In this document: positions 1 to 64,000 of the stretch, piece after piece | Position numbering within the stretch: position 1 is the first letter of the stretch | Layout: each line of letters starts with the position of its first letter | Assembly: GCF_029504735.1 (NCBI RefSeq) | Contig: NZ_JAQFIP010000001.1 | Location: 62,001-126,000 of the forward strand | Reading direction: 5' to 3' | Source of the DNA: Ereboglobus sp. PH5-10 | Lineage (GTDB): Bacteria; Verrucomicrobiota; Verrucomicrobiia; Opitutales; Opitutaceae | Length of the DNA stretch: 64,000 nucleotides | The notes under the pieces: model-generated | What the model saw: only the letters and a program-made list of their open reading frames with translations | Told to the model about the DNA's origin: nothing | Database searches by the model: none | Position numbers and translations under genes: made by a program

Positions 1-764
1 CCGTCGATGATCTCCCATTTCATGTCGTAACCGGCGGCGCGCGTGGCGAGTTCGCCGGCGGAGGAGCGCGCCTGCGAGGTGCCCATCGAGTAGCCGTTGT
101 TTTCAATGACAAAAACGACCGGCAGGCTCCAGAGCGAGGCGAGGTTGTAGGCTTCGTGGACGGCGCCCTGGTTCACCGCGCCGTCGCCCATGAACGCCAT
201 CGCGGCGCCCTTGAGCCCCTTGTATTTGAGCGCGTAGGCGAGGCCGGCGCCGAGCGGAACCTGGCCGCCGACGATGCCGTGGCCGCCCCAGAAATTGCGC
301 GCCGGATCGAAGTAGTGCATCGAGCCGCCCTTCCCTTTCGAGCAGCCGGTGACCTTGCCGTAGAGCTCGGCCATGAGCGCCTTCGTGTCCATGCCGACGG
401 CGATGGCGTGGCCGTGGTCGCGGTAGGCGGTGATCACGTGGTCGTCCTTGCCCATGAGCGAACAGCAACCGACCGCGACCGCCTCCTGCCCGATGTAGAG
501 GTGGAGAAACCCGCCGATTTTTTTCGCCTGATACGCGCGAAGCGAACGCTCCTCGAAGCGGCGGATGCGGACGAGTTTGCGGTAAAGCTCAACCTTCTCG
601 TCGGCGGAAAGCGCGGTGTTGACGGGCGAGGAGTGCGAGGGATTGGGGCCGGACGCTGCGGGTTTTGGCGCGGCGGCGGGGGCCGCGTTTGCTCCGCCCG
701 TCTTGGCGGCGGACGTCGTCTTTTTCGCGGCGGCGGCTGTTTTGTCGGTGGATTTTTTGCTCAC
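1..764 (-). CDS. pdhA: Pyruvate dehydrogenase E1 component, alpha subunit (3' end outside window)
   Basis: Thiamine-diphosphate-dependent E1 alpha subunit, which decarboxylates pyruvate and passes the acetyl group to the E2 lipoyl domain. About 254 codons are visible before the window edge. The first ~45 residues are Lys/Ala/Pro-rich and unlike the usual E1 alpha start; the family core begins near LSADEKVELYRKLV. Clear family segments follow: LHLYIGQEAVAVG, ITAYRDHGHA, KGKGGSMHYF, WGGHGIVGGQVPLGAG, then the TPP/Mg motif GDGAVNQGAVHEAYNLA and IENNGYSMGTS. I chose the GTG at 762-764 because it opens the continuous frame just before the Lys/Ala-rich leader; a later start beyond the leader cannot be excluded. 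E1 beta and E2 would be expected downstream, to the left of the window. Confidence 0.93.
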   Translation of the reverse strand, partial: MSKKSTDKTAAAAKKTTSAAKTGGANAAPAAAPKPAASGPNPSHSSPVNTALSADEKVELYRKLVRIRRFEERSLRAYQAKKIGGFLHLYIGQEAVAVGCCSLMGKDDHVITAYRDHGHAIAVGMDTKALMAELYGKVTGCSKGKGGSMHYFDPARNFWGGHGIVGGQVPLGAGLAYALKYKGLKGAAMAFMGDGAVNQGAVHEAYNLASLWSLPVVFVIENNGYSMGTSQARSSAGELATRAAGYDMKWEIID

Positions 765-947
765 GGTAATAAGTGCGAATGACTCTTGGGTGCGGACTCT
801 GTTGCTCAAGGAAAATATCCACGGCGGATATGCCCGATGCACCCAACATGCATTTCAAACGACTTTTGTCAAAAGCTGGAGATCACCGCAAAACCACGCC
901 GTCACTCCCGCCGGACAATATAACCTATCAGCACCAAAATCCATCAC

Positions 948-973
948 GCCCCGTGCGGGTCAACACACGGGGC
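948..973 (-). terminator. Hairpin after the secreted unknown protein
   Basis: GCCCCGTG (948-955) and CACGGGGC (966-973) form a perfect 8-bp stem with a 10-nt loop, just past the stop of the minus-strand gene at 981. The following T-run is weak, so this is a possible rather than typical intrinsic terminator. Confidence 0.45.
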
Positions 974-980
974 ACATGAT

Positions 981-1871
981 TCAATTGCCACTCGTCACAG
1001 CATTGTGCGGATAGTCGTCGCCCAAGGATTCCAGGGGCATTTTCATCCATTTGCCGCGGACTTTCACCACGACTGCGCCGATGTCGGTGTCGTAGAAGAT
1101 TGAGCCGTCGGGAGCCTTTTTGATGGCCTCTTTTTTCACCCACTTTAGCTCCTCCTTGTAGGCCTCGCCGCTGCGCGCGTGCCTGTAATCCGCGTCGTTT
1201 TCATAGTCGGCGCGCGAATGGGTTTTGTTGAACTCCTCGGCGATGGCGGCGCGCTCGGCCTTGGTGGGAAAGGTGTCGCGCAAATCACCAGTCCCGATGC
1301 TGGCGAGGCTAAACAGGTTTTGCATCTCCACGTTTCCATAAAAAATCGCCCGGTCGCGGCCAAAAAGAAAACTGTGATAGGGCACGTCGGAACCGATCCT
1401 GAACCAGTTGTAGGCCTTGAGCCCCTGCCCGTAGCCGGCGGCGTAATAATACATTTCGGCGACCGGCAGCCCCTCCTCGATGTGCTTGTTCAGGATCATC
1501 GTTATGCGCGAGCGGCAGTCCTTGGCGTAGCCCTCGAAGACGTGCAGTCCCCAGCGCTTTTTGAAGGTGTTTTCGCCGCGCACGACGAGTGTCGAATCGG
1601 TCGAGATTGTTGCGTTGAACATGAACGGCAGCGGCACTTTGCCCGACTTCATGCCGTAGGCGATGGCCCTGTCCTTCCAGCCCTCCCAGTTCGGGTTTAT
1701 AAAGGAATCAAATGTCATGGGCGCCAGCGCGGGGGCGCGGATTTCACCGCGATTGCCTTCGGTCGCCGACGATTCGGTTTGCGCGGTCACGCCAACGGAA
1801 TCGCCCCTGGCGACAAACGACAAACATGAGAACGCCGCGACAAGGGCGATTAGGGTAATATTCTTTTTCAT
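981..1871 (-). CDS. Secreted protein of unknown function
   Basis: A 296-residue protein that I do not recognise. It starts MKKNITLIALVAAFSCLSF followed by VARG, a convincing Sec signal peptide, so I place the start at 1871; the frame stays open 22 codons further upstream, but that would bury the signal peptide. The mature part is soluble-looking and rich in aromatic residues, with stretches such as FINPNWEGWKDRAIAYG, EMYYYAAGYGQGLKAYNWF and, near the C-terminus, GSIFYDTDIGAVVVKVRGKW. No Cys lipobox and no further membrane segment are visible. It stands alone between pdhA and a dehydrogenase gene on the same strand. It is probably periplasmic or exported; no function is assigned. Confidence 0.8.
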   Translation of the reverse strand: MKKNITLIALVAAFSCLSFVARGDSVGVTAQTESSATEGNRGEIRAPALAPMTFDSFINPNWEGWKDRAIAYGMKSGKVPLPFMFNATISTDSTLVVRGENTFKKRWGLHVFEGYAKDCRSRITMILNKHIEEGLPVAEMYYYAAGYGQGLKAYNWFRIGSDVPYHSFLFGRDRAIFYGNVEMQNLFSLASIGTGDLRDTFPTKAERAAIAEEFNKTHSRADYENDADYRHARSGEAYKEELKWVKKEAIKKAPDGSIFYDTDIGAVVVKVRGKWMKMPLESLGDDYPHNAVTSGN

Positions 1872-2010
1872 ATGGTGTTTTATGGGCTGTTTTTGCAAAG
1901 GGTGGCACAGGCATTCATTCCTGTTTGCGTGAAGCAAAACCCATTATTCACGGCACACGCAAGATTCTCCGCGCCACTTTCTTCAAGTGCCGCCCTGTTT
2001 TTTTATTCAC

Positions 2011-3012
2011 CTATACAATGCGGTCGATCATGCCCCCGCCCTTTTGGCGTGTCCACGCGGCAAGATTTTCCAGAAAGTGACGCACGATGGCGGCGTCCTG
2101 GTCGCGGCGTCCTCCGGCGGTGTGCGGGGTGATGTAACAATTGCGCGCCGTCCAAAGCGGATCGGCGGGCGGCAGCGGCTCGGTCTCGAAAACGTCGAGG
2201 TAGGCGGCGGCAAGCCTGCCCGATTCGAGCGCCTCGACGAGCGCGCGGTGATCGACCGTCGTGCCGCGCCCGATGTTATAAAACTTGGCGCCGGGTTTGC
2301 AGCAGGAGAGTCGGCGGGCGTTGACGTAGTTGCGCGTGGTTTCGTTGTCGGAGAGAAGATTCACGATGTGATCGGCCCCGGCGAGCGCGGCGCTGACGCG
2401 ATCCTCGGGAATGATGTGCACGCCGGGCTCGCTGATGGCGCGACGGCGGACGGCGACGATCCGCATGCCGAAGGGCGCGAGCAACTCCGTGAGGCGGCGC
2501 GCGATCGTTCCGTAACCGAGCATGAACACGGTCTCGCCGTTGAGGAGGCGCGAATCATAACGACGCTCGGAATAGTGCCACGACTGGTCGGTCAACTGGT
2601 CGCGATGCGAAGGGAGCAACTGGCGCGCAAACGCGAGCATCATGGCGAGCACATGCTGCGCGCACGGCTCGGCAAAAACTTGCGACGCGTTTGTGAACGC
2701 GCCGGCGCGGGCGCGGATCGCGTCTTGAAAATCCTCGCGGTCGTAACGCGTGTAGCCGGCCGTGGTGACCTCGATCCAGCGCAGCGCGGGCAGCGACATG
2801 CACTGCGCCACATCCGGCTGGCCGAGCGCGATGTCGGCATCGTCGAGAGCCGGGTCGGGCTTGCCGGCGTCGAGAACGGAGGCGGATGAAAATGCGGAGA
2901 ACACAAGCCGGTGCCCAAGCGCGCCCACCCCTTCCCCAAGTTGACGCGCGACATCGTCGGAAAATTTTGCGTTGCACCAGATCGTGAGCGGTTTGGGTGA
3001 TGGCGAAGACAT
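2011..3012 (-). CDS. D-isomer-specific 2-hydroxyacid dehydrogenase family protein
   Basis: A 333-residue NAD(P)-dependent oxidoreductase of the D-2-hydroxyacid dehydrogenase family, which interconverts 2-oxoacids and D-2-hydroxyacids; the substrate cannot be deduced. The Rossmann segment is near residues 155-200 (VFMLGYGTIARRLTELL); the usual second Gly of GxGxxG is replaced (GYGTIA). Catalytic elements are present: NIGRGTTVD with the Arg, the Glu in VFETEPLPP and the His in ITPHTAGG. The substrate-binding lobe shows WIEVTTAGYTRYD. It sits alone, between the secreted unknown protein and clpX, in the same orientation. Glyoxylate/hydroxypyruvate reductase or phosphoglycerate dehydrogenase-like activity are equally possible. 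Confidence 0.88.
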   Translation of the reverse strand: MSSPSPKPLTIWCNAKFSDDVARQLGEGVGALGHRLVFSAFSSASVLDAGKPDPALDDADIALGQPDVAQCMSLPALRWIEVTTAGYTRYDREDFQDAIRARAGAFTNASQVFAEPCAQHVLAMMLAFARQLLPSHRDQLTDQSWHYSERRYDSRLLNGETVFMLGYGTIARRLTELLAPFGMRIVAVRRRAISEPGVHIIPEDRVSAALAGADHIVNLLSDNETTRNYVNARRLSCCKPGAKFYNIGRGTTVDHRALVEALESGRLAAAYLDVFETEPLPPADPLWTARNCYITPHTAGGRRDQDAAIVRHFLENLAAWTRQKGGGMIDRIV

Positions 3013-3089
3013 GTGTGAATGAAGAAAAATGGTGAATGGTGAAAACGAACCCTGGAAAAATCGGCCTCAGACTCCCGGCGCCTTTTTCG

Positions 3090-4421
<1,332 letters not shown>

Positions 4422-4518
4422 GCCAGTAGAGTGCGCCGCGCGACGGTTTGTGTCGAGGGAGATCGTTTTTAGGGACGCATTCGCCGTTCCGACTTAAACT
4501 GGTTTTTCGGTGTGAAAA

Positions 4519-5745
4519 TCACTCGTAGCGCAGCGCTTCGATGGGGTCGAGCGAGGCGGCTTTCCAGGCGGGATACATGCCGAAGATCACGCCGATCAGG
4601 CCGCACACGATCATGCCGACCACCGCCCAGATGACCGGGAACACGACGTTGAAGCCAAGCAGCAATCCGCCCGCAACGCCGATCAGGTAGCCGACAATCA
4701 CGCCGATCATCGCGCCGCTGAGCGAAAGCGTCACCGACTCGATCAGGAATTGCGCGAGGATGTTTATTTTTTTCGCGCCGATGCTTTTGCGAATGCCTAT
4801 TTCCTTCGTGCGCTCGGTCACGCTCACGAGCATGATGTTCATCACGCCGATGCCGGCCGTCACGAGCGCGATGCCGCTAATCACAAACGCGCCGATCGCC
4901 ACCACGCCCGCGATTTTGTTAAAGGCGTCGATGAGCGATTCGTTGGAAAAAACTTCAAAGTCGTTCGGGTCCTCCGGCTTGAGTTGGCGCACGAGGCGCA
5001 TCACGCCGATGGCGCGGTCCTGCACGGCTTCGAGGTCCTCCTGCGAGTGCGATTGCACGTTGAGGCTGATCGAGCGCCAGGCGCGTCCGTAGACCATCAG
5101 CCAGCGCGTGATCGGCGTGATGACAAACGCGTCCTGGCTTTGGCCGAGCGAGGAGCCTTTCGCGGCGGTGACGCCGATGACCGTGTAGTTTTGGTTGCCG
5201 ATGCGCACGAGCGCGCCGACCGCGCGTTCGTTGGGGAAAAGTTTCTCGACGATTTCGCTGCCCATCACACACACGGGGCGGCCGAGCGCGACGTCCTCGG
5301 GGCTGAGGTTGCGGCCGTCGGCGATGGTGTAGTTGTAGGCGGTCAGGTAGTTTTCGTCGGTGCCGATGAGGCGGAGGCTGGGGTTGGTTTTGCGGTCCTT
5401 GTATTTGGCAACGAGGCCGCCGCGCGCGAGGCGCATGCTCACCCTGGCCTCGTCGCCCATGGCGTTCTTGAAGCGGTCGGCCATGGGATAGGTGATGTCG
5501 CGGCGGTTGCGAAATTGCCGCCAGCCGTCGCCAAAGGAGATCGCGGGATATTTCTGGATTTGAAAGCTGTTGGAGCCGAGCTGGCTGAGGCCGGATTCGA
5601 TTTCGTTGCGCACGCCGTCCATGATTGTCATCGCGCCGATGATCGAGAACACGCCGATGGCCATTGCGAAAATGGTGAGGCCGCTGCGGACTTTGTTGGC
5701 GCGCAGCGAGGAGAAGGCGAGGCGGAGTATTTCGACGAGGATCAT
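4519..5745 (-). CDS. MacB-type ABC transporter permease (second of tandem pair)
   Basis: A 408-residue FtsX/MacB-fold permease: one N-terminal membrane helix (about residues 17-42), a large periplasmic MacB core domain, and three C-terminal helices preceded by the conserved NIMLVSVTERTKEIGIRKSIG segment. It ends DPIEALRYE, the typical family C-terminus. The start at 5745 overlaps the stop of the upstream permease (ATGA, 5742-5745), indicating translational coupling. With the adjacent second permease, ATPase and periplasmic adaptor it forms a tripartite efflux or mechanotransmission pump of the MacAB class. Its substrate (macrolide, peptide or lipid) cannot be inferred. The gene lacks a fused ATPase domain; the ATPase is encoded separately at 7481-8239. 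Confidence 0.92.
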   Translation of the reverse strand: MILVEILRLAFSSLRANKVRSGLTIFAMAIGVFSIIGAMTIMDGVRNEIESGLSQLGSNSFQIQKYPAISFGDGWRQFRNRRDITYPMADRFKNAMGDEARVSMRLARGGLVAKYKDRKTNPSLRLIGTDENYLTAYNYTIADGRNLSPEDVALGRPVCVMGSEIVEKLFPNERAVGALVRIGNQNYTVIGVTAAKGSSLGQSQDAFVITPITRWLMVYGRAWRSISLNVQSHSQEDLEAVQDRAIGVMRLVRQLKPEDPNDFEVFSNESLIDAFNKIAGVVAIGAFVISGIALVTAGIGVMNIMLVSVTERTKEIGIRKSIGAKKINILAQFLIESVTLSLSGAMIGVIVGYLIGVAGGLLLGFNVVFPVIWAVVGMIVCGLIGVIFGMYPAWKAASLDPIEALRYE

Positions 5746-6989
5746 TCGTAACGGAGGGCGACAACGGGGTCGAGTTTGCTGGCGCCGAGCGCCGGGATGA
5801 ATCCGCTCAGGACGCCGACGGCGAGCGAGAGGCCGAAGCCGATGAACAGGAGCGTCAGGGAAAACACGGGCGGGAACGCGGGGAACATGATGGCGATGGC
5901 CTTGCAAATGCTCCACGCGATGGTGAGGCCGATGATGCCGCCGATGACGCTGATGCTCACGGCCTCGATCAGGAATTGCATGAGGATGGTGCCGCGGCGC
6001 GCGCCGAGGGCCTTGCGCGTGCCGATTTCTTTCGTGCGTTCTTTCACGCTGACAAAGGTGATGTTCGCGATGCCGATGGCGCCGACAAAGAGCGAGAGTC
6101 CCGTGATAAAGAGGCCGGCCAGGGTGATGCTGCGCATCATGGGGTCGAGTTGTTCGCGGATTACTTTTTGCTCGTTGATGTCGAAATTGTCCTTCGCCTC
6201 GGGCGGGAGCTGGCGGATGCGGCGCATGAGGCCGCGCAATTCCTCGCGCGCGTCGTCCATGCGGGTTTGGTCCACTTGCACGCGGATTTCGACATTGTTG
6301 CCGATCCAGAAGTTGCGGCGAAAGGCGTTGATGGGCATGAGGACCATCGAGTCGAAACTGAACAGTCCGAGAAAGCTGCCCTGCCGCTCGGCGACGCCGA
6401 TGACGGTGTATTGCTGGCTGCGGATGCGCAGTGTCTGGCCGACCGGGCTGCCGTTGGGGAAGAGCGCGTCGGCGACGTCGAAGCCGATGACGACGACGTT
6501 GCGCCCGCCGCGCGATTCGACTTCGTTGAAGAAGCGGCCTTCCTTCATGTCGGTGCGCACGATGCGCGCGTAATCGGAGACGGTGCCGAGCGTGTAGATG
6601 CCGGTCACCCGGTAGTCGCCGCGGATCACGGTGCTGTTGGCGCTGGCCACGGGCACGGCGAGTTTGATCGGGGCGTCGTGTTGCACGGAGATCCAGTCGT
6701 TGATGCGCTGGGCGTGCTCGACGCGGAGGCGCGGGCGGTTGCGGTAGCTCCACCAGTCGTCCACGTCGCGCCACGGCCATTTGGTGATGTAGAGCACGTC
6801 GTCGCCGAAGCCGGAGAGGGAGCTTTCGACTTTCGCGCCGATGCCGTTGATGGCGGTTCCCATGAGCGTGACCGAGACGATGCCGATGATGACGCCGAGC
6901 GCGGTGAGCAGCGAACGCATTTTGTTCGCGCGAATCTGCGCCGCCGCGATGCGGAGCGATTCGGTGAGTTCGTGGAAAAAACGGCGCAT
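5742..6989 (-). CDS. MacB-type ABC transporter permease (first of tandem pair)
   Basis: A 415-residue paralogue of the next gene, with the same layout: N-terminal helix (residues about 20-45, LLTALGVIIGIVSVTLMG), periplasmic core domain, then three C-terminal helices after NITFVSVKERTKEIGTRKALG. It ends DPVVALRYE. The two permeases probably form a heterodimer, since both keep full-length domains and are translationally coupled. Its start at 6989 lies only about 12 bases from the left end of the repeat-bounded four-helix-bundle cassette (7001-7470), so any native ribosome-binding site would have been replaced by repeat sequence; none is evident. The ATPase gene lies on the far side of the cassette. 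Confidence 0.92.
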   Translation of the reverse strand: MRRFFHELTESLRIAAAQIRANKMRSLLTALGVIIGIVSVTLMGTAINGIGAKVESSLSGFGDDVLYITKWPWRDVDDWWSYRNRPRLRVEHAQRINDWISVQHDAPIKLAVPVASANSTVIRGDYRVTGIYTLGTVSDYARIVRTDMKEGRFFNEVESRGGRNVVVIGFDVADALFPNGSPVGQTLRIRSQQYTVIGVAERQGSFLGLFSFDSMVLMPINAFRRNFWIGNNVEIRVQVDQTRMDDAREELRGLMRRIRQLPPEAKDNFDINEQKVIREQLDPMMRSITLAGLFITGLSLFVGAIGIANITFVSVKERTKEIGTRKALGARRGTILMQFLIEAVSISVIGGIIGLTIAWSICKAIAIMFPAFPPVFSLTLLFIGFGLSLAVGVLSGFIPALGASKLDPVVALRYE

Positions 6990-7000
6990 GGCGCTTTGAA

Positions 7001-7470
7001 TTTTCGATTTTCGATTCTCGATTTTCGATTGGGCGCTACCGCGCCGATTTTGGCTTTCGGAGGAGTGTTTTGCGCGATGCGACCATAATGGCGACGAGTT
7101 CGCCGGCTTCTTTTTGCAACGGAGCTAGTTTTTTTGAGGGCATGACTCCGTGTTCGGCGGTGATTTCCAACCAGAATCCCGACTCATCGGCCTCTTCCTC
7201 GACGACGGAAAGTTTAGAAATCATTTCGGCGGACGATCGGGAACGGCAAACAGCCCGATAATTTGCGCCAACCGATGTGCCGGATCGCCCGAGTTGGTTT
7301 GCGATCACACGTCCCGAGTGCGTGTTTGGAAGTGAGTCCACTACTTTCAAAACCCGAAGCGCGAATTTTTTGGTGCGTTGTTTGAGTTCGTTTTCAGTCA
7401 TGATGTTTTTTGGGGTTAATATTCAAATATGGCGCGGTAGCGCCCAATCGAAAATCGAGAATCGAAAATT
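7001..7470 (-). mobile_element. Candidate cassette: four-helix-bundle gene between 39-bp inverted repeats
   Basis: Positions 7007-7045 and 7431-7469 are perfect 39-bp inverted repeats. Each arm has a GC-rich mini-palindrome (GGCGC-GGTA-GCGCC) next to a simple tail built of CGATTTTCGATT units. Between them is one short gene, whose stop codon lies inside the left arm. The block separates an ABC ATPase gene from its permease genes, so it looks inserted. There is no transposase gene. The name mobile element is an inference; the repeats and gene are directly visible. Confidence 0.55.
7036..7401 (-). CDS. Four-helix-bundle protein (23S rRNA intervening-sequence protein family)
   Basis: A 121-residue helical protein of the family first found as ORFs in 23S rRNA intervening sequences (S23/TIGR02436 type), structurally related to the Avd accessory protein of diversity-generating retroelements. 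Recognisable pieces are the first helix (FALRVLKVVDSLP), the junction QLGRSGTSVGANYRAV and the charged helix VEEEADESGFWLEI. The C-terminus is basic (RKTLLRKPKSAR) and its last codons overlap the left inverted repeat, with the stop at 7036-7038. The gene is co-oriented with the efflux operon but unrelated to it. Cellular role is unknown; possibilities include nucleic-acid binding or aiding movement of the flanking repeats. Confidence 0.88.
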   Translation of the reverse strand: MTENELKQRTKKFALRVLKVVDSLPNTHSGRVIANQLGRSGTSVGANYRAVCRSRSSAEMISKLSVVEEEADESGFWLEITAEHGVMPSKKLAPLQKEAGELVAIMVASRKTLLRKPKSAR

Positions 7471-7480
7471 AAACAGTCTG

Positions 7481-8239
7481 TCATCGGTTCATTTCATCCG
7501 TTTCAATAAGTCCGTCTCGCAACCTCACTATTCTCCGCGCGTGCCTGGCGATGTCTTCCTCGTGGGTGACCACGATGAGCGTGTTGCCTTGTTTGTAGAG
7601 GTCCTCGAAAAGGGCCATGATTTCCTCGCCGGTGCGCGAATCGAGATTTCCCGTCGGCTCGTCGGCGAGGATGATCGAGGGGGTGTTCACAAGGGCGCGC
7701 GCGATGGCAACGCGCTGGCGCTGTCCGCCGGAGAGCTCGTTGGGCTTGTGGTTCATGCGGTCGGCGAGGCCGACGTGCTCAAGCGCGGCGCGGGCGCGTT
7801 CGAGGCGGTCGTGGCGCGGCACGCCGGCGTAGATGAGCGGGAGCTCGACGTTGTGCAGCGCGGTCGAGCGGGCGAGCAGGTTGAAGGTTTGGAAGACGAA
7901 GCCGATTTCCTGGTTGCGGATCGCGGCGAGCTCGTCGTCCACCATGTGGGCGACGTTTTTCCGGTTGAATTCGTAGAGTCCGGCGGTCGGCGTGTCGAGG
8001 CAGCCAAGCATGTTCATGAGCGTCGATTTTCCGCTGCCGGACGGGCCCATGATGGCGAGGTATTCGTTGCGATGGATTTTGAGGGCGACGCCGCGCAGCG
8101 CGTGGATCGTCTCGGTGCCCATGTGGTAGAGTTTCGTGACGCCTTCGATTTCGATGACGAGCGAGCCGGGCGGACGGTATTCGCGCGCGGGGGGGATTGG
8201 CGTGGCGGCGTTGGGAGATTCGTGGGGGGCGAAGGTCAT
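7481..8239 (-). CDS. MacB/LolD-type ABC transporter ATP-binding protein
   Basis: A 252-residue ATPase that powers the two adjacent permeases. Walker A is GPSGSGKS, the Q-loop lies in [10 protein letters not shown], the signature is LSGGQRQR, Walker B is [13 protein letters not shown] and the H-loop is VVTHEED. An N-terminal stretch of ~28 residues (rich in Pro/Ala) precedes the conserved [13 protein letters not shown] start at 8239; the frame is open farther upstream, but that part would be translated from the CGATTTTCGATT repeat and reads SQSKIV and NRKSKIF, typical of repeat-derived peptide. The gene lies between two repeat blocks, one before its start and one after its stop. Confidence 0.94.
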
Positions 8240-8245
8240 TGGGAA

Positions 8246-8380
8246 AATTTTCGATTTTCGATTTGGCAGACTGTCGCTGTCGCTCGAAACGATTTTCGAT
8301 TGGGAGCTGCCGCTCCGCTTTCGATTTCGGGCACGCGCGGAAGCGCGCAATCGAAAATCGAAAATCGAGAATCGAAAATA
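8246..8380. repeat. Empty inverted pair of the CGATTTTCGATT hairpin repeat
   Basis: AT-rich tails AATTTTCGATTTTCGATT at 8246-8263 and the inverted tail at 8349-8380 bracket further CGATTTTCGATT units and small hairpins (GGAGC-TGCC-GCTCC; CGCGC-GGAA-GCGCG). The arrangement matches the ends of the cassette at 7001-7470 but contains no gene. It fills the gap between the adaptor and ATPase genes and would fold in the operon mRNA. Confidence 0.7.
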
Positions 8381-8413
8381 ATAAACAGGCTCATTGTTTA
8401 AGGCGGCACCGCA

Positions 8414-9805
8414 TTACTTCTTGCCCGGCTTCCGCGCGTCCTCCACCACGTCCATGCCGTCGCGGAGGATGCGGGTGATGGCGGCGTAGCTGCCCGAGAC
8501 GATTTTGTCGCCTTCCTTCACGCCGGTTTTGATTTCCATGTGCGTGGTGTCGGCGATGCCGGTTTCGACGGGCACCATTTTAACCTTCGCGCCTTCGAGA
8601 ACAAACACGACGCGGTCGAGCGACTCGCGGTCGTTGCGCTCGGAGAGGCGCTTGTCGCGGGTGTTGACCGCGGTGGCGGCGCCCTCGCCTTTTGTCTCGG
8701 AGCTTTTCCTGGCGCGGTCGGCGGCGAGCTGGTCCATGGTTTTGCTGCCTTCGCGCGAGCGGACGGTGACGGACTGGATGGGCACGGCGACGACGTTTTC
8801 GACGGTTTGCGTCTCGACGTCGGCGTTGGCGCTCATGCCGGGGCGGATGGGGATGTCCTTGTCGAGGATGCGGATTTTCACCTGAAAGTTGGTGACTTCC
8901 TCCTGCGTGTTGCTGCCGGTGGTCTTGGCGGCGGAGCCGATTTCCTTCACGACGGCGTCGAACTTGCGACCGGGAAAGGCGTCGATGGTGACGCGGGCCT
9001 TGTCGCCAACCTTCACGTTGACGATGTCGTTTTCGTTGATGTCCACGCGCACTTCCATGTTGGTGAGGTCGGCGACGCGCATCATTTCGGTGCCGGCGAA
9101 TTGTCCCGTGCCGACGACGCGCTCGCCGACTTCCGAGGTGCGCGAGCTGATGGTGCCGTCGATGGGCGAGTAGATGGTGGTTTTGTCGAGCTGGTCCTTG
9201 GCCTGGTTGAGCAGGCCCTCGGAGCTGTTGATGGAGGCGTTGGCGGCGTCGAGGTTGGCGCGGGCGCGGTCGTGGAGGGCTTTCGTGGCGATGAAGTCGG
9301 ATTCGGAAATGAGGTTTGTTTTGTAGAGGCCCTCGGCGCGCTTGAGGTCGTCCTCGGTTTTGATGAGCTGCACTTGCGCGTCGGCGGCGGAGGCGCGCGC
9401 GGAGGCGAGCGCGGCTTCGCGTTGCTCGACTTGGAAGCGGTAGTTGTCGGCTTTTATTTGCGCGAGCAGGTCGCCTTTTTTCACATACGCGCCCTCGCGA
9501 AACGGCAGCTCAAGGATTTCGCCGGCGACTTCGGGGGAAATTTTCACCTCGGTCTCGGGCTGTATTTTTCCGGTGGCCGAGACGATTTGCGTGATTGTTT
9601 TGATGATCGCCGGCTCGACGGTCACGCGCTGCGCCTTCGGGCCGCGCTTGCCCGCGGCGACGGCGGCGATGACGAGGCCGACGACAACGAGGCCGCTGAC
9701 AAGAAGAAGCAGCCCCTTGCGCGATTTGCGGCGCGGGCGCGTTGCGCTTGGGCGGGTGACGGTCTGGTTGGGTGCGGAGGACGAGGGAGATGCGGGGGAT
9801 GACAT
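8414..9805 (-). CDS. MacA-like efflux RND/ABC periplasmic adaptor subunit
   Basis: A 463-residue membrane-fusion protein. The N-terminus is basic and Pro/Ser-rich, followed by one membrane anchor (GLLLLVSGLVVVGLVIAAVA, about residues 30-50). Then come a beta-barrel/lipoyl half (KISPEVAGEILELPFREGAYVKKGD), a long alpha-helical hairpin (about residues 120-210, heptad-like, with ASARASAADAQVQL), the second lipoyl half (IYSPIDGTISSRTSEVGERV) and a membrane-proximal C-terminal domain ending KVGDKARV to GDKIVSGSYAAITR. It links the inner-membrane ABC permeases to an outer-membrane channel, which is not encoded nearby. It is the first gene of the efflux operon; a repeat hairpin separates it from the ATPase gene. 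Confidence 0.93.
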   Translation of the reverse strand: MSSPASPSSSAPNQTVTRPSATRPRRKSRKGLLLLVSGLVVVGLVIAAVAAGKRGPKAQRVTVEPAIIKTITQIVSATGKIQPETEVKISPEVAGEILELPFREGAYVKKGDLLAQIKADNYRFQVEQREAALASARASAADAQVQLIKTEDDLKRAEGLYKTNLISESDFIATKALHDRARANLDAANASINSSEGLLNQAKDQLDKTTIYSPIDGTISSRTSEVGERVVGTGQFAGTEMMRVADLTNMEVRVDINENDIVNVKVGDKARVTIDAFPGRKFDAVVKEIGSAAKTTGSNTQEEVTNFQVKIRILDKDIPIRPGMSANADVETQTVENVVAVPIQSVTVRSREGSKTMDQLAADRARKSSETKGEGAATAVNTRDKRLSERNDRESLDRVVFVLEGAKVKMVPVETGIADTTHMEIKTGVKEGDKIVSGSYAAITRILRDGMDVVEDARKPGKK

Positions 9806-9949
9806 TGGCTTGGAACGGAAAAGGGAGTGCAGGAATGAGGGGATGAAAGAACGAGGCGTGCTTTCCAAACACCCCGGCGGCGGGAGAAGTTACAATTATT
9901 TTTTTGGCGGCGCGCGGCAGGCCGTGCACACACCGCGGAAATCGTTGCG

Positions 9950-10687
9950 TCAGATTTTGCCCGTGCCCGCGAGCGCCGCGCCGACGATGCCGGCGTCGTT
10001 GAAAAATTCCGCGGGCACGAGGCGCGCGCGGGTTTTCATGTATTTGAAATATTTGTCGTGCTTGTCGCTCACGCCGCCGCCGATGATGATCAGCTCGGGC
10101 CAGAGCAACTTTTCGAGAACGCGCACGTAGTCGCCGAGCTGCGTGCCCCACTCCTTCCAGGAAAGGTCGCGCTGTTTTCGCGCGGAGGCGGCGACGAATT
10201 TTTCGGCGGATTTCCCGCGAATCGGCAAATGCCCCAGCTCCGTGTTCGGCTGCAACACGCCGCGCCAGAACAGCGCCGAGCCGATGCCCGTGCCGAGCGT
10301 CAGCAAAAGCACCGCGCCCTTCTCGCCGCGACCCGCGCCGAAGCGCATTTCGGCCACGCCGGCGGCGTCGGCGTCGTTGATGACGCTCACGCGGCACTTC
10401 GTGGCTTTTTCGATGACGGCGACGAGGTCGCAGTCGATGAATTTTTTGTGGAGATTGGCCGAGGTGCGAATCATCGGGCCCTGCGCGACGCCGGGAAAAC
10501 CCGCGCCGATGCGTCCGCGCCAGCGAAAATGTTTCGCGATTTCCGCGATGATTTCGCCGAGTCGTTGCGGCGAAACCTTGTCGGGTGTTTCGATGCGATA
10601 ACGCTCCGCGAGGAGTTTTCCAGTGCGAGTGTCAACCGGCGCGCCTTTGACCGCCGATCCGCCGATGTCGATGCCGAGAACGTTCAT
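9950..10687 (-). CDS. ppgK: Polyphosphate glucokinase (ROK family)
   Basis: A 245-residue ROK-fold sugar kinase that phosphorylates glucose, with polyphosphate as likely donor. The N-terminal phosphate loop is GIDIGGSAVKGA; the catalytic region contains VINDADAAG, LLTLGTGIGSALF and NTELGHLPI. The polyphosphate-glucokinase hallmark is the SWKEWGTQLGDY segment followed by LIIIGGGVSDK. Length fits PpgK and is shorter than typical ROK regulators; there is no DNA-binding domain. It is a single gene; upstream is a long inverted repeat (10748-10827) and downstream a short gap before the efflux adaptor. Use of ATP instead of polyphosphate cannot be excluded from sequence. Confidence 0.9.
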   Translation of the reverse strand: MNVLGIDIGGSAVKGAPVDTRTGKLLAERYRIETPDKVSPQRLGEIIAEIAKHFRWRGRIGAGFPGVAQGPMIRTSANLHKKFIDCDLVAVIEKATKCRVSVINDADAAGVAEMRFGAGRGEKGAVLLLTLGTGIGSALFWRGVLQPNTELGHLPIRGKSAEKFVAASARKQRDLSWKEWGTQLGDYVRVLEKLLWPELIIIGGGVSDKHDKYFKYMKTRARLVPAEFFNDAGIVGAALAGTGKI

Positions 10688-10747
10688 GGGATGAGGATGA
10701 TTTAAGATTAAGGTGTTACTCCAAATTTAATTTTCCTGAATTTTTTA

Positions 10748-10827
10748 ACCACGGATTACACGGATTAACACGGATAAATGCAAAAGCGCCGGAGTCCGCA
10801 TCCGTGTATATCCGTGTAATCCGTGGT
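10748..10827. repeat. Inverted repeat of the ACGGATTACACGGATT type
   Basis: Left arm 10748-10775 and right arm 10800-10827 are 28-bp inverted copies with two mismatches, built of ACGGATTACACGGATTAACA-like units with a 24-nt loop. It lies between the end of slyD and the start of ppgK, and could act as a transcript end for slyD. A degenerate relative is at 13410-13505. Confidence 0.75.
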
Positions 10828-10847
10828 CATGTGTTTTTAGTAAAATT

Positions 10848-11381
10848 TCAGCAGCCTTCGCAGTCGCCGTTTTCGCAATCGCAATCGCCGTCCTTGCAAC
10901 TGCCGCGCTGTTTGCCGCAGCCGCAGCGACGCGCGTTTGCCAGTTGCTCGATTTCCCCGGCGGTCGCCTCGCGCACGGCGACGATCTCGACGTGAAACGT
11001 CAGGTCCACGCCCGCGAGCGGATGATTGGCGTCGAGCGTGATCTCGTCGCCCTCGACGGCGGACACGGTGACGACGGGCGCGCGCGGATCGGGGGCGGTG
11101 CGGAACTGGTCGCCGACGCTTATCTCGCCCTCGACGGGGAGCATGGAGCGGTTGACCTTGTGCAGGAGCGATTCGTCGCGCGCGCCGTAAGCCTGGGCGG
11201 AGGGGACGTTGACGGTGGTTTTGGTTCCGGCGGACAGCCCGCTGAGCTGAGCCTCCAGCCCGTCGATGATCTGCCCGGCGCCCTCCATGTAGCTTACCGG
11301 TTCGCCGCCGACCGACATGTCGATCATGTTTCCCGAGGCGTCGCGCAATGTGTAGTGAAAAGTGACGATGTTTTGTGACAT
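10848..11381 (-). CDS. slyD: SlyD-type FKBP peptidyl-prolyl cis-trans isomerase
   Basis: A 177-residue FKBP isomerase/chaperone with metal-binding tail. The FKBP core starts NIVTFHYTLRDASGNMID, contains the IDGLEAQLSGLSAGTK segment and PSAQAYGARDESLLHKV (family P.AYG), and the insert-in-flap chaperone domain occupies about residues 70-125 (VEGEISVGDQF to HPLAGVDLTFHVEI). The C-terminal 30 residues are Cys-rich (RRCGCGKQRG, GDCDCENGDC), as in SlyD nickel-binding tails, suggesting nickel or other metal storage or delivery. Cytoplasmic, no signal peptide. It is a single gene; a long inverted repeat follows. Confidence 0.94.
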   Translation of the reverse strand: MSQNIVTFHYTLRDASGNMIDMSVGGEPVSYMEGAGQIIDGLEAQLSGLSAGTKTTVNVPSAQAYGARDESLLHKVNRSMLPVEGEISVGDQFRTAPDPRAPVVTVSAVEGDEITLDANHPLAGVDLTFHVEIVAVREATAGEIEQLANARRCGCGKQRGSCKDGDCDCENGDCEGC

Positions 11382-11753
11382 GAAAAAGAAGTAAACCCCC
11401 TACCCGCTTCCTTGGGGTTCCGCAAGAAACAACAATCGGGCCACCAAAAAACCGAGCCCCAAGGTTTGCCCCGAGCCATGGTTGCATCGCGGCGTTCATT
11501 TGGCGGGCCGTATTGCAGCAAGCGCGCCTCATGCAAACGCGCCATTCGCGGCAATGGCCTATTTGTGGTCATAAATTCCCTTTTTCCGCGCATTCTGATC
11601 CTCTTCGAGGTCGTCCACCCCCTGTTTTGATCTTGCGACCACAACGCGTCGTTTTTTACATTTATCTGCACGGGAATTGGTTTCCAAAAAAATCTCGCGC
11701 GCACCAGCTATCAGCTTGCAAATGCAAATTACTTTATCTAACAATCCCGCCCA
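11382..11753. other. Intergenic region between divergent slyD and PEP-CTERM genes
   Basis: A divergent 372-base spacer that should hold both promoters. Visible structure is limited to an 8-bp inverted pair CCTTGGGG / CCCCAAGG (near 11410 and 11456) and an AT-rich stretch just before the PEP-CTERM gene (TTGCAAATGCAAATTAC). I see no convincing gene in it. Confidence 0.6.
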
Positions 11754-13379
11754 GTGAAACGCCTGCTCATCGCCTTATCATTTCTAGCCGCAGTCACATT
11801 GACCGCCGCCGATTACACGTGGACAGGCGCCGCCGGCGACGGCAATTACGACAATCCTCTCAACTGGACCTTCAGAAAAATCCCCTCGGCCAACAACGGC
11901 ACGGAAACCGTGTATCTGACCGAGGAGGGCGCGGGCACGATCAATTTCGACGCCAGCAAGATTCGCCTCAAAGCGCTCGTCTTCCTTAACTCCACACCTT
12001 ACACCTTCTCGGGCAATGGGATAAACATCGGACTGGTCGATGGCATCACGCTGGGTTCCGGGGATGTGACACTCCACGGCGTGCAGATTGCTGGCGGCAC
12101 CTTGCAAGTTGACGGGCCGGGAAAACTTTACATCAGCAACCCCGTCGCCGACGCCACCACCGTCGTTCCGCTCGACATTCGCGGCACCGGCAAAGTTATT
12201 TTGACCGGACGCAAGGAAGGCATGGATGAAAAGTCCCCGCAAACATACACACTTTCATCGGAAGCCTACCTGGGATACACGGAAAACTTTGCCACCAGCT
12301 TCGCGGAATTCCTCCAGAGCATCAACGCCATCACCGACCCCAACGCCATCGTGGGCATAGACAGCGTCGATTCCTCGACCACCCGCACCGTTTCCGACAC
12401 CATCGACCTTTCCCTGCTTGGCAGAACCGAGCAAACCACGCCCTACTACATCGGCACCACAAGCAACATCAACCTCACCGGCCTCATCACGCCCACGCTC
12501 ACCGCAGGAGGCGGCTACGACGCGCTTTATCTGGCGGCGCTTGACGACGGCTATCTGAAAATTTCCTCCCAGCTCGGCGGTTCGACCTCGCAAGTGAACA
12601 CCGTTGTCATAGGCAAGGCCGGCTTGGACAACCAAGGCACTGTCGAAATCGCCGCCTCCAACTCCTACAGCGGAGGCACGCGCGTCCTCGGCGGAACGCT
12701 GTTTGTCAACACCAACAATGCCCTCGGCGCCACCTCCGGCACCGTTTCCGTCTCATCCGGCGCCACGCTCAATCTCGGTTCCAGTGCGTCGGTGTCGCTT
12801 TACAACCCCGTCGTGCTCGACCCCGGCTCCACCATCACCGGCTACGGCAACTACCTCTCGCACATCACGCTCAGCACCGGCGCAAACCTCGTTCCCGGCG
12901 GCTTCGGGCGGATAGGCGAAATCCATTTTCATTCCCCCGGCACCAGCCTCACACTCGAGGCCGGCGCCATCTGGCACGTCGACCTCACCGCCACCAGCAG
13001 CGACAGGCTCTGCGCATGGAATAACATCGACATTCTGGGCAACCGGCTCGTCCCCATCGTCATCAACCTCTACTCGGTAAACAGCAACGGCTTCGGCCCC
13101 CTGCTCGACTTCGATTACACCCAGTCCTACACATGGACGATCCTCTCCCGCAACCAAAGCCTCACCGGCTTTGACCCCGATTACTTTAATATCAACGCCG
13201 ACGCTCTTCTCGCCTACAACCCCAAGCTCGCGGGCCTCGGTGATTTTAATATCGAACAAATCGGCAACGATCTCGCCATCACCTTCACCCCCGTTCCCGA
13301 ACCCGGCACCTACGCGCTCATGCTCCTCGGCCTCGCCACGATGGGCGTCATGAAATACCGCCGTCGGAAAAAAGTTTGA
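11754..13379 (+). CDS. PEP-CTERM sorting domain protein with autotransporter-type beta-strand repeat
   Basis: A 541-residue exported surface protein. The GTG start at 11754 gives a signal peptide (MKRLLIALSFLAAVTLTAA). The mature part is Thr/Ser/Gly/Asn-rich and beta-helical in character, beginning DYTWTGAAGDGNYDNPLNW. Around residues 300-345 there is an autotransporter-associated beta-strand repeat: NSYSGGTRVLGGTLFVNTNN, then SGTVSVSSGATLNLG. The C-terminus is a full PEP-CTERM sorting signal: VPEPGTYALMLLGLATMG and a basic tail MKYRRRKK. In the known system, exosortase processes this tail and the protein goes to the cell surface or matrix. The exosortase gene is not in this window. Confidence 0.92.
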   Translation: MKRLLIALSFLAAVTLTAADYTWTGAAGDGNYDNPLNWTFRKIPSANNGTETVYLTEEGAGTINFDASKIRLKALVFLNSTPYTFSGNGINIGLVDGITLGSGDVTLHGVQIAGGTLQVDGPGKLYISNPVADATTVVPLDIRGTGKVILTGRKEGMDEKSPQTYTLSSEAYLGYTENFATSFAEFLQSINAITDPNAIVGIDSVDSSTTRTVSDTIDLSLLGRTEQTTPYYIGTTSNINLTGLITPTLTAGGGYDALYLAALDDGYLKISSQLGGSTSQVNTVVIGKAGLDNQGTVEIAASNSYSGGTRVLGGTLFVNTNNALGATSGTVSVSSGATLNLGSSASVSLYNPVVLDPGSTITGYGNYLSHITLSTGANLVPGGFGRIGEIHFHSPGTSLTLEAGAIWHVDLTATSSDRLCAWNNIDILGNRLVPIVINLYSVNSNGFGPLLDFDYTQSYTWTILSRNQSLTGFDPDYFNINADALLAYNPKLAGLGDFNIEQIGNDLAITFTPVPEPGTYALMLLGLATMGVMKYRRRKKV

Positions 13380-13409
13380 GACTCAAGATTGGGGGCGAAT
13401 CCCCAAATA

Positions 13410-15878
<2,469 letters not shown>

Positions 15879-15937
15879 TATTCACCAGTTGGGTTTCATT
15901 TTATAATCCGCGCATTATTATATGCGCCTGAATTGCA

Positions 15938-17026
15938 TCAAGCGTCCGCCTCCATTGTTGCAAACGAGCGCAACGTGGTGTCCCCGGGCAATCCCTGCTC
16001 GCGCAAAACCTGGTTTGCAATTTCGCGGCTTCTTGCCCCATCCAGTAACAACAAGTCGATATAAGCGTTGTCCGTTCCTGTTGCGCCTCCAAGAAGACGC
16101 CCGCTTTTTTCTGCGCGCAACGCAGCATCAAGCGCATCCTCAATTTTTGAACGCGATGCGATTTCCTCCCCTTGTTTTAGCCATGAAGCGGGAAAAGCCG
16201 CGCTTGCAAAATCAGCGCCATACCGCACCACAGGATTGGCCCAACGTCCACTCGCCTCCATATAATCGCGAATCAAGGTATAATGCTCCGAAGTTCCCAC
16301 ATACACATCGCTTCGAGGATATTTCCCGCTTGTCTCCTTTATTTTATAAACTACTCCCGACTGGCCGGGTGGCAGTTTCTTCCATCCTTTGCTTGATTGC
16401 AGGCCGGCAATATACTCAGGCAGTTCAAGAATTGGAATGGAGCCGACGAGTTTGCCCGAGCCCAAATCTATGCGACCCAACCACTGTTCGACACCGTATT
16501 CGCCCAAAGTCTCGTCAAGCGCAAGAAACAGCACGCGATATTTCGCATTCTTGTCCAACTTTTCAAATAGCGGATGCCAAACTGTCAGATGGATGATTTT
16601 CCGCTCCTCATCCAACTCGGGAGTCAGCCAAAATTCGATCGGTCGAAAATCATCATCCCCGATTTTCAAAACCCAGTTTTTAACCGATCCCGGTTGTCGC
16701 GCCGGATAAAAGGTCCATCCATTAATTTCGGGCGCGCAACTTTCCCAATATTGTGTGAGCAATTGTTTGTGGGAGTCTCCCTCGGCGCTCAACGTAAACG
16801 AATGCCCCTTGCCTTCGGCTCCCGGCCCGAAAACCCAGGCAAAGTTTCCGAGCAACTCGTCAACCTTCTCGCCAACCTCATCAGCGAGCGACGGACACTT
16901 GCCATCCTCAATTACTTGATAAAAACGATCGGCCACCGACGCATACCATCCCCAAAAACGCGCGACACGCGATTTAAACGATGGCTCGCAAGAATAAAAT
17001 GATTTAACACTATTGATGTCTTCCAT
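15938..17026 (-). CDS. Protein of unknown function
   Basis: A 362-residue soluble protein that I do not recognise. No signal peptide or membrane helix is visible. It begins MEDINSVKSFYSCEPSFKSR; the N-terminal half contains FWGWYASVADRFYQVIEDG and WVFGPGAEGKGHSFTLSAEG, and a segment ALDETLGEYGVEQWLGRIDL. The C-terminal half has YPRSDVYVGTSEHYTLIRDY and ends with an Ala-rich helical part. The mixed alpha/beta, Trp-rich character is reminiscent of immunity or bookkeeping proteins near polymorphic toxins, but this is weak. It lies beside a HEAT-like gene in the same orientation, separated by a structured repeat. Codon use is less GC-biased than in neighbouring genes, consistent with acquisition. 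Confidence 0.75.
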   Translation of the reverse strand: MEDINSVKSFYSCEPSFKSRVARFWGWYASVADRFYQVIEDGKCPSLADEVGEKVDELLGNFAWVFGPGAEGKGHSFTLSAEGDSHKQLLTQYWESCAPEINGWTFYPARQPGSVKNWVLKIGDDDFRPIEFWLTPELDEERKIIHLTVWHPLFEKLDKNAKYRVLFLALDETLGEYGVEQWLGRIDLGSGKLVGSIPILELPEYIAGLQSSKGWKKLPPGQSGVVYKIKETSGKYPRSDVYVGTSEHYTLIRDYMEASGRWANPVVRYGADFASAAFPASWLKQGEEIASRSKIEDALDAALRAEKSGRLLGGATGTDNAYIDLLLLDGARSREIANQVLREQGLPGDTTLRSFATMEADA

Positions 17027-17059
17027 AATCGAACTGTATATAAACTTTATTTTTCAAAA

Positions 17060-17400
17060 ATGTCAGTTGAAGCGAGTCCCCGCAAGGGTGCATCTCAAAA
17101 TTTTACAGGATAAAAAGAACACGTTTGCACCCTGAAGCTTGATCCAGCCTGAAACGAAGAGTCGAAAAAACGCATTCCACTTTGGAGTGCGGCGGCAGAG
17201 GCCGCAGGCCGGCGACGCCGCTTTCGCGTCGAGAAAGTTGCATCCGCTTGGCGTCGAGGGAACGCCTGCAAGCCTGACGCCAAAGGCGTCACACAATTTA
17301 GCCCCGGATGAGCGCGCAGCGCGCAACCCCGGGTTACCAACAGCATGCCGCCGGCCCCCTGAAGGGGCGCGACAACATGCGATGTGCCTGATTGGTTGCG
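17060..17400. repeat. Multi-hairpin intergenic element
   Basis: A GC-rich block of successive short palindromes: GACGCC...GGCGTC (twice, once as GACGCC-AAA-GGCGTC), GCGCGC-A-GCGCGC, CCCCGG...CCGGGG-like pairs around the latter, and GCCCC-CTGAA-GGGGC. It fills the gap between the unknown gene and the HEAT-like gene. It looks like a dispersed non-coding repeat or folded RNA; no believable gene is present. Confidence 0.55.
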
Positions 17401-17405
17401 CCCTT

Positions 17406-19679
17406 TTAGTCCAGCCCCGTCCCCGAAATCTCGTGCAACGCGTCCGCGAGCGCGCGGCAAAAAATATCATCCATGCGCGCGCAGTCTTCGTCGGAAATTG
17501 TCACCACGCGGTTGTCGCTTTTGAGCAGGCGGGTGATTGTCGCGGCGATTTTTTTCCTATTCGCGGGATTCTGTTGCGCGAGCGCTTTCAGCATTCCGCA
17601 GATGTCGGGAACAAGCGGCAGCAACCGGTGTTCGCTCGTCGCCTTTTTTAGCGCCGTGAGATTTGTCGCCAGCCCCTTCGGATGATCGGGCTGCAACTGC
17701 AACAAGGCGCCCATCGCCGTGACCGGCGCGCACTCATCCTTGCCGGACCATGTCGAGCGGCCCTTTGCGACAATGGACTCCAGCATCGCCACCAACGAGT
17801 CCATCAGATTTTTCGGCGCGTCTTTGGAAAGCTGGACCGCAAGCGCGCAGGCGTTTGGCAGCGGGCGCTCTGCCTTGTCGATAATCGCCAGCAATGTCGG
17901 CCACACGCTTTTCGCCCCATCGACGCCGGCCAGCGCGCGAATCGCGAGCAACTGTTCCTCGCGCGCCGGAAAACTCGTCGCCGCCTTGCCGGTGATCAAT
18001 GCGCGGCACAACGCATGAAACGCCGCGCCGGGACGCGCCGACCACGCATTGAGCAAATCGCTCAAAAAATACTTCGCCTTCCCCTCCTTGTCGCTCCGCT
18101 CATACGCCGCGCGCGCCAATTCGAAATGCCGCGCGTCGCCCTTCAATTGCGCCAGCGCAATGTGCGGCCACATCGCCGTGTTCGAGCCGCGCGCGTCGAG
18201 TTCTTGCGCAAGCTCCTCAAGCCGCGGAATCGCCGCGGCGCACCGCCATGAGCCGAGGAGAAGCGACGCCTTTTGCACCGCCTTCGGCAAACCGGCCATG
18301 ACTTCGCGAGCGAGCGTTAACGCCTTTTCCACAGGCCATGTTTCGAGAAGCTCGCACCACGACGACGGCTCAACCGCGATGCGTTTTTTCGCGCGCGCCA
18401 GCAGGCGCGGCGTGCAGGGAGCCTTTTCGCGCGCAAACGCGATGGCAAACGTGGAGCACATGGCATTGTGCCCAACCCAGTCGGTCTCCGGCGACGCCTC
18501 GTCCAAAAGCCGGTCCCAGCGCTTGTCGCCCGCGCGCAACAACGCCAGCGCGCCGTCCGCCCGCAAGTCGCGCAAATAAGATTGTTCGCCGAGCCCGGAG
18601 CCGGTGGGCCGCTTCACCGTCTGCGTCCAGGTCGGCGACGGATCGCCCGTGGCCACGTCAATAATCGCATCGGCCGCGCGACCGCCAACCCCGGTATTCC
18701 CGAGCATGTGCACAAGCCGGCGGCGCATGTCCGCGTGCGGTTTCCGCGCCACCTTGAGAAGCACGTCCAGCGCCGCGTCCGCCGACGCGCGCGAAATGCC
18801 CGCCAACGCCGCGGCGCCATCAATGGCCGAACGCTGCACCGCCGGGCTTTTTTGCACCGCGAGCGCGTCGAGCAACGGCAGCACCGCGCCCTTGCGCGCC
18901 ATGACCAGTTCCACAATGGCGTCGCCACAAACACCCCGCGCCTCCAATTTTTCCGCGCACGCGCCCCAGTGTTTTGCCAGCGTTTCAAAATGCCACGGCT
19001 CGATTTCCGCGCCCGACTGCACCGCCTTCCACGCCGTCGCAAACACGACCGATGGCGCGCTCTTCTCCCTGAGCGCGTCCACTTCAGCCCTCGACAACGC
19101 GCCTCCCGCCACGAGCGCGCGGATGATCGCCGCCTTGGCGTCGTTGTCCTTTTCCACGGACAACTGCCGCCGAAGCATCGCGATTATTTTTCCCGGCATC
19201 GGCAGGGAAGCCTGCGCCACCTGCGCCGCCAGCGCGCGCAGCTCCGGCGCGGGATCGCTCACCACGCTGGCAACCATTTCGCACGCGCCGGCCAGCGCCG
19301 CGCGACAGCGCGCGTCGAAATCCTTCATGTTGGTTCCGCGCGGCAAATACCCCGGCGTCCGCGACCAGCCCGCGCGTATCGATTCGCCAAACCCGACCAG
19401 AAACCACAGCGCCTCCTTGCGTCCCCGCGCGCCGGGACACGCGGCGATGCGCGCAAAAAACGGAATCGCCGGAATCGTCGCCGTGTAAATCGTGCCCTGG
19501 TGCAGGATGGCGGCAAACAGTTCCGAGCTCGCATGATCGGCCGCCTTGGCGTCGCCGTCCACCAGCGCGCGCAAATGCCCCGGCACATCCGACGCGTCGC
19601 CATAGGCGTGAGAAAGTTTGCCCCATGAAACCGAATCAATGCCGGCAAGCGGATTTTGTTTATTGGAGTTCGAGGACAT
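17406..19679 (-). CDS. Large HEAT-like repeat protein
   Basis: A 757-residue, almost entirely alpha-helical protein with repeated ~35-45 residue helical pairs (for example ADAALDVLLKVARKPHADMR and RRLVHMLGN). The N-terminus has the pattern WGKLSHAYGDASDVPGHLRA, then ALVDGD and SELFAAILHQGTIYTATIPA, IPFFARIA, which I recognise as characteristic of a bacterial HEAT-repeat family mostly known as hypothetical proteins. No catalytic motif, signal or membrane segment is visible; a protein-protein scaffold is likely. It is followed by a multi-hairpin repeat and the 362-residue unknown gene. Some members of this family occur near polymorphic toxin loci, but no toxin gene is in the window. Start chosen at MSSNSNKQNPL. 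Confidence 0.85.
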   Translation of the reverse strand: MSSNSNKQNPLAGIDSVSWGKLSHAYGDASDVPGHLRALVDGDAKAADHASSELFAAILHQGTIYTATIPAIPFFARIAACPGARGRKEALWFLVGFGESIRAGWSRTPGYLPRGTNMKDFDARCRAALAGACEMVASVVSDPAPELRALAAQVAQASLPMPGKIIAMLRRQLSVEKDNDAKAAIIRALVAGGALSRAEVDALREKSAPSVVFATAWKAVQSGAEIEPWHFETLAKHWGACAEKLEARGVCGDAIVELVMARKGAVLPLLDALAVQKSPAVQRSAIDGAAALAGISRASADAALDVLLKVARKPHADMRRRLVHMLGNTGVGGRAADAIIDVATGDPSPTWTQTVKRPTGSGLGEQSYLRDLRADGALALLRAGDKRWDRLLDEASPETDWVGHNAMCSTFAIAFAREKAPCTPRLLARAKKRIAVEPSSWCELLETWPVEKALTLAREVMAGLPKAVQKASLLLGSWRCAAAIPRLEELAQELDARGSNTAMWPHIALAQLKGDARHFELARAAYERSDKEGKAKYFLSDLLNAWSARPGAAFHALCRALITGKAATSFPAREEQLLAIRALAGVDGAKSVWPTLLAIIDKAERPLPNACALAVQLSKDAPKNLMDSLVAMLESIVAKGRSTWSGKDECAPVTAMGALLQLQPDHPKGLATNLTALKKATSEHRLLPLVPDICGMLKALAQQNPANRKKIAATITRLLKSDNRVVTISDEDCARMDDIFCRALADALHEISGTGLD

Positions 19680-19759
19680 TGACTTTTCAACTTACACAAC
19701 CGCGCGCCCGTCCGGATGACAGCGAATAGTTGAACATTGAGCGCATCGTTCGGGCATGG

Positions 19760-19882
19760 CGTTTATGTTTAAAAATATTTTAATATCAATTCAAGCACCG
19801 GCACGCGCGCGCACTCTCTCTTTATTATTCTAATATAAAATTAATAATTACGGGTCGAGCATCATCACACTCCGCCTTTATA
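19760..19882. other. AT-rich TAATA-rich patch beyond dut
   Basis: Base composition drops sharply here: TTTATTATTCTAATATAAAA and TTAATAATTACGGG lie between the HEAT-like gene start and the dut stop. Similar strings occur at the end of icd (15852-15925) and inside dut (for example GTATTATTAAAC on the coding strand). No gene is seen. Confidence 0.6.
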
Positions 19883-20305
19883 TTATTTTCCCGTGCTTCC
19901 AAACCCGCCCGCGCCTCGGCTTGTGTCATCCAGTTCGCCAGCCTCGACCGGCGTCGGATAGGCGCATTTCTCGATTATAAATTGCGCGATACGGTCGCCC
20001 TTTTTGAATAATACAGGCTCCTGCGACGTGTTTAATAATACAACACCAAGCTCGCCGCGATACGCCTCGTCCACCACGCCCGCGAGGCAATGCACGCCGA
20101 GCTTCCATGCGTTGCCCGAGCGGTCTGCGACGCGGCCGTAATGCCCCTCGGGCACCGCAACCGCCAGCCCCGTTTTCGCCAGCGCGCGTTTGCCCGGCTC
20201 AATCGAAAAATCCTCGATCGAATATAAATCCAACCCCGCGTCGGTTGGATTCGCGCGTGATGGAATTCTGGCCTCGGGTGACAATTTTTTGAACTGAATA
20301 ATCAT
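19883..20305 (-). CDS. dut: dUTP diphosphatase
   Basis: A 140-residue trimeric dUTPase that hydrolyses dUTP to dUMP, keeping uracil out of DNA and feeding dTMP synthesis. The five family motifs are seen: DAGLDLYS (I), GRVADRSGNAW (II, slightly unusual: ADRSGNA in place of APRSGLA), GVVDEAYRGELGV (III), KKGDRIAQFI (IV) and RGAGGFGSTG (V, the mobile C-terminal arm). The start at 20305 gives the normal N-terminus MIIQFKKLSPEARIP; extending upstream would add 51 residues that do not look like the family. The gene uses unusually AT-rich codons (GTA, TTA, ATA) compared with its neighbours. It is divergent from mraZ. Confidence 0.95.
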   Translation of the reverse strand: MIIQFKKLSPEARIPSRANPTDAGLDLYSIEDFSIEPGKRALAKTGLAVAVPEGHYGRVADRSGNAWKLGVHCLAGVVDEAYRGELGVVLLNTSQEPVLFKKGDRIAQFIIEKCAYPTPVEAGELDDTSRGAGGFGSTGK

Positions 20306-20507
20306 GGTGGGGATGAAGTGGAGGGTTGTTTTGCAGTCATTTGATCTTGTCGGCTCCCGACCAAAGGCAACCCCAAAGCCACTTGCGCGCATCTGGCGCT
20401 CAAAATACGCGGAGTTTTCCGAAATTCCCCTCGAACACGCCTTCGCAACCATCATCAAATCAAGTCGTTTTGCAACTTTCTGAGAATAACGCGCGGCTCG
20501 CTCACAG

Positions 20508-20533
20508 CTTATTCACAATTTCGTGTGAATAAG
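20508..20533. promoter_or_regulatory. Inverted pair of DnaA-box sequences
   Basis: TTATTCACA (20509-20517) and its inverse TGTGAATAA (20524-20532) match the DnaA box pattern TTATNCACA, within a perfect 10-bp inverted repeat with a 6-nt loop (20508-20533). No origin gene lies nearby, so a regulatory role before the dcw cluster, or a simple hairpin, is more likely than an origin. Confidence 0.5.
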
Positions 20534-20590
20534 TTTTCCGTTAAAACCATCGAAAATCCCCACTTCCGCAATTTTTGGGCTTGAACGAAA

Positions 20591-20625
20591 TGGAGGAAAA
20601 TGGATTGATATGGAGAGATTTGGAG
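20591..20625 (+). promoter_or_regulatory. MraZ operator: four TGGAK repeats at 10-bp spacing
   Basis: TGGAG (20591), TGGAT (20601), TGGAG (20611) and TGGAG (20621) recur at exactly 10-bp intervals, most preceded by A/T-rich bases. Known MraZ sites are direct TGGG-type repeats at ~10-bp spacing before mraZ, so this is very likely the autoregulatory operator, with four rather than three copies. It shows that the first in-frame ATG (20610), which falls inside the array, is not the mraZ start. Confidence 0.8.
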
Positions 20626-20657
20626 CGACTTGTAAAAAACGCCGCTTCATCACACCG

Positions 20658-21116
20658 ATGACACCACAAGGCACAGCAGTTTATTCCGGCGAATACCGCC
20701 ACGCCCTCGACGACAAGAATCGCCTCACGATTCCGTCGCCGTGGCGCACGCCCGAGGCCATCGGAGTGTCGTTCCTTGCCGTCCCCCAACACGACGACGA
20801 AGGCAACCGCTTCATCGCCGTGCTCACGCCCGCCAAAGTGGCCTCCATCCACGCCAAGTCGGATCAAATCCCCATCTCCAACGTCAAGGGCCGCCAGGCG
20901 CTCGCCCGCTTTTTCTCGAAGTCGAAAGATTTCAGCTACGACAAGCAAGGCCGCGCCGCCATTTCGCCGGAGCATTGCGAGCACGCCGGCATCACCCGCG
21001 ACGCCGTCCTCGTTGGCTCGATGGACAACTTTTTCATCTACAGCCCCGAGACATGGGCTCGCATTTCCAAACCCGAGGCCGACGACAACAGCGTCCTCGC
21101 CCAGCTCGGCATCTAA
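20658..21116 (+). CDS. mraZ: Transcriptional regulator MraZ
   Basis: A 152-residue AbrB/MazE-fold regulator, the first gene of the dcw cluster; in other bacteria a ring-forming DNA-binding protein that represses or activates its own operon. It shows two tandem swapped-hairpin units: AVYSGEYRHALDDKNRLTIP (first) and FSYDKQGRAAISPEHCEHAG (second), the latter followed by AVLVGSMDNFFIYSPETWA. The ATG at 20658 (MTPQGTAVYSG) places the start after the four TGGAK operator repeats; the earlier ATG is inside the operator. Length is normal for the family (~143-155). Autoregulation is strongly suggested by the adjacent operator. Confidence 0.95.
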   Translation: MTPQGTAVYSGEYRHALDDKNRLTIPSPWRTPEAIGVSFLAVPQHDDEGNRFIAVLTPAKVASIHAKSDQIPISNVKGRQALARFFSKSKDFSYDKQGRAAISPEHCEHAGITRDAVLVGSMDNFFIYSPETWARISKPEADDNSVLAQLGI

Positions 21117-21130
21117 CGCGCGCAAAAGCC

Positions 21131-21364
21131 ATGGTCATTCCCAACGACAATCCGCCTTCCGCGCCCGCCGCCGCCTCGCGCCTCGATGGAAACATCCGTG
21201 CGCGCCTCTGGCATTTCCGCCTGATGCGCGCCAGCCTCAGCCCGGTCGCGTTCACCGCGCGCCGCGCAACCGTCCGCACCCACTCTCAACACGCCATGGG
21301 CGCGCACGCCGCCGCCCCGTCCAACGATGTCCGGCTTGGAAACGAAACCCGCCATGCCGCATGA
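21131..21364 (+). CDS. Small conserved-looking ORF between mraZ and rsmH
   Basis: A candidate 77-residue protein, MVIPNDNPPSAPAAASRLDG onward, basic and Ala-rich in its second half (RARLWHFRLMRASLSPVAF). Third codon positions are strongly G/C, as in neighbouring genes, and it fills most of the gap between mraZ and rsmH in the same direction. No family is recognised and no membrane helix is clear. It may be a real small division-linked protein or leftover sequence. Confidence 0.4.
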   Translation: MVIPNDNPPSAPAAASRLDGNIRARLWHFRLMRASLSPVAFTARRATVRTHSQHAMGAHAAAPSNDVRLGNETRHAA

Positions 21365-21380
21365 GCCAAAAAACAACGCC

Positions 21381-22331
21381 ATGCCCGCAACCGGACAACA
21401 TCAACCCGTTCTCCTCAATGAGGTGATCGCGCTCCTCTCGCCGCGCGACAACGGGCGTTATCTCGACGGCACCTTCGGCGGAGGCGGCCACACGCGCGCC
21501 ATCCTCGAGGCCGCGGCCGGCTCCTTCGTCTTCGCCTTCGACCGCGATCCCGACGCCGCCGCGCGCGCCGACAGGCTCGCGCGCGAATTTCCCGGACGTA
21601 TCCAGTTAACGAATACCGATTTCGCGCGCCTCGCCGAGCCCGACACCGAGCCCGCGGACGGCTCCGTCATCGCCAACCTCGACGGCGCGCTCTTCGACCT
21701 CGGACTTTCCTCCTTCCAGCTCGACGAAACCGGGCGCGGCTTCTCCTTCCGCACCGACGCTCCCGCCGACATGCGCATGGACCCGCGCTCCGGAATCCCC
21801 GCCTGCGCCTGGCTCGAAACCGCGCCCGAGGAGGACATCGTCCGCGCCATCCGCAACTACGGCGAGGAGCCAAGCTGGCGCCGCGTCACCCGCGCCCTCG
21901 TCGCGGCCCGCGGCTCCGGCGCGCTTGCGCACACAGCCTCGCTCGCGAACGTCATCGCCGACGCGATTCCCGCGCGCGAACGACGCGCGTCCAAAATCCA
22001 CCCGGCCACGCGCTCGTTCCAAGGCATCCGCATTTTCATCAACGACGAACTCGCGTCCATCGAGCGCGCGCTGCCCGCCGCCTTCGCCCGCCTCGCGCCC
22101 GGTGGAATCCTCTGCGTGATCAGCTTCCACTCACTCGAGGACCGCATCGTCAAAACGCTCTTCCGGCGGCTCTGCGGCCAGCCCGAAAACGCCTCCGATT
22201 CCCGTCCGCAGCAGTTCCGCGACAAGCACGCCGAGCCGCTCACCCGCAAACCCATCGTCCCCGGCGACGATGAAACTTCCACAAATCCGCGAAGCCGCTC
22301 CGCGAAGCTCCGCGCCATCAAAAAGCTCTGA
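21381..22331 (+). CDS. rsmH: 16S rRNA (cytosine-1402-N4)-methyltransferase RsmH
   Basis: A 316-residue SAM-dependent methyltransferase (MraW) acting on C1402 in the 16S rRNA decoding centre. Family landmarks: HQPVLLNEVIALL at the start, the SAM loop DGTFGGGGHTRAIL, ALFDLGLSSFQLDETGRGFS, FRTDAPADMRMD, RRASKIHPATRSFQGIRIFI and VISFHSLEDRIVKTLF; the C-terminus has the usual basic SRSAKLRAIKKL. The start at 21381 gives seven residues before the conserved His, as in homologues; in-frame ATGs at 21354 and 21327 would lengthen the N-terminus and overlap the small upstream ORF. Third gene of the dcw run. Confidence 0.96.
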   Translation: MPATGQHQPVLLNEVIALLSPRDNGRYLDGTFGGGGHTRAILEAAAGSFVFAFDRDPDAAARADRLAREFPGRIQLTNTDFARLAEPDTEPADGSVIANLDGALFDLGLSSFQLDETGRGFSFRTDAPADMRMDPRSGIPACAWLETAPEEDIVRAIRNYGEEPSWRRVTRALVAARGSGALAHTASLANVIADAIPARERRASKIHPATRSFQGIRIFINDELASIERALPAAFARLAPGGILCVISFHSLEDRIVKTLFRRLCGQPENASDSRPQQFRDKHAEPLTRKPIVPGDDETSTNPRSRSAKLRAIKKL

Positions 22332-22381
22332 CGCCCCCCGCGCATCACAGTCATTCCGCATTAAGAAAAACCGCATTTCCA

Positions 22382-22828
22382 ATGAAAACTTCCTCCCGCA
22401 ACAAAGGCTACATCACCAACCTCACCGCTCTCGTGCTGGCGTCGGTCTTCTGCCTGGGCGCGTCCACCTTCGCCGTTGTCTGGCAGCAGCAAAGCAACGT
22501 CCGCGTCGCGAAAGAAAACGACGGGCTCGAAAACAGCATCGCAAGCCTCCAACGCCACCAGACCGAGCTCAACAACAAGATCGCATCCGCGCAGACGCTT
22601 GAGGCGCTGAACCGCCGCAACGCACAGTTTCGACTCAATCTCTCAGCCATCCGCGAGCAGCAACTCGTGCGCGTCACCAGGGACCCGAAGCTCCTTCTCG
22701 ACCTGAAACGCAACATGGAGCGCATCGGTTTCCTGCCTGCCTCGCCCGACACGGACGCGCCCCCGCTCGCGCGCCCCGACACCGGAACCAAGCCTTCCAT
22801 CATCCGCTTTGTGAGCATGAGCCACTAA
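22382..22828 (+). CDS. ftsL: FtsL-like cell division protein
   Basis: A 148-residue bitopic membrane protein at the place where ftsL always lies, between rsmH and ftsI. A short basic cytoplasmic tail (MKTSSRNKGYITN) precedes one membrane helix (LTALVLASVFCLGASTFAVV, about residues 14-33), then a periplasmic coiled coil (about 40-90: NDGLENSIASLQRHQTELNN and following). FtsL sequences diverge widely, so the call rests on layout, size and position rather than residue identity. It is expected to pair with FtsQ/FtsB-type proteins and activate FtsW-FtsI at the septum. The C-terminal ~40 residues are Pro-rich. Confidence 0.8.
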   Translation: MKTSSRNKGYITNLTALVLASVFCLGASTFAVVWQQQSNVRVAKENDGLENSIASLQRHQTELNNKIASAQTLEALNRRNAQFRLNLSAIREQQLVRVTRDPKLLLDLKRNMERIGFLPASPDTDAPPLARPDTGTKPSIIRFVSMSH

Positions 22829-22847
22829 GCCGCGCCACCACCAACCC

Positions 22848-24755
22848 ATGCCCAAGGGCTTCGCATCCAACAAACGCATAACCTTCGTCGCCGTTTGCAT
22901 TTTTGCACTCTTCTGCGCGGTGCCCGTGCGTCTTGTTCAGTTGCATGTGACCCAGCGCGACCAGCGCGTCGCCGACGCCAGCAAAGCCCGCCGCAAATTT
23001 GACGTCGAACACTCGCGCCGCGGCGACATCGTTGACAAGCACGGCGACATCCTCGCCACCAGCCGCTTCCTCGTCCAGGTCGCCGTCGATCCCGTCGAAT
23101 ACGAAAAGACCTACAACCGGTTCGCCGAAAGCAAAAAAGCCGCCGCGCTCATCGCCGGGGAAAACGAGAAGTGGGCCAGGCTCGCCGATCTCGTCGGCGT
23201 GCCCCACGCCGAGGTCACTCGCATCTGCAACAACAAAATCTTCCTCCGCACGGAAACGACCAAGGACGGCACCAGGGACGTCTACGGCTCATTTTCCTGG
23301 ATCAACCGCGACGGCGTCCCCGAGGACGTTTACAAAAAAATCGCCGATCTCAACATCAAGAGCGGCCTTGTGTTGAAGCGCGTTTACGAACGCACTTATC
23401 CACACAACCAGCTCGCCGCGCACATCCTCGGTTTTGTCAACAAGGAGCAGACCGCTGTCATTGGCTCGGAAAAAGCGTTCAATTGCTACCTCAAGGGATT
23501 CAACGGATGGCGCGAATCCGAGAAAGACGTCCGCAGCCGCGAGCTCGTTCAGTTCCGCTCGCGCGAAGTTCCCGCAGTCGACGGCTACACTGTCAAGCTC
23601 ACCATCGACTCCGTCATCCAAAAATGGGCCGAGGAGGAACTCGCCGATCTCGCCGCTAAATTCTCGCCTCAACACGCCACCATCATAATCAGCGACGCGC
23701 AAACCGGCGCGCTCCTCGCCCTCGCCAACCACCCCACCTACAACCCCAACGACTACGGCAAGGCGCCCGAGGAAGCCTTCGATAATTTCGCCATCCAATC
23801 CTACATCGATCCCGGCTCCACCTTCAAAATCGTCGTCGCCTCGGCCGCGCTCAACGAGGGGCTCGTCACGCCCGACACTCGCTTCGACTGCTCCAGGGAT
23901 GTTGCCGAATACAAAGGCCGCACCCTCCGCCTCATGGCCGACGACCACCGCTGGGACCATCCGCTCACCGTCTCGGAAATCATCTCACACTCCAGCAACC
24001 GCGGCAGCGCGCTTCTCGCCATGCGTCTCGGCGACCAGCGTTTCTACGATTACATCCGCGCGTTCGGCTTCGGCTCGCACACCGGCCTGGCGCTCGGCGG
24101 CGAAGTCTTCGGCTCCATCTCCCACGTCAAAAATTGGAACGCCATCGACATCACGCGCATCCCCGCCGGCTACTCCATCGGCGCCACCCCGCTCCAAATC
24201 CATTACGCGATGGCCGCCATCGCCAACGACGGCGAACTCGTCACGCCGCAACTCCTCGCCGAGGTCCGCAAACCCGACGGCGAACTCGCGCTGCAATTCG
24301 GCAGGCAGACCCGCCGCCGCGTCATCACCCGCGAAACCGCGCGCACCATGCGCTCGCTCCTCCAACGCGTCGTCTCCTCCGACGGCACCGCCGGCAGAAT
24401 CGCCATTCCCGGCTACCAGTTTGCCGGAAAAACCGGCACCGCCCAGCGCTTCATCCGCGAGTTCGCGCCGGGCGACACCGAGAGGAAAAAACCCATCCGC
24501 GTTTACTATTCCAAAACCAACCACGTCGGCTCCTTCTCGGGATTCTTCCCGGCCAGCGCGCCACGGGTTGTCATCACCGTGATTGTTGACGACGCCAGGC
24601 CCCCCAATGGACGCACCGCCTACGGCTCCACCGTCGCCGCCCCCAGTTTCAGGCATCTCGCCGAAAAACTCATTCCCTATCTCAACATCAAGCCGGTTCC
24701 CGAGGCCCGGCCCTCGCACCTCGGGTCCCAAACCGTCATCGCCACCAACCACTGA
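22848..24755 (+). CDS. ftsI: Septal peptidoglycan transpeptidase FtsI (penicillin-binding protein 3)
   Basis: A 635-residue class B penicillin-binding protein that cross-links septal peptidoglycan. There is an N-terminal membrane anchor (residues about 10-27, ITFVAVCIFALFCAVPVRL), a pedestal domain with the RRGDIVDKHGDILATS motif, and a transpeptidase domain. Active-site motifs are visible: S324-T-F-K327 (within YIDPGSTFKIV), SSN in SHSSNRGSALLA, and K528-T-G530 in QFAGKTGTAQRF. The N-terminal tail is short and basic (MPKGFASNKR). It follows the ftsL-like gene by 19 bases. No PASTA domain is present. FtsW, its partner glycosyltransferase, is encoded later in the cluster. Confidence 0.96.
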   Translation: MPKGFASNKRITFVAVCIFALFCAVPVRLVQLHVTQRDQRVADASKARRKFDVEHSRRGDIVDKHGDILATSRFLVQVAVDPVEYEKTYNRFAESKKAAALIAGENEKWARLADLVGVPHAEVTRICNNKIFLRTETTKDGTRDVYGSFSWINRDGVPEDVYKKIADLNIKSGLVLKRVYERTYPHNQLAAHILGFVNKEQTAVIGSEKAFNCYLKGFNGWRESEKDVRSRELVQFRSREVPAVDGYTVKLTIDSVIQKWAEEELADLAAKFSPQHATIIISDAQTGALLALANHPTYNPNDYGKAPEEAFDNFAIQSYIDPGSTFKIVVASAALNEGLVTPDTRFDCSRDVAEYKGRTLRLMADDHRWDHPLTVSEIISHSSNRGSALLAMRLGDQRFYDYIRAFGFGSHTGLALGGEVFGSISHVKNWNAIDITRIPAGYSIGATPLQIHYAMAAIANDGELVTPQLLAEVRKPDGELALQFGRQTRRRVITRETARTMRSLLQRVVSSDGTAGRIAIPGYQFAGKTGTAQRFIREFAPGDTERKKPIRVYYSKTNHVGSFSGFFPASAPRVVITVIVDDARPPNGRTAYGSTVAAPSFRHLAEKLIPYLNIKPVPEARPSHLGSQTVIATNH

Positions 24756-24939
24756 TCCGCACCGCATCCAGATGATCAGCTATCTCACACAAAACCACTT
24801 TCTCGTCACCGCGTTCCGCGACACGCCCGCCGCCGCCATGCTCGACCTCGCGCCCGCGCCACGCGCCCGGCGCACTCCCGCGCGCGCCGCCCGCTCGCCT
24901 CGCGCGCTCAAACCACACCACGCAAACAACCTTTTCAAA

Positions 24940-26472
24940 ATGGCACCCAAACTCTCCGACTACTTCAAGGACGACGAAATCATCGCCAGCAAGGGCCCCC
25001 TCGACCGCCCCATCTCCGGCATCGTCATGGACTCCCGCCGCGTCGTCCCCGGCAACCTCTACTTCGCGCTCCCCGGCCTCCGCACCGACGGCGGCGAATA
25101 CATCGACGAGGCCATCAACCGCGGCGCCGTCGCCATCGTCACCAACAAGCTCCCCCTCCACGCCCCCGGCAAGGCAACCTTCATCCAAGTCGCCGACCCG
25201 CGCGCCCAGCTCGCCCGCGTCTCGCAACGCTACTACCGTTTCCCCGACCGCGACATGACCGTCGTCGGCGTCACCGGCACCAACGGCAAAACCACCGTCA
25301 CCCACCTCCTCAAGCACCTCCTCAACGGCGACCAGCGCGTCGGCCTCGTCGGCACCATCAACTACGACCTCGGCGCCCGCACCGTGCCCTCCTTCAAGAC
25401 CACCCCCGAGTCAATCGACATCTACGGCATGCTCGCCCAAATGCGCGACGCCGGCTGCCGCCAGACCGTCATGGAAGTCTCCTCGCACGGCATCGACCAA
25501 AACCGCGTCCTCGGCATGCACTTCGACGCCGCCGTCTTCACCAACCTCACCCGCGACCACCTCGACTACCACAAAAACCTCGACGAATACTTCGACGTCA
25601 AAACGCGCCTCTTCACCGGCAAAACCGGCGCGCAACCCAAGCTCGCCGTCATCAACATCGACGACCCGCGCGGCCCCGAACTCGTCAAGCGCGTCCCCGA
25701 GGGCGTCCGCGTCCTCACCTTCGGCGAATCCCCCTCGGCCGACGTCCGCGCCGAAAACATTTCGCTCAATTTCAAGAACACCACCTTCCGCCTCGTCTGG
25801 TCGGGGGGGGGGAGCGCGCGCGTCCCGCGTGCGGACGAGACTCGTCCCGAGTCTCGCACAAACCTCGACATCGACTCGCCCCTCATCGGCCGCTACAACG
25901 TCTCCAACCTCCTCGCCGCCGTCGCCACCGCGATCGGCCTCGGGCGCGACCCGCTCGTCATCATGTCGCGCCTCAAAACATTCACCGGCGTCGCCGGCCG
26001 CATGGAACGCATCGAAGCCGGCCAACCCTTCAACGCCCTCGTCGATTACGCGCACACCGACGACGCCCTCCGCAACGCCCTCGGCATGCTGCGCGCCATC
26101 ACGCCCGGCCGCCTCCTCGTCGTCTTCGGCTGCGGCGGCAACCGCGACCGCGCCAAGCGCCCCCTCATGATGCGCGCCGTGCAAGAGTTCGCCGACTACG
26201 CCTTCGCCACCGCCGACAACCCCCGCTCCGAGCCGCTCCAGCAAATTTTCGACGACATGAAAACCGGCGTCACCGCGCCCGAAAAACTCACCTGGATCGA
26301 GGATCGCCGCCGCGCCATCAGCCTCGCGCTCGACATGGCCAAACCCGGCGACTGCCTCCTCGTCGCCGGCAAAGGCCACGAATCCTACCAAGAGTTCGCC
26401 GACACCGTGATCCCCTTCGACGACCGCCAGACGGTCCGCGAACTGATAAACCTGAAAACCCTCAAATCGTAA
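24940..26472 (+). CDS. murE: UDP-MurNAc-L-Ala-D-Glu:2,6-diaminopimelate ligase MurE
   Basis: A 510-residue Mur ligase adding the third peptide residue to UDP-MurNAc-dipeptide. Family landmarks: ISGIVMDSRRVVPGNLYFAL, the P-loop VVGVTGTNGKTTVTH, TTPESIDIYGML, VMEVSSHGIDQNRV, FTNLTRDHLDYHKN, GRYNVSNLLAAVATA and FGCGGNRDRAKRPLM. The specificity motif DNPRSE predicts meso-diaminopimelate as substrate. Residues about 288-307 (GGGSARVPRADETRPESRT) are foreign to the family and come from an inserted palindromic repeat with a G10 run. The start at 24940 gives the standard N-terminus; an in-frame ATG at 24772 with GC-rich third positions would add a 56-residue Ala/Pro/Arg-rich extension. Confidence 0.94.
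   Translation: MAPKLSDYFKDDEIIASKGPLDRPISGIVMDSRRVVPGNLYFALPGLRTDGGEYIDEAINRGAVAIVTNKLPLHAPGKATFIQVADPRAQLARVSQRYYRFPDRDMTVVGVTGTNGKTTVTHLLKHLLNGDQRVGLVGTINYDLGARTVPSFKTTPESIDIYGMLAQMRDAGCRQTVMEVSSHGIDQNRVLGMHFDAAVFTNLTRDHLDYHKNLDEYFDVKTRLFTGKTGAQPKLAVINIDDPRGPELVKRVPEGVRVLTFGESPSADVRAENISLNFKNTTFRLVWSGGGSARVPRADETRPESRTNLDIDSPLIGRYNVSNLLAAVATAIGLGRDPLVIMSRLKTFTGVAGRMERIEAGQPFNALVDYAHTDDALRNALGMLRAITPGRLLVVFGCGGNRDRAKRPLMMRAVQEFADYAFATADNPRSEPLQQIFDDMKTGVTAPEKLTWIEDRRRAISLALDMAKPGDCLLVAGKGHESYQEFADTVIPFDDRQTVRELINLKTLKS
25803..25859. repeat. Palindromic repeat inserted in frame within murE
   Basis: A run of ten G (25803-25812) is followed by a GC-rich block and a perfect palindrome CGAGACTCG-TCC-CGAGTCTCG (25836-25856). 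It encodes SGGGSARVPRADETRPESR, which has no counterpart in MurE proteins, between the TFRLVW and SPLIGRYN segments. The reading frame is kept. Confidence 0.7.
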
Positions 26473-26500
26473 GGGGAGCATCCTGCTCCCCACCACCCAC
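26473..26500. terminator. Hairpin between murE and murF
   Basis: GGGGAGCA-TCC-TGCTCCCC forms a perfect 8-bp stem just after the murE stop. There is no T-run, so it is more likely a repeat or mRNA processing/stability element than a terminator, given the operon layout. Confidence 0.4.
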
Positions 26501-26502
26501 CC

Positions 26503-27816
26503 ATGCCACTCTTCGCGCCCGCAACACTTGCCCACTGGACCGCCGGTCACTGGACCGTCGCGCCCGGGCGCGCGTTCTTTGGCTTCTCAAACGACACCCG
26601 CACCCTCCGCCCCGGCGAAATCTTCGTCGCCCTGCGCACCCCCAGTCGCGACGGCCACGACTACCTCGACGCCGCGAAAACCGCCGGAGCCACCGCCGCG
26701 ATCGTCTCGTGCGCGAACCCCGCAATCGATCTCCCGCAACTCGTCGTCGCCGACCCGCTCGCCGCCTTTCAGAAAATCGCCGCAGCGCACCGCGCCGCCT
26801 GCCAGGCCGCCGGAGTCGTTGTCATCGGCATCTCCGGCAGCAACGGCAAAACCTCCACGAAAAATCTCCTCGCCGACATCCTCCGCGCCGCGCACGGCGC
26901 CGACCGCGCCCTCGCCACCGAGGGCAACCTCAACAACCACATCGGCGTCCCGCTCACCCTCACGCGCATCGACCCCGCGCGCCACAAATACGCCGTCGTT
27001 GAAGCCGGCATCAGCGCCCCCGGCGAAATGGAAACCCTCGCCACGATAATCGCCCCCGACCACGCGATCATCACAATGATCGCCCCCGCGCACACTGAAC
27101 ATCTCGGCAACCTCGAAACCACCGCCCGCGAAAAAGCCGTCCTCCTCCAGCACGTTCGCGCCAACGGCGCACGCATCTTCCCGCCCGCCTGCTTAAAATA
27201 CCCAACCTTCACCGCGCTCCCCTCCCCCGCTCCGATTTCAGCCCTTCAGCCCTTCAGCCTTTCAGCCTTTCCCTCCTCCGGGATGCAACAAAACACCGCG
27301 CTCGCCATCACGCTCGCCAAACGCCTTGGCGTATCCGATTTTCAAATACAAACCGCCCTCGACGCGTGGCGGCCCTCGAAATGGCGCGGCGAAATCGTGC
27401 GCGATTCCTCCGGACGCCTCTTTTACCTCGACCTCTACAACGCCAACCCCGCCTCGATGTCCGACGCGCTCGACGCCTTCGTCCGCGTAGCCCCGCCCGA
27501 GCTCCCGCGCCTCTACATCATCGGCGGCATGGAGGAACTCGGCCCCGAGTCGCCGCGCCACCACCGCGAACTCGGCGAACAACTCGCCGCGCTCCTCCGC
27601 GACCGCCCCGGCGACGAACTCATCCTCATCGGCGCGCACGCCCCCGACATCGCCGCCGGCGTTTCCAAGCCCGAACACGCCCGCATCCAAACAACGGATA
27701 CCGCCGCCGCCGCTCAACGCATCGCCGCGTTTCAAGGCGCCGTCTTCATGAAAGGCAGCCGCCGCAATGCGCTGGAAAACACGCTGCCCGACAACATCAA
27801 AAACGCCCATTTATGA
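26503..27816 (+). CDS. murF: UDP-MurNAc-tripeptide:D-Ala-D-Ala ligase MurF
   Basis: A 437-residue Mur ligase that adds D-Ala-D-Ala to UDP-MurNAc-tripeptide, completing the pentapeptide. Landmarks: FGFSNDTRTLRPGEIFVALR, SRDGHDYLDAA, the P-loop VIGISGSNGKTSTKNLL, NLNNHIGVPLTLTRI, VVEAGISAPGEM, HTEHLGNLETTAREKAVLL and YNANPASMSDALDAF. Residues about 245-258 (ISALQPFSLSAFPS) derive from a TTCAGCCTTTCAGCC-type repeat that also occurs between genes in this window. It replaces part of the normal central domain linker. Cytoplasmic. The stop overlaps the next small ORF (ATGA at 27813). Confidence 0.94.
   Translation: MPLFAPATLAHWTAGHWTVAPGRAFFGFSNDTRTLRPGEIFVALRTPSRDGHDYLDAAKTAGATAAIVSCANPAIDLPQLVVADPLAAFQKIAAAHRAACQAAGVVVIGISGSNGKTSTKNLLADILRAAHGADRALATEGNLNNHIGVPLTLTRIDPARHKYAVVEAGISAPGEMETLATIIAPDHAIITMIAPAHTEHLGNLETTAREKAVLLQHVRANGARIFPPACLKYPTFTALPSPAPISALQPFSLSAFPSSGMQQNTALAITLAKRLGVSDFQIQTALDAWRPSKWRGEIVRDSSGRLFYLDLYNANPASMSDALDAFVRVAPPELPRLYIIGGMEELGPESPRHHRELGEQLAALLRDRPGDELILIGAHAPDIAAGVSKPEHARIQTTDTAAAAQRIAAFQGAVFMKGSRRNALENTLPDNIKNAHL
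27236..27275. repeat. TTCAGCC-type repeat within murF
   Basis: TTTCAGCCCTTCAGCCCTTC continues as further CAGCC units, then a C/T-rich end. The same unit occurs intergenically at 29187-29226 (before murD) and 38714-38807 (before ftsA). Within murF it stays in frame and encodes ISALQPFSLSAFPSS. Confidence 0.7.
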
Positions 27817-28052
27817 ACGCACCAACCTTCGCCACCCACAACCGCACGCACGTTTACAGCTGCAATCCCGCCGCCGCCTTCAGCTATGTCATCAACAACC
27901 TCGGCAGCGCCACCCCGTGGGCAATGCTCGCGATCAGCTCCATGATGCCCCCGCCCGCCACCCGCCCCGCCCCGCGCAACGTCACACCTGCGGCGCAACA
28001 ACGTCCGACCTCAAATCCCATTCCTCACCCGCCACTCGTCACTCGCCACTGA
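27813..28052 (+). CDS. Small ORF coupled to murF
   Basis: A candidate 79-residue protein that begins in an ATGA overlap with the murF stop. Its first ~50 codons have G/C-rich third positions and encode THVYSCNPAAAFSYVINNLG and SATPWAMLAISSMMPPP; the remainder is Pro/Arg-rich and runs into a CACTCGTCACTCGCCACTG-type repeat, which suggests that the original C-terminus was lost or replaced. No family is recognised. It ends 11 bases before mraY. Confidence 0.42.
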   Translation: MNAPTFATHNRTHVYSCNPAAAFSYVINNLGSATPWAMLAISSMMPPPATRPAPRNVTPAAQQRPTSNPIPHPPLVTRH

Positions 28053-28063
28053 TTCTGATTTTC

Positions 28064-29185
28064 ATGCTAAGCCACCTGGCAGATTTCGACACTATTTTCG
28101 GCCCGCTGCGCCTGTTGCGGTTCATCACCTTTCGCGCATTTGCCAGCGCGGGCACGGCGGCGATTATTGGTTTCGCACTCGGCCCGTGGCTCATCCACCG
28201 CCTCCGCGTCCTTAAGTTCGGCCAGCACTACGACGACGACCGCACCGGCGATCTCGCCGTGCGTTTTGACAAAAAGAACACGCCCACCATGGGCGGCCTT
28301 CTCATCTTTGCGTCAGTCTTCGGCAGCACGCTCCTCTGGGCGCGCCCCAACATCTGGATCATCGTCGCCATGTTTGTTTACGCCGCGCTCACAGCAGTCG
28401 GTTTCCGCGACGACTACCTCAAGGTTGTCCGCAAAAGCCGCGACGGCATTTCCTCGCGCGAAAAAATGGCGTGGCAGACGGTCATCACGATCATCGCGCT
28501 CGGCGCGCTTTTGCTCCATCCCATGAGCTCCGCCAAGATCAGCGAACTGTGGCTCCCGTTCGTCAAGGAACCCGTGCTCCTTTTTACGGGCGTGCTCGGC
28601 ATAATCGCGCTCCTGGTGATGATGTTTTTCTGGATCGTCGGTTTCAGCAACGCCATCAACCTCACCGACGGGCTCGACGGGCTCGCGATGGGCTGCACCG
28701 TCACTGTCGCGCTCGTGTATGGCATCATGGCCTACGCCGCCGGCAACGCACTCGTCTCCGAATACCTGCTCATCAGTTTCGTGCCCGGCACCTCCGAGCT
28801 CACCATTGTGTGCACCGCGCTCGTCGGCGCCGGGCTCGCCTTCCTTTGGTTCAACTCGCACCCCGCCGAAGTCTTCATGGGCGACACCGGCTCGCTCGCC
28901 CTCGGCGGCCTCATCGGCGTGATCGCATTCATGGTGCAGCAACCCTTCACGCTCATCATCGTCGGCGGCGTCTTTGTCGCCGAGGCCTGCTCGGTGCTCA
29001 TCCAAGTCGGCCATTTTAAATACACCCGCCGCAAACACGGCGAGGGCCGCCGCTTCTTCCTGATGGCCCCGATCCACCACCACTTCCAAAAACGCGGCTG
29101 GCCCGAAACCAAAGTCGTGATCCGCTTCTGGATCATCTCGTTGATGTGCGCCCTGGCAGGCTTGGCCACGCTCAAACTCCGCTAA
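28064..29185 (+). CDS. mraY: Phospho-N-acetylmuramoyl-pentapeptide transferase MraY
   Basis: A 373-residue polytopic membrane enzyme that transfers phospho-MurNAc-pentapeptide to undecaprenyl phosphate, forming lipid I. About ten membrane helices can be traced. Family signatures: KKNTPTMGGLLIFASV, the Mg-binding FRDDYLKV, FSNAINLTDGLDGLA, WFNSHPAEVFMGDTGSLALG and the His-rich loop PIHHHFQKRGWPETKVVIRF. The start at 28064 gives MLSHLADFDTIFGPLRLLR, the usual N-terminus; the upstream sequence in the same frame is repeat-derived. It is flanked by a small ORF upstream and a TTCAGCC-type repeat downstream. Confidence 0.97.
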   Translation: MLSHLADFDTIFGPLRLLRFITFRAFASAGTAAIIGFALGPWLIHRLRVLKFGQHYDDDRTGDLAVRFDKKNTPTMGGLLIFASVFGSTLLWARPNIWIIVAMFVYAALTAVGFRDDYLKVVRKSRDGISSREKMAWQTVITIIALGALLLHPMSSAKISELWLPFVKEPVLLFTGVLGIIALLVMMFFWIVGFSNAINLTDGLDGLAMGCTVTVALVYGIMAYAAGNALVSEYLLISFVPGTSELTIVCTALVGAGLAFLWFNSHPAEVFMGDTGSLALGGLIGVIAFMVQQPFTLIIVGGVFVAEACSVLIQVGHFKYTRRKHGEGRRFFLMAPIHHHFQKRGWPETKVVIRFWIISLMCALAGLATLKLR

Positions 29186-29186
29186 A

Positions 29187-29230
29187 AAATCAGCTCTTCA
29201 GTCATTCAGCCTTTCAGCCTTTTTCCTCTC
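29187..29230. repeat. TTCAGCC-type repeat before murD
   Basis: CAGCTCTTCAGTCATTCAGC followed by CTTTCAGCCTTTTTCC fills the mraY-murD gap and runs to the murD start. It is a member of the family found inside murF and before ftsA. Confidence 0.6.
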
Positions 29231-29232
29231 CC

Positions 29233-30531
29233 ATGCCTCTCCAAATCCCAGATTTCCTCGTTCCTCACCTTGCCAAGGCACCGGCCGTCCTCGGCGGAGG
29301 CCGCAGCGGCGAGGCCGTTCTCGCGCTCCTCGAAAAACTCGGCGCGAAAGGCGTGCTCTACGATGAAAAACTCAAGCACGCCAAGCACGTCTTCACCGCC
29401 ACGCAGGCGCGCGCGCATCCGCTCGTCATCTTCAGCCCCGGCTTCACCGCAAACCACAAATGGCTCGCCGCCGCGCGCAAGGCCGGTTGCGAAACGCTCG
29501 GCGAACTCGACTTCGCATCCCTCTTCTGGCGCGGCAAAATCATCGCCGTCACCGGCACCAACGGCAAAACCACGCTCACCGAATTTCTCACGCACGCACT
29601 CCGCTCCATCAAGCGCGACACCACCGCCGCCGGCAATGTCGGCTTCCCCTTCAGCGCGCTCGTCAACCGCACCGACGGCGGCACGATCGACGACACCGCC
29701 GTCGTCGAGGTCAGCTCCTTCCAATCCGAGAGCTTCAAGTATTTCCGCGCCGACTCCGCCCTCTGGATCAACTTCGCCGAGGACCACCTCGAACGCCACC
29801 AGCACATGCGCGACTACTTCGACGCCAAATGGCGGCTCCTCGACCGCTCCCTCGGCGGCATCATCCTCGCCGGCGACTCCGTGCAACGCCACGCCGCCGA
29901 GTTCGGCTGCGCGCTCCCGCCCGACGCCTGCGTCGCCACCGAGAGCCAGCCCGCCGACATCCTCCTCGCCGGCACCATCTTCGAGCACTACCCGCAACGC
30001 GAAAACTTCCTCATTGCCGCCGCCTGGTGGCGCCACGCCGGCCTCCCCGAGCAAGCTCTCTACGCCGCCGCGCAAAACTTCAAGCTCGGCCGCCACCGCC
30101 TCCAGCGCGTCGCGGAGGTGAGGGGCGTCTCCTACTGGAACGACTCCAAGGCCACCAACTTCCACGCCGTCGAGGCCGCCCTCTCGCAATTCCCCTCGCC
30201 CGCCATCCTCATCGCAGGCGGCCTCTCCAAGGGCGGCGACATCCCCGGCTTCGTCCGCCGCATCGCGCCCTCCGTCAAGCACGCCCTCCTCATCGGCGCC
30301 ACCTCCGGCGAACTCTCCGCCGCCTGCCGCGCCTACAATGTCTCCCACACCGCCTGCGCCACCTTTGCCGAGGCTGTAAAATTGGCGTCCAAGAACGCAC
30401 AAAGTGGAGATCACGTATTGCTAAGTCCCGGTTTTGCCAGTTTTGATATGTTCAACAGTTACGAGGATCGAGGAGACCAGTTCGAGCAGCTTGTTGCCGG
30501 ACTCGCCGCCGCGCCCGCCTCCAAACGATGA
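29233..30531 (+). CDS. murD: UDP-MurNAc-L-alanine:D-glutamate ligase MurD
   Basis: A 432-residue Mur ligase that adds D-glutamate to UDP-MurNAc-L-Ala. Landmarks: AVLGGGRSGEAVLALL (N-terminal Rossmann-like domain binding UDP), VIFSPGFTANHKWL, CETLGELDFASLFW, the P-loop IIAVTGTNGKTTLTEFL, VVEVSSFQSESFKYF, NFAEDHLERHQHMRDYFDAK, YWNDSKATNFHAVEAAL and ILIAGGLSKGGD, then HVLLSPGFASFDMFNSYEDR at the C-terminus. The start at 29233 gives a normal N-terminus. Unlike MurE, MurF and MurC, no repeat-derived insertion is seen. Confidence 0.96.
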   Translation: MPLQIPDFLVPHLAKAPAVLGGGRSGEAVLALLEKLGAKGVLYDEKLKHAKHVFTATQARAHPLVIFSPGFTANHKWLAAARKAGCETLGELDFASLFWRGKIIAVTGTNGKTTLTEFLTHALRSIKRDTTAAGNVGFPFSALVNRTDGGTIDDTAVVEVSSFQSESFKYFRADSALWINFAEDHLERHQHMRDYFDAKWRLLDRSLGGIILAGDSVQRHAAEFGCALPPDACVATESQPADILLAGTIFEHYPQRENFLIAAAWWRHAGLPEQALYAAAQNFKLGRHRLQRVAEVRGVSYWNDSKATNFHAVEAALSQFPSPAILIAGGLSKGGDIPGFVRRIAPSVKHALLIGATSGELSAACRAYNVSHTACATFAEAVKLASKNAQSGDHVLLSPGFASFDMFNSYEDRGDQFEQLVAGLAAAPASKR

Positions 30532-30592
30532 ACAGCGTCCGCGTCCAGTATCCATTTTTCAAATACAACAACAAACACACCTTCATCCTCCA

Positions 30593-31732
30593 ATGAAAAT
30601 TCTAAAAATGATCGGCCTCGTCGTCGCCGTGCACGCCGTCGTCCTCACCTTCGGTTTCATCCTTCCCGGCTGCCAGTCCACCGCGCGCACCTCGCACGCG
30701 ACGCCGGAAAAACCCGCCGCCTCCAACCTCTCGCGCATCGAAGCCGCGCGCGCCGCCACCACCGTCGGCGGGCAAGCCAACTCCGGCATCCCCGCGCCCG
30801 ACAGCGGCAACGCCGGCTCCGCGCCCCTCTCAACGGCGCCCGACAGCGGCAGCGCCTTCACCGGCGGCCCCGTGACGAATTTCAGCGTCCCCGCCTCCAG
30901 CGCCGCCATGCCACCGCGCCCGCAGACCGGAGCCGAGGCTCCCGCCATCGAACCGGAACCGCCCCCCATGCTCACCTACACCGTTGTGTCGGGCGACAGC
31001 GCGTGGAAAATCGCCAAAAAATTCAAGATATCCACCAACGAACTCCTCTCGGCCAACGAGCTTCCGCGCAACCCCACGCTCCAAGTCGGTCAAAAGCTCA
31101 GGATTCCCGCAAGGACCGTCGGCCAGGCAACCACCCGCGCCACGACGCAGGCAACACAAGCCGGCACCAACATTTACAAGGTGCAAGCCGGCGACAGCCT
31201 CGCCGTCATCGCCCGCCGCTACAACACCACCGTTGCGCGAATCCAAAGCCTAAACAAACTCGCCGGCACATCCATCCGCATCGGGCAGGAACTCGTCGTC
31301 CCCTCCATTGCCGACGCGCCCGCGACAACCGCGCCCGCGCCCGCCGCCACCACCGACGCATCGGGTCCCCGCTTCACCATCACTCACATTGTGAAACCCG
31401 GCGAAAGCCTCGACGTCATCGCCCGCCACTACGGAGCCTCGCGCAACGAAATCGCCACCACCAACCACATCACCGACCCGCGCAAACTTCAGGCCGGCCA
31501 AAAACTCACCATCACATCCGCAAGGAAAAACCTGCCCGCCGACACGCCCGTCGGCGCCGCGACGACACCCGCCGCGCAGCAAGCCGCGTCACAAACGCCC
31601 CCGCCGGCGCCTCCGCCGACGCCCGTGGAAACCGCGCCCGTCAGCCCCATTTCACCGGTAAGCGAAAGCCCCATTTCGCCCGCCCCCGCCGACGCGCCGC
31701 CCGTCGTCACGCCGCAGGATCCCGCGCGCTGA
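30593..31732 (+). CDS. LysM-domain lipoprotein in the dcw cluster
   Basis: A 379-residue predicted lipoprotein. The N-terminus MKILKMIGLVVAVHAVVLTF leads to the lipobox LPGC with the Cys near residue 27. Three LysM peptidoglycan-binding domains follow: YTVVSGDSAWKIAKKFKIST (about 126-170), YKVQAGDSLAVIARRYNTTV (about 195-240) and HIVKPGESLDVIARHYGASR (about 265-310). Linkers are Ala/Thr/Pro-rich and the last ~60 residues are Pro-rich (PISPVSESPISPAPADAP). No catalytic domain is present, so it probably tethers the membrane to the cell wall or recruits enzymes. Its place between murD and ftsW is unusual for dcw clusters outside this group. Confidence 0.9.
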   Translation: MKILKMIGLVVAVHAVVLTFGFILPGCQSTARTSHATPEKPAASNLSRIEAARAATTVGGQANSGIPAPDSGNAGSAPLSTAPDSGSAFTGGPVTNFSVPASSAAMPPRPQTGAEAPAIEPEPPPMLTYTVVSGDSAWKIAKKFKISTNELLSANELPRNPTLQVGQKLRIPARTVGQATTRATTQATQAGTNIYKVQAGDSLAVIARRYNTTVARIQSLNKLAGTSIRIGQELVVPSIADAPATTAPAPAATTDASGPRFTITHIVKPGESLDVIARHYGASRNEIATTNHITDPRKLQAGQKLTITSARKNLPADTPVGAATTPAAQQAASQTPPPAPPPTPVETAPVSPISPVSESPISPAPADAPPVVTPQDPAR

Positions 31733-31778
31733 CGCGCGCCCGGGGCCTTATGAGAAACTTCCCGACCTCCGCCGCCAC

Positions 31779-32957
31779 ATGGATTCCGCCAGCTATTTCG
31801 ACTCCCCCATTGAGGCAAAACCGAAGGCCATCACGCCTGTTTCGGTCATCATCGCGTGCGCGCTTTTGCTCCTGGCGATTGGCATTCCCATTGTTTACAG
31901 CGCCAGCACGGCATCCAAGCACGGGGCGGCCACATTTGTCACCAAGCAGTTGATCGGAGTGGGGTTCGGCGTGTGCGTGGCGTTTTTTGTCAGCCGGCTC
32001 GATCTTGAGCATCTGCGCAAATACGCGGTGCCGCTGCTTGTGGTCGCGGTCATCCTTTTGCTTCTCACGCTGGTGCCCGGCATCGGCATCCGCCGCAACG
32101 GCAGCAGTCGCTGGCTCGGCGTTCCGTCGCTCGCATTCCAGACCTCGGAGTTTGCAAAAATCGCGCTTATCTTCTGCCTCGCGCACTACCTCGCGATCAA
32201 ACAAAACCACATCGGGAAAACCCTGCAGGGCTACGGCGTCCCGCTGCTCATGATCGCCGCCATCACGCTGCCCATCTCGCAGCAAAAGGACATCGGCACC
32301 GCGTGCCTTATTTTCGGGGTCGGCATCAGCATTCTCTTTCTCGCCGGGGCCAGGATCGTCAAGCACCTCGTCCCCACATTTATTGCCGGAATCGCCGCCG
32401 CGGCCGTGCTCGTGGCGACATCCCCAAACCGGCTCGCGCGCCTCACGGCGTGGATCAATCACGAGACCACCAAGTCGGGTGACGGCGGCTGGCAGCTCGA
32501 GCAGGCGCTCTCCGCATTTGCCGTCGGCGGCATCCATGGCACCGGGCTCGGGCAGGGCCGCCAGCAAATCACGTTTTTGCCCGAGGCGCACACCGACTTC
32601 ATTTGCGCGGTTATCGGCGAGGAGTTGGGTCTCATCGGCACGATCTCCGTCTTCGCGCTCTTCCTGATCATTTTCATCGCCGCGCTCATGCATCTGCGCC
32701 GCGCGCCAAACATGTTCCAATACCTGCTCACCGCCGGCACGGTTCTCTTCCTGATCATGCCCGCGTTGGTCAATTTTTACGTCGTCACAGGCATGGCGCC
32801 GACAAAAGGCATGTCACTGCCCCTCGTCAGCTACGGCATGTCCAACCTCCTTCTCACCGGCGCGCTCATCGGAATCCTGCTCAACAACCAGCGCAACTGG
32901 CCGCGCCCCGCCTTTTCCAAACGCGAACGCATCCTCAGGGAAGTTGTTCAAACCTGA
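31779..32957 (+). CDS. ftsW: Septal peptidoglycan glycosyltransferase FtsW
   Basis: A 392-residue SEDS-family protein with ten predicted membrane helices that polymerises lipid II at the septum with FtsI. Landmarks: IPIVYSASTASKHG (first loop), RRNGSSRWLGVPSLAFQTSE (conserved RW and the E of the SEDS core), the catalytic-region WQLEQALSAFAVGGIHGTGL, FLPEAHTDFICAVIGEELGL and KGMSLPLVSYGMSNLL. The N-terminal cytoplasmic tail is about 20 residues. The short RRILNQ-type C-terminal tail seen in RodA is absent, and the place next to murG supports FtsW rather than RodA. Confidence 0.95.
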   Translation: MDSASYFDSPIEAKPKAITPVSVIIACALLLLAIGIPIVYSASTASKHGAATFVTKQLIGVGFGVCVAFFVSRLDLEHLRKYAVPLLVVAVILLLLTLVPGIGIRRNGSSRWLGVPSLAFQTSEFAKIALIFCLAHYLAIKQNHIGKTLQGYGVPLLMIAAITLPISQQKDIGTACLIFGVGISILFLAGARIVKHLVPTFIAGIAAAAVLVATSPNRLARLTAWINHETTKSGDGGWQLEQALSAFAVGGIHGTGLGQGRQQITFLPEAHTDFICAVIGEELGLIGTISVFALFLIIFIAALMHLRRAPNMFQYLLTAGTVLFLIMPALVNFYVVTGMAPTKGMSLPLVSYGMSNLLLTGALIGILLNNQRNWPRPAFSKRERILREVVQT

Positions 32958-33068
32958 GAATCAAGAGCTTAGATTTAAGAATTAAGAAGTGGGCGCCATC
33001 GCGCCAACGGACGCCCCCCCGGCGGTGCCGGTGCGCCTCCCAGTTCTTAAATCCTTAGCCCTTGATTC
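32958..33068. repeat. Tailed inverted repeat between ftsW and murG
   Basis: Left tail GAATCAAGAGCTTAGATTTA (from 32958) and right tail (33044-33068, inverse reads GAATCAAGGGCTAAGGATTT) bracket a GC-rich centre with GGGCGCCATCGCGCC and GGTGCCGGTGCGCC palindromes. Same architecture as the cassette ends at 7001-7470, but with TTAAGATTTAAG-type tails. Confidence 0.75.
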
Positions 33069-33102
33069 CACCAACCCGCCTCTCCCGCTCACAAATTTTC
33101 AA

Positions 33103-34266
33103 GTGTCTTCCACCAGCCAGCCAACTCACACGAAAACCTTCCTCCTCGCCTGCGGCGGCACCGGCGGGCATCTCGCGCCCGGCATCGCGCTTGCCGAGGC
33201 GCTCCTCGCGCGCGGCCACAACGCGACCCTTCTTATCAGCAGCAAAAAAGTCGATTCGCGCCTCTCCGAAAAATACCCGCACCTCAACTTCCGCCGCGTC
33301 CCCAGCGCACCCCTTCCGCGAAATCCGCTCCTGCTGCCGGTGTTTCTTCTTCGCCAGCTCCACGGATTTCTTTTCAGCATTAACCTGGTTCGCAAAACCA
33401 AGCCCGACGGCATCGTCGGCTTCGGCGGCTTCACCACGGCGAGCGTCATCATTGCCGGCGCGATTTTCCGCGCGCCCATCGCGCTCCATGAATCCAACCG
33501 CGTGCCCGGTCGCGCCACCCGTTTTCTCCAGCCGCTCGCCGCGCGCCTCTTTCTTCCGCCCGGCATCGCGCTCCCCGGCGTCACCCGCTCGCGCATGCGG
33601 CCGATGGGATTGCCCGTGCGCAAGGAAATCCAGCGCGAACCGCGCGACGCCGCGCGCGCCAGCTTCGGACTTTCCCCCGAGCGCAGCGTTCTCGTCATCC
33701 TCGGCGGCTCGCAAGGCGCGACTTCAATCAACAACTGGGCCCGCGAAAACCTCCACATCCTCGCCCGCGACGGCATCCAGGTTTATTGCGTCACCGGCCT
33801 CGGCAAGGGCGGCGACGAAATCATCACCCACCCCGATGCCAACGGACGCCCCGTCAAAAGCATCTTCTCACCCTTCTGCGACCGCATGGCCGCGCTCATG
33901 TCCGCCGCCGACCTTGTCGTTTCGCGCGCCGGCTCGGGCACCATCGCCGAGCTCATCCGCTGCGTCACCCCCGCGATCCTCATCCCCTACCCGCAGGCCG
34001 CCGACAATCACCAGCAGGCCAACGCGCTTTATTTCGAGCAGCAAGGCGGCGGGGTCGTGATCGACCAAAGCCGCCTCAACACGCTCACGCGCGAAGTCCG
34101 CGACACCATTTTCAACGACTGGCTCCTGCGCAAATTTCGAGAAAACCTCGTCCGCATGGATCGCGCCAACTCGCTCGACCTCCTTCTCGACGACCTCGAG
34201 CAAATCACCAACCGCCGCCCGCCCCACACCGCGCAGGCCGGCAAGTCCGCCTCACCCGCCGCATGA
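33103..34266 (+). CDS. murG: UDP-GlcNAc:lipid I GlcNAc transferase MurG
   Basis: A 387-residue GT-B glycosyltransferase that converts lipid I to lipid II at the inner face of the membrane. Landmarks: LLACGGTGGHLAPGIALAEA, GIVGFGGFTTASVIIAG, IALHESNRVPGRATRFL, VILGGSQGATSINNW, SAADLVVSRAGSGTIAELIR and LIPYPQAADNHQQANALYF. I chose the GTG at 33103, which leaves eleven residues before the first strand; an earlier in-frame ATG would translate the tailed repeat upstream. The stop overlaps the start of murC-murB (ATGA at 34263-34266), suggesting translational coupling. Confidence 0.95.
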   Translation: MSSTSQPTHTKTFLLACGGTGGHLAPGIALAEALLARGHNATLLISSKKVDSRLSEKYPHLNFRRVPSAPLPRNPLLLPVFLLRQLHGFLFSINLVRKTKPDGIVGFGGFTTASVIIAGAIFRAPIALHESNRVPGRATRFLQPLAARLFLPPGIALPGVTRSRMRPMGLPVRKEIQREPRDAARASFGLSPERSVLVILGGSQGATSINNWARENLHILARDGIQVYCVTGLGKGGDEIITHPDANGRPVKSIFSPFCDRMAALMSAADLVVSRAGSGTIAELIRCVTPAILIPYPQAADNHQQANALYFEQQGGGVVIDQSRLNTLTREVRDTIFNDWLLRKFRENLVRMDRANSLDLLLDDLEQITNRRPPHTAQAGKSASPAA

Positions 34267-36659
34267 CCGACTCCCGCACACCGCTCCCCACCCTCTTCGG
34301 ACGCGAAGTGCGCGCGATCCACTGCGCGGGCATCGGCGGCATGGGCCTCGGCCCGCTCGCCATCCACCTCGCCCGCCTCGGCTACGCCGTCACCGGCGAG
34401 GACGACGCCATGACCGCCCCCATGCGCGCCCAACTCGAGCGCGCGGGCGTCGAGGTGAATGCGGATTTCGGATTTCGGAATGCGGAATTTCAAACCACGC
34501 AAACTGCAGGCGCACCGCTTGCGTCCGACATTCCGCATTCACCCGATCTTCTCGTCGTCTCCACCGCCATCTCGCCGGAGCATCCCGCCGCTATTGCCGC
34601 AAAAACGCGCGACATCCCCATCGTTCGCCGGGGCGAGCTTCTGGCCGAGGTTGTTCGCGGGAAAAAACTCGCCGCCATCTGCGGCTCGCATGGCAAAACG
34701 ACAACAACCGCGATGCTCGTCACCGCACTGCACCGCGCCGGGTTTTCCGCCGGCTACATCCTCGGCGGACTCTTCAACGACACCTCGCTCCCGCCCGCCG
34801 ACACCGGCGAGACCGACTGGGTCGTTGCAGAAATCGACGAAAGCGATGGCACCATCGAAAACTTTTCCCCCGAAATTACCATCGTCACCAACCTCGACTG
34901 GGATCACCCCGACCACTACCGCACCCCCGCCGACATCGAGGCCGCCTTCCAAGCCCTCTTCGCCCGCACGAAACGGGCGGTCATTGGCTCCATTCCGAAT
35001 TCCGCGCTCCGCACTTCGCATTTTCATCACACATTCGGCTCCGCGGCCGACGCGGGCTTCCGCTACCAAATCACACGCGCCGCCAACGACGGCCAGACCC
35101 TCGCGCTCGCGGGCAAGTTCCCCATCTCCAGCGCCACCGTGCGCGCGCTCGGCGACTTCAACGCCGCCAACGCCGCCGCCGCACTCGCCGCCGCGCACCT
35201 CATGGGCGCGACACTCGCGCCCGATCTCCTCGCCGCCTACCCCGGCGTCCGCCGACGCCAGTCAATTCTCCGCGCCACCGACACCCTGACCGTCGTCGAG
35301 GACTACGCCCACCACCCCGCCGAAATCCGCGCCCTCCTCTCCAGCCTCCACTCGCGCATCCCCGCCCCCGGACGCCTACTCGTCGCATTTCAGCCGCACC
35401 GCTACTCGCGCACAGCGCAATTCAAGGCCGACTTCGCAGCCGCGCTCGCCATCGCCGACCGCTCCTACCTGATCGACGTCTATCCCGCCGGCGAGGCTCC
35501 AATCGCGGGCGGTGACACCGCCGACCTCCACACCGAGCTCCGCGCCGCCGCGCCCGCGCAACCCGTCATCTATCGCAACGGAAAAACAGACGCCACACTC
35601 GCCACGCTCGCGCGCGACGTCCGCCCCGGCGACTGGGTTGTCTTTGTCGGCGCGGGCGACATCGACCACTCCGCCCGCGCCTGGCTCACGCTCGCCACCG
35701 AATACGAAAAAGCCGCCAACCACTGGGGCACCCTCGGCGTCGCCCTGCGCGGCACGCTCTCGCCCGCGTCCAAAGTCCGCATCGAGGAACCGCTCGCGCA
35801 AAAAACCACCATGCGCGCCGGCGGCGCCGCCCGTCTCTACGCCGAGCCCGCCGACGAACGCGACCTCGCCCTCCTCATCGATTTTGCCCGAGCCCGCGCC
35901 ATCCGCACGCTCCTCCTCGGACGCGGCTCCAATCTCATCATCCCCGACGAGGGTGTTGATGCCCTCGTCATCTCACTCGCCGCCCCGCACTGGCAGCATT
36001 TTGAAATTTTGCCCGGCAACCTCGTCTCCTGCGGCGCGGGTCTCCGACTCAAAAATCTTTGCGGCCTCGCCGCCGCCGCCGGCCTCGCAGGATTTGAATT
36101 TCTCGAAGGCATCCCCGGCAACCTCGGCGGCGCGCTCCGCATGAACGCCGGCGCGATGGGCGGCGAAACCTTCAACCGAGTCGAAACCGTCCGCGTCATG
36201 ACGCACACAGGCGAAATCAAAACCCTTCGCCCCTCCGAGATGGACGTTACCTACCGCCGTTGCGGCGCGCTCGCCGCAAACAACCTCGTCGCCCTCTCCG
36301 CCACGCTCCGTCCCGACGGGGAAAAATCCCCCGCCGAAATCACCGCGCAAATCGAGGCCAACCGCGCCAAACGCCAAACCGCGCAACCCCGCGAACCCAG
36401 CGCCGGCAGCATTTTCAAAAATCCACCCAACGACTCCGCCGGACGCCTCATCGACACCGCCGGCTTGAAAGGCGCGCGCATCGGCGGCGCGGAAGTTTCC
36501 CCGCAGCACGCCAATTTCATCATCAACCGCGGCGGCGCGACCGCGACCGACATCATCCAGCTCATCCGCCGCATCCGCTCCGCCGTCCTGAAAACCCACG
36601 GCATCGCCCTCGACCCCGAAGTCCTGCTCTTCGGCGCAAACTGGGAGGATTACCTGTGA
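34263..36659 (+). CDS. murCB: Bifunctional MurC-MurB fusion: UDP-MurNAc:L-alanine ligase / UDP-GlcNAc-enolpyruvate reductase
   Basis: A 798-residue fusion. Residues 1 to about 490 are MurC: IHCAGIGGMGLGPLAIHLAR, the P-loop ICGSHGKTTTTAML, NLDWDHPDHYRTPADIEAAF, VEDYAHHPAEIRALL and VAFQPHRYSRTAQF. About 500-798 are MurB: TMRAGGAARLYAEP, LGRGSNLIIPDEGVDALVI, EFLEGIPGNLGGALRMNAGA, the catalytic-Ser block SAGSIFKNP and LDPEVLLFGANW with the catalytic Glu. The two steps are consecutive (MurB makes UDP-MurNAc, MurC adds L-Ala). There is no intervening stop or frameshift. Residues about 65-93 and 244-256 of MurC are repeat-derived. MurB and MurC are otherwise of normal length. Confidence 0.95.
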   Translation: MTDSRTPLPTLFGREVRAIHCAGIGGMGLGPLAIHLARLGYAVTGEDDAMTAPMRAQLERAGVEVNADFGFRNAEFQTTQTAGAPLASDIPHSPDLLVVSTAISPEHPAAIAAKTRDIPIVRRGELLAEVVRGKKLAAICGSHGKTTTTAMLVTALHRAGFSAGYILGGLFNDTSLPPADTGETDWVVAEIDESDGTIENFSPEITIVTNLDWDHPDHYRTPADIEAAFQALFARTKRAVIGSIPNSALRTSHFHHTFGSAADAGFRYQITRAANDGQTLALAGKFPISSATVRALGDFNAANAAAALAAAHLMGATLAPDLLAAYPGVRRRQSILRATDTLTVVEDYAHHPAEIRALLSSLHSRIPAPGRLLVAFQPHRYSRTAQFKADFAAALAIADRSYLIDVYPAGEAPIAGGDTADLHTELRAAAPAQPVIYRNGKTDATLATLARDVRPGDWVVFVGAGDIDHSARAWLTLATEYEKAANHWGTLGVALRGTLSPASKVRIEEPLAQKTTMRAGGAARLYAEPADERDLALLIDFARARAIRTLLLGRGSNLIIPDEGVDALVISLAAPHWQHFEILPGNLVSCGAGLRLKNLCGLAAAAGLAGFEFLEGIPGNLGGALRMNAGAMGGETFNRVETVRVMTHTGEIKTLRPSEMDVTYRRCGALAANNLVALSATLRPDGEKSPAEITAQIEANRAKRQTAQPREPSAGSIFKNPPNDSAGRLIDTAGLKGARIGGAEVSPQHANFIINRGGATATDIIQLIRRIRSAVLKTHGIALDPEVLLFGANWEDYL
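34457..34540. repeat. ATTCCGCATTC-type tailed repeat inserted in murC
   Basis: GAATGCGGATTTCGGATTTC leads to GAATGCGGAAT (34478-34488), whose inverse ATTCCGCATTC lies at 34530-34540. Between them is a stem GCAGGCG-CAC-CGCTTGC. In frame it encodes NADFGFRNAEFQTTQTAG and following residues, about twenty more than other MurC proteins have at this place. Confidence 0.7.
34993..35028. repeat. Second ATTCCGC-type repeat in murC
   Basis: ATTCCGAATTCCGCGCTCCG followed by CACTTCGCATTTTC encodes IPNSALRTSHF within the MurC central domain. The peptide has the form expected from translation of the ATTCCG repeat and not of a MurC family segment. Confidence 0.55.
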
Positions 36660-36660
36660 A

Positions 36661-36790
36661 AAATTCCAATTTCCAAAACCCAAATTCCAATAAAACTCCA
36701 AAATTCAAATTCCAAATTCCATTGGAAATGAGAAAGGTCCGATTGGAGTTTGGAAACTCATTGGAATTTGATCACTGGAATTTGAAATTT
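36661..36790. repeat. AAATTCCAA-type tailed inverted repeat before ddl
   Basis: Nearly the whole murC-murB to ddl gap is built of AAATTCCAA units in one orientation (36661-36722) and TTGGAATTTG units in the other (36723-36790), forming a long imperfect stem around ATTGGAAATGAGAAAGG. Confidence 0.75.
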
Positions 36791-36807
36791 CCCGCGAGGA
36801 GCACGCC

Positions 36808-37770
36808 ATGAACACATCCGCCCGCCAACCCGTTCCCCCCGCCTCCGCGCCTTCCCCCATCATCGCCATCCTCGCGGGCGGCACCTCCTCCGAGCGCGAA
36901 GTCTCCCTGCGCTCCGGCGAAGCCTGCGCCGCCGCGCTCGCGAAACATTTTCCCGTCGAGCACATCATCATCGACCGCAACGCCCTTCCCGCCGCGCTCT
37001 CCCCCGCGCGCCATGTTGTCTTTTCAACCCTCCACGGCACCTTCGGCGAGGACGGCGGCATGCAACGCCTCCTCGAGGAAGCCGGCATCCACTACGCCGG
37101 CTGCGACGCCGCCTCGAGCGCGTTCACGATGGACAAAACCCGCACCAAGCGCGCCGCCGCCGCGCGCGGCGTCCGCACCATCGCCGGACTCACCTTCAGC
37201 GCCCGCCACAACAAACCCTCCGCCACCCAAATCATCGCGCAACTCGGCCCCGACCTCGTCCTCAAGCCCAACGCCGAGGGCAGCTCCGTCGGCCTCCGCA
37301 TCATCGAAAACCGCGCGCAACTCGAAACCGCCCTCGACGCCGCGCGCGACGGCGACTGGCTCGTCGAACGCCGCATCCACGGACGCGAACTCGCCGTCGG
37401 CGTCCTCAACGGACGCGCCATGGGCATCGTCGAAATCCGCCCCAAGTCCGGCATCTACGATTACGAAAGCAAATACACCGCCGGCAAAACCGACTACCTC
37501 GCGCCCGCCCCCTTTGACGACGCCACCGCCGCCGTCATCCGCCGCAACGCCGAGGTCGCCTTCGAGGCCTGCGGCTGCCGCGACTTCGCCCGCATCGATT
37601 TTTTCTTCACACCTGAAAACGAAATCCTCCTCATCGAAATCAACACCCTCCCCGGCATGACCGCCACCAGCCTCCTGCCAAAAAGCGCCGCGTGCGCCGG
37701 ACTCGATTTCGAAAACCTCCTCCGCGAAATGGTCGCGCCCGCCCTCGCCCGCCACGCCGCCGCCCCCTGA
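36808..37770 (+). CDS. ddl: D-alanine:D-alanine ligase
   Basis: A 320-residue ATP-grasp ligase that makes the D-Ala-D-Ala substrate of MurF. Landmarks: IIAILAGGTSSEREVSLRSG, VFSTLHGTFGEDGGMQRLLE, KTRTKRAAAARGV, LKPNAEGSSVGLRII, EIRPKSGIYDYESKYTAG, ARIDFFFTPENEILLIEINT and LPGMTATSLLPKSA. The KSGIYDYESKYTAG loop with Tyr is typical of D-Ala (vancomycin-sensitive) ligases rather than D-lactate ligases. Its place between murC-murB and ftsQ is classical. A repeat fills the upstream gap and ends about 17 bases before the start. Confidence 0.96.
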   Translation: MNTSARQPVPPASAPSPIIAILAGGTSSEREVSLRSGEACAAALAKHFPVEHIIIDRNALPAALSPARHVVFSTLHGTFGEDGGMQRLLEEAGIHYAGCDAASSAFTMDKTRTKRAAAARGVRTIAGLTFSARHNKPSATQIIAQLGPDLVLKPNAEGSSVGLRIIENRAQLETALDAARDGDWLVERRIHGRELAVGVLNGRAMGIVEIRPKSGIYDYESKYTAGKTDYLAPAPFDDATAAVIRRNAEVAFEACGCRDFARIDFFFTPENEILLIEINTLPGMTATSLLPKSAACAGLDFENLLREMVAPALARHAAAP

Positions 37771-37782
37771 GATTTGAAACCC

Positions 37783-38715
37783 GTGAAGCACTCGCCAAAC
37801 CCATCCTCACGCTCACCCAACAACTGGAGGAACCTCACCCGCCAGGTCACCCCCGGCGTCCGCACACCCATCAGCCAGAAACGCCAGAAACGAGACATGA
37901 TCAAGAAAATCGCCCTCTGCCTGCTGCTCTGCGTCATGGCAATCATCGCATTCGAGCTTTATACTGTTTGGAAAAACAACCCCTCCGACATCAAGGCGCC
38001 CGTCAAGGACACCCCGCTCAAAACCATCACCGTCCGCTCCAACGGCGTTCTCGATTACAACTGGACCGTCCGCACACTCGCGCTCCCCGAGGGCGTCGAC
38101 ATGATGGAGCTCGACATCACCGCCCTGCGCAAACGCATCCTCGATCACGCCCAAGTCCACACCGCCGTTCTCACCCGCCAGTTTCCCGACACGCTCACTG
38201 TCACGCTCGAGGAACGCTCCCCCGTCGCCCGCATTCTCATCCAGCAACCCGGCGGCGAGCGCGAGGAACTTCTCGTCGCCACCGACGGCATCGTGTATTC
38301 GGGCGCCAACTACGCGCCCGGCACCCTCGCAGCCCTCCCCTATCTCGCCGACGTCAACCTCCTGCGCACCGCGCCCGGAGCCCACCAATACCTGCCCCTC
38401 GCCGGCATCGACTTCGTCGCCAAACTTGTCGCCGAGGCCCAAATCAACATTCCCGATCACTACGCCACCTGGCGCTCCATCTCCATGAAACGCTACGACG
38501 AGGACCGCCTCCTTGTTGTCAACACCAGCAAAGCCACCCGCATCACCTTCGGCATCCGCGAGGAATTCATAAACCAAATCGCGCGCCTCGACTACATCCT
38601 CAACGACATCGCCCGCACCGCGAATCCCAACCGGGGTCCCGTCCACACCATCGACCTCTCCGTCGGCCAGACCGCCAGCGGCATCCAGGCTCCCGTCACC
38701 TTTCACCGAAAATAA
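37783..38715 (+). CDS. ftsQ: Cell division protein FtsQ
   Basis: A bitopic division protein (310 residues from the GTG at 37783; a TTG three codons earlier at 37774 is an alternative). A ~40-residue basic cytoplasmic tail precedes one membrane helix (IALCLLLCVMAIIAFELYTV). The periplasmic part has a POTRA-like domain: LPEGVDMMELDITALRKRIL, then VHTAVLTRQFPDTLTVTLEE and RSPVARILI, the FtsQ/DivIB hallmark. The remainder is the beta domain, ending GIQAPVTFHRK. It is expected to scaffold FtsL and activate septal synthesis. Sequence identity to well-known FtsQ is low; position between ddl and ftsA strongly supports it. Confidence 0.88.
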   Translation: MKHSPNPSSRSPNNWRNLTRQVTPGVRTPISQKRQKRDMIKKIALCLLLCVMAIIAFELYTVWKNNPSDIKAPVKDTPLKTITVRSNGVLDYNWTVRTLALPEGVDMMELDITALRKRILDHAQVHTAVLTRQFPDTLTVTLEERSPVARILIQQPGGEREELLVATDGIVYSGANYAPGTLAALPYLADVNLLRTAPGAHQYLPLAGIDFVAKLVAEAQINIPDHYATWRSISMKRYDEDRLLVVNTSKATRITFGIREEFINQIARLDYILNDIARTANPNRGPVHTIDLSVGQTASGIQAPVTFHRK

Positions 38716-38807
38716 AAGACTGAAAGGCTGAAAAACTGAAAGGAAAACAGCCTCAGTCCCATCGCCAATTCCTTCAGCCCTTCAGCCTTTCAGTCCTTCA
38801 GTCCTTT
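38714..38807. repeat. TTCAGCC-type tailed inverted repeat before ftsA
   Basis: Left arm AAAAGACTGAAAGGCTGAAA (38714 onward) and right arm CCTTCAGCCCTTCAGCCTTT (38771 onward) are inverted copies. The element ends 9 bases before ftsA and would form a hairpin in the ftsQ-ftsA mRNA. Confidence 0.75.
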
Positions 38808-38816
38808 AATCAACCC

Positions 38817-40007
38817 ATGGCCAAAAACTTCAAAATCATCGCCGGCGTCGAAATCGGCACCTCCAAGATTACAGTCCTCGTCGGTGAGCTCACCTCGCGC
38901 AACCTCACCATCATCGGCAAATCCGAGTGCCAGTCCGCCGGCGTGATGAAAGGCGTGATCATCGACGCCAAGGCCGCCAGCAACGCCGTCCACACCGCCC
39001 TTGAGGGCGCGGAAAAAAGTGCCCACATTCCCATCGACGAAGTCATCCTCGCCCAAACCGGCATGCACCTCCAAGGCTTCAAAACCGACGCCATCGTCAA
39101 CGTCTCCTCCGCCAGCAACACCGTCAGCTCCACCGACATCCAGACCGCCTGCCAGATCGCCCTCTCCAAGCAACTCCCCGAAAACCGCACCATCGTTCAC
39201 GAAATCCGCCGCCCCTTCCGCCTCGACGGCCAAATCATCGCCAATCCCCTCAACATCCGCGGCAACCGCCTCGAGGCCAACTACTGGATCGTCCACGGCG
39301 ACACCAACACCGTCACCAACTCCATCTACATTATCCAGGGTTACAACCTGCCCATCCTCGACCTCGGCCTCGCCAGCCTCGCCTCCGGCAGCATGGTCAC
39401 CACCCCCGAGGATCGCCACCACGGCGTCCTCGCAATCGACATCGGCGCCGGCACCACCGACTACGTCCTCTACCGCAACGGCGCCGCGCACGTCACCGGC
39501 GTCGTCCCCGTCGGCGGCAACCACGTCACCAACGACCTCATGCTCGGCCTGCGCACCACCCCCGGACAGGCCGAAACCATAAAAACCCGCCACGGCCGCG
39601 CCACCCTCCACTGCCGCGACAAAACAACCAAAGTCTGGCTCAACGGCGACCACGGCATCGGCGACCGCCCCATCCCCCTCCAAAGCATCGAACAAATCAT
39701 CTCCGCGCGCATCTCCGAAATCTTCGAAATCGTCCGCAAGAAACTCGACATTGATTACACCCCCGAAAACACCCCCGCCGGAATCGTCCTCACCGGCGGC
39801 ACCTCCAAGCTCGAGGGCATCGTTGACGCCGCCTCGAAAGCCTTCGAATCCACCGCCCGCCTGGGCGAGTTCCCCCCCCACATCCTCGAACAACTCCGCG
39901 CCCCAGGCTACGCCACCGCCCTCGGCCTGCTCTTCACCGGAGCCTCCGCCGCCCGCGGACAACTCCCGCCAAAAAAGGGGGGCATCTGGGGACTCTTCAA
40001 CCGTTAG
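38817..40007 (+). CDS. ftsA: Cell division protein FtsA
   Basis: A 396-residue actin-fold ATPase that tethers FtsZ filaments to the membrane. Landmarks: IAGVEIGTSKITVLVGEL (phosphate 1), the 1C subdomain with VMKGVIIDAKAASNAVHTAL, LAIDIGAGTTDYVLYRNGAA (phosphate 2), GVVPVGGNHVTNDLMLGLRT and GIVLTGGTSKLEGIVDAA (adenosine). The C-terminus KKGGIWGLFNR is the short amphipathic membrane-targeting helix expected in FtsA. It lies directly before ftsZ, as usual. Start at 38817, the first ATG after the tailed repeat. Confidence 0.96.
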   Translation: MAKNFKIIAGVEIGTSKITVLVGELTSRNLTIIGKSECQSAGVMKGVIIDAKAASNAVHTALEGAEKSAHIPIDEVILAQTGMHLQGFKTDAIVNVSSASNTVSSTDIQTACQIALSKQLPENRTIVHEIRRPFRLDGQIIANPLNIRGNRLEANYWIVHGDTNTVTNSIYIIQGYNLPILDLGLASLASGSMVTTPEDRHHGVLAIDIGAGTTDYVLYRNGAAHVTGVVPVGGNHVTNDLMLGLRTTPGQAETIKTRHGRATLHCRDKTTKVWLNGDHGIGDRPIPLQSIEQIISARISEIFEIVRKKLDIDYTPENTPAGIVLTGGTSKLEGIVDAASKAFESTARLGEFPPHILEQLRAPGYATALGLLFTGASAARGQLPPKKGGIWGLFNR

Positions 40008-40085
40008 CAGGGAAAATCCGGACGCCACCAGCCGGCGCCTGCGCCAAACACCAAACTCAAACACTAAACTTTCCGCCTCCGTCGC

Positions 40086-41330
40086 ATGGACCTTCACGAA
40101 CTCCCCCTCACACCCGCCGCCTCTCCCGACGCGCCACCCGTCACCTTCAAACTCATCGGCATCGGCGGCGGCGGCTCCAACGCCCTCGCGCGCCTCCCCC
40201 TGCCCTCGCTCGAGGGCCTCGACACCGCCATCATCGACACCGACCGCAAAGCCCTCGCGCAGCACACCTCGCCCGCTGAAAAACACCTCCTCGCCCCCGC
40301 CCTCCGCGGCGGCCTCAGCACCGGCGGCGATCCCGAGCTCGGACGGGAAACCGCCGAGGCTGCTCGCGAACAACTCGCCCCCCTCGCCACCGGCGCCGAC
40401 ATCATTTTTCTCTCAGTCGCCCTCGGCGGCGGCACCGGCGGCGGCGTCGCCCCCCTCGTCGCCGAACTCGCCACGGAAAACAACGCCCTCGTCATCGCCT
40501 TCGCCACGCTCCCCTTCAGCTTCGAGGGCTCGCGCCGCGTGCGCCAGGCCGAGGAAAGCCTCGTCGAGCTGCGCCGAGCCTGCGACGCCGTCATCACCCT
40601 CCCCAACGACCTGCTCCTGCAACAAACCACCGACACAGAATCCGTCACCGACGCACTCCGCCGCGCCGACGAATGGATGCTCCGCGGCGTCCACTCCATT
40701 TATTCCATCCTCCGCCGCCCCAGCCTCATCAACCTCGACCTCGCCTCGCTCCGCCGCGCCTTTGTCTCCCGCGGCGGCAAAACCCTCTACGCCCTCGGCC
40801 ACGGCGCCGGTGAAAACATCATCACCCAAACCCTCGAAAGCCTCAAGATGTGCCCCCTCCTGCACATCGCCGAAACCGCGCGCAAGGTTGACCACCTCAT
40901 CGTCAACATCATCGCCGGCTCCGCCATCACGCTCCCCCAAATCAACGACCTGATGAGCGTGATAAGCGCGCAATATGGCCGCGATGCCCACGTGCTCATG
41001 GGCACATCCATTTCCGACGACCAGCCGGACGCCATTCAAGTCTGCGTCATAGGCACCACCGATGTCGGCACCCGCCCCCGCCCCGTGCGCGCGGCAACGC
41101 CTGCCGCCGACAACGCCAACGTCGAAACCAATGTTCAACAACCCGCCCCCAAAGGGAAAAAAACTGTCATCAAAACAAAAGGCCCGGCAAATCAGGATCA
41201 GGAAGAATTCACCTTCGCCGGAGCCGACCAGCAGCGCGGCACCTTCGAAAACTCCGACCTGAATCTCTTCGAGGACCAGGACCTGGACCGCCCCACCTAC
41301 CTCCGCAAAGGCATCAAAATCCAGCTCTAA
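40086..41330 (+). CDS. ftsZ: Cell division protein FtsZ (divergent)
   Basis: A 414-residue tubulin-like GTPase that forms the Z-ring. The nucleotide loop is LGGGTGGGVAPL (114-120 reads GGGTGGG, where most FtsZ proteins have GGGTGTG). FATLPFSFEGSRR and PNDLLLQQ fit the family. The catalytic T7 loop reads N216-L-D218-L-A-S221: the second acidic residue of the usual NxDFxD (Asp212 in E. coli) is Ser. The C-terminal ~90 residues form a variable linker and end with DRPTYLRKGIKIQL, a recognisable FtsZ tail that binds FtsA-type partners. It is the last dcw gene. Verrucomicrobial FtsZ proteins are known to diverge; whether GTPase is reduced cannot be told. Confidence 0.94.
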   Translation: MDLHELPLTPAASPDAPPVTFKLIGIGGGGSNALARLPLPSLEGLDTAIIDTDRKALAQHTSPAEKHLLAPALRGGLSTGGDPELGRETAEAAREQLAPLATGADIIFLSVALGGGTGGGVAPLVAELATENNALVIAFATLPFSFEGSRRVRQAEESLVELRRACDAVITLPNDLLLQQTTDTESVTDALRRADEWMLRGVHSIYSILRRPSLINLDLASLRRAFVSRGGKTLYALGHGAGENIITQTLESLKMCPLLHIAETARKVDHLIVNIIAGSAITLPQINDLMSVISAQYGRDAHVLMGTSISDDQPDAIQVCVIGTTDVGTRPRPVRAATPAADNANVETNVQQPAPKGKKTVIKTKGPANQDQEEFTFAGADQQRGTFENSDLNLFEDQDLDRPTYLRKGIKIQL

Positions 41331-41387
41331 CCCGCAAAGTCCGGGACAGTAGTTCCCCCATCCACGAACACGGCCCCATGTTGCGGG

Positions 41388-41409
41388 TGCCGCCAAAGAC
41401 AAGGCGGCA
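41388..41409 (+). terminator. Hairpin after ftsZ
   Basis: TGCCGCC (41388-41394) and GGCGGCA (41403-41409) form a perfect 7-bp stem with an 8-nt loop downstream of ftsZ. No T-run follows, so it is a weak candidate end for the dcw transcript. Confidence 0.3.
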
Positions 41410-41452
41410 GGCGGACGTTTGAAACGCCGAAACCGCCGTGCTTAACGCCCCG

Positions 41453-41500
41453 AAAAAAAACGCGCCCGGCAAGCACGCCCCTCACAAGCGCGCCCCCGGG
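41453..41500 (-). terminator. Intrinsic terminator of the MscS-family gene
   Basis: Read on the minus strand, a long GC-rich stem (outer CCCGG/CCGGG, inner GCGC-rich pairs) between 41461 and 41500 is followed by eight T (A-run at 41453-41460). It lies just past the stop at 41526, and between convergent genes. Confidence 0.65.
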
Positions 41501-41525
41501 CATGGAACTTGTTTTGATTTCCGCC

Positions 41526-42842
41526 TTAACCTTTCATGACCACGGCGGATTTAAATTCGCGCACGTCCTCGCTGCTCGGGTTTTGATACACGGACAGGCC
41601 AAACTCGCCGATGATCGCCAGCAGATGGTCGAAAATATCCGCCTGAATACCCTCGTATTGAACCCAGCGAACATCGCTTGTGAAGGTATACAACTCCAAC
41701 GGTATGCCTTTCTCCGTCGGGTCAAGCTGGCGCACCATGAGCGTCATTTTCTTGTGAATGTTCGCGTGGGCGCGCAGGTAGGCTTCGCAGTAGGCGCGGA
41801 ATGTGCCGAGGTTCGTCAGGCAACGGCCATTGCCGAGCACCGAAAGATCGCAACCTTTCTTTTTATTCTCCTCGTCAATTTCTTTCTGCTTGGCGTCAAG
41901 GTATGGCTTCAGCAGCTCAATATGGCGCCAGTGCTCCAGTATTTTTTCGTCGGCAAAACGGATTGTTTTCATGTCAACCTTGATCGAACGCTTGATGCGC
42001 CGTCCACCCGACTCCGACATGCCGCGCCAGTTCTTGAACGAACCCGACGCCAGCGAATAGGCGGGGATCGTGACGATCGTGTTGTCGAAATTGCGCACTT
42101 TCACAGTCGTGAGCGACACGTCGATCACATCGCCGTCCGCGCCCGCCGAGGGCATTTCGATCCAGTCGCCCACGCTGACCATTTTGTTTGCCGCAAGCAT
42201 GATGCCACCCGTGAAACCAAGGATCGCGTCCTTGAAAATCATCATCAGCACGGCGGCCAGCGCGCCGATTCCGGAGAGGAAATAGACGGGCGATTTGCCG
42301 AGCAGAATCGAGAGCACGAGGATCGCCGCGATGAGCGCGATGACAAGCTTGCCGGCCTGGATCACACCCTTCAACGGCATCCCGCTAAGAAGGGTCGTGC
42401 GCTGTGAAATGAGATGCACCGTGTCGAAAGCCGAAAAGATGACCCCCACCGCAATCGCGATGATGTAGAGGTTGACAAAACTATCCGCAAACGATGCGAC
42501 CGCGGGCGCGTCGGCAAACACGCGGGCGTTAAACGTGCTGATGATGATCGCCGGCACGAGGTGCATGAAGCGCTGGATCAGCTTTGACTCGATCAACGCG
42601 TCGTCCCACTTGGCCTCGGTCTTGGCGATGAGCCGGTGCACGGTTCGCACCACGATGAAATTGATAATCTTGTAGGCAAGCAACGCGACCAGCACGAGGC
42701 ACACGCCGGCGATGATCGTGCCGGTGAGCACCGCGGTTTCATGCGAGACGCCGTGGTTGACCAGGGTTTCCTTGAACAAGGTGCTCAAGCCTTCGATGCT
42801 GTCGGTGGAAGCGGTAGCGGGGACGGTGTTGGTATCAGCCAT
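41526..42842 (-). CDS. MscS-family mechanosensitive ion channel (YbdG/MscM-like)
   Basis: A 438-residue membrane protein with about five helices and a cytoplasmic MscS beta domain. Helices include AVLTGTIIAGVCLVLVALLA, FMHLVPAIIISTF and, near the pore, FLSGIGALAAVLMMIFKDAI followed by LGFTGGIMLAANKMVSVGDW. The pore and beta domain read GDWIEMPSAGADGDVIDVSL then TTVKVRNFDNTIVTIPAYSL and GSFKNWRGMSESGGRRIKRS, close to E. coli YbdG, and the C-terminal cap follows. Probable role is osmotic pressure relief. The start at 42842 (MADTNTV) is preferred to one eight codons upstream. It is convergent with ftsZ and ends in a good terminator. Confidence 0.9.
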   Translation of the reverse strand: MADTNTVPATASTDSIEGLSTLFKETLVNHGVSHETAVLTGTIIAGVCLVLVALLAYKIINFIVVRTVHRLIAKTEAKWDDALIESKLIQRFMHLVPAIIISTFNARVFADAPAVASFADSFVNLYIIAIAVGVIFSAFDTVHLISQRTTLLSGMPLKGVIQAGKLVIALIAAILVLSILLGKSPVYFLSGIGALAAVLMMIFKDAILGFTGGIMLAANKMVSVGDWIEMPSAGADGDVIDVSLTTVKVRNFDNTIVTIPAYSLASGSFKNWRGMSESGGRRIKRSIKVDMKTIRFADEKILEHWRHIELLKPYLDAKQKEIDEENKKKGCDLSVLGNGRCLTNLGTFRAYCEAYLRAHANIHKKMTLMVRQLDPTEKGIPLELYTFTSDVRWVQYEGIQADIFDHLLAIIGEFGLSVYQNPSSEDVREFKSAVVMKG

Positions 42843-42961
42843 AGTGCGTGCAACCTTGGGGAGCATCCGCGGCGTTGTCTATGCACGATTGAAAAAAAAT
42901 CAGGGCGCACAATCCGCGAGGGCGGCGGGTGGCGACACGCCGCACGCCGCCTTTTGGGCGC

Positions 42962-42989
42962 AAAAAAAGCGAACCCGGTTCGGATTCGC
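42962..42989 (-). terminator. Intrinsic terminator of rplS
   Basis: Read on the minus strand, GCGAA...CCG...CGG...TTCGC forms a stem ending at 42969, followed by seven T (A-run 42962-42968). It ends the trmD-rplS transcript. Confidence 0.75.
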
Positions 42990-43017
42990 CTTTCGTCTAA
43001 AATTAAGGATGCGCCGC

Positions 43018-43377
43018 TCAGGCTTTATCGTTGCGCCTTACGCGAACGGCCATGGCGGCCTTGCCCTCGCGACCGCGCAAATAATAGAGGCGCGCGCGCA
43101 TCGGCACGGAATGCTTCTCAACCTCGATCTTCTCGATGTTGGGCGAGTTCACGGGGAAAACGCGCTCGACGCCCTCGCCGTAGCTGATGCGGCGGACGGC
43201 AAACGTCTCCTGGATGCCGCCACCCTTGCGGGCAATCACGACACCAGAGAAAATCTGGATGCGCTCTTTGTCGCCTTCGCGAACCTTGGTGTGCACGCGC
43301 ACGCCATCGCCAACCCGGAATTGCGGGATGTTGGTCTTGAGCTGGTTTGCGGTGATTTCTTTGATGATCGGATTCAT
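43018..43377 (-). CDS. rplS: 50S ribosomal protein L19
   Basis: A 119-residue ribosomal protein at the 30S/50S interface. Family landmarks: [60 protein letters not shown] and RVRRNDKA at the C-terminus. Its ATG overlaps the trmD stop by four bases (43374-43377), so the two are likely translationally coupled. A good intrinsic terminator follows. Length is normal for L19. Confidence 0.98.
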
Positions 43378-44060
43378 GTCTGGTTTTGTTTGAGTAAATC
43401 TGGTCTAACTTTGCGAGTTTTCTCAACACGTTGCGCGTGCCGCCAGTCTTCGATTTTGCGGTGGTCGCCCGAAAGGAGGACTTCCGGAACGGACATGCCG
43501 CGAAATTCGGCGGGACGCGTGTATTGAGGAAAGTCGAGCAACTTGCCTGTGAAGGATTCATGCGTCAATGACTTTTCTTCACCAAGCACGCCGGGAATGA
43601 AACGGCTCAGCGCGTCGATCACCACCGCCGCCGCCAGCGTGCCGTTGGTGAGCACGTAGTCGCCGATGCTGATTTCCCGGTCGATCACGCGATCGCGAAT
43701 GCGCTGGTCGATGCCCTCATAGTGTCCGCTCAAAAAGATGACGTGCTCCTCGCGCGAAAGCTCCTCCGCGATCACCGGCGAAAGCGGCTCGCCGTCCGGC
43801 GTCAGGTAAACGCGCCTGCACCCTGGTGTTTGCAACTGCTCCATCGCCGCGAAAACCGGCTCCGGCTTGAGCACCATGCCCGCGCCGCCGCCAAAGGGCC
43901 GGTCGTCCGCCGTGCGGTGCTTGTCGGTTGTCCATTCGCGCAGGTCATGCACGCGCACATCGAGCCGCTTCGCGCCGATGCCCCTGCCGAGGATGCTCTC
44001 GGCAAGAAAGCCGTCGAGCATTCGGGGGAAAAGTGTGATGACGTCGATTGTGAGCGGCAT
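43374..44060 (-). CDS. trmD: tRNA (guanine-37-N1)-methyltransferase TrmD
   Basis: A 228-residue SPOUT-class methyltransferase that makes m1G37 in tRNAs with CNN/proline/leucine/arginine anticodons, preventing +1 frameshifts. Landmarks: [39 protein letters not shown], the knot region [40 protein letters not shown] and [28 protein letters not shown]. In many bacteria the order is rpsP-rimM-trmD-rplS; here rimM is absent and a membrane-protein gene takes its place. It overlaps rplS by four bases. Confidence 0.97.
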
Positions 44061-44087
44061 GGATGAACGGCGCGGAATTTCAGGAAC

Positions 44088-44483
44088 TCAAGCAACCGGA
44101 GGCGGTTGATTGACGACGGGCGGCTGGGGGCGGGAGACGGGCTGCGCCTTGTCGCTGCGACCGACAAACACGGCCGCAAACACCGCAACAAACCCGACAA
44201 CGTATCCCAGTGCCCTTACAATCCCAAGCCCATTAAAAATAAGATTCATCTTTTCAGCGGGTATGTTTCCTCCGATTTGCATGTTGATGATATACGCCGT
44301 GGTCAAAGTGCCAAAAAACGATACCGCAAACAGGATGGCGATTCCAACCAAGGCGAGGATCGCCGCCTTCGGGGCGCGCGAACGCAAGGCAAGAGCGCAA
44401 AAGAAACAGATAGTATAAAGCAACAAGTAAGGCACTGCGACGGTCAGTTGCGAAAGAAGGATTCGGGGCAATTCAGAGCTCAT
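44088..44483 (-). CDS. Small membrane protein of unknown function
   Basis: A 131-residue protein with three predicted membrane helices: LLSQLTVAVPYLLLYTICFF (about 9-29), AAILALVGIAILFAVSFFGT (about 40-60) and LGYVVGFVAVFAAVFVG (about 92-109). The C-terminus is a short Pro/Gln-rich tail (RPQPPVVNQPPPVA). I do not recognise a family. It lies between rpsP and trmD, where rimM is usual, but a strong terminator (44537-44573) follows rpsP, so it must have its own promoter, and trmD-rplS may be transcribed from there. Not a fusion or fragment of RimM; no PRC-barrel residues are visible. Confidence 0.75.
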   Translation of the reverse strand: MSSELPRILLSQLTVAVPYLLLYTICFFCALALRSRAPKAAILALVGIAILFAVSFFGTLTTAYIINMQIGGNIPAEKMNLIFNGLGIVRALGYVVGFVAVFAAVFVGRSDKAQPVSRPQPPVVNQPPPVA

Positions 44484-44536
44484 GGGTCGATTTGGTTGAG
44501 GGTTGCGAAGGCCGGCGTGGCGGTTCGGGCTTGATT

Positions 44537-44573
44537 AACAAAACAAAAGCCCCGGCTTGTCAAAAGCCGAGGC
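44537..44573 (-). terminator. Intrinsic terminator of rpsP
   Basis: On the minus strand, GCCTCGGCTT-TTGAC-AAGCCGGGGC forms a 10-bp stem (one mismatch) followed by TTTTGTTTTGTT. It lies 47 bases beyond the rpsP stop and separates rpsP from the next gene. Confidence 0.85.
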
Positions 44574-44619
44574 GTGGTTGGAAAAAATTGACGATGCGAA
44601 GCGAAGTGACGCGCGCTTA

Positions 44620-44904
44620 TCAAGCAGCGGGTGCTTCCTCGACGACCGGAGCTTCGATCGTGGCCGACTTGCGAACCTTCTTGATAAGGCCCTTGGCGGT
44701 GTCGGTCGGGAGCGCGCCCTTGGACAGCCAGTATTCGGCGCGGGCAAGATCGAGTGTGAGAGCGTCCTTCTTGGAACGGGGCGAGTAGGTGCCGAGGATT
44801 TCGACCGCGGCGCCATCGCGACGGGAACGAGCCTCTGCCACGACCACGTGGTAGATGGGTTGGTGCGTCGCACCGATGCGGGAAAGACGGATTTTAAGAG
44901 CCAT
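44620..44904 (-). CDS. rpsP: 30S ribosomal protein S16
   Basis: A 94-residue ribosomal protein. Family landmarks: ALKIRLSRIGATHQPIYHVV and VAEARSRRDGAAVEILGTYS, then DLARAEYWLSKGALPTDTAK. The C-terminus has a short acidic/Ala tail (ATIEAPVVEEAPAA). The start at 44904 is the normal MALKIRL; the frame remains open upstream, but that is promoter region. It has its own promoter candidate (TTGACA at 44971-44976) and terminator, so it appears to be a single-gene unit. Confidence 0.98.
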   Translation of the reverse strand: MALKIRLSRIGATHQPIYHVVVAEARSRRDGAAVEILGTYSPRSKKDALTLDLARAEYWLSKGALPTDTAKGLIKKVRKSATIEAPVVEEAPAA

Positions 44905-45274
44905 GTTGATTACTGATTTCTGAAAAGATTCTGATGAAAAGTCGGTGAATGCACCGTTCCAGCGGCAACTTGTCAAGCGCACTCCTCCATTTCCTGCAAA
45001 TTCATCCGCGCTCACGGCACTTTTGGATTTCCCAAAACTTGACCGACTGGCGTCGCCCTTCGGAAATCCAAGCGCGATGCGCATCGGTTCGCACAACACA
45101 AAGAGAACCCGCCTTCAACGGGAGTCCGGCTTGACAAGGCTCCCGGCAAATCGCCCTGGATGAAATCCCTCTCGCGACAAACACGCCGCCGTTGGATGAG
45201 TTTTATCCCACGCTGCCTGCGATCCACGCAAATTGCCCAATTTCGTTTTCTATTTTTTCCAACGAGTCATAAAT
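44905..45274. other. Region between rpsP and tRNA-Cys
   Basis: A 370-base spacer without a believable gene. It holds the rpsP promoter candidate (44948-44976), a second TTGACA-like box near 45133 and an 8-bp inverted pair GGATTTCC/GGAAATCC near 45025 and 45060. I see nothing else. Confidence 0.5.
44948..44976 (-). promoter_or_regulatory. Promoter candidate for rpsP
   Basis: On the minus strand, TTGACA (44971-44976) is separated by 17 bases from TGCATT (44948-44953), placing the transcript start about 35-40 bases before the rpsP ATG. The -35 box is perfect, the -10 box weak. Confidence 0.5.
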
Positions 45275-45349
45275 TGGAGGCGCGGGCCGGAATCGAACCG
45301 GCGCATAGAGATTTTGCAGACCTCGGCCTTACCACTTGGCTACCGCGCC
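45275..45349 (-). tRNA. tRNA-Cys (anticodon GCA), CCA encoded
   Basis: On the minus strand the acceptor GGCGCGG pairs with CCGCGCC, followed by discriminator U and an encoded CCA. The D arm has GCCAAGTGGTAAGGC, the anticodon arm AGGTCTGCAAAATCT with loop CTGCAAA (GCA, Cys), and the T arm CCGGTTCGATTCCGG. The length of 75 with CCA is normal; a long variable arm is absent. Confidence 0.97.
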
Positions 45350-45953
45350 CATCTCAGTCTTATTCAGTGCTTTCCAAACACGTTCGGCCTTCTCCCCCGC
45401 CCACGCCACACCGATAGTCCGCACTTTCGGCGCATGAGGGAGAAAAAAGTTAAACGCTGGAAAAGAACCAATGCGGCAATCTTGTGGCGGATTGCCTCGA
45501 CCGGCGGGCGTTGCGCCCGCGTGAAAGGGAACGGAAAAGAAAAGTGGCGTTCCCTCAAGACTAAACTTTCGTTTGACGCGAAATTGCGCCTTGAGACCTC
45601 GAACGCTCCCCCAATGCGAGACCCGGTTCTAGCATCTGCGCAAATACTCGCCGACAGATTGTCGTGGCGCGTGGACAGAACACCCATCCACCTGCTGGAA
45701 TATTCCCCGCGCACACGCAGGAAAAACAACTTGAGACCGCTGTTCAGTCCCAGCCCTCATCACAGAATCGGCGGCTTATCGGGGTCTCAACGGTATAGGT
45801 CTATTTTTGACTTCAAAATCTCGAAAAACATTTTTCGCAGCCATAACCAATTAACATACAACATTTAATGAAACATAACGACAGTCGCAATCTCATTGAT
45901 AAGATAAAACTGCGTTGACATATGAGAATGGGACTCATTCTACATGACAGAGT
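45350..45953. other. Long spacer between tRNA-Cys and the TonB-dependent receptor
   Basis: A 604-base region, AT-rich in its last 200 bases. The open frame that runs out of the tRNA does not look coding. The only clear signal is the promoter/operator candidate at 45915-45944 before the receptor gene. Nothing else is seen. Confidence 0.55.
45915..45944 (+). promoter_or_regulatory. Promoter and palindromic operator candidate for the TonB-dependent receptor
   Basis: TTGACA (45915-45920) with a 17-18 base spacer to TTCTAC/TCTACA (from 45938). Between and overlapping the boxes lies a perfect inverted repeat AGAATG-GGACT-CATTCT (45925-45941). A repressor here would block RNA polymerase; an iron-responsive (Fur-type) role fits the gene but the repeat is not a standard Fur box. 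The receptor ATG is at 45954, so the leader would be very short. Confidence 0.45.
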
Positions 45954-48224
45954 ATGAGTCTCAATAGCTTAAAGCCTTGTTCATTAATTTTCCCGCTCGG
46001 TATCTCTGCAAGCGTTCGCGCTTTGGCGGCCTTGGCGGTGTTTTTCTGCGTGCATACGCAGGGACTTGCATCGGATGTCTCGACGGCATCCAGTGCGCAC
46101 GGTTCCACAGGGAAGGCGTCCGGACAGGAATCGCCAAGTGAAGCGCAACTCTATGATTACAACAAAAACACAGTGGAGCTGGCGCGCATGACTGTAGTTG
46201 GCACGCGTTTTGGCATCAATATCGAGAAATACCCCGGCTCGGCCAGTGTGCTGACGCCGGACGATCTCGATTTCACGGCTGATATTATTCGCGCGCTCGC
46301 CAATGTGCCCGGCATTGACATGGGCAACGACATGGGGCGCGGAATGGGGCAGCAATACTCCATTCGCGGTTTCGGTTATGTTAACGAAAATCGCGTGATT
46401 ATCATGCAGGACGGCGTGCGCCGCTCCACAAACCTTTATTCCAATCAAAGCTCCAGCTTTCGCGTTGATTCGGATTTGCTCAAGCAGGTCGATATCGTGC
46501 GGGGTTCGTCCGGCATTTCATACGGCGGGGGCGCGATTGGCGGCATTATCAACATGACCACAAAGGACGCGCGGGACTACATTTTGCCGGGGCGCGAAGT
46601 CGGGTTGTTTCTTTCCGCTCGCTACGATTCCAACAGCCTGGCGCAGGGATACTCCGCCGTGGCGGTGGCGCCCGCGAGTGTGCCGCTCGATTTGCTGGTG
46701 TTTGTCAAGCAGTCACATCGCGGCGACTTGAAACTCGCGGACAAGGTTCCGCTCAGCGCCACGGTCAGCTCTGACGAGATCAGCAATGACGAGGACACGA
46801 CCACGGCCTTTGTCAAAGTGGGCTGGAACATCGCCCCCGGCCACCGTCTCGCGTTCAGCATTTTTAAATACGACGAAGAGGCCGAAACGACATGGCAGAG
46901 CTTGTATAACCAGCAATACTCGACCACCACGGGACCCGTTTTCGCCGACTTGGTGCAGACGGACTCGATCCTGCGCTACACGGCGAATCCGGCGGGCAGC
47001 CGCTGGCTCAACCTGAACGTCACCGCCTACCGCAGCAAGGGATACCTCGACCGCAGTTACTCCTATGTGCCCATAAGCGGCGCCAATGCCGGAATCGAAC
47101 AATCGCTAAATTACAAAAACCAGGACAAACGCAAAGGCCTCGGCGCGCAAAACCTGATGCACTTTGAAACCGGCCCGGTTAAGCACCGGCTGCTTCTTGG
47201 CGCCGATTATGAAAACCGCAAGGAGGACGCGCTCTATGTGCTCAATGCCGCGCGCACGGATTTCGGCTCGATTCCCAATGAATACAACGACTACGGCCTT
47301 TTCCTGCAATACGAGCCCCGCTTCCTGAACGAGAGACTGGCGCTGCAAGCCGGCGGGCGATACGACTCGTTCAAGCGCGAGGTCAAGGGCGTGCCCGAGG
47401 ATTACGACAGCTCGCGTTTCTCGCCCCGCATCGGCGTGAGCGCTGAAATTTTGACCGGCCTCGTGCTGCTTGCAAATTATTCGGAGGCGTTCCGCGCGCC
47501 CACGCCGCACGAAACCTCCTCGGACGGCCCGTTGAATATCGTTTACTGGTATCGCCCCAATCCCGATCTCGATCCAGAATTGTCCGCCGAGTATGAATTT
47601 GGTTTTTCGTGGGGCAAAAGCGCCCTCTTTTCCGCCAACGACCGCTTCAACGTCAAGGCCATGTATTTCACGGGCCGAATCAAGGACATGATCGCCCTTG
47701 AGGAAATCGAAGGCGCGGGCACATCGCCCGCGGGCACTCCCTACGCAACATATCAAAACATCGGCAGGGTCAAACGCGACGGCGTCGAGGTGGAAATGGC
47801 CTACCGCATGACGCAGTGGGGTGTGAACCTGTCCTATGAGCACCTCAACCAAAGGGACGCGGCGACCGGCAAAAAAACACCGCACGCCTTTGCCGACAAA
47901 ATCCGGCTGGGCGGCTCCGTGCGCCCGTTTTCGGAGGACATTGAGTTCTCGGCCGATGTGTCGCACTGGTTCAAGCCCAGCCAAAACCCAAAGCAATACT
48001 CCAACGGCACCTATTACGTGCGCGACGATTACACGCAATGCAATGTGTCCGCGCGCTGGCGCCTGACGCGCACGGGCATCAGCTTTTTGGACGGCACCAC
48101 GCAATTGCACGCGGGCATAAACAATGTGTTCGACCAAAAACGCATGCATCCCTCGAACCTGGAAACAGGCACGCGCATCGGCCTTGGTCGCAACATTTAC
48201 ATCAGCGCGAGCAAGCAATTCTGA
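45954..48224 (+). CDS. TonB-dependent outer-membrane receptor (heme/iron type)
   Basis: A 756-residue TonB-dependent receptor. A long signal region (to about residue 40, LAALAVFFCVHTQGLA) precedes a TonB-box-like segment LARMTVVGTRFG, the plug domain (YPGSASVLTPDDLDF, GIDMGNDMGRGMGQQYSIRG, FGYVNENRVIIMQDGVRRST, VDIVRGSSGISYGGGAIGGI) and a 22-strand barrel. FRAPTPHE and NPDLDPELSAEYEFGF are conserved blocks of the heme/siderophore receptor group, and the C-terminus ISASKQF ends in Phe as required for outer-membrane assembly. The substrate is uncertain: heme or a siderophore is most likely. It is a single-gene unit with a palindromic operator candidate before it and a strong terminator after. 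Confidence 0.93.
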   Translation: MSLNSLKPCSLIFPLGISASVRALAALAVFFCVHTQGLASDVSTASSAHGSTGKASGQESPSEAQLYDYNKNTVELARMTVVGTRFGINIEKYPGSASVLTPDDLDFTADIIRALANVPGIDMGNDMGRGMGQQYSIRGFGYVNENRVIIMQDGVRRSTNLYSNQSSSFRVDSDLLKQVDIVRGSSGISYGGGAIGGIINMTTKDARDYILPGREVGLFLSARYDSNSLAQGYSAVAVAPASVPLDLLVFVKQSHRGDLKLADKVPLSATVSSDEISNDEDTTTAFVKVGWNIAPGHRLAFSIFKYDEEAETTWQSLYNQQYSTTTGPVFADLVQTDSILRYTANPAGSRWLNLNVTAYRSKGYLDRSYSYVPISGANAGIEQSLNYKNQDKRKGLGAQNLMHFETGPVKHRLLLGADYENRKEDALYVLNAARTDFGSIPNEYNDYGLFLQYEPRFLNERLALQAGGRYDSFKREVKGVPEDYDSSRFSPRIGVSAEILTGLVLLANYSEAFRAPTPHETSSDGPLNIVYWYRPNPDLDPELSAEYEFGFSWGKSALFSANDRFNVKAMYFTGRIKDMIALEEIEGAGTSPAGTPYATYQNIGRVKRDGVEVEMAYRMTQWGVNLSYEHLNQRDAATGKKTPHAFADKIRLGGSVRPFSEDIEFSADVSHWFKPSQNPKQYSNGTYYVRDDYTQCNVSARWRLTRTGISFLDGTTQLHAGINNVFDQKRMHPSNLETGTRIGLGRNIYISASKQF

Positions 48225-48263
48225 CACCGGGGCAAACGCACACCAGCCTCCCGCACACTCCGG

Positions 48264-48297
48264 CACCCCGCGCCAATAAACGCGGGGTGTTTTTATT
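48264..48297 (+). terminator. Intrinsic terminator of the TonB-dependent receptor gene
   Basis: CACCCCGCG (48264-48272) and CGCGGGGTG (48281-48289) form a perfect 9-bp stem with an 8-nt loop, followed by a T-rich tail (TTTTTATT). Confidence 0.9.
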
Positions 48298-48471
48298 GCG
48301 AAGCGGACACCCACCGCCCCGACCGCATTGCCTTTTGCAGCGAGCGAACCGCGTTTTCCGCTGTTGACCGAGCCTCTCAAACACCTACTTTCCGCAGTTT
48401 CGCACATCAATAAAACTGAACCATTTGACACAAGCTGCAGTCTCACCCATCGGCAAACGATTCGTTCATCC

Positions 48472-49581
48472 ATGATATTTACCCGTTCTCACGCAACCCG
48501 TCTCCCTGCTGCCGCGCTCGCGGCGATCCTTTGCACAACCGCAGCACCCCAAAACCTCGGCGCACAGTCGCCGTCGCTCCTTGATCCCGGCGCCGGCTCG
48601 ATTTCACTCGTCCCGGACATGCCCGCTCCCGCGCCCCAGCAGGCTGAACCCGCCGCGCCTCAGGAAATGGACCTGCGCCTTCAAAACGCCATCGTCGCCG
48701 TCGTCGAGGAAAAGGCGATCACGATGGACGACATCCGCCGCGAAATCACCCCGCTTCTCCCTCAGATCATACGCGAATCGACGAGCGAGCAGGATTACCT
48801 CAACAAAATCCAGGCGCTTCAGGACGACATTGTGCAAAACCACATTGATCGCGCCCTCATCGTAAAGGAATTCTACAAGGAAAAAGACGGCGAGCCCGTG
48901 AAAAGCATTCCCGCCAGCTACATCGACAACCAACTCGAGGAAATCATCATCACGCAATACGACAACGACCGCTCAAAGTTCCTCGCCTACCTGCGCGCCA
49001 AGGGCCAGACCATCCGCGAATTTCGCAAGGAAATCGAGGAGGACATGATCAACGGCTACATGCGCCAGCAGCAACGCAAGAGCCAGAGCGTCGTCAGCCC
49101 CGTGAAAGTCGAAACCTTCTACCGCGAAAACAAGGACAGGTTTTACCAGGACGACCAAGTCCACCTCCGCCTCATCCAGTTCACACGCAACAACCAGACC
49201 GACGGCGAGCTCATCTCCAAGGCAAACGATGTGGTCAATCGCATGAAAAACGGCGAAAAATTCGAGGACATCGCCAAGGAAGTCAGCCAGGACACCCGCC
49301 GCAGCAAAGGTGGCGACTGGGGCTGGCAAAAACGCAGCGATCTCAAGGCCGAGCTCAGCGAGCCGCTCTTCAAGCTGCAAAAAGGCGAGGTCACCGAACC
49401 GATTCTCATGCCCGAGGGCGCGTTTCTCATGTATGTCGAGGATCGCAAATACGCCGGCATCCAGCCCATCGACGAGGTCCGCGACCAGATCGAGCGCATC
49501 GTCCTCCAGCAAATGGCCCGCGCCAGCCAGGAGCAATGGCTCGAACGCCTCCGCCGCAACGGCTACATAAAATATTTCTAA
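48472..49581 (+). CDS. Periplasmic SurA/PpiC-type peptidyl-prolyl isomerase
   Basis: A 369-residue parvulin-type protein. The start at 48472 gives a signal peptide (MIFTRSHATRLPAAALAAIL, cleavage near residue 30). A Pro/Ala-rich linker is followed by a SurA-like N-terminal chaperone domain (about 65-210: LQNAIVAVVEEKAITMDDIR, QTIREFRKEIEEDMI) and one rotamase domain (about 215-310: QVHLRLIQFTRNNQTDGELI, VSQDTRRSKGGDWGWQKRSD, LFKLQKGEVTEPI). It probably helps outer-membrane proteins to fold; the adjacent outer-membrane receptor is a plausible but unproven client. It differs from E. coli SurA in having one rotamase domain. A good terminator follows. Confidence 0.9.
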   Translation: MIFTRSHATRLPAAALAAILCTTAAPQNLGAQSPSLLDPGAGSISLVPDMPAPAPQQAEPAAPQEMDLRLQNAIVAVVEEKAITMDDIRREITPLLPQIIRESTSEQDYLNKIQALQDDIVQNHIDRALIVKEFYKEKDGEPVKSIPASYIDNQLEEIIITQYDNDRSKFLAYLRAKGQTIREFRKEIEEDMINGYMRQQQRKSQSVVSPVKVETFYRENKDRFYQDDQVHLRLIQFTRNNQTDGELISKANDVVNRMKNGEKFEDIAKEVSQDTRRSKGGDWGWQKRSDLKAELSEPLFKLQKGEVTEPILMPEGAFLMYVEDRKYAGIQPIDEVRDQIERIVLQQMARASQEQWLERLRRNGYIKYF

Positions 49582-49615
49582 CAGGCGCCCGCCACTTGAA
49601 ACCCAGTCTGATCGT

Positions 49616-49647
49616 AAGGGCGGCATCACTGGCCGCCCTTGTTTTTT
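49616..49647 (+). terminator. Intrinsic terminator after the prolyl isomerase gene
   Basis: AAGGGCGGC (49616-49624) and GCCGCCCTT (49632-49640) form a perfect 9-bp stem with a 7-nt loop, followed by GTTTTTT. Confidence 0.85.
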
Positions 49648-49755
49648 GGCCCGTGTTTTACTTGTTGAAAAGTTTGCCCCGGAGCCCCCGAAAAAGTCGC
49701 AATCGCGCCGCCTTTATTTGCCTTTTTTAAACGAATCCGCACTTTGCTCCCCACC

Positions 49756-50136
49756 ATGATTAAAAAACTTCTCCACACGCGGATGCGCGTGAACGACATC
49801 GAAAAAACAGTTCGCTTTTACGTCGACGTGCTTGGCCTCAAGGTCTCCGCCGACACCGTTTCGCCGCGCGGCGCGCGCCTTGTTTTTATCCAGACACCCA
49901 ACAGCGACGAGGAGATTGAGCTCTGCCAGTTGCCGAACAGCGAACCCGTCAACGTGCAACCCGACCTCATGCACCTCGCGTTTCAAGTGGACGACCTCGC
50001 CGCCTTCGCATCCGCGCTTGAAAAGAAAGGCGTCAAGCTAAGCGACGGCCCGACCAAAACCGTCGATGGCGACCTGATCGCCTTCATCGACGCCCCCGAA
50101 GGCTACGAGGTGGAACTGATTCAAAAAGCCCGGTAA
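49756..50136 (+). CDS. gloA: Glyoxalase I family protein (lactoylglutathione lyase-like)
   Basis: A 126-residue vicinal-oxygen-chelate protein. Two beta-alpha-beta-beta-beta modules are seen: LLHTRMRVNDIEKTVRFYVD (first, with metal-ligand His7) and DLMHLAFQVDDLAAFASALE (second, with His). GRAL-like EIELCQLPNSEP and a closing FIDAPEGYEVELIQKA with the catalytic Glu complete the site. The pattern of metal ligands fits glyoxalase I, which converts the methylglyoxal-glutathione adduct to lactoylglutathione; other VOC enzymes are possible. The start at 49756 gives MIKKLLHTRMRV, as usual for the family. Confidence 0.85.
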   Translation: MIKKLLHTRMRVNDIEKTVRFYVDVLGLKVSADTVSPRGARLVFIQTPNSDEEIELCQLPNSEPVNVQPDLMHLAFQVDDLAAFASALEKKGVKLSDGPTKTVDGDLIAFIDAPEGYEVELIQKAR

Positions 50137-50252
50137 AACGCGGAACTGCGTTTTGCCCGGACCGCTTTAGCGAGGCCGCCCACCCGTCTTCGATCTTCGC
50201 GCATCACGCCATTGACCGCGCGGGCAACCTCCATTTTTCTTTCGGGTTTTTC

Positions 50253-52139
50253 ATGCTCACTCTGGCCGACGTTTCCAAATCCTACGGCACGCGCGAACTC
50301 TTCAGCGACGTGTCGCTCTTCATTGCGCGCACCGACCGCCTCGGCCTCGTCGGCGCCAATGGCGCCGGCAAAACCACGCTCTTCAACCTCATCCTCGGCG
50401 AGGAGCGCGCCGACACCGGCACCATCGAATGGGAGCGCGGCGCCGACTTCGGTTTTCTCCCCCAGGAAAGCGCGCCCGTCGGCGACGAGACCATCCTCGA
50501 AATCGCCACCAGCGGCAAGCAGCTCGAACCGACCGAGGACAACTGGGACATCGACTACACGCTCGAACCTCGCGCCAAGCGCATCCTCGCCGGCCTCGGC
50601 TTCCGCGAGGGCGACCACCACAAGCAGGCGAAAACATTTTCCGGCGGCTGGGTCATGCGCGCCCACCTCGCGCGCCTCCTCGTCTCCGAACCCTCGCTCC
50701 TCCTCCTCGACGAACCCACCAACCACCTCGACCTCGAGGCGCTGCTCTGGTTTCAGGACTACCTCACGCGCTACCCCGGCGGCCTCGTCGTCATCTCGCA
50801 CGACCGCGCGTTCCTCAACGCCCTCTGCACCGGCATCCTCGAACTGCGCGCCGGCACGCTCCACTACTACCACGGCAACTACGACAACTACGTCACCGAA
50901 AAGGAGGCGCGCAAAGCCCAGCAGTCCGCCCTCTACAAAAACCAGCAGCGCGAAATCGCCCACTTGCAGGAATTCGTGGACCGCTTCGGCGCCAAGGCCA
51001 CCCTCGCCTCGCGCGCCAAGTCCAAGGAAAAACAAATCGCCCGCCTCAAGGAGGAGGCCATCGAGGAGCCGCTCGACGAACTCAAGCGCATCAACTTCCG
51101 CTTTCCCCAGCCCGCGCGCTCCGGCTTGAAAGTCGTCGAGCTGAAGGACGTTTACCAGGCCTACGGCGACCATGTCGTGTATCGCGGCGACCTCGAATTC
51201 ATGGCCGAGCGCGGCCAGCGCATCGTGCTTGTCGGCCCCAACGGCGCGGGCAAATCCACGCTTCTCAAAATCCTCGCCGACGTCATCCCGATCCAGGGCG
51301 GCACGCGCGAACTCGGCGCAAACGTCACCGCCGGTTACTTCGCGCAAAACCGCCTCGACACCCTGCGCGCCGACGCGACCGTTTTCGAAAACGTCATGGA
51401 GCTGCGCACCGCCGAGAACCAGCTCACCGAGCAGCAGGTGCGCGCCATCCTCGGCGCGTTCCTCTTCCGCAAGGACGACGTTTTCAAAAAAGTCTCCGTG
51501 CTCTCCGGCGGCGAAAAATCGCGCCTCGCCCTCGCGCGCCTGCTCGTCAACCCGCCCAACCTCCTCCTCATGGACGAGCCGACGACGCACCTCGACATCC
51601 CCTCGATCGACGCGCTCATCGGCGCGCTGAAAAACTACGCGGGCACGCTCATCTTCATCAGCCACGACGTGTATTTCATCAGGCAAATCGCGCAGCACGT
51701 CCTGCACATCAACGCCGGCCGCCTCACGCCCTACGCGGGCGATTACGATTATTATTTGGAAAAATCGAAGGCCACCGACGCCCGCGCCGCGCTCACCACG
51801 GCCGGCTTCACCAACGCCCGCCCGCCGCAGGAAAAACAATCCGCCGCCGCCACGGGAGCGTCGCAAACGGCTCCCGCCGCCACGCCCGCCAAACCCAGGC
51901 TCACCGCCAACCAGCTCCGCAAACTGCGCGAGGAAGTTGGCCAGTTGGAGAAATATGTCTCCGAACTTGAGTCACAGCAAAACCAGCTCACCGCCGAGCT
52001 CGAGGCGCCCGAAACCTACAACACTCCCGGCAAGGCGCAGCAGTTGAACCGCGACCTGTCGAGTGTCGTTGACCGCCTCCAAGCCGCCACCGCCGACTGG
52101 GAGGCCGCCGCCACCCGCCTGCTCGAAGCCGAGGGCTGA
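50253..52139 (+). CDS. ABC-F family ATPase (ribosome-associated)
   Basis: A 628-residue protein with two ABC domains and no membrane segment. Domain 1: Walker A GANGAGKT, signature FSGGWVMRAHLARLL, Walker B LLLLDEPTNHLDLEALLW. The inter-domain linker (about residues 240-300, charged helices such as SKEKQIARLKEEAIEEPLDE) is the P-site-tRNA-interaction motif. Domain 2: GPNGAGKS, LSGGEKSRLALARLL, LLLMDEPTTHLDIPSIDALI. A C-terminal coiled coil (about 560-628, LRKLREEVGQLEKYVSELES) resembles Uup/YdiF-like members. It likely acts on translating ribosomes; antibiotic protection is possible but not indicated. It is a single gene between gloA and scpA. Confidence 0.92.
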   Translation: MLTLADVSKSYGTRELFSDVSLFIARTDRLGLVGANGAGKTTLFNLILGEERADTGTIEWERGADFGFLPQESAPVGDETILEIATSGKQLEPTEDNWDIDYTLEPRAKRILAGLGFREGDHHKQAKTFSGGWVMRAHLARLLVSEPSLLLLDEPTNHLDLEALLWFQDYLTRYPGGLVVISHDRAFLNALCTGILELRAGTLHYYHGNYDNYVTEKEARKAQQSALYKNQQREIAHLQEFVDRFGAKATLASRAKSKEKQIARLKEEAIEEPLDELKRINFRFPQPARSGLKVVELKDVYQAYGDHVVYRGDLEFMAERGQRIVLVGPNGAGKSTLLKILADVIPIQGGTRELGANVTAGYFAQNRLDTLRADATVFENVMELRTAENQLTEQQVRAILGAFLFRKDDVFKKVSVLSGGEKSRLALARLLVNPPNLLLMDEPTTHLDIPSIDALIGALKNYAGTLIFISHDVYFIRQIAQHVLHINAGRLTPYAGDYDYYLEKSKATDARAALTTAGFTNARPPQEKQSAAATGASQTAPAATPAKPRLTANQLRKLREEVGQLEKYVSELESQQNQLTAELEAPETYNTPGKAQQLNRDLSSVVDRLQAATADWEAAATRLLEAEG

Positions 52140-52231
52140 TGAATCAACGATAACCGAGGGAACAGGCGGAAAACTCTTTTCGTCATTTTTCCACTTGCCC
52201 GTCCCGCCGCGTTGCCAAGCATTTCCGCCCC

Positions 52232-53053
52232 GTGCTGCCAGAAACCGACTATCGCATAAAACTTCCCGCCTTCGAAGGCCCGCTCGATCTCCTCCTTTTC
52301 CTGATCAAGAAAAACGAAATCGACATCTACGACATACCCATCGAGTCGGTCACGCGCCAGTATATCGACGTCATTCACTCGCTCAAGGAGCTCGACCTCG
52401 AAATCGCCGGCGACTTTTTCGTGATGGCCGCCACGCTCATGGAAATCAAAAGCCGCATGCTCCTGCCCAAGGGCGAGCATGCCGTCGATCCCAACGCCTC
52501 CGACGACGACGCCATCGACCCGCGCTACGAACTCGTCCACCAGCTCCTCCAATACAAAAAGTTCAAGGAGGCCGCGCAGGAATTGCAAGGGCTCGCCACC
52601 TTCAACCACGACAAGCTCCCGCGCATCGTCAAATCCGACGCGCCCGACGAAAGCGACCGCCCCCTCAAAAACGTCGACCGCATCGAACTCTGGAACGCGT
52701 TCAACATCATCCTGCGCCGCCTCGCCGAAAAACTCGTTGTCGGCGAAATCAAGGACGAGCAAATCACCGTGGCCGACCAGATGGAACACATCCTCGAGCG
52801 AATCCGCACCGAAAAGTCCTTCATATTTTCGAATCTTTTCCCCGGCAAAACCACACTTCGCACGCTCGTCGCCACCTTCATCGCCGTCCTCGAGCTCACG
52901 CGCCTGCACAAGCTGCGCATCAGCCAAAACGAAGCCTACTCCGACATCCTCTGCACGGCGGTCGAGGACGAGCCGGACGCCACATCCACCGGGCAGTCCG
53001 CGGAAAATTTCACCTCGGAGTTCGACGCGCCGCCCGAAGATGAGACCGCCTGA
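52232..53053 (+). CDS. scpA: Segregation and condensation protein ScpA
   Basis: A 273-residue kleisin that bridges SMC heads in chromosome condensation. Landmarks: YRIKLPAFEGPLDLLLFLIK then KNEIDIYDIPIESVTRQYID at the N-terminus, FFVMAATLMEIKSRMLLPK and the C-terminal winged-helix region FVATFIAVLELTRLHKLRIS (here LVATFIAVLELTRLHKLRIS). The start is a GTG at 52232. The usual partner scpB is not adjacent; the next gene encodes a small basic protein. The C-terminal ~25 residues are acidic. Confidence 0.93.
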   Translation: MLPETDYRIKLPAFEGPLDLLLFLIKKNEIDIYDIPIESVTRQYIDVIHSLKELDLEIAGDFFVMAATLMEIKSRMLLPKGEHAVDPNASDDDAIDPRYELVHQLLQYKKFKEAAQELQGLATFNHDKLPRIVKSDAPDESDRPLKNVDRIELWNAFNIILRRLAEKLVVGEIKDEQITVADQMEHILERIRTEKSFIFSNLFPGKTTLRTLVATFIAVLELTRLHKLRISQNEAYSDILCTAVEDEPDATSTGQSAENFTSEFDAPPEDETA

Positions 53054-53182
53054 GGAATAACCGCAAAGCGGCGCAAAAAAAGTCATCGGCCGCCTTTATC
53101 TTTGCGCCTTTTGTGCTTTTTTGTGGATATCGCCTTATTCAATCCTTGCGCCTTTCAACACCGCGCCCACCTTCTTTTTTCC

Positions 53183-53560
53183 GTGAGCAAATCGCCATCC
53201 AACGACGACAAATCCCCGAAGCGCCGCGGCCGCCCCGCCAAGCGCAAACCCGCCGCGTCCAAAGCCGAAAAACCCACCGCAAAAAAAGCCAAGATCACAG
53301 CGCCCGCGATCAAGAAATCCCCAAGGAAACCCGCCGGCGCGTCCGCCCTTCTCGGCGTCGGCCTCGACAATGCGGACGGGCACAAACGAGTCACCACCGG
53401 CGAGCAATTCGCCATCGTCGGCGGCTCCGAGCAAACGCACGAGCGCATGACTGAAACCGTCATCAAAACGTTCGAGGAGCTCAAACACCGCGGCAAACAC
53501 CTCTCCCAAGTCGAGCGCGCCGAACTCGCCGAAATCATCCACAAGGCAACGCCGAGATAA
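53183..53560 (+). CDS. Small basic protein with Lys/Ala/Pro-rich N-terminus
   Basis: A 125-residue protein from the GTG at 53183. Residues 1-60 are strongly basic and low-complexity, including an AT-hook-like RRGRPAKRK and KKAKITAPAIKKSPRK. The C-terminal half is folded in character (LLGVGLDNADGHKRVTTGEQ and HERMTETVIKTFEELKHRGK, then LSQVERAELAEIIHKATP). The pattern resembles bacterial histone-like tails fused to a small helical domain. It follows scpA, so a chromosome-related role is tempting but unproven. I do not recognise a named family. Confidence 0.75.
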   Translation: MSKSPSNDDKSPKRRGRPAKRKPAASKAEKPTAKKAKITAPAIKKSPRKPAGASALLGVGLDNADGHKRVTTGEQFAIVGGSEQTHERMTETVIKTFEELKHRGKHLSQVERAELAEIIHKATPR

Positions 53561-53561
53561 A

Positions 53562-53749
53562 AATTAAGGGCTGAGATTTAAGATTTAAGAAGCGCGGCCT
53601 CCCGCAAACGAGAATCTCCCGACAGCCGCTTGACGACTCCGTTATCCTTAACACCAGAAACACATATTGATTTTAAAACTTCACTCTTCGCATCCACCGT
53701 CGCAGTCTTCACTCCTCAATCCATAAACCTTAATTCTTAATTTCACATC
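53562..53749. repeat. TTAAGATTTAAG-type repeat tails before trxA
   Basis: AAAATTAAGGGCTGAGATTT and AAGATTTAAGAAGCGCGG lie at 53562-53597, and the inverse-type AAACCTTAATTCTTAATTTC at 53724-53745. GC-rich sequence is between them. This is the tail family seen before murG and icd. Confidence 0.6.
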
Positions 53750-54070
53750 ATGTCCGCCAACATTGCCGATCTCACCGCCGACACTTTCAAAACCGCCATC
53801 GCCAGCGGCCTCGTTCTCATTGATCTCTGGGCCCCTTGGTGCGGCCCCTGCAAGGCCATGGCGCCAATCCTTGACGAACTCGCCACCGACCTTGAGGGCA
53901 AGGTGACAATCGCCAAGCTCAACATCGACGACCACGGCGCCGTCGCCGCCGAATACAACGTCCGCGCGATTCCCACTTTCCTGCTCTTCAAGGACGGCAA
54001 ACTCATCGACACCGTCGTCGGCATGCAATCCAAGGGCAGCTTCATCGCAAAGCTGCAACCGCACTTCTGA
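53750..54070 (+). CDS. trxA: Thioredoxin
   Basis: A 106-residue cytoplasmic thioredoxin, a general disulfide reductant. The active site WCGPCK has Cys31 and Cys34; the buried Asp (LIDLWAPW) and the cis-Pro segment VRAIPTFLLFKDGKLIDTVV are in place. Length is normal. It ends 13 bases before a long perfect hairpin (54084-54146). Confidence 0.97.
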   Translation: MSANIADLTADTFKTAIASGLVLIDLWAPWCGPCKAMAPILDELATDLEGKVTIAKLNIDDHGAVAAEYNVRAIPTFLLFKDGKLIDTVVGMQSKGSFIAKLQPHF

Positions 54071-54083
54071 GAAACGCCTTTTT

Positions 54084-54146
54084 GGTAGGGCGAACCGTCA
54101 CGGTGAGCCGAGTGTGTTGCGGCTCACCGTGACGGTTCGCCCTACC
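54084..54146. terminator. 27-bp perfect inverted repeat after trxA
   Basis: Arms 54084-54110 and 54120-54146 are perfectly complementary over 27 bases, beginning GGTAGGGCGAACCGTCACGG, with a 9-nt loop. There is no T-run; the unit GGTAGGGCGAA recurs in the hairpin at 62361-62426, so it is a repeat family member that may also block transcription between convergent trxA and coaD. Confidence 0.7.
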
Positions 54147-54225
54147 TCAATGCGATAGAATAAACCAAAAAAGCTCTGGCACCCCCGCCCGCGACGATCC
54201 CTCGGTCGCCGGTGTTTTGGCGGGA

Positions 54226-54705
54226 TTAACCTTGGTAGGCTTTTTTCAACGCCGCGCCGACATTGTCGGGCACGAAATGGCTCACGTCGCCGTTGTAGCG
54301 CGCCACTTGCTTGATCAGGTTTGAACTCGTGAAACTGTAGGCGCCGCGGGGCATCACGAACAGCGTCTCAATGGCCGGCTGCAGATGCCGGTTCATGAGC
54401 GCCATGTTAAACTCGAACTCGAAATCCGAAAGCGCGCGCAACCCGCGGATGATCGCCGTCGCCTTTTGAGACAATGCAAAATCGACCAGCAAGCCGTCGA
54501 AGACTTGCACGTCCACATTTTTCAAGTTGGCGATGTTGGGGCGGATCATCTCGACACGCTCCTCGACCGTGAAGAGCGGCCCCTTGCCCTCGTTGCTTGC
54601 CACCGCCATCGTCACGCGGTCAAAAAGCCGCGACGCGCGCGCGAGCACGTCGAGGTGCCCGTAGGTGACTGGATCAAAAGTGCCCGGATAGATGCAGTGT
54701 TGCAT
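54226..54705 (-). CDS. coaD: Phosphopantetheine adenylyltransferase
   Basis: A 159-residue nucleotidyltransferase-fold enzyme for the penultimate step of CoA synthesis. Landmarks: CIYPGTFDPVTYGHLDVLAR (the T/HxGH motif is TYGH, His17), GLLVDFALSQKATAIIRGLR, DFEFEFNMALMNRHLQP and the ISSR/TSSN-type signature YSFTSSNLIKQVARYNGDVS. The start at 54705 is standard; the frame stays open upstream but adds no family sequence. It is convergent with trxA and divergent from pgsA. Confidence 0.96.
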   Translation of the reverse strand: MQHCIYPGTFDPVTYGHLDVLARASRLFDRVTMAVASNEGKGPLFTVEERVEMIRPNIANLKNVDVQVFDGLLVDFALSQKATAIIRGLRALSDFEFEFNMALMNRHLQPAIETLFVMPRGAYSFTSSNLIKQVARYNGDVSHFVPDNVGAALKKAYQG

Positions 54706-54891
54706 GAATGAAAGGATGAAGTGTGGAGGCTTTTCTGAAAAAGGTTTCTTGCTCGCCGCGTCAATCTTGGCCGTTATCGGAAGTCGCGAAACTCGCAACT
54801 TGTGGGTTGTTTCCAATACGAATTAGCCCAACATGACGAGGCTCTTTTATCGAGAAACGCTGTCAGTGTGTCGCGCCACTGTTGATCCCGA

Positions 54892-55527
54892 ATGAAATTA
54901 AATCTCCCAAATATCATCACACTTTCCCGGATTCCTCTGATGTTCGTCATCATTTGGTTGATGTTCTGCTCGTGGCGCGGCTCGGCGACGATTGCCTTCG
55001 TGCTTTTCATCATTTCCGCGATCAGCGACTGGCTCGACGGCTACCTGGCCCGCAAGCAAAACATCGTCACCAATTTCGGCAAATTCATGGATGCCCTCAC
55101 GGACAAAATCCTGGTCATCGGCATCATGGTGGCGCTCGTCGCCTATTACGGAATCAAGCAGGGCAGCGACCAGAGCCATCTCGTCATCTTTTTTCTGGTG
55201 CTGGTGATGCTCACGCTTTGCAGGGAATTTTTGGTGAGCGGCATGCGCATGGCCGCCGCCAGCAAGGGCGTGGTCGTGGCCGCCGAGCGCACCGGAAAAA
55301 TCAAGACCATCGTCCAGCTCATCGCGGTCGCGTTCATGCTTCTCGAACCCGCGATTGTGATCGACTGGGCGCACAAGCTGCCGGTGGATATTTCGACCTA
55401 CGCGGACATTATAAACTACACCGGCCTCGGGCTCTTTGTCCTGGCAACATTGCTCACCGTCAGTTCCGGCGTGAGCTACATCCTCAAATACCGGAAAGTT
55501 TTTGAGGAAGGCGCGCTCAAGGGATGA
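54892..55527 (+). CDS. pgsA: CDP-diacylglycerol:glycerol-3-phosphate 3-phosphatidyltransferase
   Basis: A 211-residue membrane enzyme that makes phosphatidylglycerol phosphate. The CDP-alcohol phosphotransferase motif is clear: SDWLDGYLARKQNIVTNFGK then FMDALTDK (DGxxARxxx...GxxxDxxxD). Membrane helices include IPLMFVIIWLMFC, ILVIGIMVALVAYYG and LFVLATLLTVSSGVSYIL. The N-terminus LNLPNIITLSRIPL is typical. Its stop overlaps pgpA (ATGA at 55524-55527), so the enzyme for the next step is translationally coupled. Confidence 0.95.
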   Translation: MKLNLPNIITLSRIPLMFVIIWLMFCSWRGSATIAFVLFIISAISDWLDGYLARKQNIVTNFGKFMDALTDKILVIGIMVALVAYYGIKQGSDQSHLVIFFLVLVMLTLCREFLVSGMRMAAASKGVVVAAERTGKIKTIVQLIAVAFMLLEPAIVIDWAHKLPVDISTYADIINYTGLGLFVLATLLTVSSGVSYILKYRKVFEEGALKG

Positions 55528-56057
55528 ATTTTCGCCAACCCACCTGGCCCCGCTTTGTGCCCTCGGGCATCGTGCTCGCCATCGCGCGCGTCGGCCCGTT
55601 CGGGCGCATGCGCCGCGCGCCCGGCACATGGGGTTCGCTCGCCGGGCTCCTGTTTCAACTGCTGGTGTTTCATTATCTCGCGCTGCCGGTCGTGATTTTG
55701 ATCTGCCTGCTCCTGGTCTGGCTCTCGGTCGCGTTTTGCGGCGAGGCCGAATTCCGACTCGGCGAACGCGACCCCGGCCAGATCGTGCTCGATGAGTTTG
55801 TCGCGATTCCGCTCTGCTTTCTCGGCTGGCCGCATGTCGCCGGGTCGCTGCCAAACTGGGCCGCGCCCTGGGGCGTGTATCTGGCGGCGTTCGCGATTTT
55901 CCGGCTCTACGACATCACAAAACCCCTCGGCATCTCGCGCCTGCAAAACCTGCCCGGCGGCTGGGGAGTCACGCTCGACGACACCGCCGCCGCCCTCGCC
56001 ACCTGCGCCACCCTGCACCTCGCGGCCTGGGCGCTGCGCACCTGGGTTGTTTTCTAA
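55524..56057 (+). CDS. pgpA: Phosphatidylglycerophosphatase A
   Basis: A 177-residue membrane phosphatase that removes phosphate from phosphatidylglycerol phosphate, the step after PgsA. Landmarks: MRRAPGTWGSLAGLLFQLLV and GERDPGQIVLDEFVAIPLCF, which matches the family's D..vvIDE signature, then FAIFRLYDITKPLGISRLQN and LPGGWGVTLDDTAAAL with paired Asp. Four membrane segments are likely. Coupled to pgsA by a 4-base overlap. Confidence 0.95.
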   Translation: MNFRQPTWPRFVPSGIVLAIARVGPFGRMRRAPGTWGSLAGLLFQLLVFHYLALPVVILICLLLVWLSVAFCGEAEFRLGERDPGQIVLDEFVAIPLCFLGWPHVAGSLPNWAAPWGVYLAAFAIFRLYDITKPLGISRLQNLPGGWGVTLDDTAAALATCATLHLAAWALRTWVVF

Positions 56058-56060
56058 AAA

Positions 56061-56597
56061 TCAGGCGGACCGGTCCGAGTCGCCGCCTTTTCTTTTTTCC
56101 TGAAAAAACCGCTGCAACAACTCGCGGCACTCATCCTCGAGCACGCCGCCCGCGGTGATTTCGAGATGGTGGTTCACTCGTTGCAAATCGTTCAGGTTCG
56201 TGGCGCCGCCCAGGCATCCCATCTTCGGGTCGGGCACCGCGTAGCAAACCCGTTTCACACGCGACATCAATGTCGCCCCCGAGCACATCGGGCACGGCTC
56301 CTTCGTCACATAAAGCGTCGCGTTTTCCAGGCGCCAGTCGCCCGCGTGCGACGCGGCTTGCGTGATCGCAAGCATCTCCGCGTGCGCAGTCGGATCGTTC
56401 GTGCACTCCACGCGATTGTGCGCGCCCGCGATCACCTCGCCGCCCAGCTCGATCACGCACCCTATCGGCACCTCGTCCTCGCGCCACGCATCAATGGCCT
56501 GGTTGAACGCCAGGCTCATGTAAAACGTGTCATCACGGACCAGTTGCGAGGGAAACCGTTTGTCGAACGGACAGGGGGGCGCGGCATTTTTTTGCAT
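56061..56597 (-). CDS. tadA: tRNA-specific adenosine deaminase TadA
   Basis: A 178-residue cytidine-deaminase-fold enzyme that makes inosine at the wobble position of tRNA-Arg(ACG). The zinc motif is complete: TAHAEMLAI (HAE, His ligand and catalytic Glu) and [17 protein letters not shown] (PCxxC). [10 protein letters not shown] precedes the core, giving a longer N-terminus than usual. The start at 56597 ([10 protein letters not shown]) is chosen; a later ATG at [13 protein letters not shown] is possible. It is convergent with pgpA with a 3-base gap. Confidence 0.94.
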
Positions 56598-56773
56598 GTT
56601 GTGCGATGAAACGGAATCCATTGATAAAGCGGAAAACCTTGACTTACGCGGAGCGCGCCCCTCTTTCAAGAGGCTTTTCGTTCAGCAGCGCGCGCGCTGT
56701 TTTTTCGCAAACACCAACCACCAACACAAACCGCAACCACACACCTGAAAAGGGGCGTCGCGCCCCGCAACCT

Positions 56774-57040
56774 ATGGCTGACAGCAACGTAATCGAAGTA
56801 GAGGGCAAAATCGTCGCCGTGCTCCCCGGCACCATGTTCAAAGTGCAACTGGCAAACGGGCACGTCGTGCTCGCGCACATCTCCGGCAAGCTCCGCAAAA
56901 ACTTCATCAAGATCGCGGCAGGCGACTCGGTGAAAATGGAAATGAGCCCCTACGATCTCGAAAAAGCGCGCATCACCTACCGCATGAAGGACGAGTCGGC
57001 CGCCGGTTGGCGCCGGCCCCCTCCGCGCCGCCGCTACTAA
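56774..57040 (+). CDS. infA: Translation initiation factor IF-1
   Basis: An 88-residue S1-fold protein that blocks the ribosomal A site during initiation. The core (residues 1-72) is typical: [60 protein letters not shown]. It continues with a ~16-residue basic, Pro-rich tail ([16 protein letters not shown]), longer than the usual IF-1 end. The start at 56774 matches [12 protein letters not shown]. It is divergent from tadA. Confidence 0.95.
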
Positions 57041-57098
57041 CAGAACGGCGCGAGCCTCCATCCAGGAGGCCGGATCGCGTCATCAGTTCTTTCCCGCG

Positions 57099-57617
57099 AT
57101 GGACATTAATATCCGCCGCGCCACCGAAACGGACGCGTCGCTCATCGCAGCGACGGGATTAACCGTGTGGATCGACACCTACGCCCGCGACGCCCCCACC
57201 CGCGACATGGCCGGACACGTGCTGGCCGAGTTCACCGAACCGCGAATCCGCCGGCATATCGCCGCCCCGTCCACCACAATTTGAATCGCCGAAACCTCCG
57301 ACGGCATCATCGGCTTTGCGGACGTTACCCTCCCCGCCGCCACGCCCTCGCTACCCGACGCCGCGCAAGCCGAAATCACGCGCCTCTACGTGCTCGAACG
57401 CTTCACGCGCCAGGGCGTCGGCTCCAGGCTCCTCCGGCACGCCACCGGGCACGCCTTCGCCGCCGGGGCAACCGCCGTCTGGCTTTCCGCCTGGGCGGGC
57501 AACCAGCGCGCAATCGACTTCTACAAAAAACACAACTGGCTCCATGTCGGCGAAACCAGTTTCATGCTCGGCGCCGTCGCCCACCCCAACCACATTTTTG
57601 CGATTCGCAAATCGTAG
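57099..57617 (+). pseudogene. GNAT-family acetyltransferase interrupted by an in-frame stop
   Basis: One continuous frame encodes a GNAT-fold acetyltransferase but has TGA at codon 62 (57282-57284). Upstream: MDINIRRATETDASLIAATG to RRHIAAPSTTI. Downstream, in the same frame: IAETSDGIIGFADVTLP, ITRLYVLERFTRQGVGSRLL, the acetyl-CoA loop QGVGSRLLRHA and AGNQRAIDFYKKHNWLHVGE. The second part has no good start close to the stop. A TGG (Trp) or CGA (Arg) changed to TGA is the simplest cause; a sequencing error or stop readthrough are possible. Substrate is unknown. Confidence 0.85.
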
Positions 57618-57938
57618 GGACGCCGCGAATGCGCAATCCAGGCCGGCTTGCCGGACTCGCCCCGACTCAGCACCCCGCCCCACCCCAGCTAATACACCGC
57701 ATAATTTCAGTTATTATTTGCGGGAAAACTTGAACTGCGCGCAAACAACTCTTCATTTTTGCGCACTCACGAGTTTATCGTGAAAACGGTCACGCAACCG
57801 TGAAAAACTGGCTAACTTGCCGCGCAGCCCGTCGTTTTTCACCGTCTCCTGACTGTCACTTGAATCGATCCATTACAATTTTCACAATCACCCGCAGCAT
57901 CGCACGCACGCACACGCCAAACGCTTTTTTATCACATC
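57618..57938. promoter_or_regulatory. Region before the CoA-transferase gene
   Basis: A 321-base spacer with no believable gene. CGTGAAAA recurs at 57779-57786 and 57799-57806 (20-bp spacing, two helical turns) around an ACGGT-CACGCA-ACCGT inverted repeat, and an inverted CGGTGAAAAA lies near 57836. These could be operator sites for the downstream gene. Promoter boxes are not clear. Confidence 0.4.
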
Positions 57939-59432
57939 ATGTCATCAAAAATCCCAACACTCACCGCCGCTGAAGCGGCGGCCCTGATCAATCACGGCAG
58001 CACCATCGGTGTTAGCGGTTTCACTCCCGCGGGCGCGGCCAAAGTCGTGCCCACGGCCCTCGCGGCGCGCGCGCGCGCCGAGCACGAAGCCGGACGCCCC
58101 TTCAAAGTCGCCGTCGTTTCCGGCGCCTCCACCGGCGACTCGCTCGACGGCGAACTCGCCCGCGCCGACGCCCTCTCCTGGCGCACGCCCTACCAGACCA
58201 ACAAATCGCTCCGCGCGTCCATCAACGCCGGCGGCGTCCAGTTCTTCGACATGCACCTCTCGCACGTCGCCCAGCAAATCCGCCGCGGCTTTCTCGGCAA
58301 AATCCACTGGGCCATCGTCGAGGCTTGCGACATCACTGACGACGGCGAAATCACCCTGACCACCTCCGTCGGCAACTCCCCCACCCTCCTTAACCAGGCC
58401 GACCGCGTCATCATCGAGCTCAACCGCTACCACTCGCCCAAACTCCGCGGCTTCCACGACATCTACGAACCGCTCGACCCGCCCTTCCGCAAAGTCATCC
58501 CCATCGAGAAAGCCACCGACCGCATCGGCACAGAAACCGTCAAAATCGACCCGAAAAAAATCGCCGGCATTGTCGAAAGCAACGCGCCCGACGAAGTCGG
58601 CGGCTTCGACCCCGCGGACGAACTCACCACCAAAATCGGCGCCAACGTCGCCAACTTTATCGCCAACGAAATCGCCGTTGGCCGCATCCCGCGCGAGTTT
58701 CTCCCCCTCCAGTCCGGCGTGGGCAACATCGCCAACGCCGTCCTCGGCGCGCTCGGCGCGAATCCCGACATCCCGAACTTCCAGATGTATTCGGAAGTCA
58801 TCCAGGATTCCGTCATCGGCCTCATTCGCTCCGGCAAGTGCACCTTCGCCACAGGCACCTCGCTCACCATCGCGCCCGACCTCCTCAAGGACACCATCTA
58901 CGCCGACATGGAGTTCTTCCGTCCGCGCCTCCTCCTCCGCCCGCAGGAAATCACCAACAACCCCGAGATGGTCCGCCGCCTCGGCATCATCACGATCAAC
59001 ACCGCCATCGAAGCCGACATCTTCGGCAACATCAACTCGACGCACATCATGGGCAACAACCTCATGAACGGCATCGGCGGCTCGGGCGACTTCACACGCA
59101 ACGCCTACATCTCTATCTTCACCTGCCCGTCCGCCGCCAAGGGCGGCAAGATCAGTGCGATCGTGCCCTTCGCCAGCCACCTCGACCACACCGAGCACGA
59201 CGTGCAAGTCATCATCACCGAGCAAGGCATCGCCGACCTGCGCGGCAAATCGCCCGCCGAGCGTTCGCTCGAAATCATCAACAAGTGCGCGCACCCCGAC
59301 TACCGCGACGCGCTCATGCGCTACCGCGAAATGACGAAGAGCGGCCACACGAAGACCTCGCTCGCGAACGCCTTCGCGTTCCACCAGCAGTTCCTCGCCA
59401 CCGGCGACATGCACGGCGTGCAAATGCACTGA
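57939..59432 (+). CDS. Acetyl-CoA hydrolase/transferase family protein (succinyl-CoA:acetate CoA-transferase type)
   Basis: A 497-residue class I CoA-transferase of the acetyl-CoA hydrolase/AarC group, which exchanges CoA between succinyl-CoA and acetate or related acids. Landmarks: TIGVSGFTPAGAAKVVPTAL, NKSLRASINAGGVQFFDMHL, GKIHWAIVEACDI, the catalytic-Glu region NFQMYSEVIQDSVIGLI (Glu in YSEV), NLMNGIGGSGDFTRNAYISI and VQVIITEQGIADLRGKSPAE. The long N-terminal region and GIGGSGDF motif favour the succinate CoA-transferase subgroup over simple hydrolases. It could serve acetate metabolism or succinate/propionate fermentation. Single gene, with structured upstream region and a good terminator. 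Confidence 0.92.
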   Translation: MSSKIPTLTAAEAAALINHGSTIGVSGFTPAGAAKVVPTALAARARAEHEAGRPFKVAVVSGASTGDSLDGELARADALSWRTPYQTNKSLRASINAGGVQFFDMHLSHVAQQIRRGFLGKIHWAIVEACDITDDGEITLTTSVGNSPTLLNQADRVIIELNRYHSPKLRGFHDIYEPLDPPFRKVIPIEKATDRIGTETVKIDPKKIAGIVESNAPDEVGGFDPADELTTKIGANVANFIANEIAVGRIPREFLPLQSGVGNIANAVLGALGANPDIPNFQMYSEVIQDSVIGLIRSGKCTFATGTSLTIAPDLLKDTIYADMEFFRPRLLLRPQEITNNPEMVRRLGIITINTAIEADIFGNINSTHIMGNNLMNGIGGSGDFTRNAYISIFTCPSAAKGGKISAIVPFASHLDHTEHDVQVIITEQGIADLRGKSPAERSLEIINKCAHPDYRDALMRYREMTKSGHTKTSLANAFAFHQQFLATGDMHGVQMH

Positions 59433-59456
59433 TAACATCGCGCAACAACATCAACC

Positions 59457-59487
59457 AAAAGCCAGCCTGCTGAAGGCTGGCTTTTTT
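59457..59487 (+). terminator. Intrinsic terminator of the CoA-transferase gene
   Basis: GCCAGCC (59461-59467) and GGCTGGC (59475-59481) form a 7-bp stem, extended by A-T pairs, with loop TGCTGAA and six T. Typical intrinsic terminator. Confidence 0.9.
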
Positions 59488-59609
59488 GATGCCCGCCTGG
59501 AGACATTCCCGTCAATTGCGGAGAGGCTTTCATTGGCCGCATGGAAGCCGCTTGGCCAAAATCCCCGCTTGACTAAAACACCGCCCGCGTTTTCCGTGCG
59601 CCCCATCAC

Positions 59610-59702
59610 ATGCGAAACAACGCACAGGCTCTTCGACTTATTTAGGCGCACGATCCGAGAGGGTCGCGTTCGCGGCTGATCGTGCGTCATCAACCAAGCC
59701 TG
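59610..59702 (+). promoter_or_regulatory. Possible leader peptide and nested hairpin before leuA
   Basis: A short frame at 59610-59645 encodes MRNNAQALRLI followed by TAG, with Leu, Leu and Ile codons near its end. Immediately after it CGCACGATC (59647-59655) pairs with GATCGTGCG (59678-59686), and CAGGCT (59625-59630) pairs with AGCCTG (59697-59702). This fits leader-peptide attenuation by branched-chain amino acids, but no Shine-Dalgarno is visible and the two stems are nested rather than exclusive. Confidence 0.4.
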
Positions 59703-59812
59703 TTTCCACCGCCCGCAAAATGTGCGCGCAGCGGTTTGCGACATTTACACGCGTCGCCTCCTCGCAATAGCCTTCGCCTTTTATTTTTAAATTTTCGCCA
59801 GTTCGCATTCAC

Positions 59813-61501
59813 ATGCAAAAAGCATCCATCACAAAATACGTTCCCTTCCCTCCCGTCAGCCTGCCCGACCGGCAGTGGCCCAACCGCACCATCACCCGCG
59901 CGCCCGTCTGGTGCAGCGTCGACCTGCGCGACGGAAACCAGGCGCTCGCCCAGCCCATGAGCGTCGCCGAAAAACTCGAGTTCTTCGAGATGCTCGCCCA
60001 CACAATCGGCTTCAAGGAAATCGAGGTCGGCTTCCCCTCCGCCTCGCAAATCGAGTTTGATTTCTGCCGCCGCCTCATCGACGAAAACCGCATCCCCGAC
60101 GATGTCGCCATCCAGGTGCTCTGCCAGTGCCGCGAGGAGCTGATCACACGCTCGCTCGAGGCCGTCCGCGGCGCGAAAAACGTCATCTTCCACCTCTACA
60201 ACTCCACCTCGCCCAAGCAGCGCGAATACGTTTTCAACAACGCCTCGCGCGACCAGGTCAAGGCCATCGCCATCAACGCCACTCGTTTCCTCAAGCAGCA
60301 TGCGCAGCCGCTCGTTGCCGGGGGCATGAACCTGCGTCTCGAGTATTCGCCCGAGAGCTTCACCAGCACCGAGCTCGATTTTGCGCTCGAAGTCTGCGAG
60401 GCCGTCACCGATGTCTGGCAGCCGACGCCCGAAAATAAAATCATCCTCAACCTCCCCGCGACCGTCGAATACGCCACGCCCAACGTCCACGCCGACCAGA
60501 TCGAGTGGATGTGCCGGCACCTCACGCGCCGCGACCTCAGCATCGTCTCGCTGCACACGCACAACGACCGCGGCACCGGCGTCGCCGCCACCGAGCTCGC
60601 GCTCCTCGCCGGGGCCGACCGAGTCGAGGGCACGCTCTTCGGCAACGGCGAGCGCACCGGCAACCTCGACATCATGAACGTCGCGCTCAACATGTATTCG
60701 CACGGCATCGATCCGCGGCTCGATTTCAGCCGCATCAATTCAATCCGCGAAACCTACGAGCGCTGCACGCGCATGGAAGTGCCCCCGCGCCACCCCTACG
60801 CCGGCGAACTCGTCTTCACCGCGTTCAGCGGCTCGCACCAGGATGCCATCAAAAAATCCATGCCGCACCAGCACCCCGGCAAACCTTGGGACGTCCTCTA
60901 CCTGCCCATCGATCCCGCCGACCTCGGCCGCAACTACAAGGCCATCATCCGCATCAACTCGCAATCGGGCAAGGGAGGCGTCGCCTACGTGCTCGAAACG
61001 GATTACGGCTATCAGCTGCCCAAGCTCATGCACAAGGAAATCGGCAAGCTCATCAACGACATCGCCGACGCCAAGGGCACCGAGCTCTCCCCCGAGGAAA
61101 TCCTCGCCGCCTTCGAGAACGAATATCTTAAGCGCGACACACCGCTTTCGGTCGACCAATGCAAGACCGCCGAAAAGCGCGACAAAACCGTGCGTTGCGA
61201 GGCGACTGTGCGCATCGACGGCGGCAAACCGCAAAAAATCACCGGCCAGGGCAACGGCCCGATCGACGCCTTTGTGCGCGCGCTCGCCGCAAGCACAGCA
61301 CTGCCAAAATTCGAACTCATCAGTTACAGCGAACACTCGCTCGGCAAGGGTGCCGAGGCGCGCGCCGCCGCCTACATCCAAATCAAGTCGGAACGCGGCC
61401 GCACCTATTACGGCGTGGGCGAGGACACCAGCATTGAGTTCGCCTCGATCAAGGCCGTCGCCAGCGCCCTAAACCGCGCCGCCGCGCACGACGTGAGGTA
61501 A
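59813..61501 (+). CDS. leuA: 2-isopropylmalate synthase
   Basis: A 562-residue enzyme for the first committed step of leucine synthesis, condensing acetyl-CoA with 2-oxoisovalerate. It is the longer (LeuA type 2) form. Landmarks: TRAPVWCSVDLRDGNQALAQ (catalytic Arg-Asp), GFKEIEVGFPSASQIEFDF, VSLHTHNDRGTGVAATELAL (metal-binding His-x-His), LLAGADRVEGTLFGNGERTG and NLDIMNVALNMYSHG, followed by a C-terminal regulatory domain (about 430-562: VRCEATVRIDGGKPQKITGQ) that normally senses leucine. No other leucine gene is nearby. A possible attenuator precedes it. Confidence 0.96.
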   Translation: MQKASITKYVPFPPVSLPDRQWPNRTITRAPVWCSVDLRDGNQALAQPMSVAEKLEFFEMLAHTIGFKEIEVGFPSASQIEFDFCRRLIDENRIPDDVAIQVLCQCREELITRSLEAVRGAKNVIFHLYNSTSPKQREYVFNNASRDQVKAIAINATRFLKQHAQPLVAGGMNLRLEYSPESFTSTELDFALEVCEAVTDVWQPTPENKIILNLPATVEYATPNVHADQIEWMCRHLTRRDLSIVSLHTHNDRGTGVAATELALLAGADRVEGTLFGNGERTGNLDIMNVALNMYSHGIDPRLDFSRINSIRETYERCTRMEVPPRHPYAGELVFTAFSGSHQDAIKKSMPHQHPGKPWDVLYLPIDPADLGRNYKAIIRINSQSGKGGVAYVLETDYGYQLPKLMHKEIGKLINDIADAKGTELSPEEILAAFENEYLKRDTPLSVDQCKTAEKRDKTVRCEATVRIDGGKPQKITGQGNGPIDAFVRALAASTALPKFELISYSEHSLGKGAEARAAAYIQIKSERGRTYYGVGEDTSIEFASIKAVASALNRAAAHDVR

Positions 61502-61592
61502 TCAAAAACGTGACGCGGGCGGGAATCCACACCCGCCGGCCTCTCGCGATGCAGACTTGGCAGGCCGCGCCGCGCCAGCCAACATTACCCGC

Positions 61593-62345
61593 ATGCCCAC
61601 ACTCCACGAACTGGTTGCCTATTGTGACGAACGAACGCGCCGCGCCGCGTTCAATGACGCGCCCGGCGCCTTCAACGGACTCCAGCTCGCCAACGACGGA
61701 CGCGTCACCAAAATCGGCGCCATCGTCGACTCCGGCATCACGCCGTTCCGCAAGGCCGCCGCCGCCGGCATCGACTTTCTCATCGCGCACCACGGCATGT
61801 ATTGGGACATGCCCCGCCCGATCACCGGCCCCGTTTACGAGCGCGTTTCCACGCTCATGCGCGCCAACTGCGCGCTCTACTCGTCGCACCTGCCGCTCGA
61901 TTCGCATCCCGAGATCGGCAACAACGCCCTGCTCGCGCGCCAGCTCGGCCTCGCGCCCGACACGCCGTTCATGGTGCACGACGGCGAGCCGGTCGGCTGG
62001 ATCGCCGCGCACAAGGCGTCGCGCGCGTCGCTGCGCTCGCAGTTGCAAAAACTCTATCCGCGCGTGACGGCCATTGAATACGGCTCAACCAAACCGCGCG
62101 CCATCGCCTTTTGCAGCGGCAGCGGCAACAGCGCCATGCGCGAACTGGCCGCCGCCGGCGTCGATACGCTCGTGACCGGCGAGCTCCGCGAGGAATGGTT
62201 CAACGTCGCGCAGGAGCAAAAACTCAACCTCTACCTCTGCGGCCACTACGCCACCGAGGTGCACGGCGTGAAAGCCCTCGCCGCCGAGCTCTCCGGGCGC
62301 TTCGGCCTCCCGTGGAAATTCATCGCCACGGACAACCCATTGTGA
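61593..62345 (+). CDS. Nif3-like dinuclear metal-center protein
   Basis: A 250-residue NIF3/DUF34 protein. The metal-binding pattern is present: DFLIAHHGMYWDMP (His-His), SSHLPLDSHPEIGNN (His, Asp) and YLCGHYATEVHGVKAL (His, Glu near the end). The fold and motifs match YbgI/YqfO; GTP cyclohydrolase-like and NAD/nucleotide-hydrolase roles have been proposed for the family but none is established. It has no extended central domain. The start at 61593 is the normal MPTLHELVAYCD. It lies between leuA and aroQ, facing the same way. Confidence 0.92.
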   Translation: MPTLHELVAYCDERTRRAAFNDAPGAFNGLQLANDGRVTKIGAIVDSGITPFRKAAAAGIDFLIAHHGMYWDMPRPITGPVYERVSTLMRANCALYSSHLPLDSHPEIGNNALLARQLGLAPDTPFMVHDGEPVGWIAAHKASRASLRSQLQKLYPRVTAIEYGSTKPRAIAFCSGSGNSAMRELAAAGVDTLVTGELREEWFNVAQEQKLNLYLCGHYATEVHGVKALAAELSGRFGLPWKFIATDNPL

Positions 62346-62360
62346 AATACGAGCATTCAA

Positions 62361-62426
62361 GGTAGGGCGAAGCCTCCGGCTGCGCCGTTTCGCGCATCGC
62401 GGTCCAGCCGGAGACTTCGCCTTACC
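62361..62426. repeat. GGTAGGGCGAA-type hairpin before aroQ
   Basis: GGTAGGGCGAAGCCTCCGGC (62361-62380) with TG pairs with 62405-62426, inverse copies with few mismatches and a 22-nt loop. Shares GGTAGGGCGAA with the perfect hairpin at 54084-54146. Confidence 0.7.
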
Positions 62427-62445
62427 GCGACAAACATTTTTTATC

Positions 62446-62871
62446 ATGAAAAAAATCGGCATCATTAACGGCCCCAACCTCGACCGCCTCGGCAAACGCG
62501 AGCCGGAAATCTACGGCTCCACCACCCTCGCGCAGCTCGCGCGGCAACTGCAGGCCGAGTTCAACGGCAAGGCCGCGCTTGAGTTTTTCCAATCCAACAT
62601 CGAGGGCGAAATCGTGGGCAAAATCGCCGCGTTCGCCGACGCGAAGTTCGACGGCCTCGTGGTCAACTTCGGCGCCTACACGCACACGAGCGTCGCCTTG
62701 CGCGACGCGCTTCTTGGCGCGCATTTGCCCGCGGTCGAAGTCCACATTTCAAACATCTACAAGCGCGAGGAATTCCGCCACACATCGCTGACCGCGCCCG
62801 CTTGCGCCGGCATGATCAGCGGCCTCGGCTTGGAGGGCTACTTCGCGGCCGTGAGGTTTTTGCTGAAATAA
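62446..62871 (+). CDS. aroQ: 3-dehydroquinate dehydratase, type II
   Basis: A 141-residue dodecameric dehydratase of the shikimate pathway. Landmarks: IGIINGPNLDRLGKREPEIY then GSTTL (Arg and Tyr of the lid loop), DGLVVNFGAYTHTSVALRDA (Asn and the family GAYTHTS), and AVEVHISNIYKREEFRHTSL with the catalytic His and lid Arg. C-terminal GLEGYFAAVRFLLK is typical. Length is normal. Single gene; the tailed hairpin lies 20 bases before its start. Confidence 0.96.
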   Translation: MKKIGIINGPNLDRLGKREPEIYGSTTLAQLARQLQAEFNGKAALEFFQSNIEGEIVGKIAAFADAKFDGLVVNFGAYTHTSVALRDALLGAHLPAVEVHISNIYKREEFRHTSLTAPACAGMISGLGLEGYFAAVRFLLK

Positions 62872-62956
62872 GGGCGCTGTTCGCGCGAGTCCTTTTTCGC
62901 GCGCCCGACACAACACGAACGCGCGCCAAAACGCGCCACTGTTTGAATTAATCGAC

Positions 62957-63457
62957 ATGCAAATCACATTGGAAATTCTCGCCTGGAGCGCGCTCGTGAT
63001 CGGATTGGTCTGCGGACCGTTTGGCGCGCTCATCCCCGTGGTGCCGGGCGCGGTGCTGCCGGTGGTCGGCGCGCTCATCCACAAGTTGATTCTGCCCGAC
63101 GTGCTTTCGTGGTGGACGATTGTGGCGCTGGTGGTTTGCGCGATCCTGGAGCGCGTGGTGGATTTCCTTGGAACACTCGTCGGCGCCAAATGGGCCGGCG
63201 CGACGCGGTGGGGTTTGTTCGGCGCGGCGGTGGGCGGAATTGTCGGTCTGTTTTTCGCGCCGTTCGGCCTGTTGCTCGGGCCGGTCATCGGGGCGTTTGT
63301 CGCGGAGATTATTTTTGCGAGGAAAGGCTTGGAAGGCTCGGTGAAGTCCGGGTTTGGCGCGGGCGTGGGTTACGGCATTTCCATGGCGGCGAGGCTGGCG
63401 ATTGCCCTTTTCATGGTCATGATCGTTTTGTTTGATCTGTATCTTTACTACGCATGA
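62957..63457 (+). CDS. DUF456-domain membrane protein
   Basis: A 166-residue membrane protein of the DUF456 family, with about four to five helices. Landmarks: IGLVCGPFGALIPVVPGAVL (first helix and loop), GTLVGAKWAGATRWGLFGAA, LLLGPVIGAFVAEIIFARKG and SMAARLAIALFMVMIVLFDL. The PGAVL and G.GAKW motifs are family hallmarks. Function is unknown. The stop overlaps the next gene (ATGA at 63454-63457), so it may be coupled to the peptide-binding protein gene. Confidence 0.88.
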   Translation: MQITLEILAWSALVIGLVCGPFGALIPVVPGAVLPVVGALIHKLILPDVLSWWTIVALVVCAILERVVDFLGTLVGAKWAGATRWGLFGAAVGGIVGLFFAPFGLLLGPVIGAFVAEIIFARKGLEGSVKSGFGAGVGYGISMAARLAIALFMVMIVLFDLYLYYA

Positions 63458-64000
63458 ACGTCCATCGCATCCTCCTTCTCTGCCTGAGCGCGGTCTGCTT
63501 TGCCGTGTCCGCGGCGGGACAGCAAAAAATCCTTCGCGCCGGCAATGGCGACGAGCCGCAGGACCTCGATCCGCAGGTGATTTCCGGAAGCGTGGAGCAC
63601 CGCCTGGCGTGCGCGTTGTTCGAGGGGCTGGTGAACAATTCGCCCGACGACCTGGGCGTGATTCCCGGCGTGGCGGAGCGCTGGGATGTGTCGGACGACG
63701 GGCTTGTCTACACGTTCCATTTGCGGGCGGACGCGAAGTGGTCGAACGGCGAGCCGGTCACGGCAAACGATTTCGTGCGTTCGTATGCGCGCATGCTGTC
63801 GCCCAAGCTCGCCACCGAATACGCCTACATGCTTTTTCTGCTCAAGGGCGCGACGGATTACTACACGGGAAAAACGGGGAATTTTTCCACCGTCGGCGCG
63901 CGCGCGCCCGACGAGCGCACGCTGGTGCTCACGCTCGAGAGGCCCGCGCCGTTTTTCCTGAGCGCGCTCACGCACTATGCGTGGTTTCCGGTGCCGCTTT
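63454..64000 (+). CDS. oppA: Oligopeptide ABC transporter substrate-binding protein (3' end outside window)
   Basis: The first ~182 residues of a family 5 solute-binding protein. A signal peptide is clear (MNVHRILLLCLSAVCFAVSA). The domain then begins LRAGNGDEPQDLDPQVISGS and VEHRLACALFEGLVNNSPDD, followed by GVAERWDVSDDGLVYTFHLR and ADAKWSNGEPVTANDFVRSY, highly typical of OppA/MppA-type peptide-binding proteins. There is no lipobox, consistent with a soluble periplasmic protein. It overlaps the DUF456 gene by four bases. The peptide permease genes would be expected downstream, outside the window. Confidence 0.93.
   Translation, partial: MNVHRILLLCLSAVCFAVSAAGQQKILRAGNGDEPQDLDPQVISGSVEHRLACALFEGLVNNSPDDLGVIPGVAERWDVSDDGLVYTFHLRADAKWSNGEPVTANDFVRSYARMLSPKLATEYAYMLFLLKGATDYYTGKTGNFSTVGARAPDERTLVLTLERPAPFFLSALTHYAWFPVPL

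Follow-up and report, generated by a model that had tools for sequence, protein, structure and literature searches.

Short four-helix-bundle genes between inverted heptad arms: a probable family of mobile units across bacteria

The genome of Ereboglobus sp. PH5-10 (Opitutaceae) carries a small gene framed by perfect inverted repeats inside an efflux operon, which raises the question of whether such a block is a resident of the operon, a passenger of some other element or a mobile unit of its own. The DNA analysed is a stretch of 64,000 nucleotides (contig NZ_JAQFIP010000001.1, positions 62,001 to 126,000), hereafter the window. An initial annotation had described perfect 39-bp inverted repeats around one four-helix-bundle (4HB) gene, each repeat being a GC-rich mini-palindrome with a tail and one of them containing the stop codon of the gene, and all of this is borne out. 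The perfect repeats lie at 7007–7045 and 7431–7469, and the extended arms (6998–7052 and 7424–7478) are 87% complementary. Arm 1, on the 3' side of the gene (7000–7045), consists of a tail of tandem 7-mers of the CGATTTT type (ATTTTCGATTTTCGATTCTCGATTTTCGATT, 7000–7030) and a 15-nt mini-hairpin (GGGCGCTACCGCGCC, 7031–7045); arm 2, on the 5' side (7431–7469), consists of the mini-hairpin GGCGCGGTAGCGCCC (7431–7445) and inverted heptads (AATCGAAAATCGAGAATCGAAAAT, 7446–7469). This heptad array, which the initial annotation overlooked, is the true signature of the unit. The whole unit measures about 0.45 kb and holds one small gene only, on the minus strand at 7036–7401, whose TAG stop codon (7036–7038) falls within arm 1.

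The gene, identified as an open reading frame (ORF) with matches to TIGR02436 and PF05635, encodes a 121-aa protein of the S23 (23S_rRNA_IVP) family, scoring 77.5 bits against TIGR02436 (cut-off 24) and 49.5 bits against PF05635 (cut-off 33.8), the latter being its only Pfam match in a Pfam scan. The structure model of the protein (pLDDT 95) has as its closest folds the S23-family structures 2RLD (Z 17.8) and 2GSC (Z 15.8), followed by the Avd protein of diversity-generating retroelements (DGRs; 4DWL and 8UB7, Z about 13–14). PF05635 has been described as Avd-like (PMC10053308). The protein has no recognised catalytic site. Unlike a classical insertion sequence or transposon, the unit is filled by this single 4HB ORF, and no Y1 tyrosine transposase, other transposase or recombinase gene lies between the arms.

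The same design recurs at other 4HB genes. In this genome, inverted arms (called when the inverted-repeat score was at least 13, with neighbouring flanks as controls) flank all seven short 4HB genes and none of the seven control flanks, and the best period is 7 at six of these seven loci. The heptads differ from locus to locus (CGATTTT, GGATTTT, AGGAGTC, AGAGTGA, a GGCCAGA-like type and, twice, AATTCCA), so that the question whether 4HB genes of this genome share tailed inverted ends is answered with yes for every short one, each end type built on its own repeat. A second unit, with 74% DNA identity to that of the window, lies on contig 24, again between ABC ATPase and MacB-type permease genes. 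The larger 4HB fusions of 258 and 317 aa (L015 at C15:42639 and L017 at C3:90454) showed no heptad inverted repeats. These two proteins combine an N-terminal S23/Avd-like bundle with a C-terminal topoisomerase-type zinc finger (CPxCGxPM...WGCxxYPxCKGT). Among relatives of the same family, sampled at one locus per genome, arms were called at 25 of 29 loci vs one of 29 control flanks taken 470–700 bp further out. Across phyla (Cyanobacteriota, Bacteroidota, Acidobacteriota, Chloroflexota, Nitrospirota and others) the counts were 58 of 78 usable loci vs 3 of 71 controls, in a sample that belongs mostly to one subfamily because the alignment used for scanning came from that subfamily, a more diverse alignment having had no conserved stretch. 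Period 7 ranked first in 86 of 90 scored arms, and heptad inverted repeats were present at all eight S23/4HB loci inspected on cyanobacterial plasmids. Searches among viral contigs and phage records returned no relatives of the queries.

Arm and protein vary together. Over 99 loci, arm similarity climbs with 4HB protein similarity (Mantel r 0.45, with none of 2000 permutations as high), and for the control flanks the corresponding value is −0.13. AGGAGTC arms, for instance, accompany 4HB proteins that are 66–71% identical on cyanobacterial plasmids and in this genome. Heptad type tracks the 4HB subfamily rather than the host. Because arms and gene are physically linked, such co-variation on its own reflects common descent together with constraint and is no proof of recognition; nevertheless, the comparison shows a repeat of about 30 bp conserved across phyla alongside moderately similar proteins, which would not be expected of neutral sequence.

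The plasmids of cyanobacteria also provide filled and empty sites. A block of 416–418 bp, 78–82% identical between copies and bounded by the outer ends of the heptad arms, occurs in three unrelated contexts, on Aulosira laxa plasmid 2, Nostoc sp. ATCC 53789 pNsp_a and Trichormus variabilis ATCC 29413 plasmid C, and beyond it matches are limited to other short heptad arrays. The site filled by the unit in Trichormus and Scytonema plasmids is empty in those of Nostoc linckia, Aulosira, Tolypothrix and others, where the same two genes are separated by 13 bp; the N. linckia flanks are 99.1% and 97.3% identical to those of Trichormus over 645 and 715 bp. At this same site Nostoc sp. C052 pC052_E (L312) retains a truncated AGGAGTC-type 4HB remnant. 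Additional empty sites were found as counterparts of the Aulosira, Nostoc and Nostoc edaphicum copies. Target duplications are not consistent among the plasmid units: one of 4–5 bp is possible at one or two of the sites, with none or a small replacement elsewhere. Several plasmid units lie either at the stop codon of the gene upstream or within the final codons of that gene, which gains a new stop from the unit. Calothrix brevissima NIES-22 has an S23 unit with GGGTGTA heptads on both plasmid 1 and plasmid 2 (L301/L302), in each case inside a larger shared block beside a phage-integrase-family gene. We count the family as mobile on the basis of these filled and empty sites in relatives, at which the unit ends at its arms. 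The earlier proposal of a minimal mobile unit without transposase is thus right for the family, as shown by comparison of related plasmids and by ends of the same design at other 4HB genes, but for the copy in the window mobility can be called no more than likely.

Besides gene-bearing units, the genome harbours many gene-less elements of the CGATTTT type. One of them lies in the window at 8247–8379, in the gap between the HlyD and ATPase genes, and consists of two hairpins with inverted heptad tails and an additional insertion (TGGCAGACTGTC...). It had been reported as a gene-less copy with the same ends; the design is indeed the same, but the ends are not exact, arm identity being about 88–91%. 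In the corresponding gap of two relatives (G002 and G051) a gene-less element of the TGCGGAA type is found instead. Searching all 45 contigs of the genome (3.58 Mb) with the ends of the window unit gave 136 matches, grouped into about 40 elements, so the ends are not unique and the repeats in the window are not a matter of chance. The gene-less elements are mostly two-armed and roughly 107–150 bp long. Like MITEs, they have terminal inverted repeats and no gene; unlike MITEs, they have arms that are heptad arrays, and no transposase-bearing parent was found. The suggestion that they are footprints of the window unit finds no support; the pairs look like a separate MITE- or REPIN-like population with a conserved core of its own. 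No empty site for a CGATTTT element was found against the sister species G002, the gaps being filled in both species, often with different heptad types; within the family no clean empty site came to light, every comparable site being occupied and the heptad differing at about six in ten of them. Single heptad arrays, apparently within coding sequence, differ in a similar manner between this genome (G000) and G002 (L238, L125): C7:116006 has CGATTTT vs GGGATTT and C23:13599 has GGATTTT vs GCGGAAT, with flanks 96–98% identical.

Considering these observations together, we think it probable that the unit belongs to a pan-bacterial mobile family in which a 4HB gene travels with arms made of its own heptad, the 4HB protein guides the movement, gene-less pairs are moved in trans and one branch has settled in rRNA. 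A typical unit would be roughly 410–580 bp long, with one short S23/Avd-type 4HB gene between inverted tandem 7-mer arms, each 4HB subfamily having its own heptad, and comparison of otherwise near-identical sites shows that the unit is gained or lost together with its arms. The 4HB protein is probably a pentameric ring, as in solved relatives, and the ring could bind the heptad arms when they are folded back in single-stranded DNA or RNA. The bound protein may then steer insertion or copying, carried out by the replication and repair machinery of the host or by a further partner, often, it appears, beside stop codons, and gene-less pairs may be mobilised in trans. Such a scheme would resemble the RAYT/REPIN partnership, with unrelated protein and ends. 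RAYTs and REPINs have been described as populations in which a single-copy helper gene is accompanied by tens of gene-less doublets (PMC3116915). The 4HB system likewise has a helper-type gene, each kind single-copy and flanked by inverted repeats, together with tens of intergenic inverted doublets, about 100 bp long, that carry no gene: in the three many-4HB genomes examined, 4HB types were essentially single-copy and no near-identical copies of one type occurred at several places per genome, and CGATTTT gene-less pairs reach tens. Unlike RAYTs, the 4HB protein has no Y1 domain and gene-bearing units move too, and the ends are tandem 7-mer tails with a hairpin rather than GTAG/GGAG-tagged palindromes. 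The link between gene-less pairs and the gene can be examined across the 61 genomes of the family, 16 of which contain CGATTTT gene-less pairs: these are present in nine of nine genomes with an at least 60% identical 4HB protein vs 7 of 52 others (Fisher 6.6e-7, a value that ignores kinship). For the TGCGGAA type the same test showed no trans link, gene-less copies being found in two of four 4HB carriers vs nine of 57 others.

The fact that gene-less elements spread or persist in genomes without the 4HB gene is also what would be expected if the 4HB protein were a passenger with some other, perhaps protective, role, and MITE-like heptad units were moved in trans by a host transposase of the Y1/RAYT or insertion-sequence type. 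Copy numbers of 4HB and Y1_Tnp genes are in fact correlated over 61 genomes (rho 0.51). Nevertheless, the Y1 genes of this genome mostly have palindromic REP ends of their own and no heptads, two of the genomes with at least five 4HB genes lack any Y1 match, and the tight subfamily-specific pairing of 4HB and heptad over many phyla is left unaccounted for; we therefore regard the passenger role as unlikely, although it is the strongest of the alternatives. Eight Y1_Tnp/RAYT-like genes occur in this genome (L018–L025; contigs C21, C9, C1, C3, C18, C7 and C4), most of them enclosed by REPs that differ in type from one gene to the next. RAYTs as drivers of the heptad elements were rejected on account of these differing ends, despite the copy-number correlation.

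A second alternative treats the unit as an RNA element: its arms would serve for excision or folding, it would be inserted by way of cDNA that a reverse transcriptase supplies in trans, and the 4HB protein would be an Avd-like chaperone. The proximity of the DGR Avd fold to the modelled protein, which is the nearest after the S23 proteins (Z about 14), agrees with this, as does the cutting out of rRNA relatives by RNase III (PMC4990558). Orientation points the same way: 38 of 41 units between neighbours of agreeing strand are co-oriented with them (the strand of each neighbour being estimated from the longest ORF), a bias compatible with reliance on host transcription or with selection. Against these points, 4HB and RVT_1 copy numbers are uncorrelated (rho 0.08), RVT_1 matches are missing from 18 of the 29 genomes with at least five 4HB genes, and sense-strand G–U pairs are not in excess in the arms (107 vs 173 A–C). 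The sign of this last difference is the reverse of that expected for selection on an RNA stem, but A-rich stretches ahead of the start codon distort the count, so that it speaks neither for nor against such selection. The absence of RVT_1 from so many carriers and the lack of correlation make dependence on a reverse transcriptase unlikely as a rule. The unit also differs from DGR Avd genes in that no reverse transcriptase adjoins it, the only RVT_1 match of the genome being on another contig, and no template/variable repeat pair was noticed. We hold this route to be decidedly improbable.

The operon around the unit shows how the family reading applies to the window itself. On the minus strand, the host operon comprises the HlyD/MacA-type periplasmic adaptor (8414–9868), the ABC transporter ATPase (7481–8239, outside the unit, assigned from its ORF and orthologues), the MacB/FtsX-type permease A (5742–6989) and permease B (4519–5751), and the unit parts the ATPase gene from the two FtsX/MacB-type permease genes, as first described. 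The window-lineage 4HB gene was found in this HlyD–ATPase–permease–permease operon in the 14 genomes compared, eight of which were picked for the operon DNA search and the others for carrying the window 4HB lineage. Its position varies: it may lie between the ATPase and permease A, between the two permeases, or after permease B. The sister species G002 has permeases, ATPase and HlyD that are 96–99.8% identical to those of the window, but the 4HB protein in the gap matching that of the window unit shares only 55% identity with the window protein and its arms are of the TGCGGAA rather than the CGATTTT type. Permease and 4HB trees are incongruent (Mantel r 0.11, p 0.15), and the window lineage is also present in several relatives without these operon genes nearby. 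According to the initial annotation, an identical insertion at one and the same site throughout the relatives would refute its reading; the operon is indeed occupied in the relatives examined, but in three different gaps and by different 4HB lineages. No clean empty site for the window's own copy was found among the relatives compared. The use of three gaps, the swap of lineages in G002 and the disagreement of the trees indicate that cassettes have replaced one another in, or re-entered, one favoured operon. That the gene is an immobile resident serving the efflux pump, with old regulatory or processing repeats, as the presence of the window lineage here in 14 genomes or more might suggest, is very improbable given the three gaps, the discordant trees, the replacement of the lineage between sister species, its presence in several genomes away from the operon genes and the same architecture in unrelated contexts. 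A 4HB protein 86% identical to that of the window occurs in a distant genus (G046:C1:2404599, L242), and the copy of G051, of the same genus as the window, is less close (79%); transfer between genera is possible for the G046 gene on the basis of these identities. Another interspersed element type is represented in the window at 10714–10841 by the inverted pair ACCACGGATTACACGGATTAACACGG...CCGTGTAATCCGTGGT; the same gap in G002 measures 13 bp and has no such pair, that is, it is a near-empty site.

The mobile family as we read it also offers a place for the intervening sequences (IVSs) of 23S rRNA. That of Coxiella burnetii measures 428 nt with a 28-bp terminal stem, has tandem GACAGAT heptamers ahead of its S23 ORF, at the first of which RNase III cuts, and its S23 protein is apparently not made (PMC4990558). 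The Xanthomonas S23 protein 2GSC is a pentameric ring, according to the work cited in PMC4990558. Like the window unit, a 23S IVS has one S23/4HB ORF, a length of about 430 nt and a stem-forming terminal inverted repeat; the Coxiella IVS shares tandem heptamers at the 5' arm, and mobility of IVSs has long been suspected. Whereas IVSs occupy rRNA helices, where RNase III cuts them, the window unit lies between transporter genes, and an Rfam test of 40 relative loci placed none of them in rRNA. The shared architecture indicates that 23S IVSs with S23 ORFs are probably one rRNA-dwelling branch of the heptad-armed family. More tentatively, and with the balance of our judgement somewhat against it, the 4HB protein could be the specificity factor of an unrecognised form of DNA or RNA mobility, in which the ring reads its own tandem heptads at about one repeat per subunit, carries the folded arms to a target site and works with no known transposase, recombinase or reverse transcriptase, and of which the 23S inserts, and possibly Avd, would be descendants or relatives.

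Heptanucleotide repeats were already known in bacteria (PMC4679880). In the literature searched, with subscription papers mostly outside it, no paper joined 4HB genes, inverted heptad arms and mobility, and within that literature the new element is a heptad-armed 4HB mobile family across bacteria with exact empty sites. The 4HB genes are among the commonest bacterial gene families of 'unknown function', and they are now tied to a mobile element with defined ends. If each 4HB protein binds its own heptad, it would be a mobility helper unlike those known. The 23S rRNA intervening sequences gain a place in a wider family, and the finding may bear on how Avd was recruited to diversity-generating retroelements and may account for many of the interspersed 7-mer repeat arrays in bacterial genomes.
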